DNA of 64,000 bases from Methanomassiliicoccales archaeon (GTDB lineage Archaea > Thermoplasmatota > Thermoplasmata > Methanomassiliicoccales > JAAEEP01), in the NCBI GenBank assembly GCA_013415695.1, contig JAAEEP010000001.1, positions 132,621 through 196,620 on the forward strand. The letters run 5' to 3'. Position numbers and translations under genes: made by a program. Below are positions 1-64,000 of the stretch, in pieces. The notes under the pieces are model-generated. The model worked only from the letters and a program-made list of their open reading frames with translations. It was not told where the DNA came from and made no database searches. The first letter of the stretch is position 1, and each line of letters begins with the position of its first letter.

Positions 1-1
1 G

Positions 2-55
2 GTCATAGTTAGAATGCTTGGTCACGAGTTCCTGTTTGAGAACGAGGATTGGTAA
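2..55 (+). CDS. 3' end of an upstream gene (partial)
   Basis: An open frame enters from the left edge and ends at the TAA at 53-55; the last residues read MLGHEFLFENEDW. The RuBisCO ribosome binding site begins at the base before this stop has fully cleared, which fits an upstream cistron of the same operon. Seventeen residues are too few to assign a family. In archaea with this pathway the neighbour could be another nucleotide-salvage gene, but nothing here shows that. Confidence 0.45.
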   Translation, partial: VIVRMLGHEFLFENEDW

Positions 56-68
56 AAGGAGGGTTAGA

Positions 69-1313
69 ATGGAATATTCAGATAAATATCTCCATCTGGG
101 AGAGAAGGTGGATGTTGACGATAACGTCATCTGTGTGTACCGAATCAGCAGCGAACTGCCTATGGAAACGGCAGCTGCGGCTATTGCCACTGAGCAGTCC
201 ACGGGAACCTGGACAGGACTGACCACACTCAGCGAAGATATATTCGATAGATTGAGCGGCAAGGTTATCGACATCCAGAAAGACAAGGCCACGATCGCAT
301 TTCCCTCTGAGGATTTCAGTCTGGAGGTGGGGGGAATTCCCCAAATCCTCAGCGTGATCGCCGGAAACCTCTTTGGTCTGGATTCTCTAAAGGGCGTGAG
401 GCTTGAAGACGTTGAGTTTCCTATGAGCATGATCAGGGAATTCAGAGGTCCAAGATTCGGGATTGAGGGGATGCGCTCCCTGCTGGACAGACCTGAGAAG
501 CCTCTTGTGGGGACCATCGTGAAGCCCAAGATAGGGCTATCGCCGTCGAAGACCGCGGACTACGTATACGAGGCAGGAATGGGCGGTTTGACGAACGGGA
601 AGGATGATGAGACCTTGGTCGACCAGGACTTCTGTCCCATGGAGGAGAGGGTGGTTTCCATCGCCGAGGCCATTGATCGTGTTCGAGAAGAGACCGGGCA
701 TAAGATGATGCACGCGATCAACGTGTCCACGAGAGGAGACCGTATCGTTGAGGTTGCCGAGTGGGCACAGGATCTGGGAGCTACAGAGCTCATGGTGGAT
801 GTGCTCACCTGCGGCTTCGCCGCCGTGCAAGCCCTCTCCGAGGATGCCTCAATCAGGCTGCCCATACATGTCCATCGGACAATGCACGGGGCGATAACTC
901 GAAACCCGGAGCACGGCGTATCGATGAGGGTCTTCACCAGGCTGGTAAGGATGTGCGGGGGCGATGCGCTTCACATTGGAACATTTGGCGTGGGTAAGAT
1001 GAAGGGGGATCCAGAGGAGGACCTCCACAATAAAAGAGCTTGTGTTGAGGAGATGGGTACCCTGAAACCGGTCATGCCAGTTTGTTCCGGTGGGCTTCAT
1101 CCAGGGATGGTACCCTCTCTGGTCAAGATAGGAGGGAGAGATATTCAGATCCAAGCTGGAGGGGGTGTGGCTGGCCACCCACTTGGTGTGAGAGGTGGAG
1201 CAAGGGCCATGGCCCAGGCAGTGGACGCGGCGGTCATGGAGGAAGACCTAGAGGACTACGCCAAGGACCACGAGGAATTGAGGATGGCCATTGACAGGTG
1301 GGGTCTAGAGTGA
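69..1313 (+). CDS. rbcL: Ribulose-1,5-bisphosphate carboxylase, type III (archaeal)
   Basis: Large-subunit RuBisCO, 414 residues. In archaea it carboxylates ribulose-1,5-bisphosphate made from AMP, giving two 3-phosphoglycerate. The catalytic set is complete: E42 with T47/W48 in the N-terminal domain, KPK at 152-154, the carbamylated lysine K178 in KDDE (178-181), HVHR at 267-270 with H273, H302, loop-6 lysine K310 in GKMKG, SGGLHPG from 340 and the GGG phosphate loop at 364-366. So this looks like a true enzyme, not a RuBisCO-like protein. The ATG at 69 is chosen because AAAAGGAGGG lies at 54-63; a longer open frame from 18 lacks such a site. The next gene, AMP phosphorylase, overlaps its stop, which supports the salvage role. 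The segment before KDDE reads GGLTNG instead of the usual GGxDxx pattern. Confidence 0.93.
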   Translation: MEYSDKYLHLGEKVDVDDNVICVYRISSELPMETAAAAIATEQSTGTWTGLTTLSEDIFDRLSGKVIDIQKDKATIAFPSEDFSLEVGGIPQILSVIAGNLFGLDSLKGVRLEDVEFPMSMIREFRGPRFGIEGMRSLLDRPEKPLVGTIVKPKIGLSPSKTADYVYEAGMGGLTNGKDDETLVDQDFCPMEERVVSIAEAIDRVREETGHKMMHAINVSTRGDRIVEVAEWAQDLGATELMVDVLTCGFAAVQALSEDASIRLPIHVHRTMHGAITRNPEHGVSMRVFTRLVRMCGGDALHIGTFGVGKMKGDPEEDLHNKRACVEEMGTLKPVMPVCSGGLHPGMVPSLVKIGGRDIQIQAGGGVAGHPLGVRGGARAMAQAVDAAVMEEDLEDYAKDHEELRMAIDRWGLE

Positions 1314-2821
1314 AACTGAAGGCGAAATATATTGACATGGACGCCGGTGAGTACACGGCAGTAATGCATGATGAGGACTGCATGGAGATCGGGGTGAGGG
1401 AGCAAGACAGGGTCAAGGTGAAGCACGAGAGAAAGGAGATCACTGCCATTCTCCAGACCACAGACACAATGTTGGCACAGGGTGAGATCGGACTGCTTGG
1501 GAAAGCGTTTAAAAGTATGGGAATAGAACCATCGGAAGAAGTGGAGGTCATATATACTCCAAAGCCAGAATCGGTGAGCTTCATCAAGAAGAAAATGAGG
1601 GGGGAGGAGCTCTCATCGGAGGAAATACACATCCTAGTGCAGGACATCACCAATAGAAATCTGTCCCCGGTGGAGATGTCCGCCTATGTCACCGCCCTCT
1701 ACATCAACGGAATGAACATCAGTGAGACCGCGAACCTCACCGAGGCCATGGTGGACAGCGGCGAAACCATCGAATTCGATCATCCGGTTTTCGACTTCCA
1801 CAGTGTTGGTGGATGCCCAGGGAACAAGGTAACCCTCCTGATAGTGCCCATAGTGGCAGCAGCGGGACTTATGATCCCGAAGACCTCCTCGAGGGCGATC
1901 AGTAGCGCTGCAGGTACGGCAGACGTTGTTGAGGTTTTCGCCAAGGTCTCGTTCGACTCGAGCCAGCTCAAGAACATTGCCGAGAAAGTGGGGGGAACAC
2001 TGGCTTGGGGGGGCTCCATGAACCTTGCCCCGGCTGACGACCTCATCATCAAAGTCGAATATCCCCTTGGAATCGATCCGCACGCCCAGCTCCTGGCCTC
2101 GGTCATGTCCAAGAAGAAGGCTGTTGGTTCGCAGTTTCTGGTGGTGGATATACCCATGGGCGATGGCACCAAGGTCAAGGACATGGACGCAGCCAGGTCG
2201 TATTCAAGGGACTTCATTGACCTGGGCGAAAGGCTCGGGATAAAGGTGGAGTGCGCGATCACGTACGGAGGCCAGCCGGTCGGAAGGGCTGTTGGACCCG
2301 CGCTGGAGGCGAGGGAGGCCATCTCCGTGCTCGAGGGGGCTGACCACCCACGATCGGTGATCGAGAAGGCCTGCGGACTGGCAGGGATGCTCCTGGAGAT
2401 GGGTGGAATACCCAGAGGGGAAGAGAGAGCCCATGAGATCCTGGAGTCTGGAGAAGCCTTGAAGAAATTCAGAGAGATCGTGGAAGCTCAGGGTGGTTCT
2501 CCCGACATTGGCTCTGAGGATATCGTGGTCGGCACCCATACCCATGATATCTTTGCATCGAGCTGTGGGTACATCAACAGCATAGACAACCAGGTCATCG
2601 TGAAGATTGCAAGAGCGGCTGGAGCACCTAAGGACAAGGGCGCTGGCCTTGTTCTCACGAAGAAGAAGGGGGACAGTGTCGAGAAGGGTGAAGTTCTCCT
2701 GACCATCTACGCAGAGAACGAGGCGAAGCTCCATAGAGCAATTGGAAAATCTCGTGAAAAGGATCCGGTGGTCATCGAGGGGATGCTACTAAAGAAGATT
2801 CCCTCCTTCGAGAGGATCTAG
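1310..2821 (+). CDS. deoA: AMP phosphorylase (thymidine phosphorylase family)
   Basis: Converts AMP and other NMPs plus phosphate to base and ribose-1,5-bisphosphate, the step that feeds the isomerase and then RuBisCO. The archaeal form has an extra N-terminal domain of about 85 residues, seen here, before the thymidine-phosphorylase core. The core shows FHSVGGCPGNK (163-173) and KTSSRAISSAAGTAD (191-205), phosphate and ribose binding. The GTG at 1310 gives 503 residues, equal to the Thermococcus enzyme as I recall it, and has AGGTGGGG at 1296-1303. A GTG at 1298 is possible but lies inside that site. The start overlaps the rbcL stop, indicating translational coupling. The stop overlaps the convergent next gene by 4 bases. 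Confidence 0.93.
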   Translation: MKLKAKYIDMDAGEYTAVMHDEDCMEIGVREQDRVKVKHERKEITAILQTTDTMLAQGEIGLLGKAFKSMGIEPSEEVEVIYTPKPESVSFIKKKMRGEELSSEEIHILVQDITNRNLSPVEMSAYVTALYINGMNISETANLTEAMVDSGETIEFDHPVFDFHSVGGCPGNKVTLLIVPIVAAAGLMIPKTSSRAISSAAGTADVVEVFAKVSFDSSQLKNIAEKVGGTLAWGGSMNLAPADDLIIKVEYPLGIDPHAQLLASVMSKKKAVGSQFLVVDIPMGDGTKVKDMDAARSYSRDFIDLGERLGIKVECAITYGGQPVGRAVGPALEAREAISVLEGADHPRSVIEKACGLAGMLLEMGGIPRGEERAHEILESGEALKKFREIVEAQGGSPDIGSEDIVVGTHTHDIFASSCGYINSIDNQVIVKIARAAGAPKDKGAGLVLTKKKGDSVEKGEVLLTIYAENEAKLHRAIGKSREKDPVVIEGMLLKKIPSFERI

Positions 2822-3549
2822 AGCTGCGAATCAATCGCTTCACGCAGGGTAATGACGCCCTTGGCCACGGTTCTCGCAAGCTCCGAAGATATCGTGATCC
2901 GTCCACCGCTTTCGATGCGACTCAATCGCTGAATCTCACGTATCTCGCCATCTGTAGGGCAAACAGTTGGGCGCTCCATCACCTGATGACCCGAGGTCTG
3001 AGCGATTATCATGGCTGCCTCGACATCGGGCAATCCCACCTTGGTGGTAGTGGATGTTTCGTCCACTATCTCGATCTTGTCAACGATATCCCATATAGCG
3101 CAAATGGTACGATTCCGATTGGTGGGATCGCCATGCCCGATTCGTACCATAAGTTTGGAAAATCCGATGTAGGAGATTATGTCAGAGATCTCATCCGATA
3201 CCTTCTCTGGAGATTGAATCATCTTCTTGAGAACGAGTCTACCATCGGCGATTACTGCCATCCCAGGTCGGGGCCCTGGATCGATTCCCACAATAGCCAG
3301 ATCGAACTTCTCCCCTCCTTTGAGGATACTCAATGCAAGATTAACAGCATGCTGAGGATCCTTGGAAGCAACTACCTTGGGGAAATTCACCAGATTCTTC
3401 TCCCTCTTGGAGGTGATGATCACCCCGACCGAGATAGGTACTGCATCATCGAATCCGAGTGAGATGAACGACTCACTGATCCTTTTCAAGATCTGGACGA
3501 TCTCATAGAAGAAGTTGAAATCCTCAGTCATGACCCCAATTATCTTCAT
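2818..3549 (-). CDS. Conserved archaeal protein with a RuvC/RNase H-like motif
   Basis: 243 residues, function not recognised. The central segment AIVGIDPGPRPGMAVI (about 85-100) has the pattern of the first strand-turn-strand of RuvC-type RNase H folds, with an aspartate in the catalytic place. A later LPDVEAAMIIA could supply an acidic residue near the C-terminal helix, as in that fold, but this is inference. The last third contains an RLSRIESGGRITIS segment that might contact DNA. The gene is convergent with AMP phosphorylase and overlaps it by 4 bases. It could instead be a non-catalytic RNase H-fold protein. Confidence 0.7.
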   Translation of the reverse strand: MKIIGVMTEDFNFFYEIVQILKRISESFISLGFDDAVPISVGVIITSKREKNLVNFPKVVASKDPQHAVNLALSILKGGEKFDLAIVGIDPGPRPGMAVIADGRLVLKKMIQSPEKVSDEISDIISYIGFSKLMVRIGHGDPTNRNRTICAIWDIVDKIEIVDETSTTTKVGLPDVEAAMIIAQTSGHQVMERPTVCPTDGEIREIQRLSRIESGGRITISSELARTVAKGVITLREAIDSQL

Positions 3550-3575
3550 TCGGATGTAAGGGGCCGTAAGATGAC

Positions 3576-4817
3576 TTAATTATTGCCATCTTTAGTTCCG
3601 GCCCGATCGGCCTCAGGGGAGAGCTTTCGCCCGAGCATTGCATACCCCACAGCACTCACCAGTCCAATGGTCGAGATCGCCCCCCATAGTATGATCGGTT
3701 CTGCAATGCTATCCAACAGAAGTCCACCAACTGCTGGCCCCAATGACCAACCGGTCGCGGTGAAGAAGCTGAACACCCCCATGTATCTGCCACGCTCTTT
3801 CTCTGGAGAAAGATTGGCCACCATGTTCATCGAGGTGGGCGAGACTACCAACTCTCCCAGGGTTATGATGATCATGCAGATGGCCAGGAGCATGAAACCT
3901 CCGGCCAAGCCAGCGATGAAGTAACCAACTACGTAAAGCAAGGAGCCAAGGATGAGTGCGCGTGTCATCTTCCGCGTTGACAGAAGCCTGGCTATCGGGA
4001 TCTGTAATATGGCGACCATCGCCCCGTTGATCGAGTACAGGTATCCTATCTGAGTCTCCACGAGGCCTACCGTGCTCTTGGCAAACACCGAGTATGTGGA
4101 TGACATCTGGGATATCAGGATCCAAAGGATGAATGAAGTGATGCAGAAATACAGGAAGGTCCTGTCGCTCCTGACGGAGGTTATGTCCTTCAGGCTGAAT
4201 CCGGTGGTGGGCTTTTTCACGTGCATCGATTCGGATACCCAAAAGAGTATCATGACGAAGGATGCGGAGCTGCAGATTGCCGTGAGCATGAATAGTGACG
4301 AGTAGGAATAGGCTGCAAGGAATCCACCGATCATGGGGCCCAGAGCCCAGCCGATGTTTACCCCCACTCTCAGAAGTCCATAGGCTTCAAGGCGCCTACC
4401 GGGTTGGACAAGATCGGCGATCATCGCATTTGCAGAGGGTTCGAAGAGTGACCCAAAGAACCAGCTGATTATGACCAGGAAGGAGATTATGATGAATCCG
4501 TGACCCGCGGCCACTGACAAGGCCACTAAGAAGAAGGCAAGAGCCCTCATCCCAACGGAGAACAGCATTACGCGGCGTCGGCCAAGTCTATCGGATAGCT
4601 CTCCACCTACGATGGAACCCAGGGCGGCCATCAAGGCGCCAACGAGGTAGACGGTTCCAACGATGGACATTGGGACGCCCAGGCCATCATGGAGATATAT
4701 GGCGAGAAAGGGCATCACCACTGAGAACCCGATAGCTACGATCAGGTCCGAGGTGAACAGTATCCAGATTCGCCTGTCATACTCCCTGTATTGATCGACC
4801 GCGCCCAGTATGCTCAC
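3576..4817 (-). CDS. MFS transporter, drug-efflux type
   Basis: 413 residues with about twelve hydrophobic segments, the layout of the major facilitator superfamily. The loop between helices 2 and 3 carries the family signature GGELSDRLGRRRVM (about residues 75-88), motif A of proton-coupled transporters. A conserved PxxGGFLAAY turn follows helix 5, as in DHA1-type exporters. The substrate cannot be told; multidrug or metabolite export is the usual role. It lies downstream of dnaJ on the same strand, separated by 60 bases with AT-rich sequence, so it may have its own promoter. Confidence 0.85.
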   Translation of the reverse strand: MSILGAVDQYREYDRRIWILFTSDLIVAIGFSVVMPFLAIYLHDGLGVPMSIVGTVYLVGALMAALGSIVGGELSDRLGRRRVMLFSVGMRALAFFLVALSVAAGHGFIIISFLVIISWFFGSLFEPSANAMIADLVQPGRRLEAYGLLRVGVNIGWALGPMIGGFLAAYSYSSLFMLTAICSSASFVMILFWVSESMHVKKPTTGFSLKDITSVRSDRTFLYFCITSFILWILISQMSSTYSVFAKSTVGLVETQIGYLYSINGAMVAILQIPIARLLSTRKMTRALILGSLLYVVGYFIAGLAGGFMLLAICMIIITLGELVVSPTSMNMVANLSPEKERGRYMGVFSFFTATGWSLGPAVGGLLLDSIAEPIILWGAISTIGLVSAVGYAMLGRKLSPEADRAGTKDGNN

Positions 4818-4877
4818 TAGGCATCCCCCCTCGCCTAACCTTGAAGGCAGAGGTTCATTGACACTTTGGATATAAAC

Positions 4878-6026
4878 CTAATGCCAAAGCTTGAAACGGT
4901 CAAAGAAGCTCTTTTCGTGGGGCTCTATCTCTGCAAACTTCTCAAGAAGTTCCTTCTGCTCCTTATTGAGCTTGGTAGGCACCTTGATCTTGATGCGAAC
5001 GAACTGGTCCCCCTTTCCCCGACCGTTGGGCTTGGGCATTCCACTTCCTTTCAGTCGGAAAACAGTGTCGCTCTGGGATCCCGGTGGCACCTTCAACTTG
5101 ACCTTGCCCCCTACCATGGGGACCTCCTCTTCAGCCCCTAATGCTGCATCGGTGAAGCAAATTGGCCAGTCGATGAATATGTTGGGGCCGTCCCTCTTGA
5201 ATAACTCGTGCTCTTTCACATGGACGACGACAAAGAGATCACCGGGCGGTCCACCGTTCCTTCCGGGGTTTCCAGCCCCTGGAATGCGCAGTCTCGTACC
5301 GTTATCCACCCCAGGAGGTATCTCGATCTTCAATGTGGACGTCTTTCTGATCTGACCTCGCCCATCGCACTTCGAGCATTCCTTCTCTGCGATCACGCCC
5401 CTTCCATTGCACTTGGGGCATGCTTGGATCGAGACAAATTGAGAATATCCTCGGCGTTGGGCGGTTGACACCTGTCCCTTACCACCGCAGGTGGGGCACG
5501 TAATGGTGTTGCCCCCACGGGCTCCAGTGCCCTTACAGTCCTCACAGTTCACCCAAGTCGGAATTTTCGCCTCCTGGCTAAAGCCCTTGGCGGCGTCCTC
5601 CAGACTGATCTCTATGTCGTATCGAAGGGACTCTCCCTTTCTGGGGCGGTTACCCTGAGAAGCAGCTCCTCCAAGACCTCCGAAGAACATGTCGAAGATG
5701 CTGTTGCCGAACCCGAACCCCAGATCGCCGAAAATGTCCCTTATATCCCCATAATGGGTGAAGTCTCCCCAGTCAAAATCGCCACCACTGAACTGACCTG
5801 AAACGCCTGCATGACCATAGGTGTCGTAGAGCTTTCGCTTCTCGTCGTCGACCAGGACCTCGTATGCTTCGGACATCTCCTTGAACTTTTCCTCAGCGTC
5901 CTTGCGGTCCTCCTTTGTCACATCTGGGTGGTACTGCCTCGCTAGACGTCGATAGGATTTTTTGATCTCGTCGTTCGAGGCGCCACGCTCGACGCCCAGC
6001 ACCTCATAGTAGTCCTTCTTGGCCAT
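4878..6026 (-). CDS. dnaJ: Chaperone protein DnaJ (Hsp40)
   Basis: Co-chaperone that delivers unfolded substrates to DnaK and stimulates its ATPase. 382 residues: J domain at 4-70 with HPD at 33-35; Gly/Phe-rich linker at about 75-125; four CxxCxGxG zinc repeats at C161-C164, C177-C180, C203-C206 and C217-C220; then the two substrate-binding beta domains. This is full-length type I architecture. It follows dnaK by 11 bases in the same direction and closes the grpE-dnaK-dnaJ operon. The set is bacterial in origin and was acquired by some archaea, Thermoplasmatota among them. Confidence 0.96.
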
Positions 6027-6037
6027 GCAAACTCAGC

Positions 6038-7891
6038 CTATTCCTCATCAACGATCTTGTAATCAGCATCAACGTAATCGCCCTCTTGCTCTCCTGAGGG
6101 CTCATCAGCCTGGGCCTGTTGCTGTGCCTGGGCCTGCTCTTGACTGATCTGCTGATAAATCCTCGAGGATATCTGATACATCTCTTTGCTAAGGGCTTCT
6201 GTCTTCTCCTTAATCTTCGAGATCTCTCCCTCCTCAAGGGCCTGGCGGAGTTCCTCGATTCCCTTCTGCATCATCTCCCTCTCTGCTGCTGTGACCTTGT
6301 CGCCGAGCTCCTCCAGCGTTTTCTCCGTTGAGTAGATAAGCGAGTCTGCTTGGTTTACAGCCTCGGCCTTCTCGCGGCGATTCTTGTCCTCATCGGCGAA
6401 CTGCTCCGCCTCCTTGACAGCGTGGTTGATCTCGTCTTGGGATAGCTTCGTGCTCGCGGTTATCGTGATGCTCTGTTGCTTCCCCGTACCCAGATCCTTG
6501 GCAGATACATTCAGGATACCGTCGGCATCGATGTCGAACGTGACCTCGATCTGTGGGATTCCCCTCGGCGCGGACGGTATGCCCATTAGCTGAAATTTGC
6601 CCAATGATGTGTTGCCAACAGCCATTTCCCTCTCGCCCTGAAGCACGTGAATCTCAACGGTGGTCTGGTTATCAGCAGCGGTGGAGAATATCTGGCTCTT
6701 CCTTGTGGGGATGGTCGTGTTCCTTTCGATGAGCCTGGTGGCGATTCCTCCCAGGGTCTCGATGCTGAGGGAGAGAGGGGTCACATCCAGCAGGAGGACA
6801 TCCTTGACCTCCCCGGCGAGAACCGCACCCTGAATGGCTGCTCCCATAGCCACGCATTCCATAGGATCGATCCCCCTCTGGATCTTCTTGCCTATGGTAG
6901 TTTCTAGGAACTTCTGGACGAGGGGCATCCTAGTCGGTCCTCCGACCATGATGATCTTGTCTATCTTGTCCGCACCGAAGCTGGAGTCCCTCAAGGCCTG
7001 GTCTATTGGGCCCTTGCATTTCCTGATCACAGGGTCCACTAACTCCTCCAACTTCGCCCTTGTGATGTTCATGGAAAGATGTCTGGGACCTGTCTGATCT
7101 GCGGTTATGAAAGGAAGGTTGATCTCTGTAGTCTGGGTGGTTGAAAGCTCGATCTTTGCTTTCTCACATGCCTCACGCACCCTCCACATGGCCATCTTAT
7201 CATTCCTTAGGTCAATGCCCGACTCATTCTTGAACTCCTTCATGACGAAATCCATGAGCAGTTCATCCATGTCGGTACCGCCTAGCTGGGTGTCCCCGCT
7301 TGTGGATACGACCTCGAAAACACCCTCTGAGAACTCCATGATGGTAACGTCCAGGGTTCCGCCTCCAAAGTCAAAAACCATTATCTTCTGCTCTTCTTCG
7401 GTCTTGTCAATTCCATATGCAAGAGCGGCAGCTGTTGGTTCGTTGATGATCCTTACGACTTCCAACCCCGCAATAGCTCCCGCATCCTTTGTGGCCTGCC
7501 TCTGATTGTCGTTGAAGTAGGCGGGAACGGTGATTACAGCTTTTTGTATACTCTCGCCTAGGTACGCCTCGGCGTCCCTTTTTATCTTCTGAAGAATGAA
7601 AGCGGAGATCTGCTGTGGCGTGTACTGCTTGCCGAAAATCTCAGCCTTGTAATCAGTACCCATCTTCCGCTTGATGGCTTTAATGGTGCTCTCTGGATTG
7701 GTGACCGCCTGCCTTCGAGCGGGCTCTCCGACCAGGAGCTCTTTTTCCTTCGTGAACGCAACATACGAGGGGAAGGCCTTCCCCCCAATACTGGTACCCT
7801 CCGCGCTGGGAATGATGGTGGACCTCCCACCTTCCATGATCGCAGCCGCAGAGTTGCTTGTTCCCAGGTCTATGCCTATGATCCGAGACAT
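6038..7891 (-). CDS. dnaK: Chaperone protein DnaK (Hsp70)
   Basis: ATP-dependent foldase, 617 residues from the ATG at 7891. The N-terminus [14 protein letters not shown] is the phosphate-1 loop; [11 protein letters not shown] (about 170-180) is phosphate 2 and GGPTRMP is the adenosine motif. The substrate domain and a helical lid follow, ending in a Gln/Ala/Asp/Glu-rich tail. The N-terminal domain lacks the loop found in proteobacterial DnaK, like Gram-positive and archaeal forms, and the text is close to Thermoplasma DnaK. The ATG at 7891 is preferred because an AGAGGGTG site precedes it and it sits 1 base after the grpE stop; an open frame to 7918 would run into grpE. Confidence 0.96.
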
Positions 7892-7892
7892 A

Positions 7893-8435
7893 TTATTCAC
7901 CCTCTTTCTGCTTTCCAACCATTACCTTGGCATAACGAATAACCTTGTCTCCAAGGAAATAACCTTTCTGATAAACCTCCAAGATCTTTCCCTCTTCGCC
8001 TTCTCCCACGCAGAGCGCCTCGTGAAGGTCTGGATTGAACTGCCCATCGGCTGGTGCCTCCCTGAGGCCGTAACCTTTGAGAAGGGATTTGACATTGGAG
8101 TGTATCTGCCTTACACCCTCCATGCCCTTGTCCGAATCGGAAATGGCCAGGGCACGTTCGAAATCATCGATTATCAGGAGCAGCTCGGAGATGAGCTTTT
8201 CGTTGGCAGTCTCCGTTATCCTCTCTATCTCCCTCTGCTGCCGCTTCTTGTAATTGTCGAAGTCCGCCTGTATCCTCTTCGCAGAATTGAGGTAGTTCTT
8301 GGAAAAAGCCCTCTCCTCCATGAGCTGATCCTTGAGATCCTCGAGCTCCTGTTTCAGCGATTCTACTTCTTCGGTCTCCACTGAGTCTTCGGGAGATGCC
8401 TCCTCAGAGGCTGCCTCATCAAGCTCCTTTTCCAT
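7893..8435 (-). CDS. grpE: Nucleotide exchange factor GrpE
   Basis: Releases ADP from DnaK. 180 residues from the ATG at 8435: an acidic N-terminal stretch, a long coiled coil (about 25-90) containing [16 protein letters not shown], and a C-terminal beta domain with the family pattern [13 protein letters not shown]. Upstream of the ATG lies GGTGATG, which fits an archaeal ribosome binding site; a further 24 in-frame residues upstream look non-coding. It is the first gene of the grpE-dnaK-dnaJ operon and lies 79 bases after the thermosome gene on the same strand, with a TATA-like GATATAGAA in between. Confidence 0.94.
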
Positions 8436-8514
8436 CGCGGCATCACCATGAGATGTAGGGATTGGGATATAGAAAAATGTTAAGTGGTTTGGGGGATGAC
8501 CCCCCATTTCAAGT

Positions 8515-10152
8515 TTAATCCTCGAACGCCTCGTCAGGCATACCGCCGGGCATACCGCCGGGCATACCGCCGGGTCCGCCTCTTGAAGCGATCACGTCAT
8601 CGATCCTGAGGATCATGACAGCTGCATCCGTGGCAGAGTTGATGGCCTGCTTGCCCACGCGGAAGGGCTCGAGAACATTCTCCTTGTACATGTCCACGAC
8701 CTTTCCGTTGTAGACATTTACACCAGCATGCTTCTTGCCCGCCTTATGAGCCTTCCTCATCTCGATGAGTATATCGATTGGGTCAAGTCCGGCGTTCTCG
8801 GCGAGCGCGGTGGGAATAACCTCCATCGCGCTGGCGAAGGCGTCGATGGCTATCTGCTCCCTTCCGCCAATAGAGGCTGCATACTCCCTGAGCTTCATGG
8901 CCAACTCCACTGCAGTGGAGCCACCGCCGGTGACCATCTTACCATCCTCGATGGCAACTGCCACTACACTCATGGCATCCTCGAGAGAACGACCGATCTC
9001 CTCGACTACATGCAGGGTCCCGCCCCTTATCAGAATGGAAACTGCCTTGGGATTCTTGCAGCCGGTCACGAAGGTGAGTTCGTCCTCCTGGACCTTTCTC
9101 ATCTCGACCAATGCGGCCTCACCGAGATCTGCTTTCTCGAGCTCGTCGATCTTGTTGGTGATGTTTGCGCCAGTAGCCTTGGACAGTTTCTCTATGTCGC
9201 TCTTCTTTACGCGCCTGAGAGCCAGTATGCCTTCCTTGGCGAGGAAGTGCTGAGCCAGGTCGTCAATGCCTTTCTGGCACATGACCACGTTGGCGCCCAC
9301 TGACTTAATCTTGTCCACCATCTTGCGCAGCATCCTCTCTTCCTCGTCGAGGAACGCCTGAAGCTGAGTGGGGTCCGTGATCTCGATCTTCGCATCGATC
9401 TCGGTCTTCTTTATCTCAAGAGGTGCGTCGATGAGAGCGATCTTGGCCTTCTTGATCTTCTTGGGCATCTGGGGATTCACGGGTTCTTTGTCGATTATAA
9501 TGCCCTCGATCATCTCGGTGTCCTCCATGGACCCGCCCTGCTTCTTCACAATCTGAACATTGTCGATGTCCACGACATAGCCGCCGTCCTTCTTCTCCGC
9601 TACAGCAGAAACCGCATCCACAGAGAGTTCAGCAAAGAGCTCTCTGGAACCCGACACAGCCTTGCTGATCATCGCGGTCATGGCTATCTTCTTCAAAGTT
9701 TCCTTGTCGTCGACACCAGTATCGATGGCGAGACCCTCGAGGACTTCGATAGCCTTCTTGGCCGCCATCCTGTATCCACCAGTGATGATCGTCGGGTGCA
9801 CGTTGGCTTCGATTAGATCGACCGACTTCTTGAGAAGCTCTCCCGCAATCACTACAGCCGTGGTGGTCCCATCACCGCACTCTTCGTCCTGGGTCTTAGC
9901 AACCTCGACAAGCATCTTTGCGGCGGGGTGCTCCACATCAATCTCCTTAAGGATAGTCACGCCATCGTTTGTGATGACAACATCACCCATGGAATCAACG
10001 AGCATCTTGTCCATGCCCCTTGGACCCAGGGCGCTCCTGACCGAGTCGGCTATGGTCCGAGCTGCCATGATGTTGTTATATTGAGCGTCCTTGCCCTTAT
10101 CTCGCCTGGTACCCTCCTTCAGGATAAGTATGGGGGTATTACCGTATCCCAT
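8515..10152 (-). CDS. Thermosome subunit (group II chaperonin)
   Basis: ATP-driven double-ring chaperonin of the cytosol, 545 residues. Seen: [19 protein letters not shown] at the N-terminus, [15 protein letters not shown], the nucleotide-binding CGDGTTT, and [10 protein letters not shown] in the C-terminal equatorial part. The tail has three GGMP repeats. The ATG at 10152 is chosen because AGGAGG lies 8 bases before it; the TTG at 10170 lies upstream of that site. Only one subunit gene is visible here, and others could be elsewhere. A TATA-like box at 10227-10234 suggests a leader of about 50 bases. Its position ahead of grpE-dnaK-dnaJ makes one foldase cluster. Confidence 0.96.
8538..8573. 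repeat. Three 12-base direct repeats coding the chaperonin GGMP tail
   Basis: The unit GCATACCGCCGG occurs three times head to tail. On the minus strand it encodes Gly-Gly-Met-Pro-like repeats at the thermosome C-terminus, which point into the folding chamber in this family. Perfect nucleotide identity suggests recent slippage. Confidence 0.9.
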
Positions 10153-10226
10153 GTCATTGCCTCCTATCAAATCAGATATGTATGACCACTAGCAGAGCTA
10201 GCGGGAAAACGAAATGTTTGTTCTTC

Positions 10227-10234
10227 TATATAAA
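10227..10234 (-). promoter_or_regulatory. Likely TATA box of the thermosome gene
   Basis: On the minus strand the sequence reads AATTTTATATAG, centred about 80 bases before the ATG at 10152. Archaeal TATA boxes lie about 26 bases before the start site, so transcription would begin near 10203 and leave a leader of about 50 bases. No other strong AT box occurs between it and the gene. Confidence 0.5.
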
Positions 10235-10449
10235 ATTAGAGGTTGGTAAGACGCGCATCCACCAATATGGGGAGCATGCGTAATCTTGCACAATATCATA
10301 TTCCTATTTTAATATTATTTTCTACTCGTGAAGGGTAAATCTGCATCCAGTATCATTTGCATGAATCGTCACATCTCCAAAGAAAACATGATAGAAATGT
10401 CCTTCAGCCACAAAACCGTTATATTCCGATTCAGGGATTATGTTGATGC

Positions 10450-11163
10450 ATGAGCAAGACATTGAAAACCTGCAACCTCTGCAATCAGGTCGAAGGCGAC
10501 GTGGTACATGGCAAGAAGATTGTCATTGAAGAATATGGAGTCTGTTCGATCTGCAAGAATGAACTTAAGGAGCTTGAAGAGGTCTATATTAAAGATTACG
10601 AGGAACGAACTGGGAATGCAGTGGAGAGAGTAGTGCCCTGGCCAGCTTTCGACGGATTTAGCTGGCCACCCTACCCCGATGTCATCGTTTCGGGATGGGA
10701 ATTCCAGAAGCACGAGTTCGGGCTTGCTATTACGGAGAATCTCCTGCTTGCTGGCCGGAGATCCATCGAGAGCTATGAGCGACAGGCATTCGATAGAATG
10801 CAGGAAATCCAGATGGCAATCGAGACCACCGATGACTACAGGGAGAAGATAGAGCTCAGAAGAGATTTGAGAAGCTGGCAAAAGAAGCTCGAAAACATCG
10901 AGAAACTCATGAGGATGGGGGAACGCCGACTTCCTATGATATCCTTGGAACTCGTCACCGAAATGGAAGGCGAGTTCTCTGATGATTGGATCAAAGTCAA
11001 ATTCACTTGTAGGAGGATCAAATCAACCTTCTTCAACAAGAAGAGGGAGGTTCGGAGCAAGGACTTCTTCAAATTCTCGAGATTATACGAAGATGCCTTC
11101 GATTGCATGGCAGATAAGGTCAGGAAGAGTGGCGGAAAGGTCATCGTCTCTGGTAAAAGATGA
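10450..11163 (+). CDS. Unrecognised protein with an N-terminal zinc-binding motif
   Basis: 237 residues, family not recognised. Two cysteine pairs, CNLC (8-11) and CSIC (32-35), are spaced like a small zinc finger or treble clef. The middle (about 115-165) is strongly charged and probably helical or coiled coil; the end is basic. The residues between the finger and the helices are rich in Trp/Pro (WPAFDGFSWPPYPD). No signal peptide or membrane segment. It stands alone, ending 1 base before the convergent radical SAM gene. A nucleic-acid or protein-binding role is possible, but nothing shows it. Confidence 0.7.
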   Translation: MSKTLKTCNLCNQVEGDVVHGKKIVIEEYGVCSICKNELKELEEVYIKDYEERTGNAVERVVPWPAFDGFSWPPYPDVIVSGWEFQKHEFGLAITENLLLAGRRSIESYERQAFDRMQEIQMAIETTDDYREKIELRRDLRSWQKKLENIEKLMRMGERRLPMISLELVTEMEGEFSDDWIKVKFTCRRIKSTFFNKKREVRSKDFFKFSRLYEDAFDCMADKVRKSGGKVIVSGKR

Positions 11164-11164
11164 G

Positions 11165-13012
11165 TCAGAAGTAGTACCAGATATTGCCATATTCGCTGAC
11201 GTCCTCTCCAATCGCTTCCAAACGGTCGAGATAATCCAGGATGGGGATGTCCTTGAAGATGAAGGTTTCAGCCTGATGGATGTTCTTTTCCCAGGGATGG
11301 AACTCATAGAATCTTTCTCCAAGGAGGGAGAGCATTATATATTTGTGGTGCTGGCAGGATCTGAGGGGGTTCTTACCAATGGCTGGTATGTTGAATACGG
11401 GTTCGTCGGTCCTCACGATGCCGGGAAGTACCCTCGCTTCCTCTTTCCTCTCCTGGAGAATCCTTGCGATGGGCACTCGGTAGTATCTAGTCTCTTCCTT
11501 GCCCTTCGTATTGAAACTGTAGTATGGATCCACCCCTATGCGTTTAAGGGCCAACCTAAGCGCGGCGGTCTCGAATCTTCTGCTGTTCTCGAAAGTGAAT
11601 ACCTGCTGGTTATACGCACCCATCCCCACTCTTCTGATCCTCTGTATTGCCTTCATTGACTCGGGGGTTACCTCATATGAGTGCTCATAATGAGTGACAA
11701 GACAAACCTCTCTTTCAGGGGCAATGTGGTACTTGGCCAGAACATCAACGAAAGCGTCATTGATCCTCATGGGCAGAACGACTGGAACCCTAGTCCCGAG
11801 CCTTATCCTCTCCACATGCTCTATCTCAGATAGGCGAGATAGTATCCTGTCAAGCACCTGATCTCCCATAAGACCCGGATCTCCCCCAGTCACCAGGACT
11901 TCGGTCACCGTGGGATGCTCCTGAAACCACGAGATCGCCAACTCCAAATCTCTCTTGGACGCCATGGAAGTCGGGCAAAGAACCTCGTCTATCTCCCAAT
12001 TCCTCTGACAGTAAACGCAGATCTGGGCACAGGTGTTGTAGGGCTTCATTATGGCTATCATGGGATATCGTCTTGTTACTAGAGGGACCGGGGATGTATC
12101 ATGTTCCCGCATGAAATCGAGTGCATACTCCCTGTCGTCTCTGTGCTCCACCATGGTCGTGATATAATCCAGAGGAGGGATCACCTGCGCCCTGATCGCA
12201 TGATCGTTTCTCCGAGATGGTTCGCGGTCCATGAGCGATACGTAATATGGGGTGATTCCAAAGGGTATGTGATTCTCATTTGCGATGTTCACCGCCTTCT
12301 TCTCTTCCTGAGTGAGCTCGATGAGGTCCTGAAGAGGATCGATTCCCCTGATTACATTCCTAATTTGCCACTTGTAATCGTTCCAGTCTTCTATGGTTCC
12401 GCCAAGATAATCAAGAATTCTATCCCTGTTCTCTTCCCTAAGAACCCTTACATCCGCATCCAGCCCCGTGGGATACGAGCGAATTCTATCCCAGCAGCGA
12501 CCCGCAAAATCATCAAGGAAGTCTGATCTGAGGAAAGCGGCCTTTTTACCCTCGAGCCTTAGGAAGTCGAGGGATTCTCCCGAGTAGATTCCCGAAAGGC
12601 CAAGGGACCCCTCTAGCAACCTTTTCATCTCGATGAGAAATGCACCAGAAACCTGTTCTTCCCACTCCTTGGAATTTGAGGCTAGGCCATGGAGCACCTC
12701 GATGACGCTTGCACCGGTCATCTCCTCGTTCTTTGAGGAAAGGAATTGCTTGAGAACGTAGACGCAACTTAGCGCGTTGGTGCGCTCAAGATCATCCAGA
12801 TCGCAATCCTTTGAGTGAAGCCAGAACTCCCTCTTGGTAAGAAGACCGTAGAGTCGATGCCTTGCATCCTCCAAGTCTTGTGAACCGAAGAGCACCCTTT
12901 TGAATTCAGGATCCGCTTCCCAAATGTCCTCCTTGGTTGCCCTGAACGTGGAGGCGGTGTTTGAGCTTGAGTGCTCTATTTGGTCAAACCCAGAGTCGAT
13001 ATTCTCGTCCAT
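11165..13012 (-). CDS. KamA-family radical SAM enzyme (aminomutase-like), enlarged
   Basis: 615 residues, against about 420 for lysine 2,3-aminomutase. The radical SAM cluster motif is CAQICVYC with C328, C332 and C335; TGGDP follows near 375, a SAM-binding element of the family. FNIPAIGKNPL near 540-550 aligns with the PLP-lysine region of KamA, so K547 is the candidate PLP lysine, though the usual glycine run is absent. About 250 residues precede the usual core. The ATG at 13012 has GAGGGGTCA just upstream; a TTG-started frame to 13063 does not. The substrate could be lysine, glutamate or another amino acid. Confidence 0.85.
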   Translation of the reverse strand: MDENIDSGFDQIEHSSSNTASTFRATKEDIWEADPEFKRVLFGSQDLEDARHRLYGLLTKREFWLHSKDCDLDDLERTNALSCVYVLKQFLSSKNEEMTGASVIEVLHGLASNSKEWEEQVSGAFLIEMKRLLEGSLGLSGIYSGESLDFLRLEGKKAAFLRSDFLDDFAGRCWDRIRSYPTGLDADVRVLREENRDRILDYLGGTIEDWNDYKWQIRNVIRGIDPLQDLIELTQEEKKAVNIANENHIPFGITPYYVSLMDREPSRRNDHAIRAQVIPPLDYITTMVEHRDDREYALDFMREHDTSPVPLVTRRYPMIAIMKPYNTCAQICVYCQRNWEIDEVLCPTSMASKRDLELAISWFQEHPTVTEVLVTGGDPGLMGDQVLDRILSRLSEIEHVERIRLGTRVPVVLPMRINDAFVDVLAKYHIAPEREVCLVTHYEHSYEVTPESMKAIQRIRRVGMGAYNQQVFTFENSRRFETAALRLALKRIGVDPYYSFNTKGKEETRYYRVPIARILQERKEEARVLPGIVRTDEPVFNIPAIGKNPLRSCQHHKYIMLSLLGERFYEFHPWEKNIHQAETFIFKDIPILDYLDRLEAIGEDVSEYGNIWYYF

Positions 13013-13316
13013 GTTCTGACCCCTCGAGTGAGAATCCAGCATTATACTGGGCGGAACATGCAAATCTATGGGGAAACTCCCGCGTTCAAGAAGAGGGCGG
13101 GAACCTCACCTTATGATAATGTATCCTTTCTCATTCATAACTATTAGGAATTTGATATATAACCATTTCCTATGAGCGTACTCGAAAAGACGTTGTCTTA
13201 GCATTTGGCAACTATAGACTTGTTTTTAATGTCGACTCCAGTCAACGAATGATTGAGAAATGTTATAAACAAAACCATTATCACTTCATTTGGACTATAG
13301 AGGTAGGTCGAGGGAA

Positions 13317-13793
13317 ATGAGCTCACTTCAACAGGTACTTGCACTTATCTTCAAACGCAAAGGAAAGGGTGTCCTTTCGGAGAAAGAATTCGTCTTCTCC
13401 GCATCCATAGATTTCAGATGGTTCACACCGAAGGAGGCTCAGTTGCTCCTTGACTTGGGACTTAAGAACAAACTTGTGGAGAAGACCAACGGCTTCATCA
13501 AACCTACATTCGACTACAAGAAAATCGATGTTCCCCTAGACTTCAGACCAAGCAAGGATGTACTTTCTCAACCGGAGGCTATTGATCAGGAAAAGCCACT
13601 GTTTCCCCAAATCCTGGATGAGATCACGAGGTACTCGGGGATGAAGAGGAGAGATGTGGTAGCCCGGATCAACCACACCCAAGAGAGAGTGAATGTAGAC
13701 ATTGAGGTCGCCGCACTGGTCGTGGCCAGGGATATTGGCATGGATATAAAGGATCTAATCCAAGATGTAAGAGAGGAAATCATCTCTCGGTGA
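13317..13793 (+). CDS. DUF2240 family protein
   Basis: 158 residues, matching my memory of the archaeal DUF2240 family. The N-terminal 75 residues (FKRKGKGVLSEKEFVF, then WFTPKEAQLLLDLGL) look like a winged-helix domain. A variable linker is followed by a helical domain with DVVARINHTQ and EVAALVVARDIGMDI. The biochemical role is unknown; gene neighbourhoods in other archaea suggest information processing, but that is weak. The ATG at 13317 has AGGTAGGT at 13301-13308; a TTG at 13290 is less likely. The stop directly abuts the stop of the convergent MBF1 gene. Confidence 0.75.
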   Translation: MSSLQQVLALIFKRKGKGVLSEKEFVFSASIDFRWFTPKEAQLLLDLGLKNKLVEKTNGFIKPTFDYKKIDVPLDFRPSKDVLSQPEAIDQEKPLFPQILDEITRYSGMKRRDVVARINHTQERVNVDIEVAALVVARDIGMDIKDLIQDVREEIISR

Positions 13794-14282
13794 CTACTTC
13801 TCGGTCCGAATGAAATCCCCCAAGGTCATTCCTTTTGAAGTTCCCTGCTTGAGCTCCGTCTTGAGGACGGGGACTTTCTCCTTCAATGTAATACCTAGTG
13901 TGCGCTCGAGCTTACTGATGAGGGCATCGTTGGGTTTAATATGCCCAGACTCCAGGTTGGTGATTACGCTCTTCTTCTCATTGATCTTGGCTGCAAGAGT
14001 TTCTTGCTTCCAATCGCGGGCCATCCTTGCTTCTCTGATCCTCTTGGAGTAGTCCACTGCGAGCTCGACCATCTCTTCCTGGCTGTAAACGTCCTTGGTT
14101 TTCATCCTGCGTTCTCTCTTCTCCAGCCTCTGAACGATATGAGTCTTTGGACCCGTCTCAGCCTTTGTTGTGGACTGACTCTCACCGAACTTGGCGCATT
14201 CGGGACATACCTTCAGCTCAGTCCCCTCTATAAGGGCCGTATTCAAACGCTGTGTTTCCTTACCGCAAAGCTCACACATCAT
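13794..14282 (-). CDS. mbf1: Multiprotein bridging factor 1 (aMBF1)
   Basis: Archaeal MBF1 homologue, 162 residues. An N-terminal zinc ribbon (C3-x2-C6 and C26-x2-C29) is joined by a basic linker to a cro/XRE helix-turn-helix at about 75-130, with TLAAKINEKKSVITNLESG as its core. In archaea the protein associates with ribosomes and may link them to transcription or stress; in eukaryotes it bridges TBP and activators. The ATG at 14282 is directly followed by a second ATG; either could be the start. Confidence 0.93.
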   Translation of the reverse strand: MMCELCGKETQRLNTALIEGTELKVCPECAKFGESQSTTKAETGPKTHIVQRLEKRERRMKTKDVYSQEEMVELAVDYSKRIREARMARDWKQETLAAKINEKKSVITNLESGHIKPNDALISKLERTLGITLKEKVPVLKTELKQGTSKGMTLGDFIRTEK

Positions 14283-14495
14283 GTCAGGTCAAATCACAAT
14301 AACGAATCCGAAATTTAATGCTTCTGGGGTAACGACTTGGCTCCTAAGAGGAGGGCGAATACAAGAATAATGAAAAGATTGATCTATAGCCAGATAGCGA
14401 ATTTAGTGTGGTGAAAACTGAAAATCATTATCGTTCGTGTTTCTTTCATAGGAATTTATTTAAATAAAGTAACTGCTTTTAGATTCCGAGGGAAG

Positions 14496-14768
14496 ATGCT
14501 ATCCACTGTCATTACTGCGGCAACGACTACAGCGACGACCAGCACGACTGCAGCTTCAAGTGCCATTTCAATGACAATCCCTATAGGGCTAGGAGTGGGT
14601 GGAGCAATAATAGCGATTTTCCTAATCATGCTCTTGGCTTCCAAGGAGCTTATCGGAGCTTCCCCAAAAGACTCCAGGTGGATCCGGACCTCCCTTAATG
14701 CACTCATCATACCGCTTATCGTTGTTTTCGCCCTTGACGTGATATTCAGAGTCATGGTCATCGTTTAA
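14496..14768 (+). CDS. Small membrane protein, two predicted helices
   Basis: 90 residues, no family recognised. A Thr/Ala/Ser-rich N-terminus (about 1-26) precedes a hydrophobic segment at 27-48 and a second one at about 70-89, with a short basic loop between them that contains KDSRW. The Thr-rich start could be a glycosylated outer segment. An AT-rich TTTATTTAAATA at 14456-14467 may be the TATA box and CGAGGGAAG precedes the ATG. It is followed by PAN with 146 bases between. Confidence 0.7.
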   Translation: MLSTVITAATTTATTSTTAASSAISMTIPIGLGVGGAIIAIFLIMLLASKELIGASPKDSRWIRTSLNALIIPLIVVFALDVIFRVMVIV

Positions 14769-14871
14769 TCGCATTTTCCATCATGGAACAGTATATATTA
14801 TAGCGGAGTCCAATCTTACATAGGAAGAGATGTTAGGGCATCTGCCTCAAAATAGTGAGTGCGAAAGAGTC

Positions 14872-14879
14872 AAATATAA
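14872..14879 (+). promoter_or_regulatory. Likely TATA box of PAN
   Basis: AAATATAA lies about 40 bases before the GTG at 14915. A start site near 14901 would leave only a very short leader that carries GAGGTGA at 14904-14910, four bases before the start codon. Confidence 0.4.
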
Positions 14880-14914
14880 CGCCGCTTCATAGAGGCGAAG
14901 AATGAGGTGACCTG

Positions 14915-16123
14915 GTGAAGGAGCCACATCTGGACGATTTCATAAGCGAGATGAGGGACAAAATCGAAGTCCTCGAGCGGAGAAATGGGGAGCTCCTTGA
15001 GGAGATCCGCAGAGTCGAGGGTGAGAAGCGTTACGTTGAAAGCGAATTGTTCAGGCTACAAAAGGACCTCAAGAGGATGAGAGCTGAGATGGAGCGCTTG
15101 AAATCTCCACCGCTTATTATTGGATCTGTCAAGGATGTTCTTCCCGACGGAAGAGTCATTGTCAAGAGTTCCACAGGTCCAGATTTCATTGTGAGCACCT
15201 CGGAATACGTACCGGCAGAGGATCTTGTTGTCGGTGCAAGGGTCTCACTCAACAAACAGACCCTTGCAGTCATGGGGGTTCTGCCTCCGTCCCTTGACCC
15301 CATCGTTGTGGGAGCGGAGATCATTGACAAACCGAAGGTCAACTACAAGGAAATAGGGGGCCTAGAGGACCAGATACTCGAGGTCAGAGAGGCCGTAGAA
15401 GATCCATTGCTCAAGCCTGATCTCTACAAGAAGGTGGGTATCGAGCCGCCCAAGGGCGTCCTATTGGTTGGCCCACCAGGTACAGGAAAGACTCTGTTGG
15501 CAAAAGCGGTCGCTCACCAGACAGAAGCGACCTTCATTCGCTTCGTTGGCTCAGAATTAGTCCAGAAGTACATCGGTGAGGGAGCAAGACTGGTCCGAGA
15601 GCTCTTCGAGCTCGCGAGGGAGAAGGCTCCTAGCATTGTATTCATCGACGAGCTTGACTCAATTGGGGCAAAGAGGCTTGAGGTCGCGACTTCGGGTGAC
15701 CGAGAGGTCCAGAGAACATTGATGCAGTTGCTTTCAGAGCTGGATGGATTCAACCCTATTGGGGACGTTAAGATCATCGGAGCGACCAACAGGCCGGATA
15801 TTCTGGACGAGGCGTTACTGCGTCCCGGTCGATTCGACAGGGTCATCACTATTCCAATTCCAGGCAATGAGGCCAGGGTTGAGATCTTTAGGATCCACAC
15901 CAAGAACATGAACGTCGCTGATGACGTTGACGCTCAAGAACTGGCGATGAAGAGTGACGCCGCCACAGGAGCCGACATCAAGGCAATGTGCACCGAAGCG
16001 GGCATGTTCGCCATACGTGACGACCGCGATACTGTCACCATGTCAGACTTCGAGCGCGCCATTGCCAAAGTCCAACGGAGCGAGGAAATCAAGTGCATCG
16101 AATCAGGTGTCATGTTTGCCTGA
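14915..16123 (+). CDS. pan: Proteasome-activating nucleotidase PAN
   Basis: Hexameric AAA ATPase that unfolds proteins and feeds them to the 20S proteasome. 402 residues: coiled coil at about 10-65, OB domain at 70-135, AAA module with Walker A GPPGTGKT (186-193), Walker B IVFIDELD (241-248) and the arginine-finger helix RPGRFDR. The GTG start has GAGGTGA at 14904-14910. The C-terminus ends in Met-Phe-Ala, where PAN usually has a hydrophobic-Tyr-X motif that opens the proteasome gate. The last 21 bases overlap the convergent zinc-ribbon gene. Confidence 0.96.
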   Translation: MKEPHLDDFISEMRDKIEVLERRNGELLEEIRRVEGEKRYVESELFRLQKDLKRMRAEMERLKSPPLIIGSVKDVLPDGRVIVKSSTGPDFIVSTSEYVPAEDLVVGARVSLNKQTLAVMGVLPPSLDPIVVGAEIIDKPKVNYKEIGGLEDQILEVREAVEDPLLKPDLYKKVGIEPPKGVLLVGPPGTGKTLLAKAVAHQTEATFIRFVGSELVQKYIGEGARLVRELFELAREKAPSIVFIDELDSIGAKRLEVATSGDREVQRTLMQLLSELDGFNPIGDVKIIGATNRPDILDEALLRPGRFDRVITIPIPGNEARVEIFRIHTKNMNVADDVDAQELAMKSDAATGADIKAMCTEAGMFAIRDDRDTVTMSDFERAIAKVQRSEEIKCIESGVMFA

Positions 16124-16300
16124 TCGCTTTTCTTCCCATTCCTTTTCCCAATCCTTCAGATCCTCCTCATCGGTTTCTATTACAAGTGAACCTATATACC
16201 CACAGCGCTTGCAATGGTACTTCTGGCCAGTGACCATGCCAGCCTCATAGTAAAGGTAGGGGGAGCCACACATAGGACAGACTTGAATTCTCCTTCCCAT
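16103..16300 (-). CDS. Small zinc-ribbon protein
   Basis: 65 residues. CPMC (8-11) and CKRC (30-33) make a rubredoxin-like or TFIIS-like zinc ribbon, followed by an acidic, probably helical tail with EEDLKDWEKEWEEKR. Similar tiny ribbons are common next to information genes of archaea, but I cannot name a family. The gene is convergent with PAN and its last 21 bases lie inside the PAN 3' end, so the two transcripts are complementary there. Confidence 0.75.
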   Translation of the reverse strand: MGRRIQVCPMCGSPYLYYEAGMVTGQKYHCKRCGYIGSLVIETDEEDLKDWEKEWEEKRSGKHDT

Positions 16301-16445
16301 GGGATGTAATCCAACTCGTAGTAATTAAGCGGTAAGGGAGGTCACCGGAAAAGTACATGATCACTATCGATCAATGTCCGTTGACCAGTTGCCGATAGGA
16401 ATCGGATGTAACCCAGGATAATAAATCATAACGCAATCGGCCTGG

Positions 16446-17043
16446 ATGGGAGAATTTATTGGTCAGTTTTTTATTTGAGAGCCTGTTATCAATTGGCAAT
16501 CAATATGGATGCTGATGCTAGTCTCAGCAGAATTGTTACCATATCGGCCGTGGAGGACTCGACCCTGAAGAGAACTCGGAAGATGTTGCCCCTGAGATCG
16601 ATCCTGGAGATTAATGCTCTCTGTTCATATTACCTGATAGCAAGGAAAGGATTATAATTGGTAGAGGGGACAGCACTATTGGGGAGGACGTGGTGTCCTA
16701 ATTTCCAATTCCACTCCGAACGGTTAGTGATTACCTTTTGAGACTCGGTGTACCATAAATAATCAAGGGAGAGGCGAAGGCATCACTCCAAGATGCTCCG
16801 GAGGAGCGCAATAGGAAGTTCTGGGTGGAGAAGGTAGTGATAGATATTGGTGGAACTCTGAACGACATTCTCTTGAGGCGGGGGTTTGTTGATGAGGTTG
16901 GTGAACTGATCCATCCATATCTGATTGATGGTTTTTCCCAAAACTCCCTCTTCAAGGCTCCTGACCTAGAATCAGAATAGATGATCTCTCCGCTACATCT
17001 TCAGAGAGTCAAGAGAAGGAAAGAAGGCCTGGCATGGATCGAC
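16446..17043 (+). pseudogene. Decayed reductase of the RibD C-terminal/DHFR family
   Basis: One reading frame from about 16624 to 17043 resembles the C-terminal part of archaeal 2,5-diamino-6-ribosylaminopyrimidinone-phosphate-reductase-like proteins: ILPDSKERI, then VSDYLLRLGVP, then VVIDIGGTLNDILL with RRGFVDEVGELIHP, then SLFKAPDLESE and LHLQRVKRRKEGLAW. The frame is broken by TAA at 16612-16614, TAA at 16699-16701, TAA at 16756-16758 (where a Tyr is expected) and TAG at 16978-16980. In another frame, 16475-16600 reads YQLAINMDADASL, which fits the N-terminal half of the same family, so at least one frameshift is also present. This explains a 600-base gap without an intact gene. The family call is from memory of motif patterns. 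Confidence 0.7.
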
Positions 17044-17052
17044 TGGAGTTCG

Positions 17053-17856
17053 TCAAGGATTCATAGATCTCCCGACCAAATTATCTATCCCCTCCAGTCT
17101 TATCTCGGATAAAAGGTCAAGTATCCAGATCCTGACCTCCTCAGATTTCATCTGCAGATCTTCTAGACTGTTCACTAAGAAAAGATTGTCCAGCCTCTGC
17201 ATAACGCTTCTTGGAAGCTCGTGCTGGAGGTACCGCACACCGAAATCATGGTGAGGTGCGTAGTACCTTATCCTGAGGAGGGCGACTAGGCTGTCCAAAA
17301 ACACCCTCCTATAGGTCTCCAACGCGTCAATCAGGTTTCCCCTGAAGATCTCCTTCTCAAGGAAAGGACAGAACATAATGAACCTGTCTCTAATCGTTCC
17401 AACCCTTACTTCGAGGAGACGGGTCAATTCCAACCTATCGATATGGGGAAGTGTGAAATCCTTCCTAGTCAAGTAGATTTTCGCTCGCCCGTGGACCTCC
17501 ACCTCAAGAAACTGCTCGGGGCTTCCCTCCTCGATCAAAGCTAGATCTAACAGGAGGAATTCTGAGGCTCCCTCCAGCTTGTAGAATGCTTGGCTCACCC
17601 CAGGCCAGGGAAGGCTGGTCAGAACGTATTTGACCTGTATGGGTGAGAGTGATTCCAGTGAAATCTCCACCTGCTTAAGAACCATGGCCGTTGTTCCCTT
17701 CTTGACCTTTACATAGAGGTCCAGGTCCGAGTACTCATCCAATCTGTCGAAGGCTGCAGAACCCCCTTCCCATAAGACAAGAACCTGTTCCAACGGTTCA
17801 AGTGAGGCCAATAGTCTTTCAATTATGGCTTCCCGAGAAATGGAGTCATGATTCAA
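17053..17856 (-). CDS. Nucleotidyltransferase-domain protein
   Basis: 267 residues. LWEGGSAAFDRLDEYSDLDLYV (split here as GGSAAFDRLDEYSDLDL, about 30-46) is the polymerase-beta-type nucleotidyltransferase signature GSx(9)DxD, with D44 and D46-like metal ligands. The remainder is helical with many conserved-looking Arg/Glu residues. Members adenylate antibiotics, proteins or unknown substrates; this one lacks any aid to tell which. It lies 54 bases from the GPN GTPase gene in the same direction, so they may share a transcript. Confidence 0.8.
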   Translation of the reverse strand: MNHDSISREAIIERLLASLEPLEQVLVLWEGGSAAFDRLDEYSDLDLYVKVKKGTTAMVLKQVEISLESLSPIQVKYVLTSLPWPGVSQAFYKLEGASEFLLLDLALIEEGSPEQFLEVEVHGRAKIYLTRKDFTLPHIDRLELTRLLEVRVGTIRDRFIMFCPFLEKEIFRGNLIDALETYRRVFLDSLVALLRIRYYAPHHDFGVRYLQHELPRSVMQRLDNLFLVNSLEDLQMKSEEVRIWILDLLSEIRLEGIDNLVGRSMNP

Positions 17857-17910
17857 GGTGACACCTTACCATGGGATGCTTTCCTTGGAAATATAGATTC
17901 CCTGATTTCC

Positions 17911-18675
17911 TCAATCTTTGGACAGGTCCTCTCCGCCCATGAAGGCTTGCTGGATGGTATTATAGATCTCCTCCATCCCTATGGACTCCTCAGAGGAAAC
18001 CGGTGTCATCTCCCGATACATACCGACATTCTCCATGGCCCGGAAGAACTCCAGGTTGATCAAGGATTGAGATGAGAAGTCCCTCTCCACCAGACTGCTG
18101 TTGAGTGCCTCAGGAGAATTCGACCATTCCAAGATCATTTCTATCTCAGTATCGGAGAGCAGATCGACCTTGGAGAGAACATTTATTATGGGGATGGAGA
18201 ACCGGAAATGGGTGAGGGCACATAACATCAGTGATGAGACGAAGCCATTAGGTGTTTTGCACAGATGGGGATCGGAAAGGAATACTAAGAAAGAATCCTG
18301 CCTGCCTAGTTGATCGATTATCAACTCGCTCGACTGGCGGAAGGTAAAGAGTTCCATCTGACCGGGCGTGTCCACTAGCACGTATTCTGTCTTGAATTCA
18401 TCTATGGTCGGGGCCCATTCCATTATATTGAGTGCCATTAGGTCAGAGGAGACTATCTGTGCTCCGTTGGGGCCCAATCCATATTCATCCATGACCTCCG
18501 AGAGCCGTATCCAATCCCTGATATCCACTTCCGCTGGATATGGAACAATGTCCGCTCCAGGGTCAAGGTTGACTGAGATGCAGTCCAATCCTTGAAGGTT
18601 CATCCACTCTCTGAAAGCATTCACGAGTGTGCTCTTTCCACTTCCCGCCGTTCCGATAAAATAGATAAATCGCAC
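17911..18675 (-). CDS. GPN-loop GTPase
   Basis: 254 residues from the GTG at 18675. The P-loop is GTAGSGKST near 7-15, the family loop Gly-Pro-Asn is at 68-70 in YGLGPNGA, DTPGQMEL is the switch II region and NVLSKVDLL is the base-specificity motif. GPN GTPases form homodimers; the eukaryotic relatives assemble RNA polymerase II. The GTG is preferred because GGAGGA at 18681-18686 lies 5 bases upstream. A frame from a TTG at 18729 would overlap the tRNA gene. It begins 21 bases after the tRNA-Lys 3' end and may be cotranscribed with it. Confidence 0.92.
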   Translation of the reverse strand: MRFIYFIGTAGSGKSTLVNAFREWMNLQGLDCISVNLDPGADIVPYPAEVDIRDWIRLSEVMDEYGLGPNGAQIVSSDLMALNIMEWAPTIDEFKTEYVLVDTPGQMELFTFRQSSELIIDQLGRQDSFLVFLSDPHLCKTPNGFVSSLMLCALTHFRFSIPIINVLSKVDLLSDTEIEMILEWSNSPEALNSSLVERDFSSQSLINLEFFRAMENVGMYREMTPVSSEESIGMEEIYNTIQQAFMGGEDLSKD

Positions 18676-18696
18676 GCGCTTCCTCCAGGAGGAGAG

Positions 18697-18793
18697 CGGG
18701 CCCGGAGGGATGTTCGGGCTTGTTTCCAAACCTTTCGAACCCTCGACCCATCGGTTAAGAGCCGATTGCTCTGCCTAGCTGAGCTACGGGCCC
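18697..18793 (-). tRNA. tRNA-Lys (anticodon CTT) with a T-loop intron
   Basis: All arms pair: acceptor GGGCCCG/CGGGCCC with discriminator G at 18697, D stem GCTC/GAGC, anticodon stem ATCGG/CCGAT around loop CTCTTAA with CTT at 18757-18759, and T stem GAGGG/CCCTC. The T loop is interrupted after TTCGAA by 23 bases (18733 down to 18711). Removing them gives a 74-base tRNA with a standard TTCGAAT loop. The anticodon loop itself is not interrupted. No CCA is encoded. The upstream AT-rich stretch near 18800-18820 probably holds the promoter. Confidence 0.93.
18711..18733 (-). other. 23-nt tRNA intron in the T loop with a bulge-helix-bulge
   Basis: The T stem (outer helix) is followed on the 3' side by a 3-nt bulge CAT. 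A 4-bp helix TTCG/CGAA comes next, then a 3-nt bulge AAA on the 5' side, then a 6-bp helix GGTTTG/CAAGCC closed by a GAAA tetraloop. Cutting after the second base of each bulge, as archaeal tRNA endonuclease does, removes exactly these 23 bases and joins position 59 to 60. Confidence 0.85.
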
Positions 18794-18903
18794 GGAGCGC
18801 CATATAATATTGTCCTAAATAAAGCTATCGAATATGTGGAGTCATGGAAGAGAAAAATTGACCTGGGAAAATCCTTAATTACGCTGGGGTCCAATGAGAA
18901 TCC

Positions 18904-19383
18904 ATGCGCCGACTAAGTGTCCGAAGCATCATGACCTCATCTGTGATATCTCTCAAAGAGAACGACAGCCTACACAGAGCTTCGATCATACTCGCCGTGA
19001 ACGGCATTTCAGGCGCACCTGTCGTCGATGAGAGGGAGCAATTGCTAGGGATACTCAGCTCCATGGATATCCTGAGATTCATCAAGAGCTACAAGGACAA
19101 GATGCAGATCGACCAACCGGCCCTCCTACTGGCCGTCCCGCTGGATGATGACATCGAGGACGAGGGCCTAAAAAAGGCATACCGAGAGATATCAGAAACC
19201 AAGGTGGGTGAGATTATGACCAGGGATGTCCACTCGGTCAGTCCGGATGATAAACTGATTGATGCTCTTGATTTGATGTTGGACAAAGGAGTGAGAAGGT
19301 TGCCCGTCGTGGAGAAGGGGAGAGTGGTGGGTATCATTTCCAGAAAGGATATGGTTTGGGCGATCTACAGGGACAAGGCCTGA
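18904..19383 (+). CDS. Tandem CBS-domain protein
   Basis: 159 residues made of two CBS motifs: IMTSSVISLKENDSL to about 60, and GEIMTRDVHSVSPDDKL to the end, ending in GIISRKDMVW. A pair of CBS motifs forms a Bateman module that binds adenosine nucleotides such as AMP, ATP or SAM. No effector domain is attached, so it probably acts as a stand-alone sensor or partner. The insert between the motifs (about 60-95) is acidic. The next gene starts 26 bases downstream in the same direction. Confidence 0.9.
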   Translation: MRRLSVRSIMTSSVISLKENDSLHRASIILAVNGISGAPVVDEREQLLGILSSMDILRFIKSYKDKMQIDQPALLLAVPLDDDIEDEGLKKAYREISETKVGEIMTRDVHSVSPDDKLIDALDLMLDKGVRRLPVVEKGRVVGIISRKDMVWAIYRDKA

Positions 19384-19409
19384 GGCAAACAGCTAACTTT
19401 TTCTAATTT

Positions 19410-20213
19410 GTGAGGAATACCGTCGTTAGGGATGCGCTTTTGGGTGCTAATGGTATAGAACTCCATGTACTGGCAAGCGGGAGTGATGGCAACTGTGCCG
19501 TGCTTCAAGCCGATGGTGTCTCGGTAATGATCGACGCCGGGCTCAGCGGAAGAGCCATATCGAGATTGGCCAGTGCGGCGGGTCTTGACCTCAAAGAAGT
19601 TACTGCCATTCTTATCACCCATGAACACGTAGACCATGTCAAGGGCGCTGGCGTGCTCTCGAGAAGGTTCGACATCCCACTCTATGCCAACCTTAGGACA
19701 TTCAACGCTTCGAACATAGGGAAAGTCAGTAGTTGGGTGGAGTTTCAAACATTTTCCATGTTCAGGATAGGTGATCTTCAGATCAATCCATTACCAACCT
19801 CTCACCACGCGGTGAAACCCACCGCGTTCTCCTTCTCCTTCGATGGAAAGAAATGCCTGGTGGCCACCGATCTCGGAAAGGTTACACCCGAAATCCAGGT
19901 GGAGTTGGAGGAGTCTGGCCTCGCAATGTTGGAATCCAATCACGATATCGATATGCTGATGAACGGCTCCTATCCACAGTTCTTGAAAACCCTCATCAAA
20001 GGGGAAAGAGGTCACCTCTCTAACGACGATTGCGCAGAGGCCCTTTCCAAGGGTCATACTGATGGAAGGAAGGTATTTCTGGCACACATCAGTAAGAATA
20101 ACAATCGTCCCGAGATAGCCAGGAGAACCGTGGCTGCGTCCCTGGGATGCTCGACGAACCGATTGCACTGCCTCGAAGAGGATGCTGAGGTCAAGTGCGT
20201 TACATATCCCTAG
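19410..20213 (+). CDS. Metallo-beta-lactamase-fold hydrolase (YycJ-like)
   Basis: 267 residues. THEHVDH (about 72-78) is the HxHxDH metal site; ASGSDGNC near the N-terminus and VATDLG further on are family marks of the YycJ/WalJ group of MBL hydrolases. LESNHD and FLAHISKNNN supply later metal or substrate residues. Members include nucleases linked to DNA repair in bacteria; the archaeal role is unknown. The GTG at 19410 has no visible ribosome binding site and gives 16 residues more than the family's usual start, so a TTG near 19440 is possible. Confidence 0.85.
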   Translation: MRNTVVRDALLGANGIELHVLASGSDGNCAVLQADGVSVMIDAGLSGRAISRLASAAGLDLKEVTAILITHEHVDHVKGAGVLSRRFDIPLYANLRTFNASNIGKVSSWVEFQTFSMFRIGDLQINPLPTSHHAVKPTAFSFSFDGKKCLVATDLGKVTPEIQVELEESGLAMLESNHDIDMLMNGSYPQFLKTLIKGERGHLSNDDCAEALSKGHTDGRKVFLAHISKNNNRPEIARRTVAASLGCSTNRLHCLEEDAEVKCVTYP

Positions 20214-20225
20214 ACATTATCAGCT

Positions 20226-21017
20226 TTAAAGCGTGAGCTGTCTAGAGGAGGTCATGACCTCCACTGCTTTTCCTCTGGAGACCAAAGCCCTAGCGATGAC
20301 GGAGGGGAGCAACACAACATCCTCCCTAGAAAGAACATAATCCCGCTCCGGTCCAGCGAACGGGGGGATGTCCTCGAGTACCCTCACTAGAATCTGATCC
20401 TCGAGTACTGGCTCTGCAACGGTCGGTACCTCAACTTCTTCGAGATCTGCCTGAATGGTTTCTACCACCAGGATTTCCTGAGGCTGGTCGATCGTATCGT
20501 CGATCTGCACCTCAGTCTCCGGCTCTTCCTCCAAAACAGGATACTCGGGAGAGGGGGTCGGAATAGCTTTCTGGGTCGTCTGTTGGAAGAGTAGTGTATT
20601 CCTGTTAGAACTAAGCAGCTCGAGGGTATCTCCATACATGCCCCTCTCCTCCCGCGTAAGTTTCTCGGTTTCGACCTTGGCACCGCTAGAAGCCCTAAGG
20701 GCCATCAGAAGGATCTTCTCGGCCCTCATCTCGAAAATCTGGACAGCCTTCGAGCGCACCTTCTTCATGGTATCACTGATGCTAAGGGCTTTTAGGGAGA
20801 AAGGATCCTGGCACATTTCCGTCTCATTGTCCTTTCTGAGTTCATCAAGAAACCCCCTTACCGCCTGGTAGAAGTCACTTCTGATCTCGGTGAGGTCCTT
20901 TGATCGTCGCTCTCTCCTGTAAACCTCCGTCACGTCACGGAAGGTCAGTGGCTCGTGGGGTGGTCCCATCAATCTGATAGATTCGATTGGGGGTATTTGA
21001 TAATTCGCAATGGACAT
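20226..21017 (-). CDS. GINS complex subunit, GINS51 type
   Basis: Part of the archaeal CMG-like replicative helicase (MCM, GINS, GAN/Cdc45). 263 residues: a helical A domain at about 1-130 with EVYRRERRSKDLTEIRSDFY, an acidic proline-rich linker at about 150-205, and a small C-terminal B domain with VRVLEDIPPFAGPERDYVLS. The A-then-B order marks the GINS51 (Sld5/Psf1) class rather than GINS23. Its start codon overlaps the divergently transcribed DUF167 frame by 8 bases. Confidence 0.85.
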   Translation of the reverse strand: MSIANYQIPPIESIRLMGPPHEPLTFRDVTEVYRRERRSKDLTEIRSDFYQAVRGFLDELRKDNETEMCQDPFSLKALSISDTMKKVRSKAVQIFEMRAEKILLMALRASSGAKVETEKLTREERGMYGDTLELLSSNRNTLLFQQTTQKAIPTPSPEYPVLEEEPETEVQIDDTIDQPQEILVVETIQADLEEVEVPTVAEPVLEDQILVRVLEDIPPFAGPERDYVLSREDVVLLPSVIARALVSRGKAVEVMTSSRQLTL

Positions 21018-21390
21018 TGGACATGAAGCTTCCGAATACAGGAAGGTAACGGGCGAAGGTAAGGTTTATCACATATCAGCGGTGTGTAAGAACGTGGACC
21101 CTGGAGTTGTGTTGAGAGAGGTCGATGGAGGAACAGAAATCGACGTTTCCGTCTCTCCTAACTCCTCTTATTCAGGGATCGAGGGAGTCGATCCCTGGAG
21201 GAAACGCCTAGTGGTCAGGGTGAAGGCGATGCCCAAGGATGGAAGGGCCAACAAGGAACTTTGTGATATCCTATCTAATGTATTTTCGGTTCCAGCGACG
21301 GTCATCAGGGGACAGACAAGCCGGACAAAGACGATCATGGTACCCTTGGACAGTGAAAGCGTTCTAGCGATAATTGAGGGAGCCATATGA
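21010..21390 (+). CDS. DUF167 (YggU) family protein
   Basis: 126 residues if the ATG at 21010 is used. The core, DPWRKRLVVRVKAMPKDGRANKEL (quoted as two parts: DPWRKRLVVRVKA and MPKDGRANKEL), is the DUF167 signature; the family is a small alpha/beta fold of unknown function. The N-terminal 25 residues are longer than usual. In-frame GTG codons at 21082 and 21094 would remove the 8-base overlap with GINS51, so the start is open. The stop overlaps the start of the next gene (ATGA at 21387-21390). Confidence 0.8.
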   Translation: MDIGHEASEYRKVTGEGKVYHISAVCKNVDPGVVLREVDGGTEIDVSVSPNSSYSGIEGVDPWRKRLVVRVKAMPKDGRANKELCDILSNVFSVPATVIRGQTSRTKTIMVPLDSESVLAIIEGAI

Positions 21391-21794
21391 GAGATTCGAA
21401 GGAGACCTTGAAGGATCTTGACCTACTGCTTCAGGAGCTTAGGGAGAGACCGAACAATTGCACCCTCCTAGTGGAGGGTAGGAAGGACAAGGCGGCCCTC
21501 TGGGTTCTTGGAGTCGAGGGAGATGTAATGTCCATCCAGAATGGAAAAAGAATTTTCCAAGTGGCCGAAGAGCTGGCAAGAGAAGGGCGAGAGGCAATAA
21601 TACTAACGGACTGGGACAGAAAGGGCGGACAATTCTGCAGACTCCTGAAGCAAGCACTCAAAGCCTGTGGAGTTCCCCATGATGACACGAAGAGGGCAAA
21701 GCTAGCTAGACTTAGCAAGAAGGAGATAAAGGATGTGGAAAGCCTCCCCGCATTCATGTCAAGGCTAGTGTCTGAAACCCACAAGACACGCTGA
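21387..21794 (+). CDS. Toprim-domain protein (UPF0292 type)
   Basis: 135 residues. LLVEGRKDKAAL supplies the Toprim glutamate and ILTDWDRKGG the DxD pair that binds magnesium; this stand-alone Toprim is the archaeal UPF0292 type. Toprim domains cut or join nucleic acids in primases, topoisomerases and RNase M5, but the single-domain archaeal form has no proven reaction. The ATGA overlap with the DUF167 gene shows cotranslation. Confidence 0.85.
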   Translation: MRDSKETLKDLDLLLQELRERPNNCTLLVEGRKDKAALWVLGVEGDVMSIQNGKRIFQVAEELAREGREAIILTDWDRKGGQFCRLLKQALKACGVPHDDTKRAKLARLSKKEIKDVESLPAFMSRLVSETHKTR

Positions 21795-21880
21795 TCTCGA
21801 CTAGTGATATCCATATAAATCAGCAGCTCCAATGTACTGATGAAGGAGATAAGGCGCAGATACTCTGCAAGAAGGAGAAT

Positions 21881-22051
21881 ATGGGTCTGGATTTTGATAT
21901 CTCAGGAAGGATTGATGTGGAGGGCAAGAAAAAGAGCGCCGAGGAGAAGGCGAAGGAGGCCATAGCCAAAGCTAAGAAGATGGCGGAGGAATCGCACTGT
22001 CAGCAGTGCGACGCTATAATGTGCAGCCTCAAATCGGATGACGAGGAATGA
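21881..22051 (+). CDS. Small cysteine-containing protein, 56 residues
   Basis: Not recognised. The ATG at 21881 is preceded by GAAGGAG at 21871-21877. The product starts MGLDFDISGRIDVEG, has a Lys/Glu/Ala-rich helix in the middle and ends with HCQQCDAIMC, a cluster of His39, Cys40, Cys43 and Cys48 that could bind a metal. It is followed by an acidic tail. It lies between the Toprim gene and the convergent enolase-family gene. Codon pattern and binding site favour a real gene. Confidence 0.6.
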   Translation: MGLDFDISGRIDVEGKKKSAEEKAKEAIAKAKKMAEESHCQQCDAIMCSLKSDDEE

Positions 22052-22063
22052 TTGAGTTCCAGT

Positions 22064-23173
22064 TCATTCGACACCGTACTTCTTGAGCAGATTCTCCGGG
22101 AGATGCACGCCAAGTCCAGGTGTCTCCGGGAGCTTGATATTACCCTCGCTGTCGATCTTCAATGGGTACTTCAAGAGTGCCTCGAACAATGGATATGGTG
22201 TGACATCCACCTCCAGCAGTTGGCAGTTGGGGGTGCACGCCATGACATGGATTGTGGCGGCGAGACCGACGCCCGTGGTGTAAGAGTGCGGGGAAACGGC
22301 GATATCGAACGCCTCTGCCAGCGCACATATCTTCTTGGTCTCGGTGATCCCACCGCAGCGCATGATGTCTGGCATCGCGTAGTCAACTCCATTCTTCAGA
22401 AAGAGCTCCTTGAACCCCCATTTGGTATACTCGTTCTCCCCTGTTGCGATAGGGATCTCAAGCTTTGACTTGAGCCATGCATATCCATCGACGTCGTATG
22501 GTGAAAGAGGCTCCTCGTACCAGAAGACGCCGTGCTTCTCCAGCATTCTGCCCAACTTCAGACCATCTATCCGGTCGTACCCGCAATTCATGTCCACCAT
22601 TAGACCCGCATCTCCAATTGCATCCTTCATTGCCACGACTCGTTCCTCATCCGCTTCTAGACCGTTTCCAAGGTGGGTCTTCACCATCTGGAACCCCTGC
22701 TTCAAGTGTTTCTTCGCGGACCTGGCCATTTTCTCGGGTGTGTCCCAGAAAAGATCGCTAGCATATGCCTTGATCTTTCCTTCGCCCTTGGCGTCCCCGC
22801 CCATTAGCTTGTACACTGGAGCATCATAGAACTTGCCCGCGAGGTCCCAAAGTGCCATGTCGACGCCGCTGGCTGCGGATACCCCCTGACCCTTCTGATC
22901 CCAGTACACGGGTTCCATCAACATCTTGCGCCATATTCTCTCGATGTTCAGGGGATCTTCTCCCTTGATCATAGGTGCGTACTTCCTTTCCACGATCGTC
23001 TTGATGTTGAAGTACTCAGGGCCGTAACCCTCTCCAATCCCCTGGATGCCTTCATCTGTGTCAATGACCACAAAGGCCGCTCCCCTGAAGCCTATTTTAC
23101 GCCCTCTTGAGAGTCCGACAGGTTCCTTCAGCTTGACCCCCATTGTGACAACGCTCACGTCAGTGATCTTCAT
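22064..23173 (-). CDS. Enolase-superfamily enzyme (mandelate racemase/MLE type)
   Basis: 369 residues, an N-terminal capping domain then a TIM barrel. Metal ligands are visible: Asp in MVDMNCGYD (about 195), Glu in YEEPL (about 221) and Glu in TGENEYT (about 247). A His in SPHSYTTG (about 297) with an Asp in MPDIMRCGG (about 270) forms the His-Asp dyad of mandelate-racemase-type members. The barrel-strand-2 base motif is KTH rather than KxK, which points to a sugar-acid dehydratase rather than a racemase, but the substrate is undecided. A polar GTT-free upstream region of 282 bases separates it from thymidylate kinase. Confidence 0.85.
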   Translation of the reverse strand: MKITDVSVVTMGVKLKEPVGLSRGRKIGFRGAAFVVIDTDEGIQGIGEGYGPEYFNIKTIVERKYAPMIKGEDPLNIERIWRKMLMEPVYWDQKGQGVSAASGVDMALWDLAGKFYDAPVYKLMGGDAKGEGKIKAYASDLFWDTPEKMARSAKKHLKQGFQMVKTHLGNGLEADEERVVAMKDAIGDAGLMVDMNCGYDRIDGLKLGRMLEKHGVFWYEEPLSPYDVDGYAWLKSKLEIPIATGENEYTKWGFKELFLKNGVDYAMPDIMRCGGITETKKICALAEAFDIAVSPHSYTTGVGLAATIHVMACTPNCQLLEVDVTPYPLFEALLKYPLKIDSEGNIKLPETPGLGVHLPENLLKKYGVE

Positions 23174-23422
23174 GCCACTCCTCCTTTTTCGTAAAAAGGG
23201 TCTAGAATGTTAAAATAACTTGCTAAGGACCTATGGTTATTCAGATAAAACCCCTTGAAATCGAATCTTGATCGCAAAGGAATTAGAAATTATATTCTTG
23301 ACCATGAATAAATTCATTCTTTCAACCAGATTCGCTCAAATAAAGATGGAAATGTCTCTTCTCTAACACACTTCATCGAATCAAGACAGGGTGGGTATCT
23401 CATATTGAATATCAGTGGCTAC

Positions 23423-23430
23423 ATTTTTTA
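23423..23430 (+). promoter_or_regulatory. Likely TATA box of thymidylate kinase, leaderless start
   Basis: ATTTTTTA ends 26 bases before the ATG at 23456 and no ribosome binding site lies between. This spacing fits transcription starting at or very near the start codon. Confidence 0.45.
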
Positions 23431-23455
23431 AGCGGAAATCGCGTTGCTATCTATC

Positions 23456-24130
23456 ATGACCACCGAGCTAGGACCGGTGCAAGGAGAGGCAACTTCCTCT
23501 GATGTCAAAGCCATTTCCACTCGGAGAACGGGTAAATTCTATGTCTTCGAGGGGATAGATGGTTCTGGCAAGACGACGGTCTCACGAAGGCTCTTCGAGA
23601 AGATATCTCAGGAAAGCCACAGAGAGGTCTTGCTCACTTCTGAACCCACTGATTGCTGGCTTGGTGATGCCGTGCGGCGGAGTTATGACGAGGATATTAG
23701 CCCCTTCACAGAAGCCTTGCTGTTCATAGCGGACAGAGCCAATCACACCGAACGCATTAAGGATTGGCTGTCAAAGGGAATAATCGTGTTATGTGATAGG
23801 TACAACGCCTCCACACTCGCCTATCAGGGCGCCATACTTCAGAAAAGAATGGGGGATTCGGCCATAGAATGGCTCAAGTCAGTGAGCAGTCGCGTGACGA
23901 TTGAACCGGACATTACATTCCTTTTCAGCGTGTCACCGGAAACCGCCCTCCTCCGCCTGGATGAGCGGAATGAGATTTCCAAGTTCGAGAAACTAGGTTA
24001 CCTCATGGAGGTCGACGCCATATATCGAAAGGTCGCCGATGACGATCCGACATTCTTCGTGGTGGATGCTTCAGCCCCTCTTGAGGATGTCGTTGAGGAG
24101 GTACTCAGGGCCATCAAGGCCGATCTCTGA
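23456..24130 (+). CDS. tmk: Thymidylate kinase
   Basis: Phosphorylates dTMP to dTDP. 224 residues from the ATG at 23456. FEGIDGSGKTT (about 32-42) is the P-loop with the preceding family Glu; DRYNASTLAYQG carries the conserved DRY and the dTMP-binding residues; LDERNE lies in the lid. The N-terminal 25 residues are an extension. A TTG at 23444 is in frame but less likely. The next gene, CoaBC, begins 55 bases downstream. Confidence 0.93.
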   Translation: MTTELGPVQGEATSSDVKAISTRRTGKFYVFEGIDGSGKTTVSRRLFEKISQESHREVLLTSEPTDCWLGDAVRRSYDEDISPFTEALLFIADRANHTERIKDWLSKGIIVLCDRYNASTLAYQGAILQKRMGDSAIEWLKSVSSRVTIEPDITFLFSVSPETALLRLDERNEISKFEKLGYLMEVDAIYRKVADDDPTFFVVDASAPLEDVVEEVLRAIKADL

Positions 24131-24185
24131 TTCGACCATTGATGTCCCGAAACGATTATATTCCTATGACTGGATGATTGGCCAC

Positions 24186-25385
24186 ATGCATCCGGTGGAG
24201 AGCATCAGGGGCCAGATTAGCCATCGTCTGTCCAACAAACGAATTCTGCTCGGGATAACTGGTAGCATCGCAGCTGTCCAATGTTTTGAGCTTGCCAGGG
24301 ATCTTATCAGACATGGGGCAGATGTCGAGGTAGTCATGAGTGAGGAGGCCGCGAAGATAGTTACTCACTACGCTATGGAGTTCGCCACGGGAAATCCTCC
24401 GATCACTCGAATAGGTGGTGGAGTCGAGCACGTAGACCTCTGTGGTGAAAGCGAGGACCGGATAGATCTTCTGCTCATTGCGCCGTGTACGGCGAACACG
24501 ATCTCCAAGATGGCCCTGGGCATAGATGATACCGCAGTGACCACCTTTGCCACCACTGCCATTGGGACCGGTATACCAGTACTGGTTGCCCCGGCAATGC
24601 ATGGGTCCATGTACCGACATCCCATCGTCCAGAAGAACGTGCAGACTCTCGAAGACATCGGGGTAGAAGTGATAGGTCCCCACTTTCTGATGGGAAAAGC
24701 CAGAATCGCTTCCAACGGTGAATTGGTGGCGAGGGTTCTCCGCGCCCTGGGGTCTGGCGATCTCTCAGGCAAGAGATTGCTGGTAATAGGCGGCTCCTCC
24801 GAGGAGCCCATCGATGGTATGAGGGTCATAACCAACAAAGGCACGGGAGAGACCGCGGTCGAACTGGCCTCAGCCGCATTCGAGCGCGGTGCAGATGTTG
24901 AGCTCTGGATGGGAAGGCATCAGACCGAACTTCCAGATTACTTGAAGATAAGGCGCTACTTACGACTCAGGGAACTTGAGGGGATGGCAGAGGACATTGA
25001 CCACGACCTTGTCATGGTTCCAGCTGCCCTTTCGGACTACGCTCCCGAGGAGGTAGAAGGTAAGATTCCAACAAGCGAGGAGGAACTTGTCCTTAGGCTA
25101 ATGCCAATGCCCAAGTTACTCTCCAGATTGAGCCGAGAGGGTCATAGGCTGGTTGGATTCAAGGCTGAGCGGGGGATCACGCAAGACCAGCTTCGGGAAC
25201 GAGCCCGATCCCGGCTGGAAGAGTACGGTCTAGACCTGATCGTGGCCAATGATCTCACCATGGTGAGCAGGGGTAAGACCAAGGTGATGATGATCTCCAG
25301 GAGCGGTGATGAAACTAGGGCAAGTGGCACCAAGAGAGAGGTGGCCGATTCCATCCTCAACGAGGTTTTGAAGGTCTTAGCATGA
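24186..25385 (+). CDS. coaBC: Phosphopantothenoylcysteine decarboxylase / phosphopantothenate-cysteine ligase
   Basis: Bifunctional CoA-synthesis flavoprotein, 399 residues. The N-terminal decarboxylase half has GITGSIAAVQCFELAR, the active-site His in GGGVEHVDL and PAMHGSMY, the archaeal version of PAMN. The ligase half starts near 205 with VIGGSSEEPIDGMRVITN and keeps the NKGTG and FKAE elements. The flap Cys of the bacterial enzyme is not visible in the corresponding GKARIAS segment, as in archaeal homologues. An ATG at 24174 is also possible; an AT-rich TTATATT at 24156 would suit a leaderless start at 24186. It overlaps pantoate kinase by ATGA. Confidence 0.92.
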   Translation: MHPVESIRGQISHRLSNKRILLGITGSIAAVQCFELARDLIRHGADVEVVMSEEAAKIVTHYAMEFATGNPPITRIGGGVEHVDLCGESEDRIDLLLIAPCTANTISKMALGIDDTAVTTFATTAIGTGIPVLVAPAMHGSMYRHPIVQKNVQTLEDIGVEVIGPHFLMGKARIASNGELVARVLRALGSGDLSGKRLLVIGGSSEEPIDGMRVITNKGTGETAVELASAAFERGADVELWMGRHQTELPDYLKIRRYLRLRELEGMAEDIDHDLVMVPAALSDYAPEEVEGKIPTSEEELVLRLMPMPKLLSRLSREGHRLVGFKAERGITQDQLRERARSRLEEYGLDLIVANDLTMVSRGKTKVMMISRSGDETRASGTKREVADSILNEVLKVLA

Positions 25386-26251
25386 AGGCCAAAGCATTCT
25401 GTCCGGGGCACATAACCGGTTTCTTCCAGATATGCGAACATGATGATGTCGATAAGACAGGTTCCAGAGGGGCGGGCATATGCCTCAGCCGGGGAGCCAC
25501 TTCCACCATCAAAGCAAGCAAAGGAAAGGGGAAACTTGAGGTCAGAATTAACGGGAAGAGGGATTCGGCTCCAGTGACAAGACAGGCTTTGGCCATGCTG
25601 GTGGACGTGCCTGAGTACGACATAACGGTGGAAACTCAATTGGAATTGCCGATGAAGCAGGGTTTTGGTATGAGCGCGGCGGGAACCTTATCGGCGGCTC
25701 TTGCACTCTGTGAGATTATGGGTTACGATTTTGAGGACGCCCTCAAGGCTGCCCATCACGCCGAGGTTCTTCACCGGACTGGGTTGGGAGACGTCGCAGC
25801 CCTTTCGAAAGGGGGAATCACCTTCAGGAAAAGGGAGGGACTACCACCATTTGGCAGAATAGACCGTATCAATAAGGACATCGAGCTGGCCATCGCCGTA
25901 GTAGGGCCGGAGATATCGACCTCGAACATACTTGGTGATCCCGATATGCGTGAGCGGATCAATCTTGTCGGCGAGGAGTGCGTTTCCAATCTGGAAAAGA
26001 GCCCCAGCCTTGCGAACTTCTTCCGCCTATGTGGGGAATTCTCCATGAGGACTGGTTTGATCACTCCCGAGGTCGAGAGCGCACTGGAATGCATTTCGGA
26101 CATGGGTCCTGCCGGAATGGTGATGTTGGGAAACTCGGTTTTTGCCTCGGGTGATGTGGAGGGCGAGATAGCGGTGCTCTCGGATAGATGGGATGCCCAT
26201 AAGGCAAGCGTTGATTGGCAAGGGCCAAGGGTCTTGGAATCTGGAAGATAG
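25382..26251 (+). CDS. Pantoate kinase (GHMP family)
   Basis: Archaeal pantoate kinase, 289 residues. It makes 4-phosphopantoate, which phosphopantothenate synthetase joins to beta-alanine in place of the bacterial PanC/CoaA route. GFGMSAAGTLSAALAL (about 97-112) is the GHMP ATP loop; CPGHITGFFQ near the N-terminus and TGLGDVAAL are the archaeal PoK marks. The 4-base overlap with coaBC shows a CoA operon. The synthetase gene is not in the window. Confidence 0.88.
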   Translation: MKAKAFCPGHITGFFQICEHDDVDKTGSRGAGICLSRGATSTIKASKGKGKLEVRINGKRDSAPVTRQALAMLVDVPEYDITVETQLELPMKQGFGMSAAGTLSAALALCEIMGYDFEDALKAAHHAEVLHRTGLGDVAALSKGGITFRKREGLPPFGRIDRINKDIELAIAVVGPEISTSNILGDPDMRERINLVGEECVSNLEKSPSLANFFRLCGEFSMRTGLITPEVESALECISDMGPAGMVMLGNSVFASGDVEGEIAVLSDRWDAHKASVDWQGPRVLESGR

Positions 26252-26252
26252 T

Positions 26253-26546
26253 TCACTCGAACAGCGTGAAGAGCTGGTCGTCTCCCCCAACATCGAACAG
26301 CCCAAGACGTGCCCCACAATCCAGCCAGCCATGGGAGTAATTGATGCAGGCGAAGGCGTTCACAAAATCCTGCTTCTCCATGAAGTGTTTCGCGTCAGAA
26401 TAATACGAGTTGGCCATCTCCAAGAAGTCCTCTGCCAGACGTCTTCCGAAAGAACGATTTGGGGCGGCCACACTCAACCGCTCAAGTGCCTTACCAGTTA
26501 GATCCAGGTAGCGTTTCAGGTGATCCTCAGTGATCCTATCCCGCAT
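26253..26546 (-). CDS. DUF357 family protein
   Basis: 97 residues, the archaeal DUF357 family, an all-helical protein of unknown role. FLEMANSYYSDAKHFME and NAFACINYSHGWLDCGARLGL are its pattern. It directly follows herA on the same strand with no gap: the herA stop at 26547 abuts this start at 26546. This tight pairing suggests cotranslation. The 3' end faces pantoate kinase convergently. Confidence 0.82.
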   Translation of the reverse strand: MRDRITEDHLKRYLDLTGKALERLSVAAPNRSFGRRLAEDFLEMANSYYSDAKHFMEKQDFVNAFACINYSHGWLDCGARLGLFDVGGDDQLFTLFE

Positions 26547-28070
26547 TTAGACCCTCTCGGCCCCCACTATCTCCACGCTCTCGCCCCCATGCTTGCTCTC
26601 TCTAGGCCTTACCTCCACCAGCAGGGGCATCTGTATATTGCCTCCCATCACCAGAGAGACACCGATCGGAAGGCGCTGGATCTCATCCGCCGTCCCTGAG
26701 GTAAGTCCTTCCACGGATTGGATAATGGCTTTCAGATCGTTGGGATTCGTGACCTTCAGAATCATTTGAGTGTTGCACTGGCTTAGGACATTCTTATCAA
26801 CCTTCGCTGCCCTCTGAGTGATTATTGTCAGACCTAGGCCGAACTTGCGACCTTCTGAGGCTATTGTCCTAAGAATCTTGTTCGACGAGACCGTACCCTG
26901 CTGTGGGCAGTAGTTGTGGGCTTCCTCCACCACCAGCATCATGGGCGGTATCTTGTCGACCTTTCTGAGCTCAAAGAGCGCGCCGCATATCCTGCTCACT
27001 ATGAGATCCTGAATGTCAGGAGGCGTGCCCTTCAGGTTGATTATCGTAGTCTTTCCCTTAACAACCAGTTCATCGATCCTGGTGCCCTTTGGAGCAAAGA
27101 TGTTCACTTCATTGAGATATTCCAGCTCCCCTATCAGTGCTGAATTCTGGTTCTCCTCATCCGCCTCTAGAATGTGAATGATATCCTTGAGAGTGTAATC
27201 CTTCTTCGCCCCTTTTACAAGTTCAATGGCCTTCCTGAGCGAAGTGAGGTAGGTTCTGACATTCTTTATATTCGTCAGGGCGAGAAGTTCCCTTGCCTCG
27301 ATGTTTCCCAAGGTGAAACTGAGAGGCTTCGCTTTCTTGTTGATCGTGGTTTCTGCCGCGAACTCTACTATCTTCTCGGAATAGCCTTTGGGTTTGACGT
27401 TGAAGTTGCGAGAGGTCTCCATGTTTGATCCTTTATCCCGCATTGACCCGTACTCTCCATGAGGATCGATTATCATTACAGTGACATCGTGCTTCATCAG
27501 TTCCTCAACTACAGCACCGCAGAGGAAACTCTTTCCACCACCAGTCTTGGCCAATATGCTGACATGCTTCTGGACCATGGAGTTGATGTCGATCTCTACC
27601 CGGATATCGTGGCCCATAAGAAGGCCAATATATGCTCCTGTATCCGTCCTCTCCTTCAGACCAACAACATCCCTTATCAGAGAATCCTTCGCCAGATGGA
27701 CGGAGTTGCCGGCCTTGAACGGCGTCCTGGGAACCTGAAGTAGATTCCTATCGTCCCTGAAGCCGATGATCTGCACCTTTGCGGTGACCTTTTCCTCGAT
27801 GTCCACGTCATGACCATCGGAGATCATCTTGGCCTTTTCCAGGGAAAGATCGGTTTTCCTTTCGACCTCCACTACTTGGCCTAACACCCATCCATCGAGC
27901 TCGTGCTCAGCTTGGACATACTCCATTCTTTCCACGCGGCCAGTGACCCTGAAGTTAAAGGATGTCGTTCCCACATTGCCATAGATCACACCAACCATCT
28001 CTGGCCCGGTCGAAGATATGTTAGAAGGAGCTTCTTGTTCTGGCATCTCCTGGACGGCATCGGAATCCAT
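26547..28070 (-). CDS. herA: HerA-type hexameric DNA helicase
   Basis: FtsK/HerA AAA translocase, 507 residues from the ATG at 28070. An N-terminal HAS-barrel (EMVGVIYGNVG) is followed by Walker A AKTGGGKS at 174-181 and Walker B MLVVEEAHN near 375, with the arginine finger ASEGRKFG. HerA acts with the NurA nuclease in end resection, together with Mre11-Rad50. None of these lie nearby here. The ATG at 28070 has GGGAAGGG six bases upstream; ATGs at 28076 and 28124 are in frame. Confidence 0.93.
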   Translation of the reverse strand: MDSDAVQEMPEQEAPSNISSTGPEMVGVIYGNVGTTSFNFRVTGRVERMEYVQAEHELDGWVLGQVVEVERKTDLSLEKAKMISDGHDVDIEEKVTAKVQIIGFRDDRNLLQVPRTPFKAGNSVHLAKDSLIRDVVGLKERTDTGAYIGLLMGHDIRVEIDINSMVQKHVSILAKTGGGKSFLCGAVVEELMKHDVTVMIIDPHGEYGSMRDKGSNMETSRNFNVKPKGYSEKIVEFAAETTINKKAKPLSFTLGNIEARELLALTNIKNVRTYLTSLRKAIELVKGAKKDYTLKDIIHILEADEENQNSALIGELEYLNEVNIFAPKGTRIDELVVKGKTTIINLKGTPPDIQDLIVSRICGALFELRKVDKIPPMMLVVEEAHNYCPQQGTVSSNKILRTIASEGRKFGLGLTIITQRAAKVDKNVLSQCNTQMILKVTNPNDLKAIIQSVEGLTSGTADEIQRLPIGVSLVMGGNIQMPLLVEVRPRESKHGGESVEIVGAERV

Positions 28071-28287
28071 TAACATCCCTTCCCGCGTGCTATATGAAGG
28101 GGTTTTGATAAAAGGTTTTGCCATCCGGTATCGGAACGATGGACTATCCATCTTGAGTCACGATGCACTTCATTAGGTGATGACGATGAATATGAAGCAA
28201 GGAATCCCTCACATTGATTCTGGTGAATCTCAAGGGATTAATCTTTCCTATCCGCATTCGAAATATGCAATCAAGACATGACTTAGA

Positions 28288-29193
28288 ATGGCACTGGTCG
28301 GGTCAAACATCAGGTATAAAGACCTAGACCCTTATTCACCTGGGATGATAGTCATCGGCGGGTCTTCTTCCAAGGGGTTATCAACCGACCTGGCCTCGGT
28401 TCTGGGTGTTGAATGCGAGCAGGCAAAGGTAAGGCGTTTTCCAGATAACGAGTGCTATGTTAGAATTGAGAAGGAGAACCTGGGCACCGAAGCAATCCTA
28501 GTCCAAAACTCCTACCCAGACAATAATTTCGTTGAGCTGCTCCTTCTGCAGGAAGCGGTCAGGAGTCTTGGCGTGGAAAAGCTGATCACGGTGGTTCCCT
28601 ACTTCGGTTACGCAAGGCAGGATAAGAGGTTCGAGGTTGGGGAGCCGATAAGCGCAAAAGTGATGGCCCATCACCTCCAGTTGAATTCGGATAGAATCAT
28701 CACTGTAGACATCCATACTCCGGCCATACTTGATTGGTTTAACGAAGCGGAGTCTGTGGACGTTGGGGCAGCTCCCGAAATAGGCAATTATTTCTCTGAA
28801 GCGGGAATTGATCTGGTGCTTGCCCCAGACCAAGGAGCATCGAAGAGAGCCGCGGAGGTGGCGTCCGTAATAGGAGTGGAATGGGACTACCTGGTCAAGA
28901 CAAGGCTGAGCGGGACTGAGGTGAAGATCTCACCAAAGAGCCTTGATGTCAGGGACAAGGATGTCCTTATTGTGGATGATATCATCTCTACCGGTGGGAC
29001 CATAATCGCCGCCACCAGGGAGCTGAGGAAGATGGGGGCGTCCACCGTAACAGCATCCTGCACCCATGGTCTCTTTGCCAAGGGTGCGCTTCCCAAACTG
29101 CGTGAGGAGTGCGACGCTATAGTATCTGCAAACACACTTGAAGGAGAAGTTTCCGAGATATCAGTTGCGCCCCAGATAGCCAAGGTTATCTGA
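28288..29193 (+). CDS. prs: Ribose-phosphate pyrophosphokinase (PRPP synthetase)
   Basis: Makes PRPP from ribose-5-phosphate and ATP. 301 residues. FGYARQDKRF (about 108-117) is the ATP loop, the PRPP signature is VLIVDDIISTGGT (about 226-238), and the flexible loop is KTRLSGTEV. The length is that of archaeal class III-like enzymes. The start may instead be the Met at 28345, since GMIVIGGSSS is the family's usual beginning. The product supports purine synthesis (purSLQ in this window) and supplies the pool linked to AMP salvage. Confidence 0.93.
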   Translation: MALVGSNIRYKDLDPYSPGMIVIGGSSSKGLSTDLASVLGVECEQAKVRRFPDNECYVRIEKENLGTEAILVQNSYPDNNFVELLLLQEAVRSLGVEKLITVVPYFGYARQDKRFEVGEPISAKVMAHHLQLNSDRIITVDIHTPAILDWFNEAESVDVGAAPEIGNYFSEAGIDLVLAPDQGASKRAAEVASVIGVEWDYLVKTRLSGTEVKISPKSLDVRDKDVLIVDDIISTGGTIIAATRELRKMGASTVTASCTHGLFAKGALPKLREECDAIVSANTLEGEVSEISVAPQIAKVI

Positions 29194-29263
29194 CCATACT
29201 AGTCCGGAAAGGTTTATACTGAAGCGGTGCATTGGTGCAACACCCCGCCCAAAGGTGTGGTCC

Positions 29264-30661
29264 ATGAAGAAGGAAGAAGACTTCAGCGAGTGGTATAACG
29301 AGATCGTCGAACGGGCGAACCTGACCGACAAGCGCTATCCCATAAAGGGAATGAACGTCTGGACGCCGTACGGATGGAAAATCATGAGGCTCATCGACTC
29401 CTTCATAAGAGAGGAGCTCGACGATACAGGCCATGACGAGGTGTGCTTCCCGCTCCTGATCCCAGAAACGGAGTTCGAGAAGGAAAAGGAGCACATCAAG
29501 GGGTTCGATGAGGAGGTCTACTGGGTCACCCACGCAGGTCTCAACGAGCTCGATGTGAGATTGGTGATGAGGCCTACTAGCGAGACCGCTATGTATCCAA
29601 TCTTTGCCCTATGGGTTCGCTCTCACAGCGATCTTCCCCTCAAGACCTACCAGATTGTGAACACCTTTAGGTACGAGACAAAGCAGACGCGTGCCTTCAT
29701 ACGGGTAAGGGAGATCCATTTCTTTGAGAGTCACACCTGCCACATTGACGAGGAGGACGCTCAAAGGCAGGTGGAGGAGGACTTCGAGATACTTGAGAAC
29801 CTCATGAAGAAGCTCTGCCTCTCTTACTTGCTCCTCAAAAGGACGGAATGGGACAAGTTCCCAGGTGCATACTATACCGTGGGAATAGACACCATAATGC
29901 CGGGGGGAAGGACTCTACAGCTTGGGAGCGTTCACCACTATAGGGATAACTTCTCTGTGCCGTTCGACATCAAGTACGAGGATATCGACGGCAGCTTGAA
30001 GCACACCCATCAAACCACATATGGCATGAGCGAGAGGCTTGTGGGCGCCATAGTAGGTGTTCACGGTGATGATCAGGGGCTAGTTCTGCCTCCCGATGTG
30101 GCACCATTCCAAGTGGTGATCGTGCCCATCCTCGCAAAAGGGAAATCAGAAGAAGTAATGAAACATTGCTATGCTCTCAGAGACAAGCTGAAGAATGAGG
30201 GTTTCAGGATCCATCTGGACGAGAGAGATGATCGACCGGGTAGCAAGTTCTACGATTGGGAGATAAAGGGTGTACCGCTCAGACTCGAACTGGGATCAAG
30301 GGATATCAAGGAAGCAGTGGTGACATTCTCGAGACGAGACCAAGGAATCAGAGGCACATTCAAGAGAGAGGAGCTGGCCGATAAGGTAAGATCACTCCTG
30401 AGCGAGATTTCTGAGGAGATGCGAAAGAAGGCCAAGGCGCAGTTGGAAGCGGCCGTGGTCACCATAGAATCACTGGATGAAGTTCCCAAGAAGATACTCA
30501 GAATGGGTTGGTGTGGATCGGAGGAATGCGGCAGGGAGATCGAGGAGACCACAGATCTCAACCTACTAGGGACCCCCTATGCCCCAGAGAATTTTAAAGG
30601 AAAATGCATCGTCTGCGGTAAGGAGACGTCCCGGTTGGTCTACGCTGCAAGGGCTATGTGA
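29264..30661 (+). CDS. proS: Prolyl-tRNA synthetase, archaeal/eukaryotic type
   Basis: 465 residues. Class II motifs: RPTSETAMYP (motif 2 region start), FRYETKQTRAFIRVREIHFFE (split: FRYETKQTRAFI, RVREIHFFE), and the motif 3 GVPLRLELGSRD. The C-terminal extra domain ends with paired cysteines CGSEECG and CIVCG, the zinc-binding part of this type. The ATG at 29264 has AAAGGTG at 29251-29257. It stands as a separate unit after prs. Confidence 0.95.
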   Translation: MKKEEDFSEWYNEIVERANLTDKRYPIKGMNVWTPYGWKIMRLIDSFIREELDDTGHDEVCFPLLIPETEFEKEKEHIKGFDEEVYWVTHAGLNELDVRLVMRPTSETAMYPIFALWVRSHSDLPLKTYQIVNTFRYETKQTRAFIRVREIHFFESHTCHIDEEDAQRQVEEDFEILENLMKKLCLSYLLLKRTEWDKFPGAYYTVGIDTIMPGGRTLQLGSVHHYRDNFSVPFDIKYEDIDGSLKHTHQTTYGMSERLVGAIVGVHGDDQGLVLPPDVAPFQVVIVPILAKGKSEEVMKHCYALRDKLKNEGFRIHLDERDDRPGSKFYDWEIKGVPLRLELGSRDIKEAVVTFSRRDQGIRGTFKREELADKVRSLLSEISEEMRKKAKAQLEAAVVTIESLDEVPKKILRMGWCGSEECGREIEETTDLNLLGTPYAPENFKGKCIVCGKETSRLVYAARAM

Positions 30662-30691
30662 TACCGACAGTAAAAGTTGAAGGTTGTATAT

Positions 30692-30904
30692 TCAGGCCGC
30701 TGGCTCCTTGACGGTTAGGAGCAGGCCTACGACACCTGAAACTATGAGAATGATCACGATGGAATACACTCCAATGTATTCCTTTGCGAAAATGTTCCAA
30801 CTTCCGTAGACCATGCCCCACACATAGAACATCGCTATTCCCAGAAAGATCAGGGCTATGGAGATGAACATCTTCAGGTTCTTGATGAAATCGGAACGCT
30901 CCAT
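30692..30904 (-). CDS. Small membrane protein, two predicted helices
   Basis: 70 residues, not recognised. Hydrophobic segments lie at about 10-32 and 43-65 and both ends are probably cytosolic. It lies in the gap between convergent proS and an unknown gene on the same strand, with 42 bases between. No partner or function can be inferred. Confidence 0.65.
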   Translation of the reverse strand: MERSDFIKNLKMFISIALIFLGIAMFYVWGMVYGSWNIFAKEYIGVYSIVIILIVSGVVGLLLTVKEPAA

Positions 30905-30946
30905 CGGGGGCGCTCAACGCCATCAGCATATAAAAACCCTTTTCCC

Positions 30947-31690
30947 TCATGATTTCTTGAAGGCTCTGAGAACATTTAGGATGCCATGACAGCGGCAGGA
31001 AGTGGCGATTCCCAGAAGCTGCCCTTCTCTGATATCTTGGAGAACATCCAGGGTTTTTTCGATGATGTCTCCCTTCAAGGTACCATAATGGCCTAACCAA
31101 GAGGTCACTGCAACAAATTCTCTATCTGTGCGTCCCCTGATTGCGTTCTTGATGATCTCATGCATAGGAGATGATATCACGTCACCTGTCACTGGGCAGA
31201 CGATAGGTTGCTTGCAGTCATCCATACATTCTCTGTCTGAGGGCATGCGACTCAACACAATAAGGCCGTTCTCCTGGTCATGAACCTGGATGATTTCATC
31301 TGGAAGCTGTCTGGCCACTTCAATGGAGGACTGGCTATCTGGTATCAGTCGGAATCCTCTCCGCCTGAGGTAAGACACCGAGAGCTTGGCAAGGAGATGC
31401 CCGGTTGCCCCTGGAACGACATACTCTGGAACCCTTTTTTCAATGATGTCGAGTAGAACCTCGGTCGCATCCCCCAACACAAGTGTGATTCGATCTTTTT
31501 TCCAGAATTCTTTCTGAGGGGGACACTGTAGGATCTCATCCGCTATTCCTTTGGCATGGCAGGTCGGATCCCTGTCAATAACTACAACAGCCCAACCTCT
31601 ACCCTTTCCCAGCAGGGCAGCATCACTGCCAATTCTTCCTCCACCGACGCAGACAAGCAACATGGAATCAATTGAAGACAGGTGATTCAT
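30947..31690 (-). CDS. Unrecognised Rossmann-like protein with a cysteine cluster
   Basis: 247 residues, no family recognised. The N-terminus LLVCVGGGRIGSDAALLGKG then VVIDRDP resembles a nucleotide-binding Rossmann fold of the TrkA-N kind. The middle has ECMDDCKQPIVCPVTGD with three Cys (about 153-164), followed near the end by CRCHG. These could hold an iron-sulphur cluster or zinc. A final helix is basic. The start may be the Met at about residue 10. It is divergent from Nnr with 106 bases between. Confidence 0.65.
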   Translation of the reverse strand: MNHLSSIDSMLLVCVGGGRIGSDAALLGKGRGWAVVVIDRDPTCHAKGIADEILQCPPQKEFWKKDRITLVLGDATEVLLDIIEKRVPEYVVPGATGHLLAKLSVSYLRRRGFRLIPDSQSSIEVARQLPDEIIQVHDQENGLIVLSRMPSDRECMDDCKQPIVCPVTGDVISSPMHEIIKNAIRGRTDREFVAVTSWLGHYGTLKGDIIEKTLDVLQDIREGQLLGIATSCRCHGILNVLRAFKKS

Positions 31691-31796
31691 ACCAAGGATA
31701 GAATGAGATCATGACCGATAAATTGGTCGCCAAGTTATTGAGAGAACCGTTTGATTCATAGCGTATGAAATTAATCTATAGGTTTGAGGGGGAAAC

Positions 31797-33371
31797 TTGA
31801 GGATCAGTACCGTCGCCCAGATGAGAAAGCTGGATAGGGGAGCAGGGGAGAATTACGGAATAGTTCCCTTAATGCTCATGGAAAACGCCGGCCTGGCCGT
31901 TTACGATGTCATAAAGGAGGAATTTGGCATAGAAGGCCGCAAATTCGCGATATTCTGCGGTCCTGGGAATAACGGAGGGGATGGTCTGGTAGTGGCGAGG
32001 AAAATACTCTCAAGCGGTGGCCTCCCCCAGGTTTATCTAATGAACCCCCCCGAGGAATATAAGGGAATCGCAAAGCAGAATTACGAGATACTGGACAGCC
32101 TTCCTGTCGAAATCATCTTGGTAGAATCAGTGGACGCGATCAGAAACAGGATCGTCCACTCAGATGCTATAGTGGACGGGATACTGGGAACGGGCATTAA
32201 GGGAGAACTTAAGGGAATCTACAGGGAGGTCATCGAGATGATAAACGATTTGGACCTTCCAGTGTTCAGCATCGATATCGCCTCTGGTGTCGTAGGGGAT
32301 ACTGGTGAAGTTCTGGGATCCGCCGTGCAGGCGGATGTTACGACCACCTTTGGATTGCCAAAGATCGGAAACATGTTGTACCCTGGCTTCGATCTCTGTG
32401 GAAAGCTCTATGTTTCTCATATCTCCTTTCCACCCGACCATTACAATTCAAAGGAGATAATGCTGGAAACAAGTAAGCCTAGCCAGTTACCAGAAAGAGC
32501 AAGGGATGGTCACAAGGGCACCTTCGGACAGGCTTTGTTCGTTGCTGGGGCATCGGGATACATGGGGGCCCCCTACTTCGCTGCAATGTCATTCTTGAAG
32601 GCGGGAGGGGGGTATTCCAGACTTGCCACACCTAGATCGATCTCACCCTTCCTTGCTTCAAAGGGTAGTGAGATAGTTCTCCATCCGATGGTGGAGACGG
32701 AATCTGGCAGCATTTCTCCGAGGAGTGAAGAGAGCATCTTCGAGATCACAGAAGGTATGGACTTTACCGTTTTAGGACCTGGTCTTTCTCTGGATCAAGG
32801 AACTGGGCAGCTAGTTCGAGGACTCACTAGCAGAATAAAAGTGCCCCTGCTCATAGATGGCGACGGCATTACTGCAGTGTGCCAAGACCTCGATTGTGTC
32901 CGGAATAGGGAAGGTCCAACGGTCCTTACGCCTCATCCTGGTGAAATGGCAAAGATTGCTGGAATTACCATTGGGGAGGTGCTTTCCGACCGTTTTGAAA
33001 TACTGAGGAACTCCTGTGCGGATCTGAATGCTATAATCGTTCTCAAGACCGCCCACTCAATGATAGGCACTCCAGATGGTCGTTGCTTCATGAATCTCAG
33101 CGGAAACCCGGGCATGGGTTCTGCGGGCAGTGGGGATGTTCTCACCGGAACGATCGCGGCGATGTACGGATTAGGACTTGAGTTCGAGGATGCGGTCAGG
33201 ACAGGGGTATTCATTCATGGATTCTCAGGAGATCTCGCAGCCAATGAGAAAGGAGAGGACGGTATCACTGCACAGGATGTCCTGGACTTCCTTCCAATAG
33301 CCATGAGATTGTTCAGAGATGAGTACTGGGAAATCATTAAAGATGAATACGGAAAGGTGTACGTTGTCTGA
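31797..33371 (+). CDS. nnr: Bifunctional NAD(P)H-hydrate epimerase/dehydratase
   Basis: Repairs damaged NADH and NADPH hydrates. 524 residues: YjeF-N epimerase domain at about 1-215 with GNNGGDG and the SxDIPSG-like DIASGV, then the ribokinase-like dehydratase from about 225 with GPGLS, TPHPGEM and the anion hole in NPGMGSAGSGDVLTG. The TTG start at 31797 has GAGGGGG at about 31786-31792; it opens MRISTVAQM, the usual family start. Full length, no breaks. Confidence 0.94.
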   Translation: MRISTVAQMRKLDRGAGENYGIVPLMLMENAGLAVYDVIKEEFGIEGRKFAIFCGPGNNGGDGLVVARKILSSGGLPQVYLMNPPEEYKGIAKQNYEILDSLPVEIILVESVDAIRNRIVHSDAIVDGILGTGIKGELKGIYREVIEMINDLDLPVFSIDIASGVVGDTGEVLGSAVQADVTTTFGLPKIGNMLYPGFDLCGKLYVSHISFPPDHYNSKEIMLETSKPSQLPERARDGHKGTFGQALFVAGASGYMGAPYFAAMSFLKAGGGYSRLATPRSISPFLASKGSEIVLHPMVETESGSISPRSEESIFEITEGMDFTVLGPGLSLDQGTGQLVRGLTSRIKVPLLIDGDGITAVCQDLDCVRNREGPTVLTPHPGEMAKIAGITIGEVLSDRFEILRNSCADLNAIIVLKTAHSMIGTPDGRCFMNLSGNPGMGSAGSGDVLTGTIAAMYGLGLEFEDAVRTGVFIHGFSGDLAANEKGEDGITAQDVLDFLPIAMRLFRDEYWEIIKDEYGKVYVV

Positions 33372-33440
33372 TCCTAAACAGTATCAAACGATTGTTAATA
33401 GGATACGTCTTTATACTCCATTTGATAGATTGTGGTAGCC

Positions 33441-33953
33441 GTGCAGGAAAGAGGTTACTTCTCAAAACGATTGGACATTTGCAAGGATTTGCCCGACATT
33501 TTCGAGTTGGTCAAGGACGCCGTGAGGCAGTGCACTGGTTGGCAGCGCGCCGGCCTAATGCTGGGACTGGCAGATCTTGGAGGAGGCCCTCAGGGATTCA
33601 TCGGAGCGTATTATCCCGTTGCTTCAAATATCATAGTGATGAACAAGCTGCCGCTGAGAAATATCGAGCAGACTGAACATAGCTTATACAAGCCTTACGC
33701 TTTCCACATTCTGCTTCATGAGTATCTGCACTCCCTCGGTTTGTTGGATGAGAGCACTACAAGGGCAAAGGTGCATGAGATAAGTTCTGCACTTTTCGGA
33801 GAAGACCATATTGTGACAAAGATCGCATCAGATCTGTCCAGCTTCGTTCCGAAGCTGATCTATCCGGACCAAGAGTGGTCACCGCCCGAAGATACGGGAC
33901 TGCAGCTCATAAAGGGATTTGATAGGTCCAGCACAGATCCGTACATATACTGA
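33441..33953 (+). CDS. Metzincin-like zinc protease-fold protein
   Basis: 170 residues from the GTG at 33441; a GTG at 33432 is an alternative. The helix FHILLHEYLHSLGLLDE matches HExxHxxGxxD, the zinc site of metzincin proteases in which an Asp is the third ligand. No signal peptide or membrane segment is seen, so it is probably cytosolic. TTTATAC at 33409-33416 would serve as a TATA box for a leaderless start at 33441. The family is not otherwise recognised and activity is unproven. Confidence 0.7.
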   Translation: MQERGYFSKRLDICKDLPDIFELVKDAVRQCTGWQRAGLMLGLADLGGGPQGFIGAYYPVASNIIVMNKLPLRNIEQTEHSLYKPYAFHILLHEYLHSLGLLDESTTRAKVHEISSALFGEDHIVTKIASDLSSFVPKLIYPDQEWSPPEDTGLQLIKGFDRSSTDPYIY

Positions 33954-34170
33954 ACCGAATAGTGTATGTTCCACCTCGACTTCCATTCGCTTCTTCTTAA
34001 TTGAAAGAAACTCAGCTCTCTTATTTCCCGATGATAATCTTTCATTCAAATGATCTAGCCAGTCTATGGAATGAGTATTTCGGAAATATCATGTACAATG
34101 TTTTCGTCCAAATATTGATCCTGAGTGAGGTGAAAGAATAAAAAGGGTTAGAGACTAGGCGGAAGAAGAC

Positions 34171-34443
34171 TCACTCCTTCATGAAAACCTGGGTTACTCC
34201 AGTCTTACCCATTGAACCGCCAAGAATTGAGCCGAGGGTTATCAGGGCTGCTGCTATGACGCCCATATTCGGGTCCAAGCTCTCGCTGAATACCACATCG
34301 GCCGCAACGTTCACTACGAATAGCAAGATGATGAACCATACGATGCTCAAGATAATGAGCACGACGGCAGCAACGATCATCATTACTATCGCTTTAATTG
34401 CATCGTTCATTTTCAAAACCTCCTCATGGAAGTTGTCAGACAT
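34171..34443 (-). CDS. Small membrane protein, two to three hydrophobic segments
   Basis: 90 residues, not recognised. Segments at about 16-46 (long, perhaps one helix with a bend) and 62-80 are hydrophobic; the loop between them is acidic. It has no obvious signal peptide or cysteines. An AT-rich stretch lies upstream. Stands alone, with about 200 bases free of genes on each side. Confidence 0.6.
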   Translation of the reverse strand: MSDNFHEEVLKMNDAIKAIVMMIVAAVVLIILSIVWFIILLFVVNVAADVVFSESLDPNMGVIAAALITLGSILGGSMGKTGVTQVFMKE

Positions 34444-34646
34444 TACATTCTTAGAGATATCATTTAAATCTTTTTACTATTGAACTCAGCGAAATTCATC
34501 ATGTCTTCCGTCATATGTAAGAAGAATCTCGATGAATCATCTACATTGACTGGTAATACTCAATAGGAGGAATTCAATCATTAAGAATGGGGCATCTCAT
34601 TGGTGTCGTGACTAATGCTCACCAATTGCGAGATTATTGGAGATTC

Positions 34647-35243
34647 TCAGCTCACTAGAGAGTTATATACGCCATCCAAATTCCAGCCTTGTGTTGCAGA
34701 TATCTCGATAATAGTTTTTTCAAATCCAGATTCCCTCACTTGGATTTTGATATTCTCCACAGTGCTTGGTTCCACCTCATCGATCTTGTTGATGAAGATA
34801 GCCTCAGCGGAACCGATCTGGTTCTGGAGTGGGATGGCCAGAACTTTCCTATATATGTCAAATCGGGACGCATCCAGGATGACGATGGTTCTAATCCTGT
34901 CAAAAGGAGGACCAGTGTATTTATCAAGAGTCTTAAGGATCATTCTTGGATCTGCAATCCCACTAGGTTCGATGATTACATAGTCCGGCTCAATCTCTTC
35001 CACAACTTTCTCGATGGTACTGGTCAGGAAGGATCCAAGGGTACAGCAAATGCAGCCTCCCCAAAACTCCTTGACCTTCAGACCATTTTTCTCCATCAAT
35101 TTGCCATCAACACCGATCTTCCCAAAATCGTTGACAATAATAGCTACCTTCTTCCCATCATTCTCGTGGATCTTCTGAACAACTGAAAGTATCGTTGAGG
35201 TTTTTCCTGAGCCCAGGAACCCTGAGATTATGAGCATCTCCAT
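34647..35243 (-). CDS. CobW/COG0523-type GTPase, GTPase domain only
   Basis: 198 residues. ISGFLGSGKTS (about 6-16) is the P-loop, GGCICCTLG (about 62-70) is the metal-chaperone CxCC motif, and FINKIDEVEP carries the NKxD base-specificity site. Family members deliver zinc, cobalt or nickel to client enzymes. The C-terminal CobW domain is missing, so this is a minimal form. No client gene lies nearby. The gene start is near a TATA-like TATATAC further upstream on the minus strand. Confidence 0.85.
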   Translation of the reverse strand: MEMLIISGFLGSGKTSTILSVVQKIHENDGKKVAIIVNDFGKIGVDGKLMEKNGLKVKEFWGGCICCTLGSFLTSTIEKVVEEIEPDYVIIEPSGIADPRMILKTLDKYTGPPFDRIRTIVILDASRFDIYRKVLAIPLQNQIGSAEAIFINKIDEVEPSTVENIKIQVRESGFEKTIIEISATQGWNLDGVYNSLVS

Positions 35244-35311
35244 GATAGCACCCCGATAGTCCGCCTAGAAGTAGAGCTAACGGTATATATCATTAGGCTT
35301 CATAGGTCACC

Positions 35312-35981
35312 TTATTGTCTTCCTGTGGCTTCAGTGAGAGGGGTAACATTGCTCTTGGTGAAGAAGCCGTCGAAATCTCCATACCGATGGATGTACTCAT
35401 TGACCAATAGCGTACTGGGAAGTGGTTCTGTTAAGGTCTGTTTCAGTCCCTCGCCCGGGGATCCAACGAGATCTATCGGAAATTCCTGTCCGTTATCCAT
35501 CAGGGCTTGATATGTTTCCTCAATATCCACTGTTTGGAATGCCAGATGATGACCCCCTGGGCCCGTAATTATGCACGAATGTCTCCGTTGGTCCTGAACC
35601 TGGTCCAGAATAGTCAGATATTCCAGACGTGAAGACCATAGCGAAGTCCTCTTGTGAAGGTCTGGAAACGCTGGTGATCGAGTTGAAAACCTTGACATAG
35701 ATGGCGAAGTCGAAGTGTTAGTTGGTGAGGGAAATGAACTCGAGTATCGCGTGATCCCTATGCTCAGCGTGGATCCTAGTCGCTGCGTGATCCAATTTCC
35801 CAATCTTCTCAAGGAAGTCCTTCCTGGGTTCAACATCCCAATCCAACGGATCGCTTGATAACTGCCGGTAATTCTTCCTGATTCCGTGTCACTAGATGAA
35901 GCCCGGTGAATTACCAATGAATCTCGATGGGGTTGTCTGTATGAAAGAGTAACCGTCACCTTGAACCAAGTGATCGGTCAT
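35312..35981 (-). pseudogene. Decayed VOC-domain protein, 4-hydroxyphenylpyruvate dioxygenase-like
   Basis: Pieces in more than one frame join into a two-domain vicinal-oxygen-chelate protein. They read SDPLDWDVEPRKDF and KLDHAATRIHAEHRD, then AILEFISLTN, FDFAIYVKVFNSITSV, EDFAMVFTSGISDYSG and TFVHNYGPRG. After a frame change they read HHLAFQTVDIEETY and GLKQTLTEPLPSTLLV, ending YGDFDGFFTKSNVT. Breaks: TAA at 35913-35911 after IEIHW, TAA at 35720-35718 after LTN, a one-base surplus in the G run 35553-35557, and a change of frame near 35860. It is a dead gene, not a 215-residue protein. Confidence 0.8.
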
Positions 35982-35986
35982 GAAGC

Positions 35987-36475
35987 TCACCCCTCATGAT
36001 CTCTGGATGTCGATATATTTCTTAACATCCGATGTCTCGAAAAAAATGTCTCGAGCCTTGTGTTAGGAAGATGGGAAGTTCTGGGATGATTGCTCACGCT
36101 CTGAAATGGGTTATCATCAGTGCGGATGGTTATAAGGAAATCAGCTCCGACAGTTCCACCCAGCACGAATGTCCTCTTAGACCATTTTCCAAAGGCATCA
36201 TTGATTCGCGGTCCAGTGCTGTGAAGGAGATCCTTCACAGCTTTCACCTGCATCTTAGCTTTGACGTTGATGATGACGGAATCAAGACCTCCCACCAGTC
36301 CTTCCAGGCCAGCATCCTTCTGCTCCTCAAGGATCAAATGTACTTGTTGGTTGAGATATTCCTCTGAGTTCTCGAAGTCGTAGACATGGGGCGCAGTGGA
36401 ACCGCATTTGGGGCACCTTGCAGTTTCCGCCTCCTTGAACTCCTGCTTGCATTTGGAGCACACCAGCTTGGCCAT
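35987..36475 (-). CDS. Zinc-ribbon protein with a suspect 3' end
   Basis: 162 residues as it stands. CSKC (6-9) and CPKC (21-24) form a zinc ribbon, followed by a helical region and FVLGGTVGADFLITI. The last 45 residues (after RTDDNP) look unlike a real protein. A different frame at the end gives IFFETSDVKKYIDIQRS and then a stop. Since the pseudogene starts right after it, this gene may also be frameshifted near 36030-36100, or the T run at about 36040 may be misread. Function unknown. Confidence 0.5.
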   Translation of the reverse strand: MAKLVCSKCKQEFKEAETARCPKCGSTAPHVYDFENSEEYLNQQVHLILEEQKDAGLEGLVGGLDSVIINVKAKMQVKAVKDLLHSTGPRINDAFGKWSKRTFVLGGTVGADFLITIRTDDNPFQSVSNHPRTSHLPNTRLETFFSRHRMLRNISTSRDHEG

Positions 36476-36656
36476 GGGTCGCCCTTCTAAGATTCTCCAT
36501 CTTGAAAAATGCGTTCTAATAGTACTTAATAGAGGAGAATATGAATCTACGAGCTTGGCAGAATAGAATTAAGGTGGTATGGACAAGGTCAGCAAGTGAT
36601 TGGAATGGTAGTGATATTTTTATATAGCCAGAGGTGGTTGAAATGATGGCGATGGG

Positions 36657-37055
36657 ATGGACCTCTGGTTAATCTTAATTGCGATTGCGTGGTTCGGTCT
36701 GGGTGCCATAATCGCGGTCTTTATCTACCTGGACATGAAGAGCAGGAAATCTATCCAGAACATTTGGATTGCTGTTGGTTTCCTGTTAAATGTGATTGGT
36801 CTTCTGCTGTACTACCTCTCTGTAAGGGTCTCGAGAAGACATCCATACCAGTACCCACCGTCCCCCAGATACGAGAATCCAGAGTACGATTTCGGTTCGA
36901 AGAAAGGCATGCAAGAGCCCTCAACGGAAGAGAAGAAAAAAGAAGCACCTCAGAGAGAGTTCACCGAAGGCATACCGAGGTGCCCTCATTGCGGAGCCGC
37001 CATATCTGCTCACGAATGGGAGTGTCCGCGCTGCAACGCCAATCTCCGCTTCTGA
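36657..37055 (+). CDS. Membrane-anchored zinc-ribbon protein
   Basis: 132 residues. Two hydrophobic helices at about 3-25 and 37-55 are joined by a basic loop, and the cytosolic tail is proline-rich then charged. The C-terminus holds CPHC (108-111) and CPRC (123-126), a zinc ribbon of the type found in many archaeal membrane proteins of unknown role. It begins 42 bases before TrmI in the same direction and may be cotranscribed. Confidence 0.7.
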   Translation: MDLWLILIAIAWFGLGAIIAVFIYLDMKSRKSIQNIWIAVGFLLNVIGLLLYYLSVRVSRRHPYQYPPSPRYENPEYDFGSKKGMQEPSTEEKKKEAPQREFTEGIPRCPHCGAAISAHEWECPRCNANLRF

Positions 37056-37097
37056 TGAACACAATCCTTTTCTCGGAGAGGGAGGATAAGACAACCG

Positions 37098-37871
37098 ATG
37101 CTAAGAGAGGGCGATCTGTTATATCTTCTAGATGAACAGGGAAGACGCCATTGGATGACCCTTGGAAGGGAAATGATCAAGATACAGGGATTGGGGGTTA
37201 TCGATGGATCCCGGGTCCTCGAGCTCGAATGCGGAGATGCGCTTGAGATTGCACGAAAGAGATTCATCATCCTTAAACCAGGCATACCTGAGCTCATGGA
37301 CTCCCTTGAGAGGGGGGCACAGATCATCACCCCCAAGGACGCGGAAACCATCGTCTTCCGGCTATCGATAAGTTGCGGTGATAAAGTGCTGGAGGGAGGT
37401 GTTGGCTCAGGCGCCATGACCTTGGCTCTTCTTCACGCAGTGGGAAGGAGTGGCAAGGTCATCTCGATCGAGATGCGCGAGGACTTCTCGAAGAGGGCAA
37501 GGAGGAATATCGAGCGGGCGGGTCTGTCGGAAAGTTGGGAGCTCATGCTAGGGGACGTAAGAGAGTTGACCTCGAGCATCGAAGTGGACGCGGTTGTCCT
37601 CGACATCCCAGATCCCTGGATGAGCATAGATTCTATCGCCAGATGCTTGCGTCCAGGAGGAAGGTTCTGTGCCTATGTGCCTAACTCCAACCAGGTCGAA
37701 ACCACTGTGAAGGCTCTTAGGGAAAAGGGTTTCGTAGAGGTCTATGCCTTGGAGAACCTGCAGAGAGGAGTCGAGGTTCATGAAGGGGGTGTCAGGCCCT
37801 CTTTCGAGATGTTGGGGCACACTGGGTATTTGATCTTCGCCAGAATATCCAGCCTGGGAAAGGACGAATAA
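37098..37871 (+). CDS. trmI: tRNA (adenine-N1)-methyltransferase TrmI
   Basis: Makes m1A at tRNA positions 57/58 in archaea. 257 residues: small N-terminal beta domain (REGDLLYLLDEQGR), then a Rossmann SAM-binding domain with VLEGGVGSGAMTLALL, SIEMREDF and the catalytic DIPDPW. FEMLGHTGYLIFAR is the usual C-terminus. Adjacent genes are not in the same pathway. Confidence 0.92.
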   Translation: MLREGDLLYLLDEQGRRHWMTLGREMIKIQGLGVIDGSRVLELECGDALEIARKRFIILKPGIPELMDSLERGAQIITPKDAETIVFRLSISCGDKVLEGGVGSGAMTLALLHAVGRSGKVISIEMREDFSKRARRNIERAGLSESWELMLGDVRELTSSIEVDAVVLDIPDPWMSIDSIARCLRPGGRFCAYVPNSNQVETTVKALREKGFVEVYALENLQRGVEVHEGGVRPSFEMLGHTGYLIFARISSLGKDE

Positions 37872-37906
37872 GTGTTAAGTAGCGAGGAAGTGGGTAACCG
37901 ACCTAG

Positions 37907-38533
37907 ATGGATGCGGCATTTATCGCCACCGTCTTCGGCACCCTGTTCGCCATAATCAACCCCGTAGGCAATGTGCCGATATTCGAGGCGGTGACCGACG
38001 GCTTCGATAAGAAGACCAAGAGAATGATAGCCAAGAAGGCGATGATTTACACCGCATTTGTCCTTATAGGCTTCGGTCTCTTCGGAAATTACATATTCGA
38101 ACTTTTCGGGATCACCATACCAGCGTTCAAGGTGATGGGCGGCCTCTTAATATTCTATCTTGGATTCAACATGGTTGAGGGACGGGGGACCGCTCATAAG
38201 GTCACTGAGGACCATACGGAGGAGGCAGTCTCAGTGGCAATTGTCCCCCTCACAATACCCCTTTATGGAGGGCCGGGTTCCATCGCTACCACGATGGTCC
38301 TGATCTCCCAGGCTGACGGGGCTATGGACCTTACGATGGTGTTCGTAGCTATATTGTGTATTTTGGTTGTATCCTACGTCCTAATAATTAAGGCCGATAT
38401 TATCTTCAAACGCCTGGGTAAGAGCGGTTCCATCGCCTTTACGCGCATCATGGGAGTACTTCTAGCAGGAATGGGGATCAGCTTCATAATCTCAGGGGCC
38501 ATCGAGTCTGTCCAACAATCTGGGCTTATTTGA
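37907..38533 (+). CDS. MarC-family membrane protein, copy 1
   Basis: 208 residues with six hydrophobic helices. ATVFGTLFAIINPVGNVPIF and, after the middle, VPLTIPLYGGPGSI are the MarC pattern. The family was once linked to multiple-antibiotic resistance, but the role is not established; a transport function is likely. The following gene is a paralogue of the same length, with 65 bases between. Confidence 0.88.
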   Translation: MDAAFIATVFGTLFAIINPVGNVPIFEAVTDGFDKKTKRMIAKKAMIYTAFVLIGFGLFGNYIFELFGITIPAFKVMGGLLIFYLGFNMVEGRGTAHKVTEDHTEEAVSVAIVPLTIPLYGGPGSIATTMVLISQADGAMDLTMVFVAILCILVVSYVLIIKADIIFKRLGKSGSIAFTRIMGVLLAGMGISFIISGAIESVQQSGLI

Positions 38534-38568
38534 GGAGATGCCCTCCAAAATAGAGCATCTAGCAAATG

Positions 38569-38576
38569 TATTAATA
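38569..38576 (+). promoter_or_regulatory. Likely TATA box of the second MarC gene
   Basis: TATTAATA is centred 26-27 bases before the GTG at 38599, and no ribosome binding site precedes that codon. This fits a leaderless transcript and separate control from the first MarC gene. Confidence 0.5.
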
Positions 38577-38598
38577 CCACCTTCAATTTCGCACCGCC

Positions 38599-39243
38599 GT
38601 GGTACTCGAGTTTGCCGTTGGTGCCTTTGCAACCATATTCGCTATAGTCAATCCTGTGGCGAATGTGCCCATTTTCGAAGCGGTCACCGATGGGTATAGC
38701 CAGGATCTAAAGAGAAGGGTGATTTACAAGATTTGCCTGGTCACGCTGGCGACACTTTTCGTTTTCGGTATCTTTGGACAATGGATATTCAACATTTATG
38801 GTATCACGATACCAGCATTCAAGGTGGCAGGTGGTCTCCTTCTGTTCTCAGTGGCATATGATATGCTGCATGGTAAGACCTCCCAGACCAAGCTTAACAA
38901 GATAGACGAAGAGCAGGCTTCCACCGCCGAGGTAGTGGGCATTGTACCCCTAGGCATCCCCTTGTTCGCTGGTCCCGGGTCCATCACCATTGTCATGATA
39001 CTGGTTTCTGAGTCAATCGGTGACGGGAACCTGGTGAATCTGGTCTCAATTTTCCTGGCCATCACCTTGACTGTCATCATAAGCTACTTGCTACTAATGA
39101 ACTCACACAGGGTGTTCGCCTTCATTGGAAAGAGCGGGGCAATGGCGTTCACCAGGATCATGGGCATCCTTCTCTCAGCAGTGGCTGTCAACTTCGTGTT
39201 CTCCGGAGCTCTGCAATTCCTTCAAGAAGCCGGCCTGGTCTGA
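38599..39243 (+). CDS. MarC-family membrane protein, copy 2
   Basis: 214 residues, six hydrophobic helices, clearly a paralogue of the preceding gene: GAFATIFAIVNPVANVPIFEAVTDGY and IPLFAGPGSITIVMIL (each shortened in the quoted family cores) match it segment by segment. The GTG start at 38599 is supported by a TATA box at the right distance. The two copies may form a heteromeric transporter or have diverged. Confidence 0.88.
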   Translation: MVLEFAVGAFATIFAIVNPVANVPIFEAVTDGYSQDLKRRVIYKICLVTLATLFVFGIFGQWIFNIYGITIPAFKVAGGLLLFSVAYDMLHGKTSQTKLNKIDEEQASTAEVVGIVPLGIPLFAGPGSITIVMILVSESIGDGNLVNLVSIFLAITLTVIISYLLLMNSHRVFAFIGKSGAMAFTRIMGILLSAVAVNFVFSGALQFLQEAGLV

Positions 39244-39290
39244 GAGAAACAGAATTAAGTAGTCAACATGGATTATCGAGCGGTGCTTTG

Positions 39291-39530
39291 ATGGTCATCG
39301 CAGAGATCAGGATCGAGCTCAAACCGGGCGTGGCAGACCCGGAGGGGCAGAACACCAGGAAAGCGTTGGAACTCCTGGGTTTTGAAGGGATCAAGAACGT
39401 GAGATCGATTAAGCTCTTCGAGGTTGACCTGGATTTGGAAGAGGAAGCAGCGACTAATTCCTGCGAGGAAATGTGCAAGAAGCTGCTTGCCAACCCTGTG
39501 ATCCAGAGCTACCGCATTGACATAAGGTGA
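39291..39530 (+). CDS. purS: Phosphoribosylformylglycinamidine synthase, PurS subunit
   Basis: 79 residues, the small bridging subunit of the three-part FGAM synthase. EIRIELKPGVADPEGQ and RSIKLFEVDL are the family pattern. The ATG at 39291 follows a TTG at 39288 in frame. It precedes purL by 6 bases, and purL is followed by purQ, the classical purSLQ operon for step 4 of purine synthesis. Confidence 0.95.
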   Translation: MVIAEIRIELKPGVADPEGQNTRKALELLGFEGIKNVRSIKLFEVDLDLEEEAATNSCEEMCKKLLANPVIQSYRIDIR

Positions 39531-39536
39531 GGTCAA

Positions 39537-41867
39537 ATGGCCACCACCAAACTCATGAAGAGACTTCAAGTTCCCTTCGAGCTCTTCGAGGTTGATCTAC
39601 TTTCGGCCAGGGATGAGGATCTCAGGGAACTCAGCGATATAATGGGACTGAGCCTCAGCCTTGAGGAGATGGTCACCATAAGAGAATACTTCTCTAAAAA
39701 GGGCCGTCTTCCCACTGATGTGGAACTCCAGTCTACGGCCCAGGCATGGAGCGAGCACTGCTGCTACAAATCATCAAAGGTGTTCTTGAAGGAGCATGTG
39801 TTCAACATAAACCACCCCGATATTCTTTCCAAAGGTGATGCGGGAGTGATGGTTTTCGATGATGAGCATGGATACGCGCTCAGGATCGAGAGCCACAATC
39901 ATCCCTCTGCGATAGAACCATACGGTGGGGCCGCAACGGGAATAGGGGGGATAATAAGGGACGTCGTGTGCATGGGAGCCCAGCCAGTGGCCCTGGTGGA
40001 CCCTCTGTTCTTCGGTCCACCCGATTTCGAGGGAGAGCTGTCTCCGGGGGTGAAACACCCCAAATATCTGATTGGTGGGGTTGTTGCCGGGATAAGGGAT
40101 TATGGTAACCGTTTGGGGATTCCTACCGTCTGCGGAGGAGTGTTCTTCGATCCGGCATACACTGGTAATTGTCTGGTTAATGTCGGATGCGTAGGTATCG
40201 TCAAGAAAAAAGATCTCGTTCGAAATGCTGTAGGAGGAGCACATGATCTCCTCATTTTGGTAGGAGGAAGGACCGGAAGGGACGGTATCCATGGTGTCAC
40301 CTTTGCCTCGGCCGAGCTTGACGAGACATCTGAAGAGGAATCCAGGGGTGCGGTTCAGCTTGGGGATCCGATCATGAAAGAACCACTTATTCACGCCTGC
40401 CTTGAAGTGAATTCACGAGGGCTCATCAGCGGGATGAAGGACCTCGGTGGCGGAGGACTCTCCTGTGTGGTGGGAGAGATGGCCCTCGATGCCGGTTTCG
40501 GTGCTGAGGTCAACCTGAGTGATGTCCCCCTCAAGGAGGAAGGGTTGGCACCGTGGGAAATATGGGTCTCCGAGTCACAGGAAAGGATGATGCTGGCCGC
40601 TCCAGAGGAGAACATCAAGTACATCATGGAGGTTTTTGACCTCTGGGACGTGGAAGCCACCATTGTGGGAAAGGTCATTGAGGGAAAGAATGTGAGGCTT
40701 TTCTTCCAGGGCGAGAAAGTGTTCGAGATGGATCTCGATTTTCTCACGGCGGGACCGGAGTATTGCAGGGCTTGCGTGAGCAGAAGTCCATCCGATGAAG
40801 TGGAAGAGGTCCTTCCACAGCTGCCTGAGGACCTGAGTGAGGTTCTGTTGACCCTGCTTTCAGACCCTAATATCGCTTCGAAGGAGTGGGTCATCCGCCA
40901 GTATGACCACGAGGTCAGAGCTGGAACGGTCATCAAACCCCTCCAGGGACAGATTGGTCATCGCGGCCACGGAGACGCGGCGGTGATCAAACCCTTGGAG
41001 AACTCATTCAAGGGCCTGGCAATCGCACTTGGTGTAAATCCATGGTTTGTTGCAGATGACCCCTACAGAGGTGGAAAAAGTTGCATCGATGAGGTCTGCA
41101 GGAATATCGTTGCGGTCGGAGGAAGGCCCCATTCACTCACCGATTGCCTGAACTTTGGAAACCCCGAGAAGCCCGAAAGGCTTGGCGAGTTCAGGGACGC
41201 GGTTCGAGGGATTGGCGAAGTATGTCGGGCTCTATCGCTTCCCATTCCCTCAGGGAACGTCAGCTTCTACAATGAGACTCCCAAGGGCTCGGTGCTTCCC
41301 ACCCCAACCGTGATGGGTGTTGGAATCGTGGAAGACATCACCAAGTGCGTCACCGCGGACCTTAAGAAAGCTGGTAATCCATTGTACCTGGTTGGTGAGA
41401 CCAAAGGAGAGATGGGAGGTTCTGCTCTTTACCGCAATTATGGCGGAAATGGAGGAGAGGTGCCCGATGTGGATCTCAGAGAGCTTGAGTCAAGCATAGA
41501 CTGCCTTCTCGAATGCATGAGCAAGGAATTCATAAGAGCCTGCCATGACTGTTCCGATGGAGGACTGGGGGTAGCACTAGCCGAGATGTGCATCTCGGGG
41601 AACATTGGCGCAACCATCGATGTTACTTTAATGGGAACAACGACCACGGAGAGAAAGCTCTTCTGCGAGACCAACACCCGCTGGTTGGTGGAGATCGACA
41701 GATCTAGGGAGAATGAATGGCTCGAACTTATGAAAACGAAGACCTTCCGATTAGGGGAGGTTGGACGCGACTTCCTCGAGATCAAGGACGGCGATTCCAC
41801 AATGAACATGAGCATCGATAAGATGAGGGACGCTTGGTACACTCCTCTATGGAGGATATTGGGGTGA
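39537..41867 (+). CDS. purL: Phosphoribosylformylglycinamidine synthase, PurL subunit
   Basis: 776 residues, the ATP-dependent amidotransfer subunit that turns FGAR into FGAM. QAWSEHCCYKS with the catalytic His, ESHNHPSAIEPYGGAATGIGG and GGRTGRDGIHG are clear in the first half; the second half repeats the AIRS-type fold, ending with HDCSDGGLGVALAE. The start has GAGGTCA upstream. Full length, no break. Uses PurQ for ammonia. Confidence 0.96.
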   Translation: MATTKLMKRLQVPFELFEVDLLSARDEDLRELSDIMGLSLSLEEMVTIREYFSKKGRLPTDVELQSTAQAWSEHCCYKSSKVFLKEHVFNINHPDILSKGDAGVMVFDDEHGYALRIESHNHPSAIEPYGGAATGIGGIIRDVVCMGAQPVALVDPLFFGPPDFEGELSPGVKHPKYLIGGVVAGIRDYGNRLGIPTVCGGVFFDPAYTGNCLVNVGCVGIVKKKDLVRNAVGGAHDLLILVGGRTGRDGIHGVTFASAELDETSEEESRGAVQLGDPIMKEPLIHACLEVNSRGLISGMKDLGGGGLSCVVGEMALDAGFGAEVNLSDVPLKEEGLAPWEIWVSESQERMMLAAPEENIKYIMEVFDLWDVEATIVGKVIEGKNVRLFFQGEKVFEMDLDFLTAGPEYCRACVSRSPSDEVEEVLPQLPEDLSEVLLTLLSDPNIASKEWVIRQYDHEVRAGTVIKPLQGQIGHRGHGDAAVIKPLENSFKGLAIALGVNPWFVADDPYRGGKSCIDEVCRNIVAVGGRPHSLTDCLNFGNPEKPERLGEFRDAVRGIGEVCRALSLPIPSGNVSFYNETPKGSVLPTPTVMGVGIVEDITKCVTADLKKAGNPLYLVGETKGEMGGSALYRNYGGNGGEVPDVDLRELESSIDCLLECMSKEFIRACHDCSDGGLGVALAEMCISGNIGATIDVTLMGTTTTERKLFCETNTRWLVEIDRSRENEWLELMKTKTFRLGEVGRDFLEIKDGDSTMNMSIDKMRDAWYTPLWRILG

Positions 41868-41871
41868 GATT

Positions 41872-42708
41872 ATGAACCGCAAAGATATCCGGGTTTGCGT
41901 TCTCAGGATTGAGGGGACCAACTGCGAGGATGAAACGTTCTCAGCCTTTGCTAGTCTCGGGGCTTCTCCAGAGAAGGTGCATCTCAAGCAGTTAACAGGT
42001 GATTCCCCTCATACGCTGAGGAGATCGTTAGATGAATTCCATATCTTAGCCCTTCCAGGTGGATTCTCGTCTGGTGACTATGTCAGGGCGGGAGCCATTT
42101 TTGCGGCTAGGATGAAGAGCTCAATCAAGCGGGATCTCATCGAGTTCATCGAGAACGGCAAGCCGGTGATCGGGATCTGCAACGGGTTCCAGATACTGGT
42201 CGAGCTTGGACTACTTCCCGCAGTTGACGGTGTGATGAGCGAGCAACCTCAGGCGGCTCTTTCCACCAACGAATCAGGAAGATTTGAGTGCACCCCCACC
42301 CTCCTCAAACACGAGAATGATGGCAATTGCATCTTCACCAAAGGCATGGAAAGAGAACAGATAGTGATGTTTCCATGCGCCCATGCAGAGGGAAACCTCA
42401 AATTCCCACGTGGACAGGAGAGGGAATTCATAGAGATTCTTGAGGAGAATGATCAGATCGTCTTCAAGTACGTTGACGATCACGGCGATTACGCTGGTTA
42501 TCCCTGGAATCCCAATGGATCGATAGACAACATCACCGGTATTTGCAACCCTCAGGGAAATGTATTGGGCCTGATGCCACACCCCGAGAGGGCATTCAAT
42601 CGCTTCACACATCCAGACTGGACACTTGGTGACAAGGATCCGATTGGACCGGGTGACGGCAGAACGATCTTCGAATCCGCTCTCTCACACATCAACGGAA
42701 GGTACTGA
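41872..42708 (+). CDS. purQ: Phosphoribosylformylglycinamidine synthase, PurQ glutaminase subunit
   Basis: 278 residues, class I glutamine amidotransferase. The nucleophile lies in GICNGFQIL (about 101-109), and the catalytic His-x-Glu is in HPERAFNRF near 242. VLRIEGTNCEDE is the N-terminus. It starts 4 bases after purL. It is somewhat longer than bacterial PurQ (about 225), which is usual for several archaea. Confidence 0.94.
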   Translation: MNRKDIRVCVLRIEGTNCEDETFSAFASLGASPEKVHLKQLTGDSPHTLRRSLDEFHILALPGGFSSGDYVRAGAIFAARMKSSIKRDLIEFIENGKPVIGICNGFQILVELGLLPAVDGVMSEQPQAALSTNESGRFECTPTLLKHENDGNCIFTKGMEREQIVMFPCAHAEGNLKFPRGQEREFIEILEENDQIVFKYVDDHGDYAGYPWNPNGSIDNITGICNPQGNVLGLMPHPERAFNRFTHPDWTLGDKDPIGPGDGRTIFESALSHINGRY

Positions 42709-42719
42709 CCGGGTCTTGA

Positions 42720-43379
42720 TCAATCCACGTCGATTATTATCTCGACCGAATCGCCATCCCCTATGCCCAGCGTGCGTCTGAGATGGTACTGACATAGTAT
42801 CTCGATGATATCATCGTAATGAGATCTTGCAGGCATGACGACCGCACAGTGAATATTATGTATCCTGGCTGAGAAGGCCTTCACATCGCCAAAGGTCCTT
42901 CCGTTCCTCTCGAAGCCGTCAATTATTATGCCATCGCTGTTCCTGAGGACCTCGAGCTTGTCCACGTCAGCTGGATCTATCTTGACGTTGAGTGTCCCCT
43001 CATAGGGCATGAACTCCAGCTTATCCGAGAACTGTTGCTTATATGAAGGTTGATGGACGTAGTACTGTCCCTCGCCCATTCCTCTTGTAATCACTCCACG
43101 AACGACAACGTGTCCCTTTAACTCGAATATCTTCTGATATTCGAGATACTCCTGTCGGAGTAGGTCGATGCCCATTTCTGTCAGCTTGATGCGCTGCCTT
43201 CGAGCCCCTAGATCCCTCTGGATAAGGCCAGCCTCGAGTAGCTCGAGAATGCGCTTTGAGGCTGATTGCTGGCTCATTTCTAACTTATCACCTAATTCCC
43301 GTGATGAGATGGCTATGTAGTCGTGCATCCCACCCATTAAGGCGACCCTGCGTAATGCGGTGATGAACTTCTCATTCAT
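42720..43379 (-). CDS. ribK: CTP-dependent riboflavin kinase with winged helix (DUF120)
   Basis: 219 residues. An N-terminal winged-helix domain (SSRELGDKLEMSQQSASKRIL, about 24-44) is followed by the DUF120 kinase domain with GEGQYYVHQPSY, MPYEGTLNVK and SYDD-like SHYDDIIEIL. The kinase makes FMN from riboflavin with CTP. The HTH can repress genes in some homologues. The ATG at 43379 follows GGTGAGG; a GTG at 43391 is also in frame but lacks a site. It is convergent with purQ. Confidence 0.88.
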   Translation of the reverse strand: MNEKFITALRRVALMGGMHDYIAISSRELGDKLEMSQQSASKRILELLEAGLIQRDLGARRQRIKLTEMGIDLLRQEYLEYQKIFELKGHVVVRGVITRGMGEGQYYVHQPSYKQQFSDKLEFMPYEGTLNVKIDPADVDKLEVLRNSDGIIIDGFERNGRTFGDVKAFSARIHNIHCAVVMPARSHYDDIIEILCQYHLRRTLGIGDGDSVEIIIDVD

Positions 43380-43559
43380 TTCCTCACCCACAAGGGGAAT
43401 GTGATCGTTTGATCCCCCTAGAATATTGGTTGATAAATGCCTTTCCTACCATAATAAGTGTTGCTGTTGGATGAATCAGTCGATTATAGGTTGCTACAAG
43501 GATTGGATAATGTATTTCTTGAGGGATGCCATCTCTTAAACTAGGTTCGGGAGAGTCTC

Positions 43560-44396
43560 ATGAAGCGGAAGAACAGGCATATAATGGAAGCCATGGGAAT
43601 GACGAGGATTGTCATCGAGGATGAGAAGGTTGTCGAGGTGGGGCAGCCCAAACTCAGCTACTGCCCACTCTTCTTCAAGTACCGAAAGATAGAGGAGATG
43701 ACACCTGAAACCATCAGAGAGAACATACAGTTCAGGATAGACGACTTCGGTATGTGCAGTCCCCGGAGGAAGCTAAGGATGAGAGACTTCCTTAGCTTCG
43801 GAATATCCGAGGTTCTCGCCATGTGCGTGGAGGATGATATCCTGGATTGCGGGGTCATCGTATGTGACGGGGCAGGAACTGTGGTCATCTCAGATCCAGA
43901 GATCATCCAGGGTATCGGAGGGAGGATATCGGGATTGGTGGAAACTTCGCCCATACCAGAGGTGATCGGTGCTATAGGCGAGGAGAGAGTTCTGGACTCT
44001 TCTTCAGCTAGAATCGACCAGATCGATGGGGTGAAGCTGGCCTGGAAGCTCGGCAACGAGCGAATAGGAGTGACGGTTGCCAGGGCGGATGATGCACGAG
44101 GGATTAGGGAGATGTACGGCAAAGACATTGTAATATTCGCGGTTCATACTACTGGGGTCTCTCATGATGAGGCGAATATACTCTTCGATAACTGCGACGT
44201 GATAACCGCATGTGCTTCCAGACCGATAAGGGAGATCGGAAGGATAAGATCGCTGTACACCGTGGGCACCAAGATACCGATCTACGCGGCTACAGAAGTT
44301 GGTGCGAACATTATGAGAAGAAGAATGGAGAAGATCGGAAAAATCCGTAGCAAGGAGTATGTTGAAGAGCCTGACCCTCCTCGCCCCCTACTCTAA
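43560..44396 (+). CDS. Methanogenesis marker 8-like protein (DUF2099)
   Basis: 278 residues, matching my memory of the DUF2099/methanogenesis-marker-8 family: YCPLFFKYR, IQFRIDDFGMC, CDGAGTVVISDPEIIQGIGGRISG (quoted in parts: CDGAGTVVISDPE, IQGIGGRISG). The function is not known; the family is widespread in methanogens and occurs in some other archaea. Cys35 and the Cys in FGMC could bind metal. Stands alone between ribK and the PIN gene. It suggests a methanogenic relative or ancestor, but no other methanogenesis gene lies in the window. Confidence 0.75.
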   Translation: MKRKNRHIMEAMGMTRIVIEDEKVVEVGQPKLSYCPLFFKYRKIEEMTPETIRENIQFRIDDFGMCSPRRKLRMRDFLSFGISEVLAMCVEDDILDCGVIVCDGAGTVVISDPEIIQGIGGRISGLVETSPIPEVIGAIGEERVLDSSSARIDQIDGVKLAWKLGNERIGVTVARADDARGIREMYGKDIVIFAVHTTGVSHDEANILFDNCDVITACASRPIREIGRIRSLYTVGTKIPIYAATEVGANIMRRRMEKIGKIRSKEYVEEPDPPRPLL

Positions 44397-44749
44397 ATTT
44401 CGTCAGCCTGGAGATACTTGCCTGAGCGTAGGTAGATCGTGGGAATGCCCATCTTTCTCAGACGTGAGCGAAGCTCCTTGTCGTTGGTGAGGACATAGGC
44501 ACCCAGCTCCTTTGCGACCTGAATGATGCCCTCGTCGCCCTGCTTCATGGTCTCAGCTATCATGTACTTGCGGGCAAGGGTCAGTGCAGCCTTGGCATGC
44601 TTGCTCTTACTTCTCTTCAATTCCCCAATCACGGGTCCCGGTACAAATATCTCGCAGCTGCCAAGCAAGCGCCCGAGCTCATGGTCAATATTGATTGATG
44701 TTTCAAAAGGCATTAGAAGTGCGTTTGTATCTAGGACCACTTTCTGCAT
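44393..44749 (-). CDS. PIN-domain ribonuclease-like protein
   Basis: 118 residues. VVLDTNALLMPFE (about 3-15) gives the first Asp, GELKRSK and ADE-like TMKQGDEGIIQVAKE, and VLTNDKELRSRL supply the remaining acidic residues of the PIN nuclease site. The VapC9/Fcf1-like form beside aIF2-gamma is conserved in archaea and probably handles rRNA, not a toxin. The ATG at 44749 lies one base after the aIF2-gamma stop, so they are coupled. A longer frame upstream reads inside aIF2-gamma. Confidence 0.88.
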   Translation of the reverse strand: MQKVVLDTNALLMPFETSINIDHELGRLLGSCEIFVPGPVIGELKRSKSKHAKAALTLARKYMIAETMKQGDEGIIQVAKELGAYVLTNDKELRSRLRKMGIPTIYLRSGKYLQADEI

Positions 44750-44750
44750 T

Positions 44751-45983
44751 TCACTCGATGATGCCATAGCCGATAAGGCGCCACTTGCCCAGTATCTTTC
44801 GAGAGATGGCGACTCTTTGCCCTTCAGCAGCACACACTGGTATCTTCAGAACGACCTCTGATATGTCAGACCTGGCGCTGGTAACTACGCCAACAGTGGT
44901 CGCGGTTCCAATACTCAACATCAGGGGCTCGTTGGTCTTAATGTTCTCCACGGGTATGTCATGGGTGGTTCCAACGACCCTTTCCAGTAGATTGGTTTTC
45001 ATAACGAACTTGTGCAGCACTTCGGGTAGCGTACCTGGCTTACCGATCAGCCTGCCTGTAAGTCCATCGGACTTCGTCAGTGACGGATCCAGTTTGGTAC
45101 CTATTGCGACAAGCCCTCCCGGCGTGGCCTTCTTTATGGATTTTCCGCCTCCGTGGAGTGACTCCACTGTGGTGGTGATATCTTCCCAAGCGGGTTTACC
45201 ACCGACATCCACCTTCCTGCCAGGCTTGATCTCGATCTCGTCCCCTACGCTGACTTTCCCCTGGGTCAGAGTACCTCCAAGAACTCCCCCCTTGAGATCT
45301 TTGGGAGACGATCCTGGAGTGTTGATGTCAAAGGACCGAGCCGCGTACATTCTGAGAGGCTTCTTTTCATCGTATTTAGGGGTGGGTATATACTCTTCAA
45401 TCGTTTGGATAAGCTTGTCGATGTTCACATCGTGGTGTGCTGACACCGGAATGATCGGTGCATTCTCGGCAATCGTGCCCTTCACGAACTCTTTGATCTG
45501 GTTGTAGTTCTCTATAGCCTCTTCCCTGGTGACTATATCGACCTTGTTCTGGACAACTATGATCTTCTCAACCCCGGATATGGAAAGGGCCATGAGGTGT
45601 TCCTTGGTCTGGGGCTGGGGACATGGTTCGTTTGCGGCGATCATGAGAAGAGCGCCCTGCATCATCGCTGCTCCCGAAAGCATGGTCGCCATCAGCGTCT
45701 CGTGTCCTGGTGCATCAACGAAGCTTACCGCTCGCAGGTATTCAGCCTTCCCTCCACACTGTTTGCACTTGGAATCGGTTCCGTACGCCTGAGGTTCCTG
45801 GCATCCAGAGCACTTATAGAATGCCGCGTCCGCATACCCTAATCTGATTGAGATGCCCCGCCTGACCTCCTCGGAATGCCTGTCAGTCCACTCACCACTG
45901 AGTGCCTTTGTCAGAGTGGTCTTACCGTGGTCGACATGACCTATCATCCCGATGTTGATCTCAGGCTGCTTGGGCACCTTCAT
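44751..45983 (-). CDS. Translation initiation factor aIF2, gamma subunit
   Basis: GTPase subunit that carries Met-tRNAi to the ribosome. 410 residues: [10 protein letters not shown] (G1), a zinc knuckle with CSGCQEP and CKQCGG, VDAPGHE (G3), NKVD (G4), then EF-Tu-like domains 2 and 3. The start overlaps the S6e stop by 4 bases. The S6e-aIF2-gamma-PIN order is typical for archaea. Confidence 0.97.
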
Positions 45984-46372
45984 TCGTTTTCCTCTTTGTT
46001 CATCAGATCCTCGATTGTCTTGGAACCCGGCTGGGTAATCTTCATGTTGAGCTGGGAGGTTTCAGGGGAAATAGTGTTCCCGCGCATGGTCTTCCTGCGT
46101 CTCTGGCCGTTCTCCCTGGGATGGAATCCAGTGCCACCGGCGATCAGGATTTTTTTCCTTTTCCCGCTTGGCAGGTCCTTCCTCATTGGGACCCCGTCCT
46201 TATCGCTGCCCCCGGTAATCATCAGCTTGTACCCAGGTAGGCCTACGAAAATACCATCGACCACCTCACCGATCTTCTTGCCAATGAGTGAGTTGGCGTG
46301 ATGTCCCTCAACCGTCACCTGGAAGGACTTGCCGCTGGTGATGTCATTTATGACAGCTTTAAATTCTACCAT
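45980..46372 (-). CDS. Ribosomal protein S6e
   Basis: 130 residues, small-subunit protein. [19 protein letters not shown] and [14 protein letters not shown] are the archaeal/eukaryotic S6e marks (split from a longer match), and the C-terminus is basic with [10 protein letters not shown]. First gene of the S6e-aIF2-gamma-PIN unit, coupled to aIF2-gamma by an overlapping ATGA. Confidence 0.96.
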
Positions 46373-46523
46373 TTACAGACACCTGCAGATAGCGCCTTAA
46401 TGCTGTCCATAATAAATAGCTTTTGGTCAACGAGGGGAGACTGGTTGAGGCTTGGAATCTGTATGGCCACAGGTTATCCTTGAAAAGAAGCATTTCAAGG
46501 TTTGAGCTGCCCAAGAATCATCA

Positions 46524-46531
46524 TTTTAATA
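46524..46531 (+). promoter_or_regulatory. Likely TATA box of a methyltransferase gene, leaderless start
   Basis: TTTTAATA ends 25 bases before the ATG at 46556, with no ribosome binding site in between. Confidence 0.45.
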
Positions 46532-46555
46532 TCGGTTATTCAGATATTTGTTTTG

Positions 46556-47446
46556 ATGTCGGAGAAGAAACAGCCTTTGGTAGAAAATCAATCAATAGAT
46601 AGCGGAAGGATATGGTTTGAGCATTTAGAATCGCTGATTGAACCTCCTCACCCGTTCTCGGCTGGGGCTCCTTTCTGGGACGACCCCTATATCTCAAAGA
46701 ATCTGCTGAACAGCTTTATCGACGCGGAGAAGGGGGTGGCATCAAGGCCGCCTGAGGTCATCCTGAGCTCGGTCGAGTGGATGATATCGAGATGCGGCCT
46801 GGATAGAGGCTCGTGTATCCTAGATCTCGGCTGCGGACCTGGCCCCTATTGTCAACATTTTGCTGAGATGGGGATGAAGGTAACGGGGGTCGATCTCTCT
46901 ATCACCTCTTTGAGATATGCCAGTGTGGTTGCCCAATCCAGTGGATTAGAGATTGAATACCTAGAGGGGGACTATCTTCAAATGCAAATCGACGAGAAGT
47001 TCGACCTCATCATCATGGCGTATGGCGACCTCTGTACTCTTGGACCAGATGACAGGGATCTCTTGCTCAGAAAGGTGCATTCGTGGTTGAAACCTGATGG
47101 TTACTTCGTTTTCGACGTTGTGACATACAGCCGTCTCCAACACCTAGATCAGGTCAACCGCTGGTATACCTCGCATGACTCTTTTTGGAGATCTGGCCCC
47201 TACCTTCTACTGGAGCATTCCTTCGACTATCTCAAAGAGGGTGTTCGGTTAGAACAATACATCGTGATAGAGGATAATGGAAAGATCGCCGCCTATAGAT
47301 TCTGGTACAAGCATTACTCGGAAATGGAGCTTGAAAAGGTGCTAAGAAAAGCGGATCTGGAAATAGAGAACATCTATGGAGATCTGATCGGATCATCCTA
47401 CAGTGAGGAATGCGACTGGATGGGTGTTGTTACTAGACCTTTATGA
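46556..47446 (+). CDS. Class I SAM-dependent methyltransferase
   Basis: 296 residues. ILDLGCGPGPYCQHFAE (about 80-96) is the SAM-binding motif I, VTGVDLSITSLRYA motif II and FDLIIMAYGDLCTL motif IV. A C-terminal beta-rich part follows (HDSFWRSGPYLLLEHSFDYL). The substrate cannot be told; small molecules are likely. The ATG at 46556 is chosen because the TATA box fits a leaderless transcript; the 18-residue extension upstream is hydrophobic and would begin at 46502. Confidence 0.85.
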   Translation: MSEKKQPLVENQSIDSGRIWFEHLESLIEPPHPFSAGAPFWDDPYISKNLLNSFIDAEKGVASRPPEVILSSVEWMISRCGLDRGSCILDLGCGPGPYCQHFAEMGMKVTGVDLSITSLRYASVVAQSSGLEIEYLEGDYLQMQIDEKFDLIIMAYGDLCTLGPDDRDLLLRKVHSWLKPDGYFVFDVVTYSRLQHLDQVNRWYTSHDSFWRSGPYLLLEHSFDYLKEGVRLEQYIVIEDNGKIAAYRFWYKHYSEMELEKVLRKADLEIENIYGDLIGSSYSEECDWMGVVTRPL

Positions 47447-47498
47447 ATGATTGGTTTAGGGGCACAACTATATGTTGCTCGTTTGAGTTCAACCCATC

Positions 47499-47708
47499 AT
47501 GGGCCGATACTTTTCTCCCAGGCATATAATCGCTATCTGCATCGGCATCCTGTTGATCATTACTGGGGCAGCTCTAGTACTAGAAGGCCAAGCACTGGGC
47601 GACCAGACCGTACTGATTGGCACCGGAGTTGGGCTTTTTGGTATGTTCTTTATCGCTGCAATAAGCAGTCTTGACCTATTCAATATTGGAAAAGATGACT
47701 CAGAATGA
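47499..47708 (+). CDS. Small membrane protein, two predicted helices
   Basis: 69 residues, not recognised. Hydrophobic segments at about 9-27 and 35-56 flank a short loop (EGQALGDQT). The N-terminus is basic, so it is likely cytosolic. It follows the methyltransferase by 52 bases in the same direction and faces aIF5B convergently. Confidence 0.65.
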   Translation: MGRYFSPRHIIAICIGILLIITGAALVLEGQALGDQTVLIGTGVGLFGMFFIAAISSLDLFNIGKDDSE

Positions 47709-47724
47709 TATTCTTGTGTGGGAA

Positions 47725-49476
47725 CTACATTCCCCAGAACGAGTCGATTTTCCGCTTGATGGCTACTAGCTCCTCAAGGATCATTCGTTCATCCTCGTTC
47801 AGGTCAAAGGCCTGGAGCTCTCTTACCTTGCTTTCCAAAATGTCAATGTAGAGTATGTCCTCCACGTCTATCTGCCTGCCAACCGTCGCTCCCTCAATAG
47901 CCACGGCGACTTCCTCTCCCATCACGGCCTCTCGAAGAACGTCCTCACCCGATCTTAGGCTCCTGATTCTCCCCACGTCCTTTCCTTCCCGATTGACTAG
48001 AACCTGTCCGGGACGCATCCGTCCGGCCAGGACGCGAACGCCGACGATAGCCGGCTTCGAACCCCTGAAAACGCACCCGGGGAGGATCTTGATCTTTCCA
48101 GGAAAAGCGAACTGCGAACGCTTGTCCGATTCGATCTTGTTCCTTTCTTTCTCCCGCCATTCCTCGTATTCTTCGATGAGCCTGTAAACAACATCGTTCA
48201 AGAAGACCTTGACGTCGGAGTCTTGCAGTGCCTCTTTGGCATCGGCGAGGATGTTGACATTGAACCCTAGAACGACCCTGTGAAGTCCATCCCGTTGTGA
48301 TGAGAACTCAACTATGTCCCTTCTGGATATGTCTCCCAATTCATACTTTTTTATGGAGATATCAGCATTCTTGGCCTCGTATGCCAGAGCTTCGAGGGAG
48401 CCGATAGCATCCGCCTTGATCAGCACACCCTCGTCCTGAATGTCTATGTGGACACGGGTCTCCTCTATCATCTTATTCAGGACCTGGTCCTTGTTCCCCT
48501 TGATCACCATGAGGGGGGCCCCGGCCAACACACCTTCTATATTTTGGCAGGAGAGCTTGACGCCAGCAGCCGCCGTGACCTCTTTCAACTGGTCGAACCT
48601 CTCCCTTGGATCTCTGATCTCATCGAGCGGCCTTGGCTTGAGGATGGCCTTGACCTTGGTCAATACCGGCTCACCTCTTGTTCCGAGCGCAACCTGGTCC
48701 CCTCTTCTCAGCTTTCCGGAATAGACTATGACATCCAGGGTCGGCCCGAGGCCTCTCTCCTCCTTGAGCTCAAGAATGGTTCCCTTCGCTGGCCCACCCT
48801 CTTCTGTCTCCAACAGTTCCTCCAGAAAGCGCTGCGCCAATCCAATAAGGACTAATAGCAATTCCGGAATGCCTTCTCCAGTCTTGGCACTGACCGGCAC
48901 CATTGCTATGTTCTTCTTGAAATTCTCTATCCTGTCATACCTATCTACCGAAAGCCCCTCATTGTAGAACTTGCCAATCAGGGCATAGATCCTATTATCC
49001 AACTCAGTCGAAACTTGATCCATCTGATCCTTAATAGAAACCCCAAACGGTTTCCCCGGATTCTGTCTCCATCCTGGAATCAGGTCGATCTTATTGAGGG
49101 CGATCACAAACGGGGTCTTGAATCGCTTCAGGATGTTAATGGATTCTATTGTCTGGGGTTTCAGCCCTTCGTTCACGTCAATGACCAAGATCGCCAGATC
49201 TGCAAGGGATCCACCCCGGGCTCGGAGAGTGGTGAACGAATGATGACCTGGTGTATCTATGAAAAGCAATCCAGGAACGGTGAAATTTCTTTGTTTGATT
49301 AGAGCAGAACAGACATCGTATATGTGGTCAATGGGTACTTCAGTCGCCCCGATGTGTTGGGTGATGAGCCCTGCCTCTCTCTGGACGACTGTTGTCCCCC
49401 TGATGTAGTCGAGGAGCTTGGTCTTACCGTGGTCGACATGCCCCAAAACGCTTACAATTGGCTGCCTGATGCTCAT
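47725..49476 (-). CDS. infB: Translation initiation factor aIF5B
   Basis: Subunit-joining GTPase of archaea, 583 residues. [17 protein letters not shown] (G1), DTPGHHSF (G3) and NKIDLIP (G4) mark the G domain; the remainder has the beta-barrel domains and the long helix before the C-terminus. The ATG at 49476 is preferred over a TTG at 49479. It closes the L7Ae-S28e-L24e-NDK block, the classical archaeal neighbourhood. Confidence 0.96.
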   Translation of the reverse strand: MSIRQPIVSVLGHVDHGKTKLLDYIRGTTVVQREAGLITQHIGATEVPIDHIYDVCSALIKQRNFTVPGLLFIDTPGHHSFTTLRARGGSLADLAILVIDVNEGLKPQTIESINILKRFKTPFVIALNKIDLIPGWRQNPGKPFGVSIKDQMDQVSTELDNRIYALIGKFYNEGLSVDRYDRIENFKKNIAMVPVSAKTGEGIPELLLVLIGLAQRFLEELLETEEGGPAKGTILELKEERGLGPTLDVIVYSGKLRRGDQVALGTRGEPVLTKVKAILKPRPLDEIRDPRERFDQLKEVTAAAGVKLSCQNIEGVLAGAPLMVIKGNKDQVLNKMIEETRVHIDIQDEGVLIKADAIGSLEALAYEAKNADISIKKYELGDISRRDIVEFSSQRDGLHRVVLGFNVNILADAKEALQDSDVKVFLNDVVYRLIEEYEEWREKERNKIESDKRSQFAFPGKIKILPGCVFRGSKPAIVGVRVLAGRMRPGQVLVNREGKDVGRIRSLRSGEDVLREAVMGEEVAVAIEGATVGRQIDVEDILYIDILESKVRELQAFDLNEDERMILEELVAIKRKIDSFWGM

Positions 49477-49524
49477 CAAGGCTTCGATAAAGGATACTGT
49501 ATTAGAATCTTTCCTAGGCTCTTA

Positions 49525-49644
49525 TCAGTCTAGGTACTCTACTTTTTCTGATACATCAAAAGAATCTCCAGTCTCTAAGTGCAACGGCCTTAGACCGATG
49601 CGCCAAGGGACAGATTCGAGATCGAAGAACCCCTTACCTTCCAT
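49525..49644 (-). CDS. Possible small protein of 39 residues
   Basis: A frame between ndk and aIF5B on the same strand starts with ATG at 49644 and ends with TGA at 49525. The product begins MEGKGFFDLESVPWRI and continues with GLRPLHLETGDSFDVSEK. It is not recognised. There is no clear ribosome binding site, but codon usage looks coding. It could be a leader peptide or an old remnant. The 106-base stretch between ndk and this frame (49645-49749) has no other feature. Confidence 0.45.
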   Translation of the reverse strand: MEGKGFFDLESVPWRIGLRPLHLETGDSFDVSEKVEYLD

Positions 49645-49749
49645 GACGAGTGATCCAACGCCTCAAATGTCGAGGACCCAGTCTCATTTCATGAATGGTA
49701 TAGAAAATGAAATGTAAATGATTTTGACAGGTTCTTCGCGGCAGATGGC

Positions 49750-50202
49750 TCACTCGAACAGCCAGGGGTCGACGCTCATATCGAATGACTGCAGCTCGTA
49801 GTCATTGAAGAAGAGCTCGATCTCGCGCTTGGCCGACTCTGGCGAGTCGGATCCATGGATCAGGTTCCGGCCAGTCTGCTGACCGAAATCACCCCTTATG
49901 GTGCCGGGTGCAGCGTCCTGGGGATTGGTGGCGCCCATCATGTTTCTCATTACGGAGACGATGTTGTCACCTTCCCAGACCATGCATAAGGAGGGCCCCG
50001 AGGTAATGTATTGCAGAAGGGGCTCGAAGAAGCTCTTGCCCTTGTGTTCCCCATAGTGGCGCTCAGCAAGCTCCCTGGGGATCCGCATGAACTTCATGGA
50101 GATGGGTTTGAACCCCTTGGCCTCCAGGCGGGTCATGATCGTACCCATGAGACCTCGCTGGACCGCATCCGGTTTGAACATGATAAATGTCCTTTCTTTC
50201 AT
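49750..50202 (-). CDS. ndk: Nucleoside diphosphate kinase
   Basis: 150 residues. Transfers the gamma phosphate between nucleotides. The phospho-histidine lies in NLIHGSDS (about 112-119); FIMFKPDAVQRGL is the N-terminus. The ATG at 50202 has GGGAGGG upstream; a second ATG at 50220 lies before that site. Part of the L7Ae-S28e-L24e-NDK-aIF5B block, whose stop overlaps the L24e frame. Confidence 0.96.
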   Translation of the reverse strand: MKERTFIMFKPDAVQRGLMGTIMTRLEAKGFKPISMKFMRIPRELAERHYGEHKGKSFFEPLLQYITSGPSLCMVWEGDNIVSVMRNMMGATNPQDAAPGTIRGDFGQQTGRNLIHGSDSPESAKREIELFFNDYELQSFDMSVDPWLFE

Positions 50203-50216
50203 TGAAACCCTCCCAA

Positions 50217-50477
50217 TCATTCATCAGAGTCGGGCTCTTCAGCCGCTTCCTCCTTGGCCTCTGAATGGGCGGCCATCGATCTGAGCTTGGCCTCTTTCTC
50301 TCTGAAGAACTGTGCGGTCCAGGCAGTTCGCCTGGGAACCCTTCGAAGCTGGACCATGTTCTTGTAGCACTTACTAGTGCAGAACTGGTAGACTGTACCG
50401 TCCTTCTTTACATGTAATCGCCCAGTGCCGGGTTCGATATCCTGTCCGCAGAATGAGCAGATCCTTCTCTCAACCAT
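50217..50477 (-). CDS. Ribosomal protein L24e
   Basis: 86 residues. The zinc motif has CSFC and CTSKC (7-10 and 33-37), and FCTSKCYKNMVQLRRVPRR is the family core (quoted shortened). The C-terminal tail is acidic and longer than usual. Second protein of the cluster with S28e upstream. Confidence 0.95.
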   Translation of the reverse strand: MVERRICSFCGQDIEPGTGRLHVKKDGTVYQFCTSKCYKNMVQLRRVPRRTAWTAQFFREKEAKLRSMAAHSEAKEEAAEEPDSDE

Positions 50478-50494
50478 GGCTACACCTCAAGCGT

Positions 50495-50707
50495 CTACCT
50501 AATGGAGAGCTTCCTCGCCTCCCTTGAGGTCTCCCTTAACATAAGGATGTCGCCCATGCGGACAGGACCCATGATATTGCGAGTGATGATCCTACCCTTA
50601 TCCCGGCCCTCGAGAACACGGACCTTGACCTGGGTCGCTTCCCCCGTCATGCCGGTCCTACCTATGATCTCGACCACCTCTGAAGGGATGCTGTCTTCGT
50701 CTGTCAT
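50495..50707 (-). CDS. Ribosomal protein S28e
   Basis: 70 residues. [20 protein letters not shown] and [14 protein letters not shown] (each a family segment, the first 20 residues long) are diagnostic. OB-fold protein at the mRNA exit of the small subunit. Lies between L7Ae and L24e. Confidence 0.96.
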
Positions 50708-50717
50708 CTCTCCACAC

Positions 50718-51083
50718 CTACTTCTTCAGCTTGCTGATCTGATCTACGAGGCCATCGAACAGGGACTTGCCCTTTCCAATATCCAGTATCGCCACAGCCG
50801 CTGTAGGCTTCTCAAGACCACAGGCGTTGCCGAGCTCAGCCTTGCTTGCTACATAGGCGTATGGAACACTCCTCTCCTCACACAGAAGAGGCATATGAGC
50901 CAGAATCTCTGGTGGCTGGACGTCTTCGGCCATTACGACCATTGTAGCGTCGCCGCGTTCCACGAGCTTGGTCACCTCATTGGTACCTTTCTTGACCTTA
51001 CCGGTATCCCTGGCGATCTCGACAAGCTCATAGACCTTGTCTTGAACGTCCTTAGGAACTTCAAATCTAACATATATTGCCAA
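50718..51083 (-). CDS. Ribosomal protein L7Ae
   Basis: 121 residues. Binds kink-turn RNA in the large subunit, in box C/D and H/ACA particles and in RNase [13 protein letters not shown] and [16 protein letters not shown] are the kink-turn-binding helices. Heads the block S28e-L24e-NDK-aIF5B. Confidence 0.97.
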
Positions 51084-51311
51084 CTTGACACCTCCTTCCG
51101 ATGCTTTTATACATCTTCATCATTCATCGGCTCAGAAGAGCAACGGTGCCAAAAGTGCTAGCTGTATAAAAGCTTTGTTCTAGCCAGAAACCTTCTTGAT
51201 CCATGTTCCCTCTACAGCCAAGGATGAGTTGGTTATTGTCTGTTTCGTTGAGAATAAGTATGTTGTAGCTTACAAAAGAAAATATTATTAGTACACACAT
51301 ATAAACTAACG

Positions 51312-51620
51312 ATGCAAAGGATCGAGATTCGGTGGAGAGAGCGCGTTGAGAAGCCTGAGGAAGAGGTCTGGGACGGTTACATCGAAGTACACGAGGATGT
51401 GGACCCTTACTTCGCACTTGAGGAGACTTTCAAGAACTGGCTGAATGACAAGATAGCTAGGAAATGCGGAATCATCGTGGACTTCGAGTTCCATATCAAT
51501 GGAGAGTACTTGCACCTCACAAAAGCGCAGAAGAACCAGTACCGCCAGCGAATCATTGACTCTGCCCTAGAGACATATCCAGTCTGTGAGGTAGAGGATG
51601 ACCTGAGTGAGTATGAGTAG
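51312..51620 (+). CDS. Unrecognised protein of 102 residues
   Basis: Family not recognised. Acidic, with a Trp in IRWRERVEKPEEEVWDGYI near the start and FEFHINGEYLHLTKAQ in the middle. No membrane segment. The ATG at 51312 is preceded by AT-rich DNA that can supply a TATA box, so it may be leaderless. It is convergent with rubrerythrin and separate from the ribosomal-protein block by 228 bases. Confidence 0.65.
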   Translation: MQRIEIRWRERVEKPEEEVWDGYIEVHEDVDPYFALEETFKNWLNDKIARKCGIIVDFEFHINGEYLHLTKAQKNQYRQRIIDSALETYPVCEVEDDLSEYE

Positions 51621-51625
51621 TCAGC

Positions 51626-52129
51626 CTACCTTACCTCTTTAAAGACCTCAGGAGGGTTACCGCAGACTGGGCAGCTTTTGGGTACTTTGTCGATCTCGAG
51701 GTTCCCACACACCTGACAGACATAGTAAATCCTTAACTCTAGCTTCTTTCCAGACCTGATCGCTTCCAGGGCTTCTCGGTACATCCCCTCATGTCTCTCC
51801 TCCACGTTCTTCGCATAATTGAAGCAGAGTCTTGCCTCCTTCATTCCCTCCTCTTTGGCCTTGGTTATGAACTTGGGATACATCTCGGTGTACTCGTACT
51901 TCTCACCATTTATTGCCGACTCTAAATTTTCCTCAGTCTTTCCAATATCTCCCAGTGATCTGAGGTGACACATGAGATGGACGTTCTCAGACTCGGCGGC
52001 AGCCCTGAAGAGCTTGGCGACCTCAGGATGACCTTCATCATTCGCAATCATGGCATAGATAGTGTACTTCCTGTTGGCCTGAGACTCCCCGGCAAAGGCC
52101 TCCCACAGGTTGTCGATAGTATCGACCAT
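51626..52129 (-). CDS. Rubrerythrin
   Basis: 167 residues. A ferritin-like four-helix domain with AFAGESQANRKY and a second Glu/His set AAAESENVH, then a rubredoxin-like C-terminus with CQVCG (about 138-142) and CPVCG (about 153-157). Reduces hydrogen peroxide in anaerobes, which fits an anaerobic or microaerophilic life. It stands alone, convergent with the 102-residue gene. Confidence 0.95.
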   Translation of the reverse strand: MVDTIDNLWEAFAGESQANRKYTIYAMIANDEGHPEVAKLFRAAAESENVHLMCHLRSLGDIGKTEENLESAINGEKYEYTEMYPKFITKAKEEGMKEARLCFNYAKNVEERHEGMYREALEAIRSGKKLELRIYYVCQVCGNLEIDKVPKSCPVCGNPPEVFKEVR

Positions 52130-52219
52130 AATAATCCCCTAAGAAGAACCATTCACGAAGCTGATATTTATTGTATGCTATGTACGAGAATAAAGGTGAA
52201 AGAAGGGGTTATGTTACCC

Positions 52220-53134
52220 CTATATCTGATCTAGCCAGTGTGAATACTGTGCGTTCCTACCCCTAACGATATCGCTGAAAATCCCCTGGAGTTCAGAGGT
52301 GACGGGACCCGCTTTGCCCTCACCGATGACCTGATCATCGATTAGCCGGATTGGCAGAACCTCAGCTGCCGTTCCTGTCATGAACACCTCGTCCGCAATG
52401 TAAAGCTCGGCACGAGCGATGTCTCGCTCGATCACCTCGTACCCCATGTCAGAGGCAATCTCCATCACAGAGTTTCGGGTAATGCCTTCCAGTATTCCAG
52501 CTGAAAGCGGAGTTGTGAATATCTTCCCTTTCTTCACCATAAAAATGTTCTCGCCCGTTCCCTCGGCGACATTGCCTTCAGAGTTGAGCATCAGTGCCTC
52601 ATCGGCTCCCCGATGAACCGCCTCAAGTCTCGCCATTACGGAATTGATGTAGTTGCCACATATCTTGGCGCTGACTGCTGAAGCCCTGTTGGAGGGTTTC
52701 TCCCAAGACGAGGTGATTATCCTCGCACCAAGCTTCTGTTGCTCCTCGCCCAGGTAGGCACCCATGTGAACACAGGCGATTGCCACCCTAGTGGGCAAGC
52801 CGACGGGATTCAGCCCTATCACGCCCGTTCCATAGTAGGCGAGAGGACGAATGTAGTCAGCCTTAGGGCCGTTTATCCTGACCATCTCTCTGACCGAGTC
52901 ACAAAGCTCGTCCACGGTGTATGGGATGTCAAGGAAGATCACTTTCGCGGAGTGGAAGAAACGAATCATGTGGTCCTTCAATCTGAAAATGGCCCTGCCT
53001 TCTTCCGTGTCGTAGACCCTAATTCCCTCGAATACTCCTCCTCCATAGTGGATGGCATGGGTCATTATGTGGACATTCGCGTCCTTCCAATCGACTACCT
53101 CACCGTCCATCCATATCTTCTCGGTAATCTCCAT
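52220..53134 (-). CDS. ilvE: Branched-chain amino acid aminotransferase
   Basis: 304 residues, PLP fold type IV. The PLP lysine is in VSAKICGNYINS (about 158), YYGTGVIGLNP and GTAAEVLPI are family marks. Last step of valine, leucine and isoleucine synthesis. It follows ilvB-ilvH on the same strand, with a 54-base gap, and may share their transcript. Confidence 0.94.
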   Translation of the reverse strand: MEITEKIWMDGEVVDWKDANVHIMTHAIHYGGGVFEGIRVYDTEEGRAIFRLKDHMIRFFHSAKVIFLDIPYTVDELCDSVREMVRINGPKADYIRPLAYYGTGVIGLNPVGLPTRVAIACVHMGAYLGEEQQKLGARIITSSWEKPSNRASAVSAKICGNYINSVMARLEAVHRGADEALMLNSEGNVAEGTGENIFMVKKGKIFTTPLSAGILEGITRNSVMEIASDMGYEVIERDIARAELYIADEVFMTGTAAEVLPIRLIDDQVIGEGKAGPVTSELQGIFSDIVRGRNAQYSHWLDQI

Positions 53135-53188
53135 GGCTCTTCCTCCAGTTGGAATGGGATAATGCGAATTCTCATTTTTATACTATGG

Positions 53189-53551
53189 TCAGAGTGCGTT
53201 CACTGCCTCGATATACTTTTCGGGTTTCATTGAATCGATCAGCTTGACCACTTCTTGAATGCTTCCGATAAGGCGGACCTTGCCCTCCTCGTTTGCTACC
53301 AGCGCGTATGCCTCGTGCCTAGTCTCGTCCAATATGTCGACCTCTAGCACATCATGCAGTCGTTCCAATCTCTCCAGCGCCAGCTCTGCCTTGTCTCTTC
53401 CCAGGACGGTCAACACGATCCTGGCTTTTCCTTCAAGCTCGCACTTTCCGACAACAATGGTCTCTACGTTGATCTTCTTGCGGGTGAATTCTCCCATTAC
53501 CCGCTGCATGACACCGAACTCGTCATTCACGATCATCGAAATTACCTGCAT
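53189..53551 (-). CDS. ilvH: Acetolactate synthase, small (regulatory) subunit
   Basis: 120 residues, with one ACT domain (VISMIVNDEFGVMQRVMGEF) at the start that binds valine in this family, and a short C-terminal part. It is shorter than bacterial IlvH (about 160). Its start is the base next to the ilvB stop, so the two are coupled. Confidence 0.9.
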   Translation of the reverse strand: MQVISMIVNDEFGVMQRVMGEFTRKKINVETIVVGKCELEGKARIVLTVLGRDKAELALERLERLHDVLEVDILDETRHEAYALVANEEGKVRLIGSIQEVVKLIDSMKPEKYIEAVNAL

Positions 53552-55225
53552 TCAGGATACCCCCTTCCAGGCACACTTGCCCTGTATGACCTTGGTCTCG
53601 GCTTGCCCCCTGATAGTCATGGGAAGGATCTGCTCCTCTGTGTCTATCCTGATATCGGCCAGGAACGGCTTGTCGGAGGTTATCCCCTCCTCGATTACCG
53701 AAGATAGGTCGGAAGGGTCGTCAACCCTCGCACCTTTGGCACCGAAGGCCTCTGCAAGCTTGACAAAGTCTGGGAAGGCCCCTAGCTGTTCAGCGAATAG
53801 TCTTCCGTCGTAAAATTGATTTTGAAGCTGCATGATCATCCCCAGCCTCTGGTTGTTAAGCAGGCATATGAATATCGGGATATCCTCTTTCACTGCGGTG
53901 ACGATCTCCTGACACACCATCATTAAGCTGCCGTCTCCCGCAACATCAACGACCGCCCTGTCTGGAGCCGCTACCTTAGCGCCTATCGCCGCTGGAAGTC
54001 CAAATCCCATCGTCCCGAGCCCACCGGGTGTGATGAAACGCCTGTCTCCATCGCATCGCAGGAAGTGGGCTGCCCACATCTGGCACTGGCCAACTTCAGT
54101 GGTTATTATGGCATCATCCGGAAGGATTGTATTGAGTTCATGAATGACCTTCTGAGGCTTGATGGGACTATCCATGATGTTGAAGTCGCAGTTGCATCTC
54201 TCCTTCAACTCACCAACTCTGTTCGCCCAGGGTGTCGGTCCGGTTTTCTTTGCCATGGCCATTATCATTTGCCTGATTACAGTCCGCGCGTCGCCAGCTA
54301 AGGGTATCGTGGCCGTGACATTCTTGCCCAGTTCACCCGAGTCAATGTCCAGGTGAATGACCTTCGTCCTGCAGGAGGAAGGATCGCCAATCATCCTATC
54401 GCTAAACCTGGTGCCGATAGCGAGAAGGACATCGCACTCTTCCAGGGCCCAGTTGGCAACCCTTCGACCGTGCATTCCGACCATTCCCAGAACAAGCGGA
54501 TGGTTCTCAGGTACAGCGCTCTTCCCCATAAGAGTGGTTACCACAGGGGACATGGTCATCTCCGCCAGTTCCATGACATCTTGACCGCATCCACACCAGA
54601 TGCCACCTCCTCCGACAACAATCAGTGGACGTTCAGCCTTACGCAGTAGATTCACGGCATCGGGGAGCCTGCTAAGATCTTTCTTCATCCCGTTGGCCCT
54701 TAAGGGTTGCCTACCCGGAAGAGGGTCGATCTCAGCGTTCAATATGTCCTTGGGAAGGTCCACTTGAACGGGACCGTATCTGCCACTTCCAGCGATCTTG
54801 AATGCGCTCCTCAGATCATTCTCCAGGAGCTGGGGGTTCATTACCCTGAAGTTGTGCTTAGTGATTGGCATCATGAGGCTGAAGATGTCCGCTTCCTGAA
54901 AAGCGTCGTTCCCTATGATGGATGTGGGAACCTGTCCAGTAAGAGCAATAACGGGAGAGGAATCGAGGAAGGCTGTGGCTATTCCGGTGACCAGGTTGGT
55001 AGCTCCTGCCCCCGAGGTTGCCATGCAAACGGCGGGTCGCTTAGTTACTCTTGCATACCCATCAGCCATGTGTGCCGCACACTGCTCGTGGCGCACAAGC
55101 ACATGCCGCATGTCGGACTCGGAAAGATGGTCATACAGCGGTAGCATGGCTCCCCCGGGGTAGCCGAACAGGACATTAACGCCCTCGTCCCGGAGAACAT
55201 TCACAAGAATCTCAGCTCCTCTCAT
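53552..55225 (-). CDS. ilvB: Acetolactate synthase, large subunit
   Basis: 557 residues, thiamine-diphosphate enzyme that condenses pyruvate for branched-chain amino acids. RHEQCAAHMADGYAR has the catalytic Glu; GDGSLMMVCQE and NNQRLGM are the ThDP motif ends; the FAD-binding middle has GMHGRR. First gene of the ilvB-ilvH-ilvE unit. Dyads lie upstream. Confidence 0.96.
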   Translation of the reverse strand: MRGAEILVNVLRDEGVNVLFGYPGGAMLPLYDHLSESDMRHVLVRHEQCAAHMADGYARVTKRPAVCMATSGAGATNLVTGIATAFLDSSPVIALTGQVPTSIIGNDAFQEADIFSLMMPITKHNFRVMNPQLLENDLRSAFKIAGSGRYGPVQVDLPKDILNAEIDPLPGRQPLRANGMKKDLSRLPDAVNLLRKAERPLIVVGGGGIWCGCGQDVMELAEMTMSPVVTTLMGKSAVPENHPLVLGMVGMHGRRVANWALEECDVLLAIGTRFSDRMIGDPSSCRTKVIHLDIDSGELGKNVTATIPLAGDARTVIRQMIMAMAKKTGPTPWANRVGELKERCNCDFNIMDSPIKPQKVIHELNTILPDDAIITTEVGQCQMWAAHFLRCDGDRRFITPGGLGTMGFGLPAAIGAKVAAPDRAVVDVAGDGSLMMVCQEIVTAVKEDIPIFICLLNNQRLGMIMQLQNQFYDGRLFAEQLGAFPDFVKLAEAFGAKGARVDDPSDLSSVIEEGITSDKPFLADIRIDTEEQILPMTIRGQAETKVIQGKCAWKGVS

Positions 55226-55621
55226 TCAAATTCCTCATAATCGCCTCTCGGGGGCCGACTCGAGGGAGTCGACCCTATCACACCAACAAAACCTGCACGC
55301 TAAGTAGCATAAGAATCGATTCAACATTGCGTGCAGGGGCGTTCATCAGTTTCCTTTAATGAGAAATTCGTACTTATAGGTTGGCCTATGTGAACAATGA
55401 TATTGAAAAACAGTTTCAAAATGGACCAGAGCTCATACTAAGTGCTTGATTTTCAATAAATGACATTCTCCGCCAATGGAATGGGTATTTGGTTAAGATG
55501 AACGATGAATTCACGAACCACCTACTTAGGATAAGGTTTTTTATGGAATCTCTTATTAAGACAGTAATCCTTGCCACATTCGTCCTGGAAAATGAAATGA
55601 AGTATTGAAAGGAGAAATATC
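55226..55621. other. Intergenic region between ilvB and the glycan island
   Basis: No gene is supported in these 396 bases. The left half holds the dyads upstream of ilvB; the right half becomes AT-rich as the neighbouring genes do, and TTTTTTATGG near 55540 may be a promoter. A leftward frame of 79 residues (55522-55761) overlaps the next gene and is not convincing. Confidence 0.6.
55256..55337. promoter_or_regulatory. Two dyads upstream of ilvB
   Basis: CGACTC-GAGG-GAGTCG at 55256-55271 is a perfect 6-bp stem with 4-base loop, 31 bases upstream of ilvB. CCTGCACGC at 55292-55300 and GCGTGCAGG at 55329-55337 are 9-base perfect inverted repeats 28 bases apart. They may be operator or leader structures, as ilv operons are often controlled. 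Confidence 0.45.
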
Positions 55622-56779
55622 ATGGAATATGCATCACAAGAAAAGCCTACAAGTATTGTGATGATCGGGACTTTGCCTCCTTTAAAGGGCATAAGCCCAT
55701 ACTGCCTGGAATTACTCAAGTCATTATCGAAAAAGATAAGAATCGATTTTATAGGTTTCAAATCTCTTTACCCCGAATTCCTTTATCCGGGGGGAACTAA
55801 ATCTGAAGAAAGACCAATCGAAAATGATGATCCAAATTACAGAATACATAATGTCATCAAATATTACAATCCATTAAGTTGGGTAAGGGCGGGGCTCAAA
55901 GGGAATGGTGGTGTCCTACACGCCCAGTGGTGGGCACAACCACTTGCTCCCATTTTCATGACAATTTTTATTGTGTCAAAAATCCGGGGTAAAAGAATTG
56001 TGATTACCCTCCATAATGTGGAACCTCATGAAAATAGTAGATACTCAACCCTAATAACAAAATCGATTCTATCATTTGGCGATGAGTTCATAGTCCATAA
56101 TGAAAGTAATAAGGAAGTTTTGTCTCAGTCATATCATTTGAATGGAAAGAAAATACATGTAATCCCTCATGGGATACTAAGAGCGAATAATTCTAAGACT
56201 TTATCAAGGGATGAAGCGAGAGAATCACTGAGATTGGGGAAAACGGACAAGGTTCTGCTCTTCTTCGGGAATATTAGAGATTACAAAGGATTGGATACAC
56301 TTCTTGAAGCTGTGGGCATTCTGAAAAACGAGTTCACAAATCTGAAATTAATAATCGCAGGAAAACCTTGGGTCCAATGGGGGGTTTATAAAGAAATCAT
56401 TGAGAGCACTGGAATAAGTCGCAATATTGTTGAGAAACTCGATTTCATTGAAATTGATGAGGTGAATGCCATTTTTACTGCAGTTGATCTTGTGGTTCTT
56501 CCATATAAGTATTTTGAAGCACAGAGCGGAGTTGGTACATTGGCCCTTTCTTTCAATAAACCAATTATAGTTACCGATGTTGGAGGCCTCCCCGATCTTG
56601 TTAAAGATGAAATGGCCATTGTCAAACCTAATGATCCACTGGATCTTGCTGAGAAAATATCAAATATACTTAAGGATGAACGATTGATAATGAAATTGAA
56701 AAAGGATACAAGGGAATTAGCCCAGGAATATGAATGGGAATCCATCGCTGAAAAGACTGTGCAGATATACACCAAATGA
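55622..56779 (+). CDS. Glycosyltransferase, GT4 (GT-B fold)
   Basis: 385 residues. The C-terminal GT-B domain has the EX7E motif region YFEAQSGVGTLALSF (about 298-312) and LDTLLEAVGIL; the N-terminus has MIGTLPPLKGIS. It transfers a sugar from a nucleotide donor; the acceptor is unknown. The DNA is much richer in A and T than the preceding 55 kb. First gene of a cluster of sugar-handling genes. Confidence 0.9.
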   Translation: MEYASQEKPTSIVMIGTLPPLKGISPYCLELLKSLSKKIRIDFIGFKSLYPEFLYPGGTKSEERPIENDDPNYRIHNVIKYYNPLSWVRAGLKGNGGVLHAQWWAQPLAPIFMTIFIVSKIRGKRIVITLHNVEPHENSRYSTLITKSILSFGDEFIVHNESNKEVLSQSYHLNGKKIHVIPHGILRANNSKTLSRDEARESLRLGKTDKVLLFFGNIRDYKGLDTLLEAVGILKNEFTNLKLIIAGKPWVQWGVYKEIIESTGISRNIVEKLDFIEIDEVNAIFTAVDLVVLPYKYFEAQSGVGTLALSFNKPIIVTDVGGLPDLVKDEMAIVKPNDPLDLAEKISNILKDERLIMKLKKDTRELAQEYEWESIAEKTVQIYTK

Positions 56780-56945
56780 TTTGGTCAAATTGCTGGTTGA
56801 TATTTCGGTTATGTTTTTTCTGCATTGAAAAGAATTCACAAATGTGGATATTTAATTTCAAGGGAAATGATTTATGACAGAGGACAGTTCTGGATTCCCA
56901 AATGAAGTATGATAGAATAAATTCTAGTTAAACGGATGAAGATCG

Positions 56946-58070
56946 ATGAGAATAATTCAGGTTTGCCATATCACCAAGGATGGGGGCGGGATAGAATCCT
57001 ATGTAGAGAATCTATTGAAGAATCTCCCACTCAGAGGTTGCGAGGTATCCTTGATCGGATATGATCCAAACCCCATAAAAGATGGAAGTTATGAATATTA
57101 TCCAATAGTGAAAAGAGAGAATAGATGGATGTATCTATTGAAATTGTACCTCAAATCGCCTTTCATAAAGATATTTAAGGAAGACATTCTCCACTTTCAC
57201 CGATTAGATGATATGCTCCCCTTTTTAATCCTACACAAGAAAACACAAAAAGTATGTACACTTCATGGAAAGATATTGGAGAATGTCGAGTCGAAGCATT
57301 CGAGACCCGTTTCTTATATCTATGATATTGCAGAGAGAATTGCCTTGAGAAATCTAATTAAACAGAATACATTACTCATCGCGGTTGATGAAGGTACAAA
57401 GAACTACTACCTCAGCAAAGAGCCTGGGCTCGAAGAAAAAATTGTGGTAATTCCTGTTGGAGTCGATACGGACATGTTCAAGCCGATGAATAAGAAGAAA
57501 GCAAGGGAATCTAAGGGATTCTTCAACAATGATAAGATTGTTCTTTATATTGGTCGACTTGAAAAGGAGAAAGATATTGGTTTCCTTCTCCAAGCCTTTA
57601 ATATTGTCCTTAAGAAGGAAAAAAACGCTAAGCTGGTAATTGTCGGAGAGGGTCGAGAAAAAGAAAAACTTAAAGGGGTTTCATCAGAGTTGGGAATAGA
57701 GAAAAATGTAGTATTCATGGGTAATATCCCTCATTCAAAAATACCCGAGATTATGAATAGTTCTGATGTTTTGGTCTTATGCTCCAAGTACGAAGGAAGT
57801 CCAACAATTGTGAAGGAAGCAATTTCTTGTGGAATCCCTGTGGTGTCCACAGATGTTGGGGACGTTTGGAAATTATTGCATAATAATGATCTGGGGGAAA
57901 TAGTGAGGAAGGACGAATCTGATTATGCAAACGGGATTCTTAGGATCATTTCTGGTGATCGAATAGATAACAGTGCTTTCCAGAGTGTTAAAGAGAATTT
58001 GAGTATTGATCGAATGATAGATGAGATTCTGAAGAAGGCATATTCCTATGTGGCATCACAAAATGAATGA
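56946..58070 (+). CDS. Glycosyltransferase, GT4 (GT-B fold)
   Basis: 374 residues. IIQVCHITKDGGGIESYVE is the N-terminal acceptor side; ILYIGRLEKEKDIGFLLQAF (split as VLYIGRLEKEKD) and EGSPTIVKEAISCG with the conserved Glu pair form the donor domain. Likely next step in the same glycan. The stop lies inside the start region of the following gene. Confidence 0.9.
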   Translation: MRIIQVCHITKDGGGIESYVENLLKNLPLRGCEVSLIGYDPNPIKDGSYEYYPIVKRENRWMYLLKLYLKSPFIKIFKEDILHFHRLDDMLPFLILHKKTQKVCTLHGKILENVESKHSRPVSYIYDIAERIALRNLIKQNTLLIAVDEGTKNYYLSKEPGLEEKIVVIPVGVDTDMFKPMNKKKARESKGFFNNDKIVLYIGRLEKEKDIGFLLQAFNIVLKKEKNAKLVIVGEGREKEKLKGVSSELGIEKNVVFMGNIPHSKIPEIMNSSDVLVLCSKYEGSPTIVKEAISCGIPVVSTDVGDVWKLLHNNDLGEIVRKDESDYANGILRIISGDRIDNSAFQSVKENLSIDRMIDEILKKAYSYVASQNE

Positions 58071-59988
58071 GAAACAAATCGTTGTCTTATCCGTTATTAT
58101 TCTGTGGATCGCCTCTATTGTTTTACTGCTAATAGATCTGAAGAATCCGATTAGTGTGGTGATCCACTCAATCAACTTGATCTTCATTCCGGGCTTCCTG
58201 TTTCTCTTGGTTCTTAATAGGAAGCTGGATATGGAATTTCATGAACTTGTGATAATGGGGATAGCATTCAGTATATCTTTATTGATGATAATCACGATAT
58301 TTTCCAGCTATTCGCCTACTGGAATATCGGATGGCATCACGGCGTTCATATTCATTTTGTTCGAGATACCATTGCTGTACTTGATCGGGAGAAAAGAAGC
58401 TGAGGTGAACCTTCCAAAATTCAAGATAAATGGTCCAGTTCTAGATATTATTATAATCGCCATTTTCGGAACACTCATTCTTTTTCCCTATATCTTACCA
58501 TATGAATTCTTTGCCTGCTTGGACCCGTACGCAAACAAACCACTTGTTGAGGATATTTTGGCAGGTCTTAAACCGCTTGAATGGAGTGGCGGCATCTATA
58601 GCTCACTGTCCTTCAATGGTTTTTTCTATTTTCTTGCTTCTTTCACGCAATTCACGAGCATCTCTATCGATGAAATGACAAGATTTGGTGGCATATTCTT
58701 CTTTGTCTTGACTTCACTGGCGATATATGCTTTGACTTACAGGATTTCAGATAAGAGAAGTATCTCATTGCTCGCCACATTTCTCTACATGGTTTCTCCA
58801 TATGTGGTAAAAAGGTTCACTATGACCATTCGGGAGAACCTTGCGATCTTCTTAGCCGTAGCAGTCATATTCTTAATCGCTTATATATGGTCAAAAGGAA
58901 GAGAAAAAGACTGGGCGATCCTTGCCATCCCTGGAATAGTACTTGCAGCAATCTTTGCCTCTCACACCCTTGCATTTATTATCGTAATTGCTATTATTGC
59001 AATAGCCATTCTTCAAGAACAATTCCATCGTATCAAACGATGGTACAATCATCATTTTGATAACCCTATGAATAGCCAGTATAATGGAAATGGGAGAAAT
59101 ATTACTTGGTATTTGATTGCGATTGTCCTGTTAAGCTTGCTATTTTCCTTCATCTATTTGATCACATTCTATAAGATGATCGCCTGGGAGATTTCAAACT
59201 TCCAGCAATACTTCGACATTTTTTGGATATGGAATTATACCCGACCTCCAAATTCAACTTTCTACATTAGAATAGATCATTTCCTTATAGCCCAGATCAT
59301 CTTCGGATTCATCTTCGTTTCATATATGATAATAGGAATGATGAAGAAAAATATCTCGATCAAGAACAGCTATGTCAGATTCGTATTGATATGGTTCATC
59401 GTATGTGCAATTGCCATAATCGGATCAAGGATTGGTTTAATACCTTTGACTGAGGATAGAATCCTAATTTACCTATATTTACCTGTTTCAATAGCAGCTT
59501 CTTACGGCGTATTCATATTCTTCAACTATCTGAGGGGGTTGGGCAAAGAACTTCGTAAAATAATATCCATCTTAGTAATCTTGCTTATTATTGCACTTGG
59601 CGTTAGTTCTTCACAACAAGTATTCGTCTGGCATCCCATCACCGAACAGAATATTAATGATCTGAGTGAAATAGTTGAATCCCATCCTACGACCACAACA
59701 ATGATCATAACCTATGGTAATGACAATGCACTAGCGAGGTACCTTGGATTTCCAAATGCCTGTTTTGATGAAGAATTCAAGAAAGAAATTGCATATTTGA
59801 ATTCCACTGGGGAAATCATTGAAGAAACACATACAGAATATCCAAATGTAGACCTACTGATATTCTATTTCACTAAGGATTCGTATTATACATTTACGAT
59901 GAATCAGTTTCCATTACTGGACATAATAGGTGAAGACATCTACCAATACTCCTATAGATCATATGTCGCTGAGATTTCAATAATTTGA
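58063..59988 (+). CDS. Multi-spanning membrane protein, GT-C-like
   Basis: 641 residues with about twelve or more hydrophobic helices. Between helices lies FFACLDPYANKPLVEDIL (about 148-165), which resembles the acidic loop of GT-C glycosyltransferases that use lipid-linked sugars. The C-terminal part is soluble and outer. It may be a dolichol-phosphate-sugar-dependent transferase, but a flippase or polymerase cannot be ruled out. The ATG at 58063 overlaps the previous stop. Followed by another GT4. Confidence 0.75.
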   Translation: MNEKQIVVLSVIILWIASIVLLLIDLKNPISVVIHSINLIFIPGFLFLLVLNRKLDMEFHELVIMGIAFSISLLMIITIFSSYSPTGISDGITAFIFILFEIPLLYLIGRKEAEVNLPKFKINGPVLDIIIIAIFGTLILFPYILPYEFFACLDPYANKPLVEDILAGLKPLEWSGGIYSSLSFNGFFYFLASFTQFTSISIDEMTRFGGIFFFVLTSLAIYALTYRISDKRSISLLATFLYMVSPYVVKRFTMTIRENLAIFLAVAVIFLIAYIWSKGREKDWAILAIPGIVLAAIFASHTLAFIIVIAIIAIAILQEQFHRIKRWYNHHFDNPMNSQYNGNGRNITWYLIAIVLLSLLFSFIYLITFYKMIAWEISNFQQYFDIFWIWNYTRPPNSTFYIRIDHFLIAQIIFGFIFVSYMIIGMMKKNISIKNSYVRFVLIWFIVCAIAIIGSRIGLIPLTEDRILIYLYLPVSIAASYGVFIFFNYLRGLGKELRKIISILVILLIIALGVSSSQQVFVWHPITEQNINDLSEIVESHPTTTTMIITYGNDNALARYLGFPNACFDEEFKKEIAYLNSTGEIIEETHTEYPNVDLLIFYFTKDSYYTFTMNQFPLLDIIGEDIYQYSYRSYVAEISII

Positions 59989-59998
59989 TGGAGATTAA

Positions 59999-61132
59999 AT
60001 GACATTTGACTACAGGAATAATGTGACCGAATCGGAAAGATTGAGGGTACTTATTGTTGGAGGATTCATAGATTATCAGATACAACTAGCAAATTCACTA
60101 GTTAGCAATGGATGGGAAGTAGAGGTGGCGATCACTCGTAAGAGCATACCAGAAGATTATGAGAATTGCTATAATGATGGTATCAACATATATCCAATAG
60201 GACGAGGGAAGTCAAAACGCGATCCTTCCAACATATTTGCTCTGCTCGAATTCTGGTCAAAACTAAGAAAATTCAATCCTGATGTTGTTCATATGCAACT
60301 TGGAGGCACATTCACTGATTTCTCCCTCCTGCCAATGCTACGAATATATCCATTGGTGACAACATTTCATGATGTCAAGTTGCACAGGGGGGAGGCGTCC
60401 CTCAGAAGAAGGTTCTACCGGTATTGGCTTCGAAGGGCATCAGATCATATCTTTGTCCATGGAGATTTCTTAAAGAGCCAGATGATAAGCGAATATAATG
60501 TCAATCCAGATATCGTACATCCCATTGCATTTGGAGAACATGAGGTTGATCCATTCATAAGAAATGCAAATATCAACCAGGAAGAGGTCGACAATACTGT
60601 TCTATTTTTTGGCCGTATCTTTGAGTATAAAGGTTTAGATTATTTGATTAAAGCTGAACCTATGATTTCTGAGGAGGTTCCCGGTGTTAGATTCGTTATT
60701 GCTGGTGTGGGTGAGGATATCTCAAGATATCTGGACATGATGGTACATAGAGACAGGTTTGATGTTCGTAACTACCGAATATCATATGAAGAAGGTGCCA
60801 AGTTATTCCAGGAATGTAGTCTGGTAGTGCTTCCCTACATTGATGGCTCCCAAAGCGGTATCATACCAACGGCATATGCTTTCAAGAAACCTTTAGTAGC
60901 AACCTCAATAGGCGGTATTCCAGAGCTAATCGATGACGGCTCAACAGGCATTCTCGTTCCTCCTAAAGAAGTTGGCACTTTGGCAAGGGCTATTATCAAA
61001 TTGCTAAGAGATAAGGAACTGAGGCAGAGCATGGGTGAGATGGGGTTCAGGAAGCTTAAAACGGACATGAGTTGGGAAAGAATAGCAGATAGAACGATTA
61101 CAATATACAACCAAGCAATGACCCAGAGATAG
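59999..61132 (+). CDS. Glycosyltransferase, GT4 (GT-B fold)
   Basis: 377 residues. LIVGGFIDYQIQLANSLV at the N-terminus, then VLFFGRIFEYKGLDYLI and the acidic pocket in YIDGSQSGIIPTAYAFKK (each within 20 residues), with GGIPELIDDG. Starts 10 bases after the GT-C-like gene and in the same direction, so it is probably in the same operon. Confidence 0.9.
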   Translation: MTFDYRNNVTESERLRVLIVGGFIDYQIQLANSLVSNGWEVEVAITRKSIPEDYENCYNDGINIYPIGRGKSKRDPSNIFALLEFWSKLRKFNPDVVHMQLGGTFTDFSLLPMLRIYPLVTTFHDVKLHRGEASLRRRFYRYWLRRASDHIFVHGDFLKSQMISEYNVNPDIVHPIAFGEHEVDPFIRNANINQEEVDNTVLFFGRIFEYKGLDYLIKAEPMISEEVPGVRFVIAGVGEDISRYLDMMVHRDRFDVRNYRISYEEGAKLFQECSLVVLPYIDGSQSGIIPTAYAFKKPLVATSIGGIPELIDDGSTGILVPPKEVGTLARAIIKLLRDKELRQSMGEMGFRKLKTDMSWERIADRTITIYNQAMTQR

Positions 61133-61164
61133 GATAAAGATAAGTGGATAGGAATTCGAATGGT

Positions 61165-62913
61165 TTAATAGTGTTGAGTTGCTAAACCTAAAATGATAAA
61201 GACCTCCACTCCGACTACTTTTTCAAGGTTCAGATATTCTAGATTGTATTTCTCTTGTAGATATTCCAGCATTTGCAAGGAACCTTGGTCGTGAATGGAT
61301 AGAACAAGATATACTGAGATATTCAAGTCCAATGATTGTATGATGATTTGATCAGTCTCTGATTCTCTTATATCACTAGGCACTCGAGGGAGATAGAAGA
61401 TGTTTTGCCTCTCTGGGAATAATAACTTCCTTCCGTAAATGTCTGATATGAATATATCATCCACTCCAGTGGCGTTTAGAACATCGGCCTTGCCCTCAAG
61501 AATTATCTCTTCCTTATGATTGAGGTCTATCAAACCATAAGGCTGAAATAGGATCGCGATTGAAAATGACGCGACAATAAGCACGATCACTATGGCAATT
61601 GCGACTAGATGAACCCATTTTCGAAGGTGATTCTTCACCCATAGGAGGAGACCTATTACTCCTATTGGAAGAATCACATACAGGGGGAGCATATATCGAA
61701 GAAATGAAGAATGGAGATCCATTTGAAAGAATCCATAAGTGCTTGTATCCCTTCCATAGAACAGTATTAAACATACTGCCACTGAGACTACGAATAAAGG
61801 ATAAGTCCTATATTTTGGACCCATCGTGTAAGAACCTACTATTGAGGGCACTAGTAAAGGAAATGCGAAGCTCGATCCAAGAAAATAAAGGGTAGACGTA
61901 CCAATTGAATCTAGACTGAACCCCATGTTAAATATCCAGGGAACTCTGACTCCATTAGGATAGCCAGAATTTATAAGTGGCCAGGTGACTCCACACTGTC
62001 CACCAAGAAAAAGTGCGTCATTATAGAGCAGATAGTCCATCACCGGGTACAAGATGGCTATGACAAATAGTAGGGGAACGAGAAACTTCACATAAGACAT
62101 CTTTTCACTTTTTTCGAAATAGAAGAGAATGAGAAACGGTATTGCCAGAATAATAGCATCTGGCCTTATAAAAACGGCTATTGATAACAGTAGGCCAGTT
62201 ACGAAAAACCTCCTGTCGCTCCTAATTAGAAAAACCGAACATGTTGCAAGTAAGAAAAATGTTACCATGATTATATTGGAGAAATTATCCACAGACCATT
62301 TGGCGAATACTGGCATGGATAACAAGATGAATGCTCCAAATAACCCCCATTTCCTCGAATCGGTATATCCCTTGACCAAGAAAAATGTTGAAGCAACACA
62401 TATTCCTCCAAAGAAACCGCTCACAAGGAAAAATGAATTATAACCAAAGATTGAGATGACTAACGCATAAAAAGAGATTTCACCTGGGAAAGTGTTCGTA
62501 TATAATTCAGTAGGCGTTCTATAATTTCCATAAGGGGCAAACCCATACGTCTTATAATCTTCATTAACTGGATTATAAATATTGATACCTTGTCCGGAAG
62601 AAAGCAATTCCGCAGGGTATAAATCCGAAATTATATCCCCAGTATGAGTTGGGCTTGGAACTACAAAATACCAGAAAAAAGTGCAAGAGATTATGACTAA
62701 GAAGATAACAATGGATATATCGATGACAAGCTCTCTTCTTATCAAGATCTTATTCCACATTTTATCTAGATAACTTTGGAGGATTGGCTTTCTAAATACA
62801 GAAGCGAGGTCCTTGCTGATGCTGATTCGTCTCAGATACCCAATAGGGCGATCAAGGTTTTCAGCATAATCTTTGGCCCGATGAATAGATTCATCCATCA
62901 TAATCGTACTCAT
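61165..62913 (-). CDS. Membrane glycosyltransferase-like protein (GT39/PMT-like)
   Basis: 582 residues. After an N-terminal cytosolic part of about 60 residues, many hydrophobic helices follow. The first outer loop has TGDIISDLYPAEL (about 92-104), with an acidic residue as in GT-C/PMT enzymes, and FIRPDAIILAIPF is a family-like helix. It faces the preceding genes and may act in the same glycan. Substrate unknown. Confidence 0.75.
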   Translation of the reverse strand: MSTIMMDESIHRAKDYAENLDRPIGYLRRISISKDLASVFRKPILQSYLDKMWNKILIRRELVIDISIVIFLVIISCTFFWYFVVPSPTHTGDIISDLYPAELLSSGQGINIYNPVNEDYKTYGFAPYGNYRTPTELYTNTFPGEISFYALVISIFGYNSFFLVSGFFGGICVASTFFLVKGYTDSRKWGLFGAFILLSMPVFAKWSVDNFSNIIMVTFFLLATCSVFLIRSDRRFFVTGLLLSIAVFIRPDAIILAIPFLILFYFEKSEKMSYVKFLVPLLFVIAILYPVMDYLLYNDALFLGGQCGVTWPLINSGYPNGVRVPWIFNMGFSLDSIGTSTLYFLGSSFAFPLLVPSIVGSYTMGPKYRTYPLFVVSVAVCLILFYGRDTSTYGFFQMDLHSSFLRYMLPLYVILPIGVIGLLLWVKNHLRKWVHLVAIAIVIVLIVASFSIAILFQPYGLIDLNHKEEIILEGKADVLNATGVDDIFISDIYGRKLLFPERQNIFYLPRVPSDIRESETDQIIIQSLDLNISVYLVLSIHDQGSLQMLEYLQEKYNLEYLNLEKVVGVEVFIILGLATQHY

Positions 62914-63081
62914 GTCTAGGATTCGATTTTGAGGGCTATGGCTTTCAACCTTTTCATGATTGCCGTTAATATTTTGTAGATGTGTAATAAATAATCATAT
63001 ATAGATTAAAAAAGAGAATCTAATAACGCATATGATCATCTTCGAATAGATCTTGATCTCGTAGACTCTGACGGTCATAGA

Positions 63082-63444
63082 CTATTGCGGTCGAATCTGG
63101 GAATAGTAGAAATAAGCAATGAAGAATCCTGAAAATGCCATTAGAACCAATACTAGCAAAGTATCTTTATCAGTAATCGACCAAATCAGAATGGCACCGA
63201 AGGCTGCGGCGCCAATAATCATTAGAAGATCCTTTCGATTCAACTTATCATTGAATTCTTTGTTTTCGTGGGAATAAAAGCCAAGAATCGTGATAACGAC
63301 TATTACCATGGATGAGACAAGAATGGAAGTCTCATCAAATGCCTCGTTAAATACGGTTGTGTTGAGTACTGAAATGAATAATAATCCCAAAACAACAAAG
63401 ATCAACAGAACTTGGAAGGCTTTAGCAATTATTCCTAAAATCAA
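63082..63444 (-). CDS. Small membrane protein, four predicted helices
   Basis: 120 residues, not recognised. Helices at about 5-25, 40-55, 72-90 and 95-113. A charged loop HENKEFNDKLNRKD separates the two pairs. It lies next to the GT39-like gene on the same strand, with 168 bases between. Confidence 0.65.
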   Translation of the reverse strand: MILGIIAKAFQVLLIFVVLGLLFISVLNTTVFNEAFDETSILVSSMVIVVITILGFYSHENKEFNDKLNRKDLLMIIGAAAFGAILIWSITDKDTLLVLVLMAFSGFFIAYFYYSQIRPQ

Positions 63445-63805
63445 TGAACTATGGTAGGAATCTCTATTACTATGGATATATTCAGATGATAGAAATGTGA
63501 AATCATCATCTCTTTCCCTGGATTGGCTATTCGAATCCCACCTTCTTGAGATAGTAAAGCCTCCAAATGCTATCTAGGCTTTGTGATACCAAGGGGAGAT
63601 ATCAATGTTTTCTTGTAATTTCATCTGGAGGAAATTACCACCGTAACGGAGCCATGAAATTATTTTATTATTAAATTGATGGCATTAAGAATAACACTAG
63701 AGCAATTAATGCAGAATATCCCAAGCAATAGAATCACCGAAATATATATCGGCTATTTTGTCAATCGCCCAGCAGATAGAACGGCAGAAAACACCTGGTT
63801 TTATC
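63445..63805. other. Gap with no supported gene
   Basis: The 361 bases are AT-rich and have no convincing coding frame or tRNA. TATATATCGG at about 63742-63751 is a possible promoter element for the next gene, though its distance of about 60 bases would give a leader. Confidence 0.5.
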
Positions 63806-64000
63806 ATGAGAACTATTGCATTAATACCCGCATATAATGAAGAAAGAAACATCGAAAATATCATAACTCAAACCAAGAAATTTGTTGATCACATTCTTGT
63901 CATAGATGATGGAAGTACAGATAGAACTAGAGAACTGGCGAAAAAAGCAGGAGCTGAGGTCTTCTCTCATAAGAAGAATCAGGGCCTAGGAGTCACCATT
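63806..64000 (+). CDS. Glycosyltransferase family 2 (partial)
   Basis: First 65 residues of a GT-A-type glycosyltransferase, cut by the window edge. ALIPAYNEERNIENII is the N-terminus and VIDDGSTDRT carries the nucleotide-sugar-binding aspartates. The pattern resembles dolichol-phosphate sugar synthases. It fits the glycan island. Confidence 0.9.
   Translation, partial: MRTIALIPAYNEERNIENIITQTKKFVDHILVIDDGSTDRTRELAKKAGAEVFSHKKNQGLGVTI

Follow-up and report, generated by a model that had tools for sequence, protein, structure and literature searches.

The tRNA-Lys(CUU) gene of this archaeon carries 23 extra bases in its T loop, between tRNA positions 59 and 60, and on the sequence evidence set out here we put the probability at about 95% that these bases are a bulge-helix-bulge (BHB) intron of a functional tRNA, which would be spliced by the endonuclease EndA and joined by RtcB. 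The motif and the position are already known from Thermoproteota (Marck and Grosjean 2003; Sugahara 2008; reviewed in PMC4090602); what is new is their presence in a broad lineage of Thermoplasmatota. The window, that is, the whole stretch of 64,000 nucleotides analysed, lies in an assembly of 2.0 Mb in 41 contigs that is 99.6% complete. The EndA of this genome is 56–64% identical to that of named Methanomassiliicoccales MAGs; judged by this identity and by its order-level relatives, which include M. luminyensis, the host belongs to Methanomassiliicoccales (phylum Thermoplasmatota) or stands close to that order. The first-pass annotation of this DNA had pointed out that introns at 59/60 are best documented in Thermoproteota, and that one in a Thermoplasmatota-like genome would be notable; the assignment of the host places this one in Thermoplasmatota. 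In the literature that we searched, tRNA introns in Methanomassiliicoccales were not reported; GtRNAdb, outside that search, may list some.

The precursor gene occupies 97 nt at positions 18697 to 18793 of the window, on the minus strand, as do all features of the gene given below. It begins GGGCCCG-TA-GCTC-AGCTAGGCA-GAGC-A-ATCGG-CTCTTAA-CCGAT-GGGTC-GAGGG and continues after GAGGG with TTCGAA^AGGTTTGGAAACAAGCCCGAACA^T-CCCTC-CGGGCCC-G, where ^ marks the intron borders. The acceptor, D, anticodon and T stems are all intact, and the anticodon CTT (18757–18759) lies in an uninterrupted CTCTTAA loop; direct reading of the sequence confirmed both the 23 extra bases and the intronless anticodon loop described in the first-pass annotation, coordinates and arithmetic included. 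The T loop is 30 bases long; the usual length is 7. The 5′ exon (18734–18793, 60 nt) comprises mature positions 1–59 in tRNA numbering and ends in ...GAGGG-TTCGAA, and its sequence is the same or nearly the same in intronless orthologues. The 23-nt intron, AGGTTTGGAAACAAGCCCGAACA, at 18711–18733 is defined by the sequence, by the MFE fold and by the intronless orthologues, and the 3′ exon (18697–18710) holds T60, the 3′ strands of the T and acceptor stems and G73. Without the insert the 97 nt become a mature form of 74 nt, which includes G73; CCA is not encoded.

The neighbours of the gene encode a GPN-loop GTPase and a CBS-domain protein. The GTPase gene (PF03029, Pfam E value 7.5e-61) lies on the same strand at 17911–18675, with a GTG start 21 nt past the tRNA. 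This gene start, MRNIYFIGTAGSGKS/T, is also found after the tRNA in relatives of family f2, where the same-strand order of tRNA-Lys(CUU) and GPN-loop GTPase is kept; the two may share a transcript.

The T arm folds as GAGGG / TTCG / AAA / GGTTTG-GAAA-CAAGCC / CGAA / CAT / CCCTC, a strict BHB with the geometry of a 3-nt bulge, a 4-bp helix, a 3-nt bulge and a 6-bp stem. This is the MFE structure of the T arm (−16.2 kcal/mol, z = −3.2, with 1 of 200 shuffles equally good), and the same BHB appears in the MFE fold of the full gene (z = −3.3); it coincides element by element with the motif listed from the sequence at first reading. The 5′ bulge AAA (18733–18735) and the 3′ bulge CAT (18710–18712) would each be cut after the second base, at 18734/18733 and 18711/18710, respectively. 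Between them, the central helix pairs TTCG (18736–18739), which is T54–57 of the T loop, with CGAA inside the intron (18713–18716); the first strand is drawn from the MFE structure and from relatives, and the pairs of the second are kept in relatives. The inner 6-bp stem GGTTTG/CAAGCC with its GAAA tetraloop (18717–18732) is given by the MFE structure and by covariation in relatives. Removal of the insert in silico yields the T loop TTCGAAT, and ARAGORN then calls tRNA-Lys(ctt).

Before that removal, ARAGORN recognised no tRNA in the window, and Rfam RF00005 gave the unspliced gene 26.1 bits, below the gathering score of 29, with false acceptor pairing. A gene that standard finders score below threshold could be a pseudogene, dead or in decay, whose T loop has received a hairpin, AAG being read by another tRNA; in principle, tRNA-Lys(UUU) might do so by wobble. 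We regard this as very improbable. The cloverleaf stems are perfect, family f2 conserves both gene and insert in each of its six genomes, and compensating changes maintain the base pairs of the insert. AAG is also the dominant lysine codon in the 15 long ORFs of the window (335 AAG vs 105 AAA), and the other lysine tRNA has the same type of T-loop insert plus an insert in the D loop, so that no lysine tRNA would be left if such genes were pseudogenes. The first-pass annotation had named a second, intact tRNA-Lys(CTT) as the finding that would speak against a functional intron-bearing gene; a BLAST search of the assembly with the gene returned only the gene itself and tRNA-Lys(TTT).

We compared the intron-bearing gene with its relatives at the level of the order and the phylum, because the family of the host consists of this genome alone. 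An order-level BLAST with the tRNA-Lys(CUU) gene covered 147 genomes, of which 30 were inspected. The intron was present in the window genome, in all six f2 genomes and in two f4 genomes (G013 and G014), and absent from the remaining inspected f4 genomes and from the inspected genomes of f5 and f6. Since G012, which lacks it, and G013, which has it, belong to one genus, the Lys(CUU) intron has been lost or gained recently and precisely. Some 20 intronless orthologues have the sequence TTCGAATCCCTC, and their T loop, TTCGAATCCC, is exactly the predicted splice product. Thus, the earlier proposal that cuts after the second base of each bulge restore a normal 74-base tRNA agrees with natural intronless genes as well as with the ARAGORN call of the spliced form. 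In the nine insert-bearing Lys(CTT) orthologues (families f1, f2 and f4), the BHB is kept while the insert varies in sequence and in length (22–31 nt).

These comparisons also bear on the idea that the insert is retained and that the tRNA works with an enlarged T loop and an extra hairpin. The T stem and the extra hairpin do fold stably together. However, the insert ranges from 20 to 33 nt across the distinct T arms of relatives and is precisely missing from orthologues with a TTCGAAT loop, and its 3+4+3 geometry is that of an EndA substrate, which a retained loop would not need. The conserved 7-nt T loop is needed for the elbow of the tRNA, and a retained insert would abolish that loop. We therefore consider retention to be just as improbable as a pseudogene.

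The base pairs of the predicted intron motif are maintained by compensating changes. In a first set of homologues, 98.1% of BHB cells were paired and 6 pairs had changed on both sides, values reached by none of 500 shuffles. Among 71 distinct T arms, 97.0% of cells were paired and 186 cells showed double changes vs 47 in shuffled alignments (0 of 1,000 reached it). The counts of both sets are inflated by the relatedness of the sequences and do not represent independent events. The number of pair types alone was not distinctive in these 71 T arms, as shuffling matched it in 161 of 1,000 trials. All four pairs of the central helix form in 71 of 71; the 5′ bulge is AAA in 65 and AAT in 6, and the third base of the 3′ bulge is T in every one. 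Of 64 genes from relatives, ARAGORN recognised 2 as they stand, against all 64 after removal of the T-loop insert. Finders without a BHB step would undercount tRNAs in these archaea, and completeness estimates that use such counts would be too low.

At least four tRNAs of the host genome have introns at 59/60, namely Lys(CUU), Lys(UUU), Arg(UCU) and Arg(CCG), all at a TTCGAA^...^T-type site. The tRNA-Lys(UUU) gene (G000:C5:94470 onward; L052:1501-1636) has a 59/60 intron with the central helix TTCG/CGGA and a second intron in the D loop (20/21), whose removal restores GCTCAGCTAGGTAGAGC; it thus has two non-canonical introns and nothing at 37/38. Both lysine tRNA genes that were found carry a T-loop intron, and a cell that decodes lysine must therefore remove T-loop introns. 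tRNA-Arg(UCU) (G000:C11, L049) combines a 37/38 insert with the 59/60 intron, and tRNA-Arg(CCG) (G000:C8:74942 downward, L222) combines an anticodon-loop insert with it. In the latter, the central helix is TTCA/TGAA, with A-T instead of G-C as its fourth pair, which compensates a base change at position 57.

Since T arms of tRNAs are common integration sites, the insert could also be the trace or attachment site of a mobile element with no tie to splicing. We judge this the least probable of the alternatives. Neither an integrase nor a duplicated tRNA end adjoins the gene, the insert measures only 23 nt, and four different tRNAs of the genome, like those of many relatives, have an insert at the identical 59/60 site.

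Further inserts accompany the 59/60 introns in this genome. D-loop inserts also occur in Thr(CGU), Val(UAC) and Leu(CAA) (L023, L047 and L048), that of Val(UAC) having uncertain borders and no obvious strict BHB, and about a dozen tRNAs have anticodon-loop inserts. tRNA-Trp(CCA) (L050, G000:C11) has an anticodon-loop intron of ∼99 nt, probably the common archaeal one that contains a C/D-box RNA. No gene for tRNA-Ala(UGC), Arg(GCG) or Cys(GCA) was located in the 99.6%-complete genome; these tRNAs may carry further unusual introns or be split.

The first-pass annotation had suggested looking for the same intron in related genomes, and it proved to be found across the order and elsewhere in the class, not isolated to this genome. 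A covariance model that describes the T arm together with the BHB, built from 11 sequences, matched 84 of the 147 genomes and 25 of the 30 genera of the order. Among the 70 matches of the order that were read out, 59/60 introns lay in tRNA-Arg(UCU) (in all families), Lys(CUU) and Arg(CCG), and in tRNA-Lys(UUU) of families f1, f2, f4 and f6. In a phylum-wide sample outside the order, matches included Arg(UCU) in G480, Lys(CUU) in G431 and Ser(UGA) in G455; the f23 matches had low scores and short spans and were left out of the 59/60 count. G402 and G474, also outside the order, have tRNA-Lys(UUU) with a T-loop match and further inserts. These two genes (L162 and L170; from another order of the same class) apparently have three inserts each, in the D, anticodon and T loops.

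The type of endonuclease, which the first-pass annotation had asked for, turned out to be that of a single fused gene. The host genome has one EndA gene with PF01974 twice in one open frame of 373 aa, and nine relatives likewise have one EndA gene with two domains; the two-gene (αβ)2 EndA was found in none of these ten genomes. The N-terminal domain is degenerate and the C-terminal domain is catalytic, with Y289, H297 and K327 invariant in all nine aligned proteins. With one gene, tandem domains and the triad in the C-terminal domain only, the predicted protein fits the α′2 (fused homodimeric) type. Its structure was predicted as a monomer model, and its nearest solved full-length relative is M. 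kandleri 5x89 (phmmer E value 4e-39; Foldseek E value 8e-29, TM 0.85/0.88). A CSL loop with a lysine like A. pernix K44 is absent; the aligned EndA stretch is GYFGKSLGQSLQLSLIE, without the DVEKPRGADFEGP insertion. An RtcB gene is present in the host genome.

This enzyme is not the one expected beside such introns. According to reviews, the single-gene EndA of euryarchaea serves introns at the canonical position (37/38) only (PMC4090602, PMC6379350); Yoshihisa 2014 lists 59/60 among known positions and gives Euryarchaeota with α4 or α2 enzymes one intron per gene, at the canonical site (PMC4090602), and Hirata 2019 calls α′2 enzymes narrow (PMC6379350). Non-canonical introns were reported in three thermophilic euryarchaeal methanogens (Chan 2011, PMC3218864). 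Because the T-loop introns are strict BHBs, even a narrow EndA could cut them; a position-related limit on EndA is nevertheless possible and would count against our explanation. The D-loop intron at 20/21 of tRNA-Lys(UUU), whose 3′ side is a 2×3 internal loop in the predicted fold, looks like a more demanding substrate. Provided that splicing occurs as predicted, the lineage is an exception to the rule that ties single-gene EndA to 37/38 introns.

The non-canonical introns of Thermoproteota resemble those described here in the 59/60 site, the BHB motif, the cut rule and the frequent occurrence of two introns per tRNA. In contrast, the enzyme there is the heterotetrameric (αβ)2 EndA (Crenarchaeota, Nanoarchaeota), whereas here it is a single fused EndA without an A. 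pernix-type CSL loop, in an order related to gut and wetland methanogens. Canonical euryarchaeal introns share the strict BHB and the single-gene EndA, and inserts of the 37/38 type occur in the same genome too; they differ in being described as limited to one per gene at 37/38 (PMC4090602), whereas here the site is in the T loop and several tRNAs have two introns. The EndA of M. kandleri is (αβ)2 with constrained broad specificity (PDB 5x89; Table 1 of PMC6379350), but it consists of two separate subunits, 5x89 being an artificial fusion, while the present protein is a natural two-domain single chain. The permuted tRNAs of Thermofilum pendens and Cyanidioschyzon merolae are joined at 59/60 (PMC3218864), the same T-loop site for EndA, although here the intron is a simple cis intron and the gene order is unpermuted.

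We infer the following course of cleavage, ligation and processing in the cell. In the precursor, the T stem would form as the outer helix of the BHB, and the T-loop bases TTCG would be held in the central helix by the CGAA of the intron. The fused single-gene EndA would cut both 3-nt bulges after their second base, an RtcB-type ligase would join A59 to T60 to give the standard TTCGAAT loop, and the elbow between D loop and T loop would form only after ligation. The earlier suggestion that splicing must precede folding of the T arm holds for the 7-nt loop and the elbow, but not for the T stem, which is already paired as the outer helix. Because one strand of the central helix comes from the T-loop consensus TTCGA itself, an intron that ends in CGAA and a 3-nt bulge fits any tRNA with that loop, and site 59/60 may be an easy target for the spread of introns. 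The Lys(CUU) intron is one of a set of 59/60 introns distributed over Methanomassiliicoccales and further Thermoplasmatota of this class, which individual tRNAs would have gained or lost.

We give even odds to the wider claim that a class of Thermoplasmatota, including the Methanomassiliicoccales of the human gut, needs T- and D-loop splicing for its lysine and arginine tRNAs by a single-gene fused EndA, with some of the motifs relaxed. If it is true, the rule linking non-canonical or multiple introns to (αβ)2 or ε2 endonucleases fails, and the fused EndA owes a broader range of substrates to something other than a CSL or ASL loop. The 59/60 and D-loop introns extend across a methanogen order and neighbouring orders beside a single-gene EndA with which reviews expect 37/38 introns only, and the proposed co-evolution of intron position and EndA type can be tested in a lineage with a cultured member.

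The introns also offer an answer to a published puzzle. The 2014 genome paper did not detect tRNA-Lys in M. luminyensis, a cultured methanogen from the human gut, and suggested that it lay in the missing ∼17 kb (PMC4153887). We identified G014 as M. luminyensis by its match to the published layout of pyl genes, not by name; a comparison of its PylRS with the chains of the PDB returned no identical one. Of its two pylS genes, one lies on contig 23 and encodes 275 aa, and the other, on contig 4, encodes 308 aa when a TTG start is taken, otherwise 271; pylS of M. luminyensis was described on contigs 4 and 23 with 275 aa and 271 or possibly 308 aa (PMC3941956). The size of G014, ∼2.6 Mb, and its 59.5% G+C over 11 kb also agree. 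In G014, contig 26 bears tRNA-Lys(CUU) and contig 20 bears tRNA-Lys(UUU); each has a 59/60 intron, and the latter a D-loop intron as well. Very likely, then, the tRNA-Lys genes of M. luminyensis are in the assembly and hidden by their introns, rather than in missing sequence. The RtcB of the same genome (G014:C12:107459-110110, L234) has ∼430 extra residues in one 947-aa frame, which suggests an intein.
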